Origin: a virus
DNA length: 30,448 nt
Virus record (IMG/VR): IMGVR_UViG_3300046006_004405
Coordinates: 1 to 30,448 of that record
Strand: one strand, 5' to 3'
The notes below the pieces were generated by a model. That model had not been told where the DNA came from, made no database searches, and saw nothing but the letters and a program-made list of their open reading frames with translations. This document shows, in pieces, positions 1 to 30,448 of this stretch (within the stretch, counting starts at the first letter, position 1; each line of letters starts with the position of its first letter). Both the position numbers and the translations under genes were made by a program.

Positions 1-2853
1 ACATCAATGACAAATACATCTACTGATATACAATATCCAAGTGCAAAGGCAGTATATGATCAACTTATATTAAAACAACCAAGTGGAAGTTATGAATTAA
101 CTACTAACAAAAATGCAAACAATGGGTATGCTGGTTTAGATAGTGGTGGCAAGGTAGGATTATCACAATTACCATCAACATTATTAATATATAAATCAAC
201 TTGGAATGCATCAACTAATACTCCTCAACTTACAACACCTGACACAGGTAAAGTAGGATGGGTATATACAGTAAATGGGGTTGGTACTAGATTTGGAATA
301 GATTGGAAACTTGGTGACTGGCTAATATATAACTCAAGTGGAATACCAGAAAAATCTGATAATTCAGATGATGTAACTTCAGTAAATGGTCAACAAGGTG
401 TTGTAACTTTAACAGCAGCAAATGTAGGTGCTGAACCAGCTTTCTCAACAGCATCATCACCACAGAATACATATTACTTAAGAGGTAATAAAAGTTGGGC
501 AGTGTTTGCAAGTGATGTAAGGGCAGCTTTATTATCAGGATTAGGAACATTAACAAATGTAGCTATAATAGCAACAGACAGTATTTTAGAAGCATTTGCT
601 AAGGTACAAGGACAGATTAATAATTTAATATTAAATAAAGTAGATAAAGTAAGTGGTAAAAGTTTAGTAAGTGATACTGAAATAACTAAATTAAGTAATA
701 TTAGTGGAAGTAATACTGGTGATGAAACTGCAACAAGTATAAAAACAAAACTTGGGATAACAACACTTAGTGGAAGTAATACAGGTGATCAATTTGTACC
801 AACTAAGACTTCAGAAATTGAAAATGATAGTGATTTTGTGACAAGTGCTCAAATTCCAGATATAAGTGGAAAAGAAAACATATTAAATAAAAATCAACCA
901 AATGGGTATATAGGAGCAGATGCTGGAGGTAAAGTTGGATTAGCTCAATTACCATCTACTTTATTGTTATATAAATCAACATGGAATGCTTTAACAAACG
1001 ATCCTCCATTAATAAATCCAGATTTAACAAAAATTGGTTTTGTATATACTGTTTCTACAATAGGAACACAATTTGGAATAGATTGGGATTTGGGAGATTG
1101 GTTAATTTATAATGAAAATGGTATTGTTGAAATATCAAAAAATTCAGATGATGTTCTCTCTGTAAATGGAGAACAAGGAATTATTGTTTTAACTGCTGTC
1201 AAAGTAGGAGCTGAACCTACATTAACCTCTGATACTAAACTTCCATCAGCAACAAGTAAAGATGGTCAAATATTAAGTGTAGTAAATGGTGTTCCAATTT
1301 GGTCTGGTAATATATTAACTGGATTATTGAATACTGGTTTACAAATTGAATCAACTGGAATTACTGAAGTACCATTAATTATCCAAGGTAAAGTAGGACA
1401 AACAGCTAATTTACAAGAGTGGCAAAATTCAACTGGAACTATAATAGCAAGGATAGGGTCAGATGGCACATTATATGCTAAAGGGTCAATATTAAGCACT
1501 GCTATAGCTAACCCTACAACTGGAGCTAATAGTTTAATATCTTTAAACACAACTGGAATGGTAATTTCGAGGAATATAAATGATGATAAACCAGCATTAA
1601 TAGTCAATCAATCAAATGCTAGTTCAACTGGATCGATCCAAGAATGGCAATTCAATAGTAACCAAAAAGCCAGAATTACAGTCAATGGTAATTTCATATT
1701 AACCAGTGGTGCAAGTTTTATGGGACTATTAACTTATACATCAGGACAAAACTATGCTCTTGTAAACCCAACTATTGACGGTGTTGTAATATCAAGAAAT
1801 ACCGCAGATGATAAATCAGCTTTAACTGTTAATCAAATTCATGCTAGCTCAACTGGTAAAATTTTAGATTTGCAGTTTGGCGGCGTTCCTAAAGCATCTT
1901 TTGATAAAGATGGTATTCTAACATCTTCAGGAATCATAGCTACAACCACAGTATTAAATGCTGCTGGTATAGCAGGAACTAGTTCTACAGGTATAGGAGT
2001 TAGAGGTCAAAGTTCTGGTGGATATGGATTATATGGTCAAAGTAGTGGTTCATATGGTATAGTCGGCACCAGTATTAGTTGGATAGGTATACAAGGGCAA
2101 AGCACAGGTTCAATGGCTGGTACATTTATGCAAAATGGAACACTGACATCTGCTAATACTTATAGCACTTTTGGCATTGGTCGAAATGGTGTGACTAATT
2201 CCGTTGGAGGGAAAACATATTCTGGTAACATATTGGACATGGACGATACCCCAAGTGGTACAGGTGTGATATCAGGAGCACTCATATCAGGAAAAATAAA
2301 TACTATTGAAAGATTTAGGGTGGAACCTAGAGTAGTAGATAGTGCAACGGCTGTAGGAGCATTCATAGATACTCATACAAATTTAGTAACAGCGGGTGCT
2401 AAATTATTAAGCATTAGAAATCAAGGAATAGAAAAAGCAAGTATAGATAAAGATGGTGGGGCTTATTTCGACGGGCGAGTTGGTATAGGAACTAATAACC
2501 CTACTGAAAAATTAGAAGTTACAGGAAACATTAAAGCTAGCGGAACAATAACTTCTAATGGAAATAAAGTAGAAACAGAAACACCATTCATTACTGTAAC
2601 TGATGGTAATTGGGATTATTCTTTAAGTAAAAATATCGTTCTGTCAGGCGTTAGTACATTAGCAATAACTAATGTTAATAGTGGAAATTGTGGCTTAATA
2701 ATGACATCATTAGAATTAACTTTACCTGTTAATAGTAGAAAAATAAAAGGATATGATTATGTTACAATTACAGGTAGTGAGATATACCAATATTCATTTA
2801 TTTATAATGCTTTGACATCTGAATTTATATGGAGTAGGAGTGTGATTGAATAA
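1..2853 (+). CDS. Phage tail fibre-like structural protein (5' partial)
   Basis: Probable tail fibre or side-fibre subunit, acting at the virion tip in host recognition. The frame is open to the left edge; the first ATG is at 7, but no ribosome binding site is visible and the residues before it (Thr-Ser) fit the fibre pattern, so the gene probably starts upstream. Numbering from that ATG gives 948 residues. A PSAKAVYD segment at 11-18 is common in phage fibres. Residues 35-146 are duplicated at 295-406, each copy carrying FGIDWxLGDWLIYN. SGSNTGD repeats lie between the copies. Later segments repeat VISRNxxDDK with xASSTG. Near the C-terminus a GIGTNNPTEKLEVTGNIKASG stretch is typical of trimeric fibre shafts, followed by a beta-rich tip. 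No chaperone protease domain is apparent. The stop overlaps the start of the GIY-YIG gene (TAATG). Role is inferred from composition and repeats. Confidence 0.8.
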   Translation, partial: TSMTNTSTDIQYPSAKAVYDQLILKQPSGSYELTTNKNANNGYAGLDSGGKVGLSQLPSTLLIYKSTWNASTNTPQLTTPDTGKVGWVYTVNGVGTRFGIDWKLGDWLIYNSSGIPEKSDNSDDVTSVNGQQGVVTLTAANVGAEPAFSTASSPQNTYYLRGNKSWAVFASDVRAALLSGLGTLTNVAIIATDSILEAFAKVQGQINNLILNKVDKVSGKSLVSDTEITKLSNISGSNTGDETATSIKTKLGITTLSGSNTGDQFVPTKTSEIENDSDFVTSAQIPDISGKENILNKNQPNGYIGADAGGKVGLAQLPSTLLLYKSTWNALTNDPPLINPDLTKIGFVYTVSTIGTQFGIDWDLGDWLIYNENGIVEISKNSDDVLSVNGEQGIIVLTAVKVGAEPTLTSDTKLPSATSKDGQILSVVNGVPIWSGNILTGLLNTGLQIESTGITEVPLIIQGKVGQTANLQEWQNSTGTIIARIGSDGTLYAKGSILSTAIANPTTGANSLISLNTTGMVISRNINDDKPALIVNQSNASSTGSIQEWQFNSNQKARITVNGNFILTSGASFMGLLTYTSGQNYALVNPTIDGVVISRNTADDKSALTVNQIHASSTGKILDLQFGGVPKASFDKDGILTSSGIIATTTVLNAAGIAGTSSTGIGVRGQSSGGYGLYGQSSGSYGIVGTSISWIGIQGQSTGSMAGTFMQNGTLTSANTYSTFGIGRNGVTNSVGGKTYSGNILDMDDTPSGTGVISGALISGKINTIERFRVEPRVVDSATAVGAFIDTHTNLVTAGAKLLSIRNQGIEKASIDKDGGAYFDGRVGIGTNNPTEKLEVTGNIKASGTITSNGNKVETETPFITVTDGNWDYSLSKNIVLSGVSTLAITNVNSGNCGLIMTSLELTLPVNSRKIKGYDYVTITGSEIYQYSFIYNALTSEFIWSRSVIE
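109..444 (+). repeat. Duplicated fibre module, copy 1
   Basis: Encodes residues 35-146 of the fibre-like protein. It is matched by 889-1224 at about 77 of 112 identical residues, with no indel. This is an intragenic module duplication; each copy ends with a VGAEP segment. Confidence 0.85.
889..1224 (+). repeat. Duplicated fibre module, copy 2
   Basis: Encodes residues 295-406 of the fibre-like protein, partner of 109-444. The FGIDW-LGDWLIYN core and the LPSTLL-YKSTWNA segment are the best conserved parts. Confidence 0.85.
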
Positions 2854-2855
2854 TG
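2848..2855 (+). repeat. GAATAATG direct repeat at left border of GIY-YIG gene
   Basis: The eight bases span the end of the fibre gene and the first codon of the endonuclease gene. The identical octamer is at 3552-3559, spanning the end of the endonuclease gene and the start of the next gene. Removing 2848-3551 would join the fibre gene to the downstream gene with the same TAATG overlap. Confidence 0.6.
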
Positions 2856-3557
2856 GATGAAAAATATAGTGTTTATGTTCATATCACTCCAAATAATAAA
2901 AGATATGTTGGAATTACTTGTAGATTAGTAAAAAATAGATGGGGTAAAAATGGAATAAATTATAGAAATCAAGTTTTTGGTCATGCAATAAAAAAATATG
3001 GTTGGGATAATATAGAACATATTGTATTAGAAATTGATCTTAATAGAGAAGATGCAGAATTAAAAGAAATAGAGTATATTGCATTATGGAAAACACACGA
3101 TAATGATTTTGGGTATAACTTAACATTTGGTGGTGGTTTGTCAGCCAAACATACAGATGAACATAATAGAAAAATTTCAGAAGGAAATAAAGGAAAAGTA
3201 ATGAGTGAAGAGAGTCGTTTGAAAATGAGCATTTCTGCAAAAGGCAAAATAATAACAGAAGAAACAAAAAAGAATATGAGTATAGCTGGAAAAGGTAGAA
3301 TTTTTTCAGAAGAACATTGCAAGAAAATAGGTTTATCTCAAAGAGGTGAACTCAATAATCGTAGTTTTTCGGTTATACAATTTTCAGAAGATATGGAATA
3401 CATACAAATTTTTGGTTCTTTAAGAGAAGTTGAAAGACAATTTGGATATTCCCATGGTAATATATCTAGTTGTTGTAAAGGTCTTTTAAAATCTGCATAT
3501 GGGTATAAATGGAAATATGAATCTGATTATATCAAAGAAAACGAGGTGGTAGAATAA
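2853..3557 (+). CDS. Free-standing GIY-YIG homing endonuclease with NUMOD repeats
   Basis: A selfish DNA endonuclease that would cut unoccupied alleles and spread its own gene. The N-terminal GIY-YIG nuclease domain covers about residues 5-95, with the signature in a variant form (VYVHI then KRYVGIT), a conserved Arg in the following helix (RLVKNRW) and the Glu-rich metal-binding helix (ELKEIEYIALWKT). Residues about 97-168 are three NUMOD3-like repeats (SEE..K...S.KGK). Residues about 174-225 resemble a NUMOD1 helix-turn-helix DNA-recognition module ending GYKWKY. Length 234 is typical of phage Seg-type enzymes. The start codon shares its A with the fibre-gene stop; a second ATG lies at 2857. 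An SD-like GGAGTAGGAG at 2831-2840 sits inside the fibre gene. There is no intron: both flanking genes are intact, so this is an intergenic insertion. Confidence 0.9.
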   Translation: MDEKYSVYVHITPNNKRYVGITCRLVKNRWGKNGINYRNQVFGHAIKKYGWDNIEHIVLEIDLNREDAELKEIEYIALWKTHDNDFGYNLTFGGGLSAKHTDEHNRKISEGNKGKVMSEESRLKMSISAKGKIITEETKKNMSIAGKGRIFSEEHCKKIGLSQRGELNNRSFSVIQFSEDMEYIQIFGSLREVERQFGYSHGNISSCCKGLLKSAYGYKWKYESDYIKENEVVE

Positions 3558-3559
3558 TG
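3552..3559 (+). repeat. GAATAATG direct repeat at right border of GIY-YIG gene
   Basis: Second copy of the octamer found at 2848-2855. It spans the endonuclease stop and the ATG of the 1318-residue gene. Confidence 0.6.
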
Positions 3560-6500
3560 TTAGGAATGATACATGCAAATAACCATACAAAAGTTAAGAA
3601 TCAAGTAGTTACAACTACTACATATCCATCACTCCCTCTAATCAAAGAGGGGAGTGAATGGGTATTATATGGAGAAAGCACACAAGTACAAACTACTCCT
3701 AAGAATTTATTTAACTGGTCAACTATATTGTATAATGACCCAACTGTTAGAAGAGAAACTTATTTAGGAAGAGATTGTATTTCTTATATATCTGGTAATC
3801 AGACAACCAATCAAAAATGGTTAAAAGGACTTTTTAAGACTAATGTAAGATATACATTAAGTGGATATTTTTGTGTAGATATAGGCACAGGAATTGTAAT
3901 GAAATATACTGATGGCACTATTAAAGATGTTTGGATTAATGATACTAATGAAACTTTTGTATATAAAAAATTAACAAGTGATGTTGGGAAAACTGTTGAA
4001 TTGATAAAAGGTAATTGGAATAGTGGAGCAAGGGTTTATTTAGATATTAATACTATAATGGTAGAGGAAGGTATAGTAGATACAGCCTACACAGCCTACA
4101 CACCACCACTACCCTCGGCAAATGCTGAAAGTCCAATAATCAACACATACAAAAAAGGAACATATCAAAACACAATAGATGGTATTCCTTATCAATTTGA
4201 GTTAGATAATGACCTTTTGCAGTGTGGAACTTTCAAAGATAAGCTGACTATTAACACAGTGAATAAAACGATTAAAGTTGATAGGAATTGTATTCAACAA
4301 GTTTTAAAAGGTGATGCAAGTGATGGAACGTATGGAATTTATGACTTAAACAAAACCAACGTATTTTATTTAGCAAATAATGCTTTCAAGACAAACGTGC
4401 CTAATTCGACAATGTGCAATTATATGAAAAACATACCAAATAGCGAGGACACTTATAGCTATGATTGTCTTAGTGACCCTACACTGGCTATTTCTAAATT
4501 TTTCAACTTTGATAGTAGTACACTAGGAATAATTGCAAGTGACACAACAGATGTCTTAAAAATTACTAGATTAAAAACTTGGTTATCAGCAAGGTACACA
4601 TCATCAAGCCTAAACCCATTTACAATACAATATGCACTAGCAACACCTACCTCAACTACTAGGAGATTAACACCAGTAACAGTGCAAAGCGGAAGTAATG
4701 AGTTAGTTATAGAAAACACAGTAAATGCACCTATAGAGAGATTAGAAATAGATGGTGGAACTACACAAGTTGAAACAGTGCAAGGTGTGAATATATTTGA
4801 TAAGAATATAGTTAAAACAAATCTATTAGTTGATAATGGAAGAAATGTTGTAGATGTAGATATAACAAGCAAATCACTGTTAATATACAATGCCTTTGCT
4901 ACAAATACTCAATATACAATACAATTTTATTCAAGGAGAGTTGCTACTTATGGAGTATTAACAGCAACATTTTACTATACTGATGCAACATCAAGTACAG
5001 GAAACAGAATAGACGGAGTTGATGGATATACTCTAAAAACTATAACATCTACAGTTGGAAAGACTATTGATTATATAAAAATAACTAATGGTGGTAACGG
5101 TTCTGCTAATGGATATATTGACTTAAACACTGTTCAAATAGAGCAAAATACAGTAGCAACAGCATACACTCCATTCGTACCACCCTCACCAAGTCCATTA
5201 TATCCCTCAACATTAACAAGTGTAGGGCAAAGTGGAAGTTTTAATGTGATTAGTAAGTCTGCAAATTTAATTCAGAATGGTAATTTTGCTAATGGTGTTA
5301 GTGGGTGGAACTATTCAGATGGAACGGCAACTATAACTGCAAGTGATAATACATTATTTGTGACTGGCACAGGAACTCATAATAATAATTATTGTTACAG
5401 ACATATACCAGATTATCAAAATGGTCATAAATATTATTTTGTATCAACAATGAAAGTGACTAATTCCGATTGCATTCAGTTATATTACCATATAACATCT
5501 GGTTCGAATATAACAAATTGTATATACAATCCAGTTATTAATACACCTTATAGAATTTCAGCAATATCTATACCTAATAATTATAGTTATATTGTAATTA
5601 AAAGTAATTATGTCGATAGAGCAACAGCTACTGGTAAAGTGATGGAAGTGCAAAAAGTAATGGCTATAGATATGGGAAAAGATAGCAGTAACCCTTTATA
5701 CAATTTAACACAAACTCAAATGGATGCTAAATTTGTTAATTGGAGTGATTACAAACAAACTACTATTAACATTTTAGCAACACTTAGAAGTTTACCAGAC
5801 GGAACGAAAGATAGATTGGTGATAGATAAAGCTAGTCAGACTGCTTGGATTGAGAGAAATATAATACAAGAAAACTTAAACATAACAAATTTATACAGAA
5901 CAGGCACAGATATTATTAGATTTGAAGGACAAACTTCTTTAAAATGTGTTTATTCTTCATCTATGTATGGTTCACATTTTAAATTAATTACTACTAATTG
6001 GACTGGGGAATTAGAAGCTATATTCCATCATGGTAGTTATTTTAAGGAATATTACTGGTCAATTTATAAATCTACAATAGGGTGGTTATCAGGTGATACT
6101 AATCAGCAGATAATAGATAAAGGTAGAGCTTGGATAGCAAGTGAAGTATCAGCAGGCAGAACTCCTATTGTTATGGCTAAGTTATTGACACCAGTTATAG
6201 AGCCTATAGCATATCCAAACATAGCAACAATACAGCACTTGACAAATTTAAGCAAAGACGGAATAACAAGTAATATGAGCTTTGATGTGCTTATATTAGG
6301 TAGTAAAACTATAGTAAGAGATGGTTTAGTATTAAATGTTGATTTTAATAATATATACGGAAATAACTCAATAGGAGTTAATTCACCTTTGACTACAACT
6401 ATTAAAAACTTAGCAGACAATACTCCGTTAACTTTAAATGGGTTTGGTGGAACAACTGCAAGTGGATATACAGGAAATGGAACTGAATTAGACCCTTATT

Positions 6501-7513
6501 GTTTAGTTTTTGATGGAAGTAATGATTATATTAATTGTGGAAGTTCTAATGTTTTATCTTTGGCTTGTACTATATCAGTATGGGTGAAAATTACATCATA
6601 CACAGGGACATTTAGAAGAATTATTGATAAAAATAGAACTGAAGAATATTCTTTTGGGATAGGTTCAGATAATAAACTTTTATTTGCTTTCTCTAATATA
6701 GTACCTCAAACAGGGGCAACTGCTATTCCATTAAATATATGGACAATGATATCTGTAACATATGATGGAGCAAATATTAAATATTATATAAATAGTATAT
6801 TAGATAAAATTGTCCCTCAAACAGGTTTAATAGGTATAGGAACAAATTCATTAAATATAGGACTAGGTTCAGGAGTTTATTTTGGTGGATTAATCAGTAA
6901 TGGTATTATTTATAATAGAGCCTTATCTCAATCAGAAATAACACAAAATTATAATGTAGGATTAGCTTATAATCCAACTAATGAGTATAAAGCTAAAGGA
7001 CAATTATTAACTAATTTAATTACTAATGGTAATTTTGCTAATGGGACTACTGGGTGGACACCTTATGATATTAATTCATTTACAGCAAACAATTATATAG
7101 CCAAATATACACCTTATACTAGATATGGTGGGATTGTTGGAAATATTGCAAATTATACTAATTATAGAGGTCATAGATTATACTTCTTTGCGAATTATAA
7201 AACAGATAGCACTTTAAATATTTTAGTATTAAATGATGCCACTAATCAAATTGTAAGGTCACATTCAGGAAATAATACATTTATGAGATTATCAGGACTT
7301 ATGAATATATCATCAGTTGCCACAAATTTATTTATTAAAATTCAAGATGGTAGGGAAAGTGGGTGGACAGAAACACAGTGTACTAATTTTGGTGTTATAG
7401 ATATGGGAATAGATTTAACTAATCCTCTTTTTAATTTAACAGTAGCACAAATGGATACTTTATTATTAGATTATCCAGAATATTTCGAAGGCAACCATGT
7501 TAGTTTTGTGTAA
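3557..7513 (+). CDS. Large modular tail/receptor-binding protein with LamG-like domain
   Basis: Probably a baseplate or receptor-binding structural protein. The 1318 residues are modular. Segments at about 45-190 and 408-551 resemble each other, both ending in a TAYTPP/TAYTPF motif followed by a Pro/Ser stretch of the PSPxYPS type seen in phage minor structural proteins. Segments at about 571-735 and 1152-1318 are also paired: both open with NGNFANGxxGW and close with MGxDxxNPLxNLTxxQMD, like duplicated carbohydrate-binding beta-sandwiches. Between them, about 917-1135 has a LamG/concanavalin-like fold signature (GLVLNVDF, VFDGSNDYINCG, ISVWVK, SEITQNYNVG). The ATG overlaps the preceding stop; the SD is GAGGTGG at 3543-3549. 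A strong terminator follows the stop by about 60 bases, so this is the last gene of the structural operon. Sugar binding is inferred from fold resemblance. Confidence 0.75.
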   Translation: MLGMIHANNHTKVKNQVVTTTTYPSLPLIKEGSEWVLYGESTQVQTTPKNLFNWSTILYNDPTVRRETYLGRDCISYISGNQTTNQKWLKGLFKTNVRYTLSGYFCVDIGTGIVMKYTDGTIKDVWINDTNETFVYKKLTSDVGKTVELIKGNWNSGARVYLDINTIMVEEGIVDTAYTAYTPPLPSANAESPIINTYKKGTYQNTIDGIPYQFELDNDLLQCGTFKDKLTINTVNKTIKVDRNCIQQVLKGDASDGTYGIYDLNKTNVFYLANNAFKTNVPNSTMCNYMKNIPNSEDTYSYDCLSDPTLAISKFFNFDSSTLGIIASDTTDVLKITRLKTWLSARYTSSSLNPFTIQYALATPTSTTRRLTPVTVQSGSNELVIENTVNAPIERLEIDGGTTQVETVQGVNIFDKNIVKTNLLVDNGRNVVDVDITSKSLLIYNAFATNTQYTIQFYSRRVATYGVLTATFYYTDATSSTGNRIDGVDGYTLKTITSTVGKTIDYIKITNGGNGSANGYIDLNTVQIEQNTVATAYTPFVPPSPSPLYPSTLTSVGQSGSFNVISKSANLIQNGNFANGVSGWNYSDGTATITASDNTLFVTGTGTHNNNYCYRHIPDYQNGHKYYFVSTMKVTNSDCIQLYYHITSGSNITNCIYNPVINTPYRISAISIPNNYSYIVIKSNYVDRATATGKVMEVQKVMAIDMGKDSSNPLYNLTQTQMDAKFVNWSDYKQTTINILATLRSLPDGTKDRLVIDKASQTAWIERNIIQENLNITNLYRTGTDIIRFEGQTSLKCVYSSSMYGSHFKLITTNWTGELEAIFHHGSYFKEYYWSIYKSTIGWLSGDTNQQIIDKGRAWIASEVSAGRTPIVMAKLLTPVIEPIAYPNIATIQHLTNLSKDGITSNMSFDVLILGSKTIVRDGLVLNVDFNNIYGNNSIGVNSPLTTTIKNLADNTPLTLNGFGGTTASGYTGNGTELDPYCLVFDGSNDYINCGSSNVLSLACTISVWVKITSYTGTFRRIIDKNRTEEYSFGIGSDNKLLFAFSNIVPQTGATAIPLNIWTMISVTYDGANIKYYINSILDKIVPQTGLIGIGTNSLNIGLGSGVYFGGLISNGIIYNRALSQSEITQNYNVGLAYNPTNEYKAKGQLLTNLITNGNFANGTTGWTPYDINSFTANNYIAKYTPYTRYGGIVGNIANYTNYRGHRLYFFANYKTDSTLNILVLNDATNQIVRSHSGNNTFMRLSGLMNISSVATNLFIKIQDGRESGWTETQCTNFGVIDMGIDLTNPLFNLTVAQMDTLLLDYPEYFEGNHVSFV

Positions 7514-7573
7514 AATGAAAAATAAAAAGTAGATAAATTTATAGTTTTATTTGGTTCACTATATAATGTAATT

Positions 7574-7616
7574 AAAAAACTAACCCTATGGTGGTAATAT
7601 AGGGTTAGTTTTTTTT
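7574..7616 (+). terminator. Strong intrinsic terminator after structural genes
   Basis: The stem AACTAACCCTAT pairs with ATAGGGTTAGTT across a short GGTGGTAAT-type loop and is followed by a run of eight Ts. A-rich bases before the stem could also pair with the T run, so it might act in both directions. Confidence 0.9.
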
Positions 7617-7723
7617 ATCAGTTTTTACAATAAAAATAAAATATTAAAATTTTTTGTAATATTTTAGAATCTTTATCATATATTATACCAAGACCAAATA
7701 ATAAGATAAGGAGAAATAAATTG

Positions 7724-7822
7724 ATGAATTTTTTAATTGATTTATGCAAGAAGTCAAATACCTTTAGTTGGGTATTAACAATTCTAGGAATTACATTAAT
7801 GATTATAGTAGTAATGTATTAA
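7724..7822 (+). CDS. 32-residue single-pass membrane peptide
   Basis: A short gene of unknown function. It has a good SD (AAGGAG at 7708-7713, ten bases before the ATG); an in-frame TTG directly precedes the ATG. The peptide has a polar N-terminal half (about residues 1-14, including CKKSN) and a hydrophobic helix at about 15-32 (WVLTILGITLMIIVVMY) that is long enough to span a membrane. It sits alone between two intrinsic terminators, after the tail genes, where phages often place lysis genes. It is shorter than any usual holin, so a lysis or membrane-perturbing role is only a possibility. No well-formed promoter was found directly upstream. The start signal and isolated position support a real gene. 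Confidence 0.55.
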   Translation: MNFLIDLCKKSNTFSWVLTILGITLMIIVVMY

Positions 7823-7836
7823 TTTATAACACAAAT

Positions 7837-7868
7837 AGAACCCTATGTAAGAAATAGGGTTCTTTTTA
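7837..7868 (+). terminator. Intrinsic terminator after membrane peptide gene
   Basis: The ten-base stem AGAACCCTAT pairs with ATAGGGTTCT across a seven-base loop, followed by TTTTT. It isolates the small gene and the structural operon from the downstream promoter region. Confidence 0.85.
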
Positions 7869-7882
7869 TCCCATTTTATTGA

Positions 7883-7966
7883 TTTTATAAAACAAAAAAA
7901 TATTTAATTATTTTATAAAACAAAAAAATATTTAATTATTTTATAAAACAAAAAAATATTTAATTA
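7883..7966 (+). repeat. Three perfect 28-bp tandem repeats, A+T only except one C per unit
   Basis: Units start at 7883, 7911 and 7939 and are identical; a fourth, degenerate unit runs into the first promoter. Each unit holds a TTTTATAAAAC block, a run of seven As and TATTTAATTA. The ATTTAATTATTTT segment also appears just upstream of several promoters in the window, so the array could be expanded promoter-upstream (UP-like) DNA, or an iteron-like or easily melted origin element. There are no spacers between units, so it is not CRISPR. Confidence 0.9.
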
Positions 7967-7981
7967 TTTTAGTAAAAATAC

Positions 7982-8010
7982 TTGACAAAACTTTAAAAGT
8001 ATGCTATACT
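7982..8010 (+). promoter_or_regulatory. Sigma-A promoter 1 of the replication operon
   Basis: TTGACA at 7982-7987, 17-base spacer, TATACT at 8005-8010, with TATGC just before the -10 (TRTGN motif). First of three promoters in tandem. Confidence 0.85.
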
Positions 8011-8073
8011 TAGTTTTGTAAAAGTCTAATATATATTATTTTTAAATTTTTCAAAATTATTTTTAAAAAAAAC

Positions 8074-8102
8074 TTGACAAATTTTAAAAAGTATGTTATA
8101 AT
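8074..8102 (+). promoter_or_regulatory. Sigma-A promoter 2 of the replication operon
   Basis: TTGACA at 8074-8079, 17-base spacer, TATAAT at 8097-8102, preceded by TATGT. Both hexamers are perfect consensus, with an A-tract upstream of the -35. Confidence 0.92.
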
Positions 8103-8166
8103 AGGGGTATCAATTAGAGACATATTATTGTTTGAAAATATTTTTTAATTATTTTTAAAAAAACTA

Positions 8167-8195
8167 TTGACAAATTTATTAATATGTGGTATAAT
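8167..8195 (+). promoter_or_regulatory. Sigma-A promoter 3 of the replication operon
   Basis: TTGACA at 8167-8172, 17-base spacer, TATAAT at 8190-8195, preceded by TGTGG. It is the promoter closest to the 8264 gene and leaves a leader of about 60 bases. Confidence 0.92.
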
Positions 8196-8263
8196 AGGGT
8201 ATAGCAAAAAATACATAAATAAAAAAACAAATTTTAAAAAAAGAAAGATGAGGAAAATCAATC

Positions 8264-9301
8264 ATGGCAGAGAAAAAGAACAATCGTAAATTTAATTTAC
8301 CAGAAACAAAAGGCTCTTTTCAAATAAGAGGGGTTGTATCAGGTACAAAAAAACAAGACTTTTATGTTGAAACAGAAACAGCAACAACAAAGAAACCAAA
8401 AAGAACAGTTAATTTTGGTATTCAAACACATTCAGACTCTACAGTGTACATAAGAATGCAAGGGTTTACAAAAGATAATGTTTGTTTTTACAACAAAGAA
8501 ACAAAAACAAACAAAGCAGTTCCTTGGGAAAATAGATTAAAATTCAAAGAAAAAGATTTTAGTTTAATTGGTACAAATATTGGTTTAACAAAGAAAATTG
8601 ATGATAAAGGTACAGAAGTAAATGATAAAGTAACATTACCTGAATTTGATGATTGTAAGTATGTTTCTGAACATTTGCAAGATGGTCAATCTTTGTTTGT
8701 AAAAGGTGCTTTGGAATTTAGTAGTTTTACAAAAAATGACACAATGACTAGATATATTAATTATAAACCTAATCAAATATCTCTTTGCAAACCAGTTGAT
8801 TTTGAAAGTGAAGATTTTACTCCATTAAGTGATTTTGAACAAACAATAGTTTTCTTGGAAGCAACTTTAGATACTACAGATAAAGATGATCAAAAAGGTA
8901 TAATTAAAACTAAAATTGTAACATATCAAGCAATTGAAGATGTTGAGTTTATTGTTAGAGACAAAAAACTATTTTCAGATATGAAGAAAAATTTAAAACC
9001 ATATGATGGAATTGATGTTTCAGGACATATTGTAAATAAAGTTATTGTTGAAGAAACAACTGATGCAGATTTATGGGGAGAACCAACTTCATTTGATGAA
9101 GTTAAGAAAACGTACATAAGAGAAATGGTTATTACCAGTGCAAAACCAGGAAGTATTGCAACACATAAAGACAAATATTCTGAAGAAAAAATTAATGAAG
9201 CATTAAGAGCATTAAGAGAATTTGGTGAAACAAAATCAGAAACTGATGATAGTGCTTGGGGAGCAGATACTGCTGATAAAGATGATGCAGGTTGGGAATA
9301 G
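8264..9301 (+). CDS. Possible single-stranded DNA-binding protein (SSB analogue)
   Basis: First gene of the replication operon, 345 residues, start supported by GAGG at about 8250. I do not recognise a family with certainty. Residues about 15-190 are beta-rich with OB-fold-like alternation (SFQIRGVVSG, KRTVNFGIQTH, VYIRMQGF, SLFVKGALEF). A second beta-rich segment at about 205-295 repeats the pattern (GIDVSGHIVNKVIVEE). The C-terminus from about residue 318 is strongly acidic and ends DDAGWE, reminiscent of the acidic partner-binding tip of SSB proteins. The next gene is a Sak4-like ATPase, a family that normally works with an SSB. Together these suggest an ssDNA-binding protein made in large amounts from three strong promoters. 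Alternative: a recombination mediator or other structural ssDNA-associated protein. Confidence 0.5.
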   Translation: MAEKKNNRKFNLPETKGSFQIRGVVSGTKKQDFYVETETATTKKPKRTVNFGIQTHSDSTVYIRMQGFTKDNVCFYNKETKTNKAVPWENRLKFKEKDFSLIGTNIGLTKKIDDKGTEVNDKVTLPEFDDCKYVSEHLQDGQSLFVKGALEFSSFTKNDTMTRYINYKPNQISLCKPVDFESEDFTPLSDFEQTIVFLEATLDTTDKDDQKGIIKTKIVTYQAIEDVEFIVRDKKLFSDMKKNLKPYDGIDVSGHIVNKVIVEETTDADLWGEPTSFDEVKKTYIREMVITSAKPGSIATHKDKYSEEKINEALRALREFGETKSETDDSAWGADTADKDDAGWE

Positions 9302-9334
9302 TTTTAAATAAAGTAAGAAAGGAAATATAAAAAC

Positions 9335-10522
9335 ATGGCAAGAGCAAGAAGTGGTAGTGACATAGCTAAGAGTTTAAAGATGTTTGTATATGGTCAACAA
9401 GGTACATATAAATCAACTTTAGCATTAGATACTATGAGATTAAAGACAGTAGATGGTAATCCTTTTAAGGTATTATATTTAGACTGTGAAACAGGTTCAG
9501 TTGATTTTTACATATCAGATTTAGAACAAGAGGGAATAAATCCTCAAAATCTATATATTATTTATTCATCTTCTTATAATGAAATAGAGTATTATGCTAA
9601 TAAATTTATTAAGAATGAAACTTTTTACACATTAGATGAAGATGGTAATGAAACTGATGAAGAAGTATTAGATGCTGATGGTTTGTCAATTAAGTTTGAT
9701 GCAATAGTTATTGACGGTATTACTGTTTTGGCAGATAATATAAATGAGGCTGCATTAAATGTTTCTGAAAAAAGAGCAAAAGTTAGAGCAGATATTAAGA
9801 AAAAAACTTCTGATGAAACATTTGTAGATGTTCAAACAGCAGGATTAGAGTTTAAAGATCATACAAAAATTAAATCAAAAGGGAAAAGCTTAATTAGAAA
9901 ACTTGTTACAGGAACTGATAAATGTGTTGTTATTACTGGTAGAGACAAAGCACAAAAAGTAATGAAATCAACAAAAAGTGGTGATATGCAATTAGTTGAC
10001 ACTGGAATGAGAATTGCTGAATCTTGGGATTTTATTAACTTTGAAGTATTTACTGTAATTCATATGTATTCAGATAATGAAACAGGTGAAGTATATGGTA
10101 TAATTGAATTAAAAGATAGAACTGGTACTTATCTTCCAAATTCAAAACTAAAAGTAAATGGAACTTATGATAGACCATCTTTATTAGATTGGCAACATGT
10201 TATAACTGAAAATAAAGGCAAACAAAAATTTGATATAAAAGAAGATGTTAGTAAATCAATGTCAAATAATGAAAAAGCTTATGAACAAATAGCAAATGAT
10301 AAATCAGTAACTTTTGATGGTAGTAACAATAAAGAAGAACCAAAAGAAGATTCAGTTGAATCTTTAAAAGAACAAATTAAAACTGAAAGAACTCAAATTC
10401 CTAAACATAAGTTACCAACTGTTCAAGCAGCAATAAAGGCAGAAAAAATTCCACTGAGTGTTGCAGAGATTGAAGATATTGAGGTATTAAAAAAATATTT
10501 AGAAATAATTAAAAACACATAA
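9335..10522 (+). CDS. Sak4-like RecA-fold ATPase (AAA_24 type)
   Basis: P-loop ATPase of the phage Sak4/RecA-like group, which promotes single-strand annealing and recombination during phage replication. Walker A is GQQGTYKST at residues 20-28, a LDCETG segment follows at 49-54, and Walker B is AIVID at 123-127. The core ends near residue 290. The remaining C-terminal part is Glu/Lys-rich and probably a flexible tail with a short helical end (residues 345-395). At 395 residues it is longer than minimal Sak4 proteins because of that tail. It lies 33 bases after the putative ssDNA-binding gene, with a good SD (AGAAAGGAA), and ahead of helicase and primase genes, which fits a recombination-dependent replication role. 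The substrate is inferred from family and context. Confidence 0.75.
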   Translation: MARARSGSDIAKSLKMFVYGQQGTYKSTLALDTMRLKTVDGNPFKVLYLDCETGSVDFYISDLEQEGINPQNLYIIYSSSYNEIEYYANKFIKNETFYTLDEDGNETDEEVLDADGLSIKFDAIVIDGITVLADNINEAALNVSEKRAKVRADIKKKTSDETFVDVQTAGLEFKDHTKIKSKGKSLIRKLVTGTDKCVVITGRDKAQKVMKSTKSGDMQLVDTGMRIAESWDFINFEVFTVIHMYSDNETGEVYGIIELKDRTGTYLPNSKLKVNGTYDRPSLLDWQHVITENKGKQKFDIKEDVSKSMSNNEKAYEQIANDKSVTFDGSNNKEEPKEDSVESLKEQIKTERTQIPKHKLPTVQAAIKAEKIPLSVAEIEDIEVLKKYLEIIKNT

Positions 10523-10558
10523 TCTAAAATAAAATTAAAATAACAAAGGGAGAATAAT

Positions 10559-11272
10559 ATGAAGAAAGTTAAAAAAGTTCAAAATGTATGTAGCTATTGT
10601 AATGAAGAATTTCAACTAACTGATGTTATTCTTCCTTATTCTAATAAAAAATTTCATAAGGAATGTTTGATAAAATATTTTGTATTTAATGGCAGACCAA
10701 AATTATCTTATGAACTTTCTGTTGAAAAAGTTAGATTAATAGAGAGTGAAGAAAGTTTTAAATTACAAGAATCTTTTAAAAAACAAAGTAAAAAACTACA
10801 AAATTCAAAATTAATTTTTGAAACAAAACAAAAGAAACAACAATTATTAGATTGGATTTATGCAAATTATGAAATGTATATTACTTGGGGAATTGAAAAA
10901 AGATTAGAAGAAATATCAAATGGTACTTTTAAAGGATTGTATGAAGCAATTCCTTATGATGTATTATTAGATATGTTTGTTGAAAAAAAAATTGAATTAG
11001 ATGATATTTATAATAAAAACAAAAATAGAGGTAAGTATTTTAATAATAATGAGGGTAGATTTTTTTATGATTTAAAAATATTAATAAGTGGTTATTTTAG
11101 TTATAAAAAACAACAAATTCAAATTTCAAAAGCATCAAGAGTTTCAGAAACACAAGAAGAAGAATATGAATTAGATTCAATTATAGATCCTGACACTGGG
11201 AATATTTCTGAGAGATATGAAGAATTATTTAAGCCAAAATTTTGGGATATGAGTGATTTATTAGAAGACTAA
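10559..11272 (+). CDS. Zinc-finger protein of unknown function
   Basis: A 237-residue protein I do not recognise. The N-terminus carries a probable zinc-binding knuckle pair: C11-x2-C14 and H33-x2-C36, a LIM- or HIT-type spacing, within CSYCNEEF and FHKECL. The rest is charged and mostly helical: a Lys/Gln-rich stretch at about 80-100 that may form a coiled coil, then IYANYEMYITWGIEKRLEEI, and an acidic C-terminus. SD AAAGGGAG is well placed. Its position between the Sak4-like ATPase and the DnaB-like helicase, in one tightly packed operon, suggests a replication accessory such as a helicase loader or mediator, but no motif shows that directly. Confidence 0.6.
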   Translation: MKKVKKVQNVCSYCNEEFQLTDVILPYSNKKFHKECLIKYFVFNGRPKLSYELSVEKVRLIESEESFKLQESFKKQSKKLQNSKLIFETKQKKQQLLDWIYANYEMYITWGIEKRLEEISNGTFKGLYEAIPYDVLLDMFVEKKIELDDIYNKNKNRGKYFNNNEGRFFYDLKILISGYFSYKKQQIQISKASRVSETQEEEYELDSIIDPDTGNISERYEELFKPKFWDMSDLLED

Positions 11273-11297
11273 TAAGAATAGGAGTAAAAAAAATAGA

Positions 11298-12827
11298 ATG
11301 GAGTTAATAAATGATTACCAATCAGAAATGTGCTTTATTGGAGCATTATATAAAGAACCAGATTTATTTATTGAATATAGTCATTTAATTAAGTCAAAAT
11401 ATGACTTTTCAAAAGATGAAACAGTTTTCTTTTATGATAACTTTTGCTTAATGTATAAAACATTTTCACAAGAATTTACAAAAGTTAGTATTACAGTATT
11501 TATGAAACAAGATAATGCAAGATTTATTCAATTTGAAAAATTTGGTGGATATAATGCAATTAAAGTTATGGTTAATTTATCAAATATAAATGATGTTAAG
11601 AATTATTATAATTTAATTAAAAAGTATGCAATATTAAGAGATTTTCAAAAAATAACAATTGAATCAATTGTTTCAACTAAAAAATTTTATGAAATGGATG
11701 CACAAAATTTAGGAAGATTTATTAGAGCAAAAGTAGATCATATGCAAACAGTAATATTGACAAATAATGATTCTCATATTTTAAATAAGGGAATGGAAGA
11801 AACAGTTATAGAATTTTTAAAAAAACCAGATAGAGGAATAGATATTCCATTTAAAGAAATGAACAAACAATTTAATGGACATAGATTAGGAACAATGTTA
11901 TGTGTAGGTATGTTAAGTAATGCAGGGAAAACTAGATTTATGTTTGATTTAATAGCAGATATTGCATTTATAAAAAAACAAAAAGTTTTTGTTTTACTAA
12001 ATGAAATGACAGAATTAGATGTGAAAAAATGTTTATTAACAACAGTAGTTAATAATAAATCATTTCAGGAAAAACATGGAGTTGTTCTTAAAAAAAATGA
12101 AAAAGATATAAGTTTAGGAAAGTATTTTGATGAAACAAAAAAAGAGATACCTTATACAAAAGACTTAGAAAAATATATTGAAATATTAATGGAAAAATCA
12201 CCTGATTTTCAAAAAGTTATTCAAATTTCTAGATGGATAGATCAAGAAACAGAAAATTTGATTTTTATAAAAGATGTATCAGATGGATATGATGATAAAA
12301 CATTAGAATTTGAAATAAGAAAAGCAAATGCAACACAAGGAATACAATATTTCTTTTATGATACTTTAAAAAATGACTTAGATACAATAGGAGAATGGGG
12401 AGCATTAAAAACCACTACTACAAAACTTCAACAATTAGCAAAAAATCTAAATATTTTTGTATATGGTTCTATCCAATTAACAGATGATTCTCTTACAATT
12501 CCTGCATTTTTATTATCATCAATGAATATAGCAAATTGTAAAAGCATAAAACATGTTTTAGATGGATTATTGTTGGCAAAAGAAATAGAATTAGATGATT
12601 ATCATAAATATACTTATACAAATGGAGAAAAAGGATGGGGAACTCAAGGTGATGATGAATTAGTAAAGCACAATTTAGACCCTAAAAAAAGATATTATAT
12701 TTTTGTTACAGATAAAAATAGAGTTGGAGAAAAGAAGAAACTTTTATTTTCTTTAGATTTAAATACAAATGTTTGGATAGAAGAGGGTATAGCTGATTAC
12801 ATACATAATAAAAAAGCACCTCGGTAA
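11298..12827 (+). CDS. dnaB: DnaB-like replicative DNA helicase
   Basis: Hexameric 5'-3' replicative helicase of the DnaB/RecA-fold class, unwinding the phage replication fork. The 509 residues comprise an N-terminal helical domain (about 1-150) that matches the DnaB N domain in position and character (MCFIGALYKEPDLF near the start). The ATPase domain follows: Walker A GMLSNAGKT at 204-212, a conserved Glu in LLNEMTE at 233-239, a Walker B-like YFFYD at 351-355, and the glutamine sensor motif YGSIQL at 389-394. The region after 460 (KKRYYIFVTDKNRVGEKKKL) corresponds to the C-terminal RecA strand region with the Arg-containing loop. The P-loop is less canonical than in bacterial DnaB (Asn-Ala-Gly-Lys-Thr). 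The primase gene follows after 38 bases. Confidence 0.88.
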   Translation: MELINDYQSEMCFIGALYKEPDLFIEYSHLIKSKYDFSKDETVFFYDNFCLMYKTFSQEFTKVSITVFMKQDNARFIQFEKFGGYNAIKVMVNLSNINDVKNYYNLIKKYAILRDFQKITIESIVSTKKFYEMDAQNLGRFIRAKVDHMQTVILTNNDSHILNKGMEETVIEFLKKPDRGIDIPFKEMNKQFNGHRLGTMLCVGMLSNAGKTRFMFDLIADIAFIKKQKVFVLLNEMTELDVKKCLLTTVVNNKSFQEKHGVVLKKNEKDISLGKYFDETKKEIPYTKDLEKYIEILMEKSPDFQKVIQISRWIDQETENLIFIKDVSDGYDDKTLEFEIRKANATQGIQYFFYDTLKNDLDTIGEWGALKTTTTKLQQLAKNLNIFVYGSIQLTDDSLTIPAFLLSSMNIANCKSIKHVLDGLLLAKEIELDDYHKYTYTNGEKGWGTQGDDELVKHNLDPKKRYYIFVTDKNRVGEKKKLLFSLDLNTNVWIEEGIADYIHNKKAPR

Positions 12828-12865
12828 AAATACATATCTAAAATTTTCATGAAAGGAATTTTAAT

Positions 12866-13972
12866 GTGGAAATAAAAGAGTTAAAAAGATATATTTATGA
12901 AAATAATAAAGTAGATTACATATTAGAAATAATACAAATGCACCATATAAAATATCACAATAACTCAGTAAAACCATATTATTCTTGTGGTATGCCTGAT
13001 GGTGATAATACATCATCTACAGTTATTTATAATAATGAAAAATTAAAAACAGTTGCAAATACTAGAGATATAAAAGATGCTTTTGGTAGAAGTGATATTA
13101 TCTCATTAGTTGTTTTTGTTAAAAAACTTTATATTACAGATGCAATTAAATTTATTTGTGATATTTTGGGATTAGATTATTATAAATCTTTTAGAATTGA
13201 AGAAACTGAATTTTTAAAAACAATAAGATTTTATGAAAATTTAATGAATGAAAATGATGAAGATAAAGATGAAATTCTTAATTTAGAACCAATTCCACCT
13301 GAAGTTTTGTCATACTATTATCCAGTTTGCAATTGTTTCTTCAAAGAAGATGGTATTTCATTTGAAACACAAAAAGAATTTGAAATTGGATTTGATTTAA
13401 GTAGTAATAGAATTACTATCCCAATAAGGGATGATATTGAAAATGGTAAAAATTTAGTTGGAGTAAAAGGTAGATTGTTTAAAAAAGAAATAAATGAAGA
13501 TGAACAAAAATATTTATACTTAGAAAAATGTGCAAAGTCAAAAATATTATTTGGATTAAATAAAACAAAAGAGCATATATTAGAAAAAAAATCAGTAATA
13601 GTAGTAGAATCTGAAAAAGCAGTAATGCAATTATGGACAAATGGAATTTATAATGCTGTAGCAATAGGGGGACATCAAATTTCAAATGTTCAAAAAATTA
13701 AATTAGGGTGTCTTGGTGTTGCTATTATTATTGCTTTTGACAAAGATGTAGAAGAAGAAATATTATTCAATGAATTACATAAATTTGATGATGCTTTTGT
13801 AGATATATTTTATTTATATGATTATGATAATATATTAAATGAAAAACAAAGTCCTACTGATGATTTTGAAAAATTTAATAGATTATATGATCAAAAATAC
13901 ATTTATATAAAAGAGCCTATTAAAATTTGTAATGTTGAAGAAGAAGAATCTTCAGAATGGGATGTGATTTAA
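12866..13972 (+). CDS. TOPRIM (DnaG-like) primase
   Basis: Synthesises RNA primers with the adjacent DnaB-like helicase. Residues 1-110 replace the usual zinc-binding domain: YYSCGMPDGDN at 38-48 is the familiar phage-primase signature, but only one Cys (C41) with nearby His residues (26, 27, 31) is present, so a normal CHC2 zinc site is not evident. The TOPRIM core is clear: catalytic Glu in VVESEK at 246-251, GGHQIS at 268-273 and the acidic FDKD at 291-294. The gene starts with GTG at 12866, which follows AAAGGA at a proper distance. The ATG two bases earlier reads out of frame and stops after three codons. Length 368 fits phage primases that lack a helicase domain. Confidence 0.82.
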   Translation: MEIKELKRYIYENNKVDYILEIIQMHHIKYHNNSVKPYYSCGMPDGDNTSSTVIYNNEKLKTVANTRDIKDAFGRSDIISLVVFVKKLYITDAIKFICDILGLDYYKSFRIEETEFLKTIRFYENLMNENDEDKDEILNLEPIPPEVLSYYYPVCNCFFKEDGISFETQKEFEIGFDLSSNRITIPIRDDIENGKNLVGVKGRLFKKEINEDEQKYLYLEKCAKSKILFGLNKTKEHILEKKSVIVVESEKAVMQLWTNGIYNAVAIGGHQISNVQKIKLGCLGVAIIIAFDKDVEEEILFNELHKFDDAFVDIFYLYDYDNILNEKQSPTDDFEKFNRLYDQKYIYIKEPIKICNVEEEESSEWDVI

Positions 13973-14000
13973 AATTAAATATAGATTAATAAAAGATAGT

Positions 14001-15704
14001 TTGAATGATATAAATAGTCCTGTTGATACTGTATTATTAAACAGAGGGTTTCAATATGATAAAATAGATGATTATTTAAATTTAACAAAAAAACATTTAT
14101 TATCTTATGAGTTATTAGATAATATAAAAGTAGCAGTAGAGTGTTTGTTAAAACACATAGAAAAAGATAATAATATTCATATAATTGTTGATAGTGATGC
14201 AGATGGAGTAACTTCTGCTGCAATTTTATATCAATACTTAAAAAGATTAAGTCCTAATATAAAATTAACATATTCATTACATGATGGAAAAGAACATGGA
14301 TTGTCTAAAGATGTATTAGTTCCAACTAATGCTAATTTAATAATTGTACCTGATGCTGGCACAAATGACGTAAAACAGTGTGAATTCTTTAGTAAACAGA
14401 ATATTGATGTAATCATATTAGATCATCATGAAAGTGAGAAAGAGAACCCTTTTGCAATCATTGTTAATAATCAAATGTCTAAAAACTATTCTAATAAAAA
14501 TTTAAGTGGAGTAGGTATTGTTTATAAGTTCTTACAAGCATTAGATGAAGAAACTTGGAACAATTTTGCAGATGAATATTTAGACTTAGTTGCAATGGGA
14601 AATATAGCAGATACAATGGATTTAAGAAGTTTTGAAACAAGAGCAATTGTTGATTTAGGATTAAAACAAATTAACAATAAATTTTTTCAAAATCTTATAA
14701 AAGAACAAGCATATTCCATTGGAGAAAATTTTAATATTATATCAGTTGCTTTTTATATTTGTCCATTAATAAATGCAATGATTAGATTTGGAACACAAGA
14801 ACAAAAACAACATATGTTTAGAGCATTAATTCAAGACGAAACAGAAGAATTTTCATATACTTCTCCTAAAACTAAAATTACTAAAATTGAAAGTATTTAC
14901 TCAAAAGCAACAAGAGATTGTGTTAATGTTAGAGCAAAACAAAATAAAGCCAAAGAAAAATCAACAGAAATAATTACAGAGTTAATTGAAAGTGAAAATT
15001 TAACAGTTAATAAAGTTTTAATAATTGATGCAACAAAAGTTTTGGATAAAAGATTGAGTGGACTAGTGGCAATGAATCTATCAGAAAAATATAAAAGACC
15101 TTGTTTATTATATAGGTTTAATGAGAAAAAAAAGACTTGTAGTGGAAGTGCTAGAAATTATGATAATTTTGAAATAAAAGATTTGAAAAAACTTTTAAGT
15201 TCTTTAGATTTATTTATTTTTGTAGCAGGCCATCCAAATGCATTTGGTCATTCTTTTAAAAAGGAAGATGAGGAAAAAATAATATTAGAATTAAATGAAA
15301 GACTTAAGGATATTGAAATTAGTGATTATTTTGAAGTTGATTTTGTTAAAGATATTAATGATTTAAGTGAATTTGTTTTTTTTGATTTAGATAAGGTAAA
15401 AGATTTATGGTGTAATGGAATAAATGAACCATTATTTGCAATTGAAAATGTAGAATTATATATTAGTGATATAAAATTATTAGGCACAAAAAACAATAAT
15501 ATAAAGTTTAAGTCAAATGATATAGATTTTATAAAATTCAGAGCAAATGAAGATGATGATATTATGCAAATAGTTGATGGTTGGGGCAGTAAGCCAAATA
15601 AAATAACATTAAATGTTATAGGAAGATTATCAATAAATACATATGGTAGAAATCAAAGTCCTCAAGTGATGATAGAAAGTTATGAAATCACAAGTAAGAA
15701 TTAA
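14001..15704 (+). CDS. recJ: RecJ-like DHH-family single-strand exonuclease
   Basis: A 5'-3' ssDNA exonuclease of the DHH phosphoesterase superfamily, used in recombination and fork repair. Motif I is DSDADG at 64-69, motif II DAG at 118-120, motif III LDHH at 140-143 and motif IV GNIADTMD at 200-207. A DHHA1-like part follows (about 330-425, with GSARNYDNFEIKDL and AGHPNAFGHSF). The C-terminal 130 residues look like an OB-fold. Length is 567 from the TTG at 14001, which has no convincing SD. Nine more in-frame residues up to an ATT at 13974 would read MKYRLIKDS, a more family-like N-terminus, and a GGGATGTG SD-like site precedes that ATT by seven bases. The true start may therefore be 13974. 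A terminator follows. Confidence 0.88.
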   Translation: MNDINSPVDTVLLNRGFQYDKIDDYLNLTKKHLLSYELLDNIKVAVECLLKHIEKDNNIHIIVDSDADGVTSAAILYQYLKRLSPNIKLTYSLHDGKEHGLSKDVLVPTNANLIIVPDAGTNDVKQCEFFSKQNIDVIILDHHESEKENPFAIIVNNQMSKNYSNKNLSGVGIVYKFLQALDEETWNNFADEYLDLVAMGNIADTMDLRSFETRAIVDLGLKQINNKFFQNLIKEQAYSIGENFNIISVAFYICPLINAMIRFGTQEQKQHMFRALIQDETEEFSYTSPKTKITKIESIYSKATRDCVNVRAKQNKAKEKSTEIITELIESENLTVNKVLIIDATKVLDKRLSGLVAMNLSEKYKRPCLLYRFNEKKKTCSGSARNYDNFEIKDLKKLLSSLDLFIFVAGHPNAFGHSFKKEDEEKIILELNERLKDIEISDYFEVDFVKDINDLSEFVFFDLDKVKDLWCNGINEPLFAIENVELYISDIKLLGTKNNNIKFKSNDIDFIKFRANEDDDIMQIVDGWGSKPNKITLNVIGRLSINTYGRNQSPQVMIESYEITSKN

Positions 15705-15709
15705 CATAA

Positions 15710-15748
15710 GTGACTTTTTGTATATATTTGCAAAAAGTCACATTTTAT
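15710..15748 (+). terminator. Intrinsic terminator after RecJ-like gene
   Basis: GTGACTTTTTG (15710-15720) pairs perfectly with CAAAAAGTCAC (15731-15741) across ten bases, followed by an ATTTTATATTTTT tail. It ends the first replication operon just before a new promoter. Confidence 0.75.
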
Positions 15749-15775
15749 ATTTTTGAATTATTTTTACAAAAACTA

Positions 15776-15804
15776 TTGACAAATTAATGAAAGTGTGTTA
15801 TAAT
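15776..15804 (+). promoter_or_regulatory. Sigma-A promoter for LAGLIDADG gene and DNA polymerase operon
   Basis: TTGACA at 15776-15781, 17-base spacer, TATAAT at 15799-15804, TGTGT before the -10, and ACTATTGACAAA as in the other promoters. It lies right after a terminator, so it begins a new unit. Confidence 0.92.
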
Positions 15805-15823
15805 AGTAAAAAAACAAAAGGAG

Positions 15824-15836
15824 ATTAATGATGAGT
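15824..15836 (+). repeat. Start-context repeat at left border of LAGLIDADG gene
   Basis: ATTAATGATGAGT matches ATTAATAATGAGT at 16765-16777, the polymerase start, at 12 of 13 bases. A duplication of the start region during insertion of the endonuclease gene would explain it. Confidence 0.45.
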
Positions 15837-16769
15837 GTAATAAGAACTGTTTGGACAGATGATATGAATAAATTATTAATAGATTTGGTAAATCAACAAA
15901 AATCTTATCATGAAATGATGGATATAATGCAATTATCTCAACAAGTTATAACACTACAAATGAAAAAATTAGGATTAAAATATCAACATATTAGCAAATA
16001 TAATAATAATTTAAAAAAAATATATCAAGATTATGATTGGTGTTATGAACAGTTTATTACAAATGGGTTAAACCATTTAGAAATTGCTAAAAAAGCAAAT
16101 TGTTCTAAAAGAGTAATTCAAAAATGGGTAAGTGCAATTTTTAAAATAAATACTGATAAAAGAATGGAAGAATTAAAATTAAATGAAGTTCAAAAAGATT
16201 TGATTATTGGATCTCTTTTAGGAGATGGACATATAGATAAAAGAGAAACACAACCTTTATTTATTGTTTGTCATGCAGAAAATCAAAAAGATTATTTATT
16301 TTGGAAATATGAAATTTGTAAGAATTTATGTAATAAATCTCCAAGTTACACTGAGGGAAAAGATAATGTTTTTGTTGTTAGTCAGTATTGTAATACTCAG
16401 GGGTTTTATAGAATTTGTACAAGAATTATAAATGATTTATTATATTATAGAAGTTTGTCAAAAAAAGATATTATTGAACTTTTAAATATTTTTTCTTTAT
16501 GTATTTTTTTATTAGATGACGGGCATAGATCAAGTTCAAATTGGGAAATTTGTATGGGAAAATTAACAGAAGAAGATAATATATTTTTTATAAATATTAT
16601 GCAAAAAAGATTTAAATTAATATGTTGGATAGAAAAACAAGATAAAAGATATATAAAATTTGATGCAGAAAGTTCAAGAAAAATTGATAAAATGATATTA
16701 GATAATATTCCTAATGAACTAGATATTATTCAATATAAGATTGTAAATAAATATAGAAAGGGATATTAA
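15828..16769 (+). CDS. Free-standing LAGLIDADG homing endonuclease with HTH region
   Basis: A mobile DNA endonuclease inserted between the RecJ-like and polymerase genes. The two LAGLIDADG helices are IIGSLLGDGHID at 126-137 and FSLCIFLLDDGH at 222-233, each keeping the acidic metal-binding residue (GDGH and DDGH), so a single-chain, two-motif enzyme is likely active. The N-terminal 110 residues hold two helix-turn-helix-like segments (about 10-55 and 70-105, the latter LEIAKKANCSKRVIQKWV), a usual DNA-recognition add-on. Length is 313 residues from 15828. The SD AAAGGAG ends four bases before this ATG and seven before the next in-frame ATG at 15831, so 15831 may be the real start. It is read from its own promoter and ends two bases before the polymerase ATG. 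It is not in an intron or intein: both neighbouring genes are whole. Confidence 0.88.
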   Translation: MMSVIRTVWTDDMNKLLIDLVNQQKSYHEMMDIMQLSQQVITLQMKKLGLKYQHISKYNNNLKKIYQDYDWCYEQFITNGLNHLEIAKKANCSKRVIQKWVSAIFKINTDKRMEELKLNEVQKDLIIGSLLGDGHIDKRETQPLFIVCHAENQKDYLFWKYEICKNLCNKSPSYTEGKDNVFVVSQYCNTQGFYRICTRIINDLLYYRSLSKKDIIELLNIFSLCIFLLDDGHRSSSNWEICMGKLTEEDNIFFINIMQKRFKLICWIEKQDKRYIKFDAESSRKIDKMILDNIPNELDIIQYKIVNKYRKGY

Positions 16770-16777
16770 TAATGAGT
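16765..16777 (+). repeat. Start-context repeat at right border of LAGLIDADG gene
   Basis: Partner of 15824-15836; it covers the LAGLIDADG stop and the first codons of the polymerase gene. Confidence 0.45.
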
Positions 16778-19700
16778 TATAGTTCTTTACATAATCACAC
16801 AACATATTCTTTGCAAGATGGATTTTCTACTCCAGAAGAATATTTGATTAAAGCTATGGATATAGGTCTTAAATCATTTGCAGTAACTGAACATGGCAAT
16901 CAATATAGTTGGTTGTATTTTGGCAACTTACAAAAAAAATATGAAAATATTAAAATTTTATATGGAATTGAATGTTATGAAACTTTTGATATGAAAGAAA
17001 AAGATAAAAACAATAAATATTTTCATTTAATTTTGATTGCAAAGAATGAAAATGGTAGAAAAGCTATAAATTATATAGTTACAAAATCTAATACTGAAGG
17101 ATTTTATTATAAACCTAGAGTGGATTTAAATTTATTAAAATACTATGGCAAAGACATTATTGTATTGTCTGCTTGTTTAGGATCTAAAATAGCAAAAGAA
17201 ACAAATTATGAAAAATGTATACAATATATTAAAGAATATAAAAGTATTTTTCCTTATTTTTATTTAGAAATGCAAAGTCATGATTTTCAAGATCAATATA
17301 ATTATAACAATAAAATATTAAAATTATCTCAAGATACTAATACTGATTTTGTTATTACAACAGATAGTCATACAACAAACAAAGAAGATTTGTATTATCA
17401 AGCAAGAATGATACAAATGGCTAGAGATGCAGAAACAATTGGAGAAGAATATTCAGGCTGTTATTTGCAAACATCAGAAGAAATTCATGAGATAATGGAT
17501 AGTCAAATAGGTTATGATAATGTTGTAATTGGATTAGATAATACAAATAAAATATCAGAAATATGTGATGTTGTTTTTATGCCTTTTCAAGCTCCTTTAC
17601 TTCCTAATTATGATATTCCTATTGGATTTTCAGATATAAATGAATATTTATTACATTTGGTATATGAGGGATTAGAGACAAGAAAAATCAAACAAAAATA
17701 CCCACAAAAATATCAAGAATATATTGAAAGAATAGAGTATGAATTTAAAACTGTAAAGACTATGGGGTTTAGTGGATATTATGTTATAGTTTGGGATTAT
17801 GTAAATTGGGCAAAAGAAAATGATATTATAGTAGCCCCAGGGAGGGGATCAGCAGCAGGAAGCATCTTGTTTTATTTAATAGGAGTAACAGAAGTTGATC
17901 CTTTAGAATATGGATTGATATTTGCTCGATTTTTAAATCCAGAAAGAATTTCATATCCAGATAATGATAGTGACTTTAGTGACAAAGAAAAAGTAGTTAA
18001 TTATTTGAGAAATAAATATGGGAATGATAGAGTGTGTCAAATTTTAAACTTTTCTTATATAACTCCTATTGTAGCTATAAAAGATGTAGGAAAAATACTA
18101 AATATTCCTTATCATATTTGTGATCAAATTAGCAAAGCATTTGTTTATAAAACATTTTCAGAATGTTTGCAAGAAACAAACATACAAGAAAAATATCCTC
18201 AGTATAGTGAACTTTTTGAAATTGCTAATAAAGTTTGTGGGAAAATAAAAACAGTATCTACTCATGCAGGTGGTGTAGGATTAGTAAATACAAACTTGTA
18301 TGATTATTTAGGATTAAAAATTGGAGATAATGGTGAATTTATTATTCAATGTGATAAAAAAATTGTTGAAAAAATAGGTATAGTAAAATTTGACTTACTA
18401 GGAGTTAGTACATTGTCTATACTTAAAGAAATAATAAATGATACAGGAATAGATTTTTATGAAATAAATCCTAATAATAAGAGTTTTATTAATGATAAAA
18501 AAACATTTGATATGATTAATTCTTTGAATACTTGTGGTGTATTTCAAATAGAATCAGTTTTGATGAAAGATTTAATTGCATTAATAAAACCTAATAACAT
18601 ATATGAAGTTAGTGACATCTTAGCACTTGGAAGACCTGATACTTTACAATTTGTTGAAGATTATGTTAATGGGAAAAATAATCCAAACAATATTGAATAT
18701 ATTCATAATGACTTAGAACCAATTTTAGAAAAAACATATGGACAAATGATTTATCAAGAACAAATAATGGAAATTGTTAGAAAAATTGGTGGTGGCAGTT
18801 ATGGAAGAGCTGATATTTTTAGAAAAGGAATTGGAAGTAAAAATAAAGAACTTATACAAGAAGAAAGTAAAAAGCTATATAATGAAATAGTAGCTAATGG
18901 TTATTCTTCTGAGATTGCTGAAAAAATAACTTCTGTGCTTTCTGTAATGGGTGGTTACGGATTTAATTTTTCTCATTCTTTATGTTATTCTGTATTAACT
19001 CTACAAACAGCATATTTAAAAGCACATTATACTAATTATTTTTATAAAGCACTTTTGAATCATAATTTAAATAATTTTGGAGTTTTAAACAAATATATTA
19101 TAGAAGCAAAAAAACTAGGAGTTAAATTGTTGCCACCTAATATAAATAAATCTCAAGTAAAATTTTCAATACAAGATGGCAATATATTATTTGGACTTTC
19201 AGCAATTGTAGGTATTGGTGAAAAGGTTCTTGAAAAAGTATTAGAAGAAAGAGAAAAACAAAAATTTAAAAGTTTAGATGATTTAAGAGATAGAACTGGA
19301 TTGACAATTGCTCAGTTAGTAATTTTAATTAAATCAGGTGCTATTCCAACTAATAATAAAAAAAATATGTTATATAAATTAGCACAGTCAACTTGTGGAA
19401 CAAGAACATTTACACCATTAAAAACAACATCTGGAACTTTATTAGAATTAAAAACATTATATAATATAGATACAAAAGACAAAGAAGAAAGATTAAGATT
19501 ATATAATATTGCAAGAGAAAAAGAATTTTATGAAAAAGAAAAAATTAGAGTTAAAACACATATGGATGATTTTTATAATAAATATGCTTTAGATGAAGAA
19601 TATTGGGAGTTTCAAGCATTATCTGTATTTATTGAAAACAATCCTTTTGAAGATATTTATAATTATGTAGTGCCATTTGATGATGTAGAAGATTTTAATC

Positions 19701-19984
19701 AAGCAACAGTTGTGGGGATTATATCAAATGTACAAAAGAAAAAAGATAAGAACAAAAAAACATTTGCATATATAACAATATACTCATCATTTGGAACATT
19801 AGAAATGGTATGTTGGCATACTCAATTTAAGGATTATGAAGACTTAATAAAGAGAGGGAATAAAATTGCCATTTTATGTGATAAAAAAGAAGGCAAGGCT
19901 TATGTCAAAAAAATGAAAACTTTAGAAGAATGGAAAAAAGAAAATATGGTTATGCCTAAAGAATATAACCTAAGAAAGGACTGA
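16772..19984 (+). CDS. dnaE: DNA polymerase III alpha subunit, DnaE type
   Basis: Family C replicative DNA polymerase, the main chain-elongating enzyme of this phage. The N-terminal PHP domain (about 1-205) retains its metal ligands: HNH at 7-9, TEHGN at 39-43 and TDSH at 197-200, so it may be an active phosphoesterase. The palm has GRGSAAGS at 357-364 and the catalytic aspartates in PDNDSDF at 396-402 (usual form PDIDIDF). The third Asp is probably D541 in KFDLLGVST. A helix-hairpin-helix region precedes a C-terminal OB-fold (about 960-1040, ATVVGIISNVQKKKDK). No DnaQ-like exonuclease insertion is present, so it is DnaE rather than PolC. Length 1070 is near that of bacterial DnaE. SD GAAAGGG lies nine bases before the ATG. 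Confidence 0.93.
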   Translation: MSYSSLHNHTTYSLQDGFSTPEEYLIKAMDIGLKSFAVTEHGNQYSWLYFGNLQKKYENIKILYGIECYETFDMKEKDKNNKYFHLILIAKNENGRKAINYIVTKSNTEGFYYKPRVDLNLLKYYGKDIIVLSACLGSKIAKETNYEKCIQYIKEYKSIFPYFYLEMQSHDFQDQYNYNNKILKLSQDTNTDFVITTDSHTTNKEDLYYQARMIQMARDAETIGEEYSGCYLQTSEEIHEIMDSQIGYDNVVIGLDNTNKISEICDVVFMPFQAPLLPNYDIPIGFSDINEYLLHLVYEGLETRKIKQKYPQKYQEYIERIEYEFKTVKTMGFSGYYVIVWDYVNWAKENDIIVAPGRGSAAGSILFYLIGVTEVDPLEYGLIFARFLNPERISYPDNDSDFSDKEKVVNYLRNKYGNDRVCQILNFSYITPIVAIKDVGKILNIPYHICDQISKAFVYKTFSECLQETNIQEKYPQYSELFEIANKVCGKIKTVSTHAGGVGLVNTNLYDYLGLKIGDNGEFIIQCDKKIVEKIGIVKFDLLGVSTLSILKEIINDTGIDFYEINPNNKSFINDKKTFDMINSLNTCGVFQIESVLMKDLIALIKPNNIYEVSDILALGRPDTLQFVEDYVNGKNNPNNIEYIHNDLEPILEKTYGQMIYQEQIMEIVRKIGGGSYGRADIFRKGIGSKNKELIQEESKKLYNEIVANGYSSEIAEKITSVLSVMGGYGFNFSHSLCYSVLTLQTAYLKAHYTNYFYKALLNHNLNNFGVLNKYIIEAKKLGVKLLPPNINKSQVKFSIQDGNILFGLSAIVGIGEKVLEKVLEEREKQKFKSLDDLRDRTGLTIAQLVILIKSGAIPTNNKKNMLYKLAQSTCGTRTFTPLKTTSGTLLELKTLYNIDTKDKEERLRLYNIAREKEFYEKEKIRVKTHMDDFYNKYALDEEYWEFQALSVFIENNPFEDIYNYVVPFDDVEDFNQATVVGIISNVQKKKDKNKKTFAYITIYSSFGTLEMVCWHTQFKDYEDLIKRGNKIAILCDKKEGKAYVKKMKTLEEWKKENMVMPKEYNLRKD

Positions 19985-19991
19985 TATTTTA

Positions 19992-22313
19992 GTGGATATT
20001 ATATTTGAAAATGAAGACAATAACATAATAGAAGAAGTAGTTGATACTAGATCTGTTGAAATGATTGCTAATAATCAATATGAGTTTTTAGCAATCACCA
20101 CAAGAGAAATATTTTTTAATGAAGAAAGTAATTTTGGAATTTATAAGTTTTTAACATCAACTAAATTACCATATGCTTTAAAAACCAAATTAGATAAAAA
20201 AATATCAGAATTTTTTTCTACTGATGAAGTTTATACTTCTACATTACTTGGAGTTTGTCAAAGATTAACTACTCAGACTGAATATAGTGTAACAGCAACT
20301 CTTGATAGAAATGAAAAGTTTAATCAGTGGCAATGGAAAATAAATAATGTATCTGCGAATGTTCCTAAATCAATAGAACAACAACAAAGATTTTTAAGGG
20401 CAGTTGTTACTGAAAATCAAGCAAATACTTTATTGTCTATTTATCCAAATGTTATTCAAATGATATTAGATCAAGAAGATATTGATTTAAGTTGTGTAAA
20501 AGGAATAAAGGAAATAAGTTTTAATAGAATTAGAGAAAAAGTTATTAGCACTTATGGAATGATAGATCTTGTCACAATGTTAGTTCCTCTTGGAGTAACA
20601 ATAACAATGGTTAAAAACCTTATGAAGGGTGAAACTAACTTAGAGTTATTAAAAGAAAAATTATTAAAAAATCCTTATATTTTAACTGAAATAAAAGGAC
20701 TAGGTTTTAAAAAAGTAGATGCTTTGGCGCTTAAAATAAGTCCTCATTTTCTTAAATCAGATTATAGAACAATTTCTTGTTTAACATATGTGTTAGAGGA
20801 AATTGGTGACTCAGATGGTCATTCTTGGATGACAAGAAAACAAATGATAGAAAAAGTCAAAGAACTTATTCCTGAATGTTCTGAAAACTTTAAATCAATT
20901 ATAAATTCACAAAAAGAAAATAATAGTAATAATTTCCTATATGTAGAAGATGATGTATATGATGGTGATGATAGTTTTCAAAGAATTGCTTTAAAAAGAT
21001 TTTATAATATTGAAAAATATATATACAATAAATTAACAGCAGTTTATAATTCTCAAAATGTTTATGGTAATGTAAATATTGATAGAGCAATTAAAATAAC
21101 AAATGAACAAAATGGATTTGATTTAACTGATGAACAAATTAATGCATTACATAATAGTAAAAATAAAAATATTAGTCTTTTAACAGGGAACGCAGGAACA
21201 GGCAAAACAGCAGTAACTAAAGCGCTTTTAAATATGTTTTCTGGATATAATATTGCTATGTGTGCATTATCTGCTAGGGCAGCTAGAAGAATGGTTGAAG
21301 TAACTGGATTTAATAATGCAAAAACAATACATAGATTATTAGAATTTCAAAAAGATGGTTTTAAAAGGGATGAAAAAGATCCACTTGATGAAGATATTAT
21401 TATTATTGATGAAGCATCAATGATTAGTTCTCTTTTGTTTTACAATTTATTATCTGCTATAAAACCTAATGCAAAAGTTATAATAATATTTGATAATGGA
21501 CAGTTACCACCAATTGGAGCAGGAAATGTTGCTAGTGACTTATTAGAATCAAAAACATTTCCTATTATAAAACTTACTAAAATTCATAGACAGGCACAAA
21601 AATCTGCAATTATTACTGATGCAAATATGATAAGAGAAAATACAGCTCCTTTTGATGATTATGAGTTAAATATTACAAGAGGTGCTTTACAAGATATGCA
21701 TTATGCTTTTAGAAATGACAATGTGCAACTTAATAATATTGCAATTGGGCTATATAAAAATTTATTAACTAAAGGATTTACAGTAGATGATATTGTTATT
21801 ATTGTTCCAAGAAAACAAGATTGTATAAATTCTTGTTTTGAAATTAATAAAAAGATACAAAAAATGGTACTTGAAGAATCAGATTTATTTCTTAAAAAAG
21901 GTGAATTAACTATGTATCTTGGTGCAAAAGTTATTCAAAGAGTGAATGATTATGAAAAAAATGTAGTAAATGGTGAGATAGGATTTTTAACAAAAATAAA
22001 TAAGGATTTTTCATTTGAGATAACATTTGATAATACTAAAGTTGTTTCTTATACTAGAACTGAAGTTTCTCAAATTGATTTAGCATATGCTATAAGTATT
22101 CACTCATCTCAAGGTGGACAATATAAAAAAGTTATTGTTATAATAGATAAGACACATTATATATTGTTGGATTCTTGTTTACTATATACTGCTATAACAA
22201 GAGCAATAGAAGAGGGTTGGGTTATAGCAATCCCAGATGCATTTAACAGATGTATTACTGAAAATAAAAATATAAAAAGACAGACATTTTTGTCTGAATT
22301 TGTAAGGATGTAA
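19992..22313 (+). CDS. recD2: RecD2-like superfamily 1B DNA helicase
   Basis: A 5'-3' helicase of the RecD2/TraA group, likely an accessory helicase for replication or recombination. The N-terminal 380 residues hold helix-hairpin-helix-like segments (KGIKEISFNRI at 170-180 and IKGLGFKKVDALALKI at 234-249). The motor has Walker A GNAGTGKT at 399-406, Walker B IIDEASM at 471-477, motif III GQLPPIGAGN at 503-512, motif IV-like KIHRQ at 530-534, HSSQGGQ at 704-710 and LYTAITRA at 731-738. Length 773 is full for the family. It starts with GTG at 19992, with AAAGGA upstream inside the end of the polymerase gene, whose TGA is seven bases before. No RecB or RecC partner is visible, as expected for RecD2. 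Confidence 0.9.
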   Translation: MDIIFENEDNNIIEEVVDTRSVEMIANNQYEFLAITTREIFFNEESNFGIYKFLTSTKLPYALKTKLDKKISEFFSTDEVYTSTLLGVCQRLTTQTEYSVTATLDRNEKFNQWQWKINNVSANVPKSIEQQQRFLRAVVTENQANTLLSIYPNVIQMILDQEDIDLSCVKGIKEISFNRIREKVISTYGMIDLVTMLVPLGVTITMVKNLMKGETNLELLKEKLLKNPYILTEIKGLGFKKVDALALKISPHFLKSDYRTISCLTYVLEEIGDSDGHSWMTRKQMIEKVKELIPECSENFKSIINSQKENNSNNFLYVEDDVYDGDDSFQRIALKRFYNIEKYIYNKLTAVYNSQNVYGNVNIDRAIKITNEQNGFDLTDEQINALHNSKNKNISLLTGNAGTGKTAVTKALLNMFSGYNIAMCALSARAARRMVEVTGFNNAKTIHRLLEFQKDGFKRDEKDPLDEDIIIIDEASMISSLLFYNLLSAIKPNAKVIIIFDNGQLPPIGAGNVASDLLESKTFPIIKLTKIHRQAQKSAIITDANMIRENTAPFDDYELNITRGALQDMHYAFRNDNVQLNNIAIGLYKNLLTKGFTVDDIVIIVPRKQDCINSCFEINKKIQKMVLEESDLFLKKGELTMYLGAKVIQRVNDYEKNVVNGEIGFLTKINKDFSFEITFDNTKVVSYTRTEVSQIDLAYAISIHSSQGGQYKKVIVIIDKTHYILLDSCLLYTAITRAIEEGWVIAIPDAFNRCITENKNIKRQTFLSEFVRM

Positions 22314-22323
22314 GAGAAATTAT

Positions 22324-22695
22324 ATGAGAGTTATAATTGCTGGTGGAAGAGATTTTCAGAATTATAATTTTCTTAAAGAAAAAGTAGTTGATGCTTTTTC
22401 ACAAATATCAAATTTTAATAGAAATGAATTAGAAATTGTTTGTGGGAAAGCAAGAGGTGCTGATGCTTTAGGAGAGTTATTTGCAAGAAAAAACAATGTT
22501 AATATTAAGTATTTCCCAGCAGATTGGTCTCAAGGGAAACTTGCTGGTTATTTTAGAAATACTCAAATGGCTTTGTATGCAAAAGAAGACAATGGTGTTT
22601 TAATTGCATTTTGGGATAATGTTAGCAGAGGAACAGAACACATGATTTTTACAGCACATAAACATAATTTAAAAGTGTTTGTGTACAATTATTAA
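22324..22695 (+). CDS. SLOG-family (DUF2493) nucleotide-binding protein
   Basis: A small Rossmann-like protein of the SLOG/DUF2493 type, whose members are thought to bind nucleotides or nucleotide-derived ligands. The glycine-rich first loop reads IIAGGRDF at 4-11. A second conserved segment, CGKARGADALGE, lies at about 40-52, then the PADW motif and a GVLIAFWDNVSRGTEHMI stretch near the C-terminus, all in family order. Length 123 is normal. It is packed ten bases after the RecD2-like gene and 17 before the next P-loop gene; the SD is weak. The phage function is not established. A nucleotide sensor or modifying enzyme is possible, but no catalytic residues can be named from sequence alone. 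Confidence 0.82.
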   Translation: MRVIIAGGRDFQNYNFLKEKVVDAFSQISNFNRNELEIVCGKARGADALGELFARKNNVNIKYFPADWSQGKLAGYFRNTQMALYAKEDNGVLIAFWDNVSRGTEHMIFTAHKHNLKVFVYNY

Positions 22696-22712
22696 AATAT
22701 AAGGAGAAATTT

Positions 22713-23243
22713 ATGGAAACATTAGTAGTTAATTTATTTGGAACTCCATCTGCTGGAAAAAGCAGAGGAATGGCATATATTTTTTCACAATTAAAAATAG
22801 AGGGAATAAATGCTGAATTTGTTACAGAGTTTGCAAAAGAAAAAGTTTGGGAAAACAATGAGGAAGTTTTTAAAAATCAAGCTTATATTTTTGGAAAACA
22901 GTATTTTAGAACAAGTAGACTGTTAGGAAAAGTAGATGTTATTGTTACAGATAGTCCATTGCTTTTATCTTCTTTTTATAATAAAAGTGATATACTTGGA
23001 GAAACATTTAATAAAACAGTTTTAAATGTATTTAATTCTTTAAAAAGTTTAAATTTTTTATTAATAAGAGATGGAGTTTATAATCCAAAAGGAAGATTTC
23101 AAACAGAGGAAGAGAGTAATGCATTGGTAAAACCTATGATAGAAATGTTAGATAATAATAAAATTCCATATGAAACATTTTTAGGGAAGCAAGAGGATTA
23201 TGATAAAATAGTTGGTATTGTAATAGATTATTTAGGAGCATAA
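22713..23243 (+). CDS. P-loop ATPase / kinase-like protein
   Basis: A 176-residue P-loop protein resembling the AAA_28/NadR-kinase-like group found in phages. Walker A is FGTPSAGKSRG at 9-19. A conserved VTDSPLLLSSFYN stretch at about 77-89 is the likely Walker B and substrate region, and LIRDGVYNPKGRFQTEEES at about 115-133 resembles the lid region of small kinases. No other domain is present. The start has a clear SD (AAGGAG). It sits with a SLOG protein, suggesting nucleotide or cofactor handling. The substrate (nucleoside, nucleotide or ribosylnicotinamide-like) cannot be decided from the sequence. Confidence 0.7.
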   Translation: METLVVNLFGTPSAGKSRGMAYIFSQLKIEGINAEFVTEFAKEKVWENNEEVFKNQAYIFGKQYFRTSRLLGKVDVIVTDSPLLLSSFYNKSDILGETFNKTVLNVFNSLKSLNFLLIRDGVYNPKGRFQTEEESNALVKPMIEMLDNNKIPYETFLGKQEDYDKIVGIVIDYLGA

Positions 23244-23254
23244 AGGAGAAAAAG

Positions 23255-23347
23255 ATGTGGAAAAAAGAAAAAATATCAAAAGAAAATAATCTAAACTGGT
23301 TAGAGTTTTTCAGTTTAGAAGAATTTAGGGGGTGGTTTTTGGTATGA
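23255..23347 (+). CDS. Small 30-residue ORF, coupled to the frameshifted gene
   Basis: A short reading frame with a good SD (AAAGGAG at 23242-23248) and an ATG. It encodes a charged, Trp/Phe-rich peptide (NLNWLEFFSLEEFRGW near the middle and end). Its TGA overlaps the next ATG as ATGA, and the strong SD of that next gene lies inside this frame. Its role may be a leader peptide for translational coupling, or it may be the remnant of a longer gene. No family is recognised. Confidence 0.45.
   Translation: MWKKEKISKENNLNWLEFFSLEEFRGWFLV
23327..23335 (+). promoter_or_regulatory. Strong ribosome binding site fixing the start at 23344
   Basis: AGGGGGTGG lies eight bases before the ATG at 23344. 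It is the best SD in this stretch and shows that translation is meant to begin there, in a frame that reaches UAG after 13 codons. Confidence 0.7.
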
Positions 23348-23707
23348 AAAGTATGTTTATAAAATATTTATTATACCTGTTTTAGATGGCAATGTTCAAC
23401 TCCTATTCTTGCAATAGTTTTTATATTATTACAAGATCAAAACCAATGGGTATCTTCTATTATAGCCAATTTTTTAGGTGGATTATTGTTTTTCTGGATA
23501 GACAAGTTAATATTTGCTAAAAAAACAAAATATCCTTTGTGGGAAATTAAGGATAATATTAGTTGCTGTGAGTGTGGTAAGTTTGGTAGATGCTATAGAG
23601 TTGCACTGTTTAACAAATATGACAAAACTGATGACAAAGAACCACAATTCAGATGTGAAAAGTGTAGTACAAAAAAAGTTAATAAAATGGTAGGAGAAGT
23701 AATATGA
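23344..23707 (+). CDS. Membrane/zinc-ribbon protein expressed via +1 frameshift (or frameshifted pseudogene)
   Basis: From the ATG at 23344 the frame runs MKSMFIKYLLYLF and then meets TAG at 23383. In the +1 frame, reading continues from AGA at 23384 without a stop to 23707: RWQCSTPILAIVFILL and so on. Joined, the two parts give a sensible 120-residue protein: a first hydrophobic helix (about 5-29), a second (about 35-52, SSIIANFLGGLLFFWIDK), and a cytoplasmic zinc ribbon (C74, C77, C104, C107). The RWQxSTPILA and IIANxxGxxxFFWxDK pattern resembles small membrane proteins I recall from Firmicutes and their phages, so both parts probably belong together. The join is U-UUU followed by UAG, where tRNA-Phe can slip forward one base. 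A sequencing error or a real disabling mutation are alternatives. Starting at the TTG at 23486 would lose both helices. Confidence 0.65.
23377..23386 (+). other. Candidate +1 ribosomal frameshift site
   Basis: CTG TTT TAG A: four Ts (23380-23383) let P-site tRNA-Phe re-pair on UUU one base forward while the stop UAG fills the A site, leaving AGA as the next codon. The logic is that of the release factor 2 gene, where a P-site tRNA slips at a stop codon. Confidence 0.5.
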
Positions 23708-24090
23708 ATATATATACAAGTTATTTTGCAAATATTAAAAACATTCCTAGTAATATGGTTACTATTGCAATTTGTGGTAAATCTCCAGATTGGTATACAG
23801 GATTAGAATATAAGAAATTAGCACCTAAGTATGGGTTTTTTATGCAGTGGAAAGAAGACCATGATAATGATAAATATATAGAATGTTTTGAAAAAGAGGT
23901 TTTAGAACCTTTAATATTTGAAGAAGTAATTAAAGATTTATTATTATTGTCAGGTAATATGAAGGGATTGAATTATTTACCAGATATAGTTCTACTTTGC
24001 TTTGAGCATCCTGGTAAGTTTTGTCATAGGCATCTTGTAGCTGATTGGTTTTGTAAAAATGGGATAACAGTTGAAGAGTTAGATATTTAA
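23704..24090 (+). CDS. DUF488 family protein
   Basis: A 128-residue protein of the DUF488 family. The N-terminal MNIYTSYFANIKNIP and the C-terminal LLCFEHPGKFCHRHLVADWF (about 98-117) are the family hallmarks; the latter, with Cys and two His residues close together, is the most conserved part. The function of the family is unknown; an enzymatic or metal-binding role is suspected from the C/H cluster. The ATG overlaps the preceding stop (ATGA), and SD AGGAG is well placed, so it is translationally coupled to the membrane/zinc-ribbon gene. The following lipase gene begins ten bases after the stop. Confidence 0.8.
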   Translation: MNIYTSYFANIKNIPSNMVTIAICGKSPDWYTGLEYKKLAPKYGFFMQWKEDHDNDKYIECFEKEVLEPLIFEEVIKDLLLLSGNMKGLNYLPDIVLLCFEHPGKFCHRHLVADWFCKNGITVEELDI

Positions 24091-24100
24091 GGAGGTATAA

Positions 24101-24787
24101 ATGAATAAAGATAAATTATTAGATATATTAGATGATACTATGGTAGCCTACAGTGATAGTCCAACTTCATTCATATATAAACCATTAATATATTATGATA
24201 ATAAAGAAACAGGAATACAATATTTTACTGGCAGTAAAGATAGATGTAATTTAATGTTTTCTTTTAGAGGATCAGATGATTTAAAAAATTGGATATCCAA
24301 TCTTAAATTTTGGAAAAAACAAATTCCATATCAAAATAAAGATACTAAAATTAGAGTACATAGTGGATTTTATGATGCTTATCAAACAATAAAAGAAGAT
24401 ATATTAGAATTTGTAGAACAATATATAAAGGAAGATTGTCCTACTTCTTATTGCATAGATATTATGGGACATTCATTTGGGGCTGCATTAGCTGTATTAT
24501 GTGCTGTAGACTTACAATATCATTTCCCCAAGGTACAGTTTAATGTAATATTATTTGGTTGCCCTAGGGTAGGAAATAGAGCATTTGCTAAGTCTTATAA
24601 TAGAAGAATTATTAAAACCTTGAGAGTTGAAAATGGGAATGATCTTGTCACAAAATTACCATTTAAGTTTTTAGGATTTAAACATGTTGGTATTAGAATT
24701 CATATAGGGTTTAGAAGATTGTTATTTATGTTTTCTGCTAAAAATCATTCATGCCAAAAATACTATGAAAGCTTATGGCAAAAGTAA
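24101..24787 (+). CDS. Class 3 lipase-like alpha/beta hydrolase
   Basis: Probable esterase or lipase of the fungal-type class 3 group. The nucleophile elbow is GHSFG at 123-127 (Ser125). MFSFRGSDDLKNWISNL at 52-68 is the family oxyanion/N-terminal motif, and VHSGFYDAY at 86-94 is also characteristic. The acid is probably Asp181 (ENGNDLVTKLP), and the base is probably His216 in NHSCQKYYESL, with His195 as an alternative. There is no signal peptide or membrane segment, so it would act in the cytoplasm or be released at lysis. Length 228 is a minimal catalytic domain. The SD AAGGAGG is perfect. It ends the polymerase unit; after it come 47 A+T-rich bases without a clear hairpin, then a new promoter. 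The substrate in the phage cycle is unknown. Confidence 0.85.
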   Translation: MNKDKLLDILDDTMVAYSDSPTSFIYKPLIYYDNKETGIQYFTGSKDRCNLMFSFRGSDDLKNWISNLKFWKKQIPYQNKDTKIRVHSGFYDAYQTIKEDILEFVEQYIKEDCPTSYCIDIMGHSFGAALAVLCAVDLQYHFPKVQFNVILFGCPRVGNRAFAKSYNRRIIKTLRVENGNDLVTKLPFKFLGFKHVGIRIHIGFRRLLFMFSAKNHSCQKYYESLWQK

Positions 24788-24834
24788 TTATTTATTATTT
24801 AAAAAAAATATTTTATTTATTTTACAAAAAACTA

Positions 24835-24863
24835 TTGACAAAATTACAAAAGTATGTTATAAT
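24835..24863 (+). promoter_or_regulatory. Sigma-A promoter for UvrD-like helicase unit
   Basis: TTGACA at 24835-24840, 17-base spacer, TATAAT at 24858-24863, TATGT before the -10, and ACTATTGACAAA. It leaves a leader of about 27 bases before the ATG at 24897. Confidence 0.92.
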
Positions 24864-24896
24864 GGGTTTACAAATTAAGGAAAGAGGAATATAGAA

Positions 24897-26657
24897 ATGA
24901 GTTTAAAATTATCTACATATCAGGAAGACATTATAGATGCCTTCAAATACTCAAGTGAAAATCTATATATAAGAGCACTTGCAGGTTGTGGAAAAACATT
25001 CATGCTTTTAGAGTTAGCAAAATTAATAGAAGATTATTCTGTTTTTTTAGCATTTAATAAAAGTATTCAATTAGAAATTCAAGGAAAAATTGATAATCCA
25101 AAAATGAAAACATATACTTTTAATGGATTAGGATATTTAATAATGTTGAAAAACTGTGAGAATAAAAAAATAGAAATTAAAAACTTTAAAACATTTTCTA
25201 TTGTTCATCAAGTTCTAAGTAAATATTTTGATAGTAGAGTTGTTAAACCTGAAGTTTTAGTAAAGACAAAAGAAAATGTGATTGCATTATATGAATTATG
25301 CAAAACAAGATTTTGTGATTTAAAAAATGAAGAAGAAATACAAGATGTAATTTCTTTATATGAATTATTTTCAGATGTATCAATTCCAAGTAATTTATTA
25401 AATATATTGGCTGAGGTTGATATTGAAAATTTTAAACAATTTGAGAAAAGTGGAATTATTAATTTTAGTGATCAATTATATATTACTTTAAAAAAGATTA
25501 TGAGCAAAGAATGGCAAGTTCCTGGTTACTTGTTGTTTCAAAACATATTAACTGATGAAGCACAAGATTTATCAAAAGTACAACAATTATTATTATTTTT
25601 TATAGGAAGAAAAAATGCAAGAAGGATTTTTGTTTTAGATGAATGGCAAAGTATTTATGGATTCTCGGGTTCTGATACACGTTCATTTCAAACAATAAAA
25701 TCAATGTTTAAACCAAAAGAACTTGAACTTCCTATTAATTATAGATGTCCAAGTTTACATTTAGAATATATTAATAAATTATATGATATTGGAATTCAAG
25801 CAAGACAAGATGCTCCAGAAGGAAATATTTATAACATTAATGTTAGTGAATTAATCCAAAAAGCTCAAATAGGAGATTATATTATTGCTAGGAAAAACAA
25901 AGATCTTTGTGAAATTATATTATCATTAATAAAAGTAGGGAAACCTATTTATTTAAAAGATGTTGAATTAGTAAAGAAAATAATTAAAATTATTGAGGGT
26001 GCAAAAACTACATCAGTAGCAGGATTATCAAGACATTTAGAAAAAACAAGATTAAAACATGAAAATGAACTTAAAAAACAATATGCTGAAATGCATAAAA
26101 CAGGAATTGTAAATGAAGAAAAGATTAATAATAATACAGTTAGTAATGCTAATATGGATATTTTTGAATGTGTTGAAATTTTATTAGAGAATTACAAAAA
26201 GGAAAACAAAGGTTTAAATATTGACAATTTTGTTAATTATATTAATAGGATGTTAAATACAACAAACTCAAAAGATTCAATTTTATGTTCTAGTGTACAT
26301 CAAGTAAAGGGTCTTGAAGCAAATAATGTGTTTGTATTAGGTGAAGCAAGAGTTTATTATGAATTAGCCAGAACATCTGATCAAATTCAACAAGAGAAAA
26401 ACTTATCATATATTTCTCTATCAAGAGCAAGAGAAAATTTGTACTTAGTAAAAATAAAAGATAAAAAGAAAAATAATGATGATGATTTTGATGAAGAAGA
26501 TTATTTTGACACTAGTGGATCAACTTCAACAAAAATACAAAAAGGTGAAAACTCACCTAATAGGGAATACTTAATTAAGTCATTAGACAAAAATGATTCT
26601 GATGATTGGGATGATATAATTCCAAATAACCCAATTTGTTGTAAAGATGATATGTGA
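24897..26657 (+). CDS. UvrD/Rep-like superfamily 1A DNA helicase
   Basis: A 3'-5' DNA helicase of the UvrD/Rep/PcrA superfamily. Q-motif-like TYQEDIIDA starts at residue 7; Walker A is AGCGKT at 29-34; motif II is LTDEAQDLS at 218-226; motif III DEWQSIYGFSGSD at 248-260; motif IV NYRCPS at 281-286; motif V SSVHQVKGLEANNVFV at 465-480; motif VI SYISLSRARENLY at 504-516. It is complete but compact (586 residues against about 700 for UvrD), with a shortened 1B/2B insertion region (about 90-190 and 330-460) and an acidic C-terminal tail after 520. The start has SD AGAGGA. As first gene of its own unit it is probably expressed with the early set. Role in repair, fork restart or recombination is inferred. 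Confidence 0.9.
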   Translation: MSLKLSTYQEDIIDAFKYSSENLYIRALAGCGKTFMLLELAKLIEDYSVFLAFNKSIQLEIQGKIDNPKMKTYTFNGLGYLIMLKNCENKKIEIKNFKTFSIVHQVLSKYFDSRVVKPEVLVKTKENVIALYELCKTRFCDLKNEEEIQDVISLYELFSDVSIPSNLLNILAEVDIENFKQFEKSGIINFSDQLYITLKKIMSKEWQVPGYLLFQNILTDEAQDLSKVQQLLLFFIGRKNARRIFVLDEWQSIYGFSGSDTRSFQTIKSMFKPKELELPINYRCPSLHLEYINKLYDIGIQARQDAPEGNIYNINVSELIQKAQIGDYIIARKNKDLCEIILSLIKVGKPIYLKDVELVKKIIKIIEGAKTTSVAGLSRHLEKTRLKHENELKKQYAEMHKTGIVNEEKINNNTVSNANMDIFECVEILLENYKKENKGLNIDNFVNYINRMLNTTNSKDSILCSSVHQVKGLEANNVFVLGEARVYYELARTSDQIQQEKNLSYISLSRARENLYLVKIKDKKKNNDDDFDEEDYFDTSGSTSTKIQKGENSPNREYLIKSLDKNDSDDWDDIIPNNPICCKDDM

Positions 26658-26688
26658 AAAATAAAATAATTTTGATTAGGAGAAAACT

Positions 26689-26937
26689 ATGAAAAAGAAT
26701 AACCAAAAAAAGAAACTTCAAGAATCAAAAGGATGTAAAACTAATTGCATTTATTTTCCTACTATAACTTCATCAGTTCATTATATTATAGATGAAAATG
26801 GAGTTAAGAAAAGAGAAAAAACTTTTCAATATATATGTAGTTATGATAATCATATTATTAAAAATTGGGAAAATCAATGCCCAAGATATTTAGTTGGGAA
26901 AGAACCTATTTTATCAGATAATAAGGAGAAAAATTAA
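26689..26937 (+). CDS. Small Cys-containing protein, unknown function
   Basis: An 82-residue protein with a clear SD (AGGAG), lying 31 bases after the helicase gene and overlapping the next gene by one base (TAATG). Four Cys residues (C16, C20, C50, C64) could bind one zinc ion; the spacing CKTNC then CSYD then CPRY is unlike common zinc fingers. The N-terminus is strongly basic (KKNNQKKKLQESKGCK), suggesting nucleic acid contact. No family is recognised. Confidence 0.65.
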   Translation: MKKNNQKKKLQESKGCKTNCIYFPTITSSVHYIIDENGVKKREKTFQYICSYDNHIIKNWENQCPRYLVGKEPILSDNKEKN

Positions 26938-27476
26938 TGATAGTATTAATTGGTGCTAGTGGTACTGGTAAATCAACTGTAGAGAAAATATTTGTAGAAA
27001 AAGGTTATAATAAAATAATATCATATACAACAAGGGTAATTAGATTTGGAGAAATAAATGGAGTTGACTATCATTTTGTAAGTGTAGAAGAATTTTTATT
27101 ACTTGATAAAAATAATATGTTAGTAGAAAAAGTTTGCTATGATGATAATTATTATGGAATACATAAAGAAGATTGCTTAGATAATTCTGTAGTAGTTGTT
27201 GAACCAAATGGATTTTCTCAATTACAGTCAGTAAAAGGATTAAATATAAAGTCTTTATATATTTATGCAGATGAAAATATAAAAGCAATTAGGATGCTGA
27301 AAAGAGGAAATTCATTAGAAGAAGTGTATAAAAGAATAATTTTAGACAGAGATGTTTTTTCTAATAATATAGATATTTTAGCTAAATCTACTTTTAATAT
27401 AAATAACAATTTAGATTATGATTCTTTGGTTAAACAAGTTGATTTTTTTATTGAACTTTATTTAATGTATAGATAA
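26937..27476 (+). CDS. gmk: Guanylate kinase-like P-loop protein
   Basis: Resembles guanylate kinase, which converts GMP to GDP for nucleotide supply. The P-loop is GASGTGKS at 6-13, the SYTTR motif at 29-33 is the GMP-binding signature, and a GVDYHFVSVEEF stretch at about 41-52 matches the YxFVS.eeF motif of the family. At 179 residues it is slightly shorter than cellular enzymes (about 200), and the C-terminal lid region is divergent (ERR-type arginines replaced by MLKRGNSLEEVYKRI). It may therefore have shifted specificity toward another nucleotide or be a deoxynucleotide kinase. SD AAGGAG; the start shares an A with the previous stop. It is the last gene of this unit. Confidence 0.82.
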   Translation: MIVLIGASGTGKSTVEKIFVEKGYNKIISYTTRVIRFGEINGVDYHFVSVEEFLLLDKNNMLVEKVCYDDNYYGIHKEDCLDNSVVVVEPNGFSQLQSVKGLNIKSLYIYADENIKAIRMLKRGNSLEEVYKRIILDRDVFSNNIDILAKSTFNINNNLDYDSLVKQVDFFIELYLMYR

Positions 27477-27504
27477 AAAAAATAATTTATTTTCATAAAA
27501 ACTA

Positions 27505-27533
27505 TTGACAAATAATTGAAAATGTGTTATAAT
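27505..27533 (+). promoter_or_regulatory. Sigma-A promoter for the tRNA and RNA-repair unit
   Basis: TTGACA at 27505-27510, 17-base spacer, TATAAT at 27528-27533, TGTGT before the -10, and ACTATTGACAAA. Transcription would start near 27540, so the first codon must lie downstream of that. Confidence 0.92.
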
Positions 27534-27569
27534 AGCAAATATAAAATAATTAATAAAGGAATGAACAAT

Positions 27570-27824
27570 ATGGATATTGCACTTTGTAAAAATAATAATT
27601 GCCCTAAAAGTAAAATATGTTTAAGATATATGGGAGAACCAATTGCTGGAATTACAAGCTATATAGTTTTTAAATCAATCTGTAAAGAGAAAAATAATTT
27701 TGAATGGTTTGTAAAAATTAAAGAAACAGACAAAGTTAGAGTTGAAGAAATAGAAAAAGAAGAAGTAATAGAGCAAATACAAAAACCAGTAGTTGAAGAA
27801 AAACCAGAAGAACAAGTTAAATAA
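27570..27824 (+). CDS. Small Cys-rich protein, possible zinc binder
   Basis: An 84-residue protein with C6, C11, C17 and C38 (CKNNNCPKSKICLRY then SICKEK), a pattern seen in small phage zinc-binding proteins. The C-terminal third is highly acidic with Val/Glu/Lys repeats (EEIEKEEVIEQIQKP) and probably unfolded. The start is set at the ATG at 27570: AAAGGA ends nine bases before it, while the in-frame ATG at 27516 lies upstream of the promoter -10 and cannot be translated from that transcript; the ATG at 27561 directly abuts the SD. First gene of the unit that carries the tRNA and the RNA ligase. Function unknown. Confidence 0.65.
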   Translation: MDIALCKNNNCPKSKICLRYMGEPIAGITSYIVFKSICKEKNNFEWFVKIKETDKVRVEEIEKEEVIEQIQKPVVEEKPEEQVK

Positions 27825-27854
27825 TAACTTAATAAAGAAGACCAATTCTAAACT

Positions 27855-28015
27855 GTTCTAAATGTCTATAAACTTTCAGAACTGAGTAAGATAGTGGAAT
27901 GGCAATTGTAACCACATAAAAAACTTATTTTATTGCCAGCTATATGTAAAGCTAGTCTTGAACTAGTAGCCATGCATTTGGCGTAAGAGTGCCTACTTTT
28001 TGTAGGTCTCTTATT
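27855..28015 (+). ncRNA. Candidate structured non-coding RNA upstream of tRNA-Cys
   Basis: A non-coding stretch with many nearby inverted repeats. They are GTTCT 27855-27859 with AGAAC 27878-27882; GGCAAT 27901-27906 with ATTGCC 27932-27937; CTAGT 27952-27956 with ACTAG 27962-27966; GCCA 27969-27972 with TGGC 27979-27982; and TAAGAG-T-GCCTAC 27984-27996 with GTAGGT-CTCTTA 28002-28013. A longer pairing, AGTAAGA 27885-27891 with TCTTATT 28009-28015, would enclose most of them and competes with the last hairpin. The D-arm-like GTGGAATGGCA near 27894 recalls tRNA-Leu, but no T-loop or CCA end exists, so it is not a normal tRNA. It ends three bases before tRNA-Cys. It could be a phage ncRNA, a processing leader or a decayed tRNA. 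Confidence 0.4.
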
Positions 28016-28018
28016 TAA

Positions 28019-28096
28019 GCAAGTATTCATAGTTGGTCTCTATGGGTAGGTCTGCAACACCTACTAATGTCAGTTCAAATCTGACTGCTTGCTCCA
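28019..28096 (+). tRNA. tRNA-Cys (GCA)
   Basis: Full cloverleaf with encoded CCA. Acceptor GCAAGTA pairs with TGCTTGC (one G-T pair); D-stem CATA/TATG with loop GTTGGTCTC; anticodon loop CTGCAAC with anticodon GCA; T-stem GTCAG/CTGAC with loop TTCAAAT; discriminator T, then CCA. The variable loop has five bases. There is one extra base between D-stem and anticodon stem, which lets the anticodon stem extend to six pairs (GTAGGT/ACCTAC). It lies inside the transcription unit of the RNA ligase. Confidence 0.88.
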
Positions 28097-28133
28097 AAAT
28101 AAGATTAATTTTATTGTGAAAGGAATTGAATAT

Positions 28134-28469
28134 ATGACAGCTTATCAAGTTATTTTATATGACATAGACACTAAATATACAATTGCTACTTATTTAAACC
28201 AATTAAAAGCAATTGAACATTTAAATACACTTTTAAAAGAACAACAAGATGAATTGGATCAATCTATAAAATGTTACCATTGTCCAATTCATAAATTATC
28301 AAAAAGGAAATATAAAAAAAATAAAAACAAAATATTTGATTATTGTAAAAATATTAGAGAGCAAGATTTTGAATTTCAAGGCAATAATATATTTTGTAAT
28401 GTAGTTCAAAATGATCTATATCTAGAAGACAACATATATCAAATACAAGAAATAGAAATAATAGAATAA
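28134..28469 (+). CDS. Small Cys/His protein, unknown function
   Basis: A 111-residue protein. The ATG at 28134 is chosen because AAAGGA (28119-28124) precedes it by nine bases; upstream in-frame codons run into the tRNA. It has C47-x2-C50-x2-H53 (CYHCPIHK) with C71 downstream, a likely zinc site, inside a very basic stretch (KLSKRKYKKNKNK at about 54-66). The N-terminal 45 residues look like a small alpha/beta domain, and the C-terminus is acidic. No family is recognised. Placement between tRNA-Cys and RNA ligase could mean an RNA-related job, but nothing shows it directly. Confidence 0.62.
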   Translation: MTAYQVILYDIDTKYTIATYLNQLKAIEHLNTLLKEQQDELDQSIKCYHCPIHKLSKRKYKKNKNKIFDYCKNIREQDFEFQGNNIFCNVVQNDLYLEDNIYQIQEIEIIE

Positions 28470-28483
28470 GGAGAATAAAGCAA

Positions 28484-29809
28484 ATGGCTTATTGTGCTTA
28501 CATAGTTAAAATAAAAGAATTAAGACAACATTCTAATGCAGATAGACTTCAAGTAGCTACTGTATTTGGCAATAATGTAATTGTTAGTTTGGAAACAAAA
28601 ATAGATGATATGATGTGTTATTTTCCAACTGATGGAAGATTAAATGTAGAGTATTGTAGAAAAAATAAACTACTTAGAGAGAAAGATGCTAATGGAAATA
28701 ATATTGGTGGTTATATGGATGAATCTAAGTGTAATGTAACTACAATAAAACTTAGGGGGGAGAAATCAGATGGTCTCTTATTATCTATATCAAGTTTATC
28801 TGAGTTTACTAAAGTAGAAGATTTAAAAGAAGGGGATACTATTTCAGTCTTAAATGGAATTGTAATTTGTGAAAAGTATATTCCAAGAGGTAGTAGAAAT
28901 CATAGAACAACTACTTCTTCTAAAGAGAAAAGAAAAAAGAAAGATAATAAAATATCTTTTCCATTTTTTTCAGAGCATAGTGATACGACCCAGTGGGCAT
29001 ATAATAAGCATCAGTTTAAATATGGTGATATTTGTTATATAACTCTTAAAATGCATGGTACATCTGCTAGAACATCACTATCTTTAAAAGAAGAAAGAAA
29101 AATATTACCATATTGGATACATAATATTTTAAAGAATTTTAAATTTAAACTTAAGTCAAAAACATCTTGGGATTATGTATCTGGCACAAGAAGAGTTGTT
29201 CTTAGTGATTATCAAGGTGGATATTATGGCAATGATGAATTTAGAAAGAAATGGCATGACTTTTTTGTTGGAAAATTAAAAAAAGGCGAGGAAGCTTATT
29301 ATGAAATTTTAGGATATATTAGTGAAGATAAAACAATAATGCCAGAATGTAGTAATGCTAAAACAAAAGATAAAGAGTTTATAAAAAAATGGGGAGATAC
29401 TACAAGATTTACATATGGTTGTGAAGTAGGACAAAATGATATTTATGTATATAGAATGACTATGACAAATGAAGATGGTGATGTAGTTGAATACCCAACT
29501 GAGTTAGTTAAATTAAGATGTGAACAAATGGGAGTAAAGTTTGTTCCAATTTTTGATAAGTTTATTTTTACTACAATTGAGGACTTAGAAGAAAGAGTAG
29601 AAAAGTTTGTAGATGGAGAAGATCCAATTGGTAAAACTCACATAAAAGAGGGAATCGTAATTCGAGTTGACAATAAAGAAAAATTTACAGCTTTCAAACA
29701 CAAAAACACAGATTTTAAAATCTTAGAAGGCATTATAAAAACACAAGATAATGTTTTGGACATAGAAGAAGAACAAGATATAATTAAGGAAGAAGAATTA
29801 CAATGTTAA
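28484..29809 (+). CDS. RNA ligase (Rnl5 / DraRnl-like) with N-terminal OB domain
   Basis: ATP-dependent polynucleotide ligase that seals broken RNA. The nucleotidyltransferase motif I is KMHGTS at 189-194 (Lys189 is the AMP-accepting lysine), motif III AYYEILGY at 271-278, motif IV EGIVIR at 389-394 and motif V FKHK at 404-407. The first 130 residues form an OB-like domain (AYIVKIKELRQHSNADRLQVATVFGN) with a KLRGEKSDGLLL stretch at 89-100, as in the Deinococcus radiodurans RNA ligase group (Rnl5). A basic linker (KEKRKKKDNK) joins the domains. Length 441 is longer than Deinococcus Rnl. SD AAGGAG is clear. The next gene, a polynucleotide-kinase-like protein, starts seven bases inside this one, so ligase and kinase are co-translated. 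The likely task is repair of cleaved tRNA or other RNA. Family placement is from memory of motifs. Confidence 0.85.
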   Translation: MAYCAYIVKIKELRQHSNADRLQVATVFGNNVIVSLETKIDDMMCYFPTDGRLNVEYCRKNKLLREKDANGNNIGGYMDESKCNVTTIKLRGEKSDGLLLSISSLSEFTKVEDLKEGDTISVLNGIVICEKYIPRGSRNHRTTTSSKEKRKKKDNKISFPFFSEHSDTTQWAYNKHQFKYGDICYITLKMHGTSARTSLSLKEERKILPYWIHNILKNFKFKLKSKTSWDYVSGTRRVVLSDYQGGYYGNDEFRKKWHDFFVGKLKKGEEAYYEILGYISEDKTIMPECSNAKTKDKEFIKKWGDTTRFTYGCEVGQNDIYVYRMTMTNEDGDVVEYPTELVKLRCEQMGVKFVPIFDKFIFTTIEDLEERVEKFVDGEDPIGKTHIKEGIVIRVDNKEKFTAFKHKNTDFKILEGIIKTQDNVLDIEEEQDIIKEEELQC

Positions 29810-30448
29810 AATTTATTTGTTTGGTAGGAATATCAGGAAGTGGCAAAAGTACAATTGCAGAAAAGCTAAAAAAAGAAGAAGAAGAAAAAGGCAATAAAAT
29901 AGTCATTTTATCTAGTGATACCCTGAGAGCTCAAATATTGGGGGATATCAATGACCAAACACAAAACAGTATGATATTCCAAGAACTACATAAAAGAACT
30001 CTACAGAGCCTTTTGAATGGTGTGAGTGTGGTGTACGATGCCACATCAATTAATATAAAAGATCGAAAGTCTATTTTAGATAAAATTAAAAATGTGGATT
30101 GTTATAAGGTTGCTTATGTAATGACTTGTTCATATCAAATGTGCAAAACTCAAAATCAAAGTAGAGATAGAGTAGTTCCAGATTTTGTATTAGAAAAACA
30201 ATTAAGAAAATTTCAAATCCCTATAAAATATGAAGGGTTTGATGAAATTGTTTTAGACAAGTGGAATGACTTTTCAAATTGTACTAGTGAAAATTTATTT
30301 CCTATTATACAAAAAATGATTGGGTTTAATCAAAGAACTAAATGGCACAAGCATAGTTTATTAGACCATTGTTTAGCTACTTATGAAGAAATAAAAAAAG
30401 GAACAACTAATAAACCTTTACTTGTGGCAGCAATAATACATGATTATC
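29803..30448 (+). CDS. Polynucleotide kinase-like P-loop domain fused to an HD domain (3' partial)
   Basis: An end-healing enzyme candidate, cut by the right edge after 215 codons. The start is the ATG at 29803, which overlaps the RNA ligase gene. The P-loop is GISGSGKST at 9-17; a SSDTLRAQ segment and DATSIN follow, and RDRVVPDF supplies lid arginines, the pattern of AAA_33/polynucleotide kinases that phosphorylate 5'-OH ends. From about residue 178 an HD-type domain begins (WHKHSLLDHCLATYEE) and the HD dyad itself (IIHDY) is the last thing visible. Related HD-Pnk enzymes carry a 2',3'-phosphatase HD domain, but in those the HD part comes first; here the kinase is N-terminal. Together with the ligase gene this makes a healing-and-sealing pair. 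Confidence 0.8.
   Translation, partial: MLKFICLVGISGSGKSTIAEKLKKEEEEKGNKIVILSSDTLRAQILGDINDQTQNSMIFQELHKRTLQSLLNGVSVVYDATSINIKDRKSILDKIKNVDCYKVAYVMTCSYQMCKTQNQSRDRVVPDFVLEKQLRKFQIPIKYEGFDEIVLDKWNDFSNCTSENLFPIIQKMIGFNQRTKWHKHSLLDHCLATYEEIKKGTTNKPLLVAAIIHDY

Follow-up and report, generated by a model that had tools for sequence, protein, structure and literature searches.

Several described systems combine enzymes that heal and seal RNA ends and bear comparison with the viral locus analysed here. First, phage T4 encodes a 5'-kinase fused to a 2',3'-phosphatase of the HAD type (DxDxT), in the order kinase then phosphatase, together with the RNA ligase Rnl1, a pair that should mend RNA after cleavage by a nuclease of the host. 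Second, the bacterial Pnkp/Hen1/Rnl complex includes a calcineurin-like phosphatase and the Hen1 methyltransferase. Third, Rnl5 ligases, such as DRB0094 of D. radiodurans and the RNA ligase (Rnl) of Naegleria gruberi, are proteins of about 340 aa with an N-terminal OB domain, a C-terminal nucleotidyltransferase domain and the motif I KxHG. Finally, the HD-Pnk proteins of Deinococcus (DRB0098), Runella, phage RM378 and a Campylobacter phage join an HD domain to a polynucleotide kinase. A search of openly accessible papers gave almost nothing on HD-Pnk; DRB0098 is described as HD then kinase, and a 3'-phosphatase activity is credited to the HD-type Pnkp of RM378 (PMC1997131). An RNA repair toolkit that includes RlaP, proposed to restore lost nucleotides, and CCA enzymes has been reported in large phages, where HD-like phosphatases are a rare choice (PMC7824862). 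Phage RNA repair with phosphatases of the HD type is already published, and the unit described here is a variant of it, whose apparently new points are a reversed domain order, relative to the compared RM378 and DRB0098 proteins, and an exchangeable ligase partner.

The window, i.e., the whole stretch of viral DNA that was analysed, is 30,448 bases long and has a GC content of 26.6%. Tail genes occupy its left part, to the right lies a block of replication genes (DnaB-type helicase, primase, DNA polymerase and two further helicases), and the repair unit sits at its right end, with the features arranged in the order of Table 1. We consider it likely that this is a phage heal-and-seal RNA repair unit, which reverses the cutting of tRNA or other RNA by the host. 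Read from the sequences, the domains, the intact catalytic residues, the operon structure and the conserved linkage of the two enzyme genes are apparent; the activities, the substrate and the biological role would follow by analogy with T4 Pnkp/Rnl1 and HD-Pnk. A first-pass annotation had recognized the same elements from the letters of the window, and all the features that it listed are present, including both small Cys/His ORFs. No phage homologue of either small protein was found at an E-value of 0.1, and the 84-aa protein had sub-threshold Pfam matches only.

Table 1. Features of the repair unit; positions are those of the window unless preceded by L005, the contig that completes the last gene.
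Feature	Position	Strand	Basis
Sigma-70 type promoter, TTGACA-17-TATAAT, extended -10 (TGTGTTATAAT)	27505..27533	+	motif match
84-aa Cys-rich small protein	27570..27824	+	ORF
Structured non-coding RNA, three stem-loops in a row immediately upstream of the tRNA	27900..28014	+	folding z-score
tRNA-Cys, anticodon GCA, CCA encoded, discriminator U73	28019..28096	+	ARAGORN, Rfam RF00005
111-aa Cys/His small protein	28134..28469	+	ORF
ATP-dependent RNA ligase, N-terminal OB + nucleotidyltransferase, Rnl5-like, PHROG 968	28484..29809	+	profiles, alignment, model
5'-OH polynucleotide kinase + C-terminal HD phosphohydrolase domain (predicted)	29803..30448, completed by L005:3-410	+	profiles, overlap, alignment

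Profiles and the structural model indicate that the RNA ligase is built like Rnl5, with an N-terminal OB domain followed by a nucleotidyltransferase domain. PHROG 968 ('RNA ligase') covers nearly the whole protein (1e-70), and the family profile reaches the RNA ligase of Naegleria gruberi by way of the OB domain (5e-7). PF21189 and PF09414 were both sub-threshold. The equivalog model for DRB0094, TIGR02306, gave 1e-10 and 40.7 bits, well below its cut-off of 151.15, and the protein is therefore named 'Rnl5-like', the term already used in the first-pass annotation, rather than filed as an equivalog. The window ligase also differs from Rnl5 in its length (441 aa) and in having a kinase-HD partner immediately downstream. 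Its motif I is KMHG, with Lys189 as the nucleophile, and K189, H191, G192, E274, E389, K405 and K407 are invariant in an alignment of eight phages, so that the complete set of motifs first noticed in one protein extends to its relatives, with the lysine retained in all eight. An AlphaFold model of the ligase was weak (pLDDT 61), and the Foldseek result that it gave is for this reason considered only in combination with the profile evidence from sequence: the top 13 matches were all Naegleria Rnl, followed by T4 Rnl2, and at lower ranks the OB domain resembled tRNA-binding OB domains. Scans of viral contigs with the single ligase protein as query found nothing.

The kinase gene starts within the last 7 nt of the ligase gene, stop codon included, whereas T4 Pnkp and Rnl1 lack this adjacent and overlapping arrangement. 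The window cuts this gene within the HD doublet, the protein ending in 'IIHDY'. When viral contigs were searched with the truncated protein, they yielded IMGVR_UViG_3300046006_004189 (L005), which overlaps the last 129 bases of the window with 127 identities; the first 126 are all identical, and two of the window's final three bases differ, probably through an error at the contig end. From this overlap, the two look like neighbouring contigs of one assembly. The first ORF of L005 completes the HD domain (IIHDFGK, SHE, NYHM, ECDK) and stops at 410. The kinase-HD fusion proposed in the first-pass annotation is thereby borne out, the HD motifs that it looked for beyond position 30448 being in place. 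The joined protein of 308 aa, assembled from both contigs, aligns end to end with 20 phage proteins. Among the 21, the kinase P-loop, D39, R42 and R121 are conserved, the last three being the equivalents of T4 Pnkp Asp35, Arg38 and Arg126 (alignment A3), with Ser16 replaced by Thr twice and R42 by Gly once; the HD residues H182, H189, H213-D214, H234, H267 and D301 are conserved as well. The family profile matches the kinase of C. thermocellum Pnkp (9e-23) better than T4 Pnkp (2e-11), which brings the kinase module nearest to that of the bacterial Pnkp/Hen1/Rnl systems, although Hen1 methyltransferase was not found here. The second half of the profile matches the HD region of a poly(A) polymerase (1e-11), and Pfam HD (PF01966) scores over its cut-off in four relatives and under it in the window protein itself. 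For L017, which at 44% identity is the nearest relative of full length, the AlphaFold model reached a pLDDT of 90, and with it the best solved Foldseek matches were the CthPnkp kinase. Fold comparison of the two enzymes, suggested at the outset as a check, thus leads to Pnkp kinases for the one, by way of this relative, and to Naegleria Rnl for the other.

With its kinase followed by a phosphatase, the protein is organized like T4 Pnkp but carries an HD domain in place of the HAD phosphatase, and its ligase partner is of the OB+nucleotidyltransferase, Rnl5-like type instead of Rnl1. With HD-Pnk it shares the two modules and both sets of catalytic residues, in the opposite order: kinase then HD in the joined protein and in its 20 aligned phage relatives, as against HD (13-157) then kinase (188-337) in the protein of Rhodothermus phage RM378. 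The reversal, which the first-pass annotation had pointed out, is real with respect to RM378, compared directly, and to D. radiodurans, compared through the literature. The RM378 protein belongs to PHROG 6931, and this family aligns with the window protein in two separate stretches, the pattern that an exchange of module positions should give. Campylobacter phages, too, encode proteins of the RM378 type (annotated 'poly A polymerase', PHROG 6931), and in the trees of both modules these form a separate clade with RM378. The kinase-then-HD order may have had a single origin or have come about through permutation of HD then kinase. The HD module of phage G fell near CCA enzymes, with low support. 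HD domains also carry out other hydrolytic chemistry, a point that weighs against the RNA repair reading.

About 20 phages and 17 contigs of Bacillota encode full-length relatives with the kinase-then-HD order, the genome scan having been made with alignment A4 since the 21-sequence alignment A3 was too diverse. The same gene pair recurs in other phages: an RNA ligase lies within about 1.6 kb of the kinase-HD gene in 20 of 21 distinct viral loci, and in the single exception that gene starts at the contig edge. The ligase is Rnl5-like or OB+nucleotidyltransferase in the window, BcoS-136, LC76P1 and four further loci (L019, L022, L032 and L035), and Rnl1-type in the remaining ligase-linked viral loci, including phage G (gp265). 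In the Bacillota genomes, a ligase adjoins the gene, likewise within 1.6 kb, in 15 of 17 contigs: Rnl1-type in five, Rnl5-like in one, and in nine contigs of Lysinibacillus, Brevibacillus and Aneurinibacillus a third type of 210-218 aa (PF09414). The other two bacterial loci, L049 and L060, have no adjacent ligase, and the P-loop of the L060 kinase is degenerate. In LC76P1, RlaP (PF10127) is encoded between the ligase and the kinase-HD gene.

This distribution bears on the main rival, DNA end repair, in which the kinase-HD protein would heal DNA breaks with 5'-OH and 3'-phosphate ends and a DNA ligase, or the OB+nucleotidyltransferase ligase acting on DNA or mixed duplexes, would seal them. 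It owes its rank to the Deinococcus precedent: in D. radiodurans, HD-Pnk contributes to resistance against radiation and mitomycin C, according to the title of a paper cited in PMC9146567, and DRB0098 phosphorylates DNA 5'-OH ends (PMC1997131); in BcoS-136, moreover, a DNA ligase gene lies a few kb away. The partners are nevertheless RNA ligases in 35 of 38 loci (Rnl1, Rnl5-like or PF09414), several of which also hold RlaP, named for an RNA repair pathway, and the closest fold of the modelled window ligase is a nick-sealing RNA ligase, its own OB domain resembling those that bind tRNA. That the end-healing enzyme stays the same while its ligase is exchanged fits the prediction for a repair pathway and would be difficult to account for if the role lay in DNA, and we regard DNA end repair as unlikely. 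RNA would then be the main substrate in preference to DNA. The reading as RNA repair, originally based on one locus, is strengthened by this near-invariable linkage to three types of RNA ligase and by the enzymes encoded on L005. The components described for phage systems of this kind (PMC7824862) are present, with ligase, kinase-HD and tRNA in the window and RlaP and a CCA nucleotidyltransferase on L005.

The promoter proposed ahead of the unit is a perfect consensus, with a TG preceding the -10 element, and is the sole 12/12 match within 26400-30448. When up to three mismatches are allowed, the window contains seven copies of the extended motif, TTGACA-N12-TGTGTTATAAT, compared to 0.84 expected from shuffles, which indicates a phage-wide promoter class. 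An exact copy lies at L005:447-475, 36 bases past the kinase-HD stop, and the transcription unit is thus bounded by two copies of the same motif, in agreement with the single unit that had been proposed.

The tRNA-Cys call was confirmed by ARAGORN, which found no intron, and by RF00005 (43.1 bits, cut-off 29). U73 and the GCA anticodon are main identity elements for CysRS. The structured segment that had been noticed upstream was upheld by folding against shuffled sequence: z = -4.7 for the 120 nt of 27900-28019 and -2.5 for 27825-28015, with z near 0 in flanking stretches that leave out 27900-28019, to which the significance is confined. No Rfam family was assigned to it: a search at relaxed E-value gave the tRNA and, on the opposite strand, a single match at chance level. 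Neither blastn against phages nor a search of viral contigs for an exact 20-base pattern gave a DNA relative. The segment could serve as a processed leader or as a regulatory element, or it could be a small RNA without connection to the unit.

Since the tRNA and the folded RNA (z-score above) share a transcript with the enzymes, the pair could serve the phage's own RNA, by maturing the tRNA-Cys or the upstream structured RNA or by controlling phage mRNA. We find this very unlikely: most relatives with the gene pair have no tRNA beside it, no relatives of the structured RNA were found in the phage and viral contig searches, and the tRNA is without an intron. Of ten records searched with the tRNA model (the window, L005 and eight holding the gene pair), eight contain tRNAs, 1-32 in number, and most of these lie far away from the repair genes. 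As neither the tRNA-Cys nor the structured RNA is conserved beside the pair, their link to repair is circumstantial. The tRNA-Cys may equally be plain codon compensation in a phage of low GC content, its placement being accidental, an explanation compatible with a repair function of the enzymes and one on which we are nearly evenly divided, leaning slightly against it. It agrees with the clustering of tRNAs elsewhere in related phages and with the cysteine content, which is 1.4% of residues across the window and 2.3-4.8% in the products of the repair operon. A bolder proposal, that kinase-HD proteins form a class of RNA end-healing enzymes of their own, fused independently and moving between three kinds of RNA ligase, and that in this phage the three-hairpin RNA and the tRNA-Cys, made from the same transcript, act together with them, e.g., as decoy or sensor for a host nuclease cutting tRNA-Cys, seems quite unlikely as a whole.

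For the preferred reading, repair of RNA cut by the host, the following course can be envisaged. The N-terminal P-loop kinase would phosphorylate the 5'-OH of the broken RNA, and the C-terminal HD domain would strip a 2',3'-cyclic, 2'- or 3'-phosphate to yield a 3'-OH. The Rnl5-like ligase, self-adenylylated on Lys189, would then join the 3'-OH to the 5'-PO4. Metal-independent ribonucleases, anticodon nucleases among them, leave ends with 5'-OH and phosphate, and reversal of cleavage of tRNA or other RNA by host defence during infection is therefore the likely role, with tRNA as the presumed target. The co-transcribed tRNA-Cys could add replacement tRNA, the structured RNA might play some part, and RlaP and the CCA enzyme encoded on L005 could restore lost nucleotides.

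Taken with the linkage data, these features suggest that the RNA end-healing enzymes form a coherent family, in which an RNA ligase of one of three types is the nearly constant genomic partner. Membership in this family predicts a testable phosphatase activity in the HD part and a preference for RNA, and phages of Bacillota would gain an equivalent of the pair with which T4 repairs tRNA. Confirmation would help to account for the survival of such phages under defences that cut RNA, and the reversed-order pair would be useful for comparing how HD-Pnk enzymes are constructed. In cultured phages, members of the family are annotated merely as 'polynucleotide kinase', 'ATPase' or 'hypothetical'.

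The motif TTGACAAAT...TGTGTTATAAT is a phage-wide promoter, found both in the window and in L005, the viral contig that overlaps the window's end and completes its kinase-HD gene. Its copies, three of which lie in tandem within window 7982-8195, mark the starts of transcription units. In the tRNA-Cys of the repair operon, the anticodon loop reads CTGCAAC, with C at position 38; loop changes in tRNAs have been proposed as a means of evading nucleases (PMC10264068). RlaP, a NADAR-domain protein and a CCA-adding enzyme are all encoded on L005.

Coordinates of features in the window and in related contigs
Feature	Contig	Position
Promoter motif copies	window	7982, 8074, 8167, 15776, 24835, 27505
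Promoter motif copies	L005	447, 4025
tRNA-Cys anticodon loop	window	28052-28058
RlaP nucleotidyltransferase	L005	6031-7083
NADAR-domain protein (PF08719)	L005	7096-7629
CCA-adding enzyme	L005	9060-10127
Homing endonuclease, Bacillus phage PJN02	L006	3274-3996
Rnl1-type ligase in two ORFs	L021	4939-5997
Kinase-HD homologue, Clostridium mediterraneense	L060	5004-5939
HD-kinase protein, phage	L015	48060-49145
HD-kinase protein, Campylobacter phage	L070	3992-5053

The RNA ligase and kinase-HD genes of Bacillus phage PJN02 have a homing endonuclease gene between them, and in L021 the Rnl1-type ligase adjoining the kinase-HD gene is broken into two ORFs, the result of a frameshift or an assembly error. 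Phage proteins with the opposite domain order, HD then kinase, including those of Campylobacter phages, are annotated as 'poly A polymerase', a label that is probably a misannotation stemming from the HD domain.

The Clostridium mediterraneense homologue, whose gene has no adjacent ligase, combines a degenerate kinase P-loop (GLPCKEKDD) with an HD domain scoring over the Pfam cut-off. In nine bacterial contigs (L051-L059), all from Lysinibacillus, Brevibacillus or Aneurinibacillus chromosomes, the kinase-HD gene is followed by that of a 210-218 aa RNA ligase, and the pair could constitute a host RNA repair operon.
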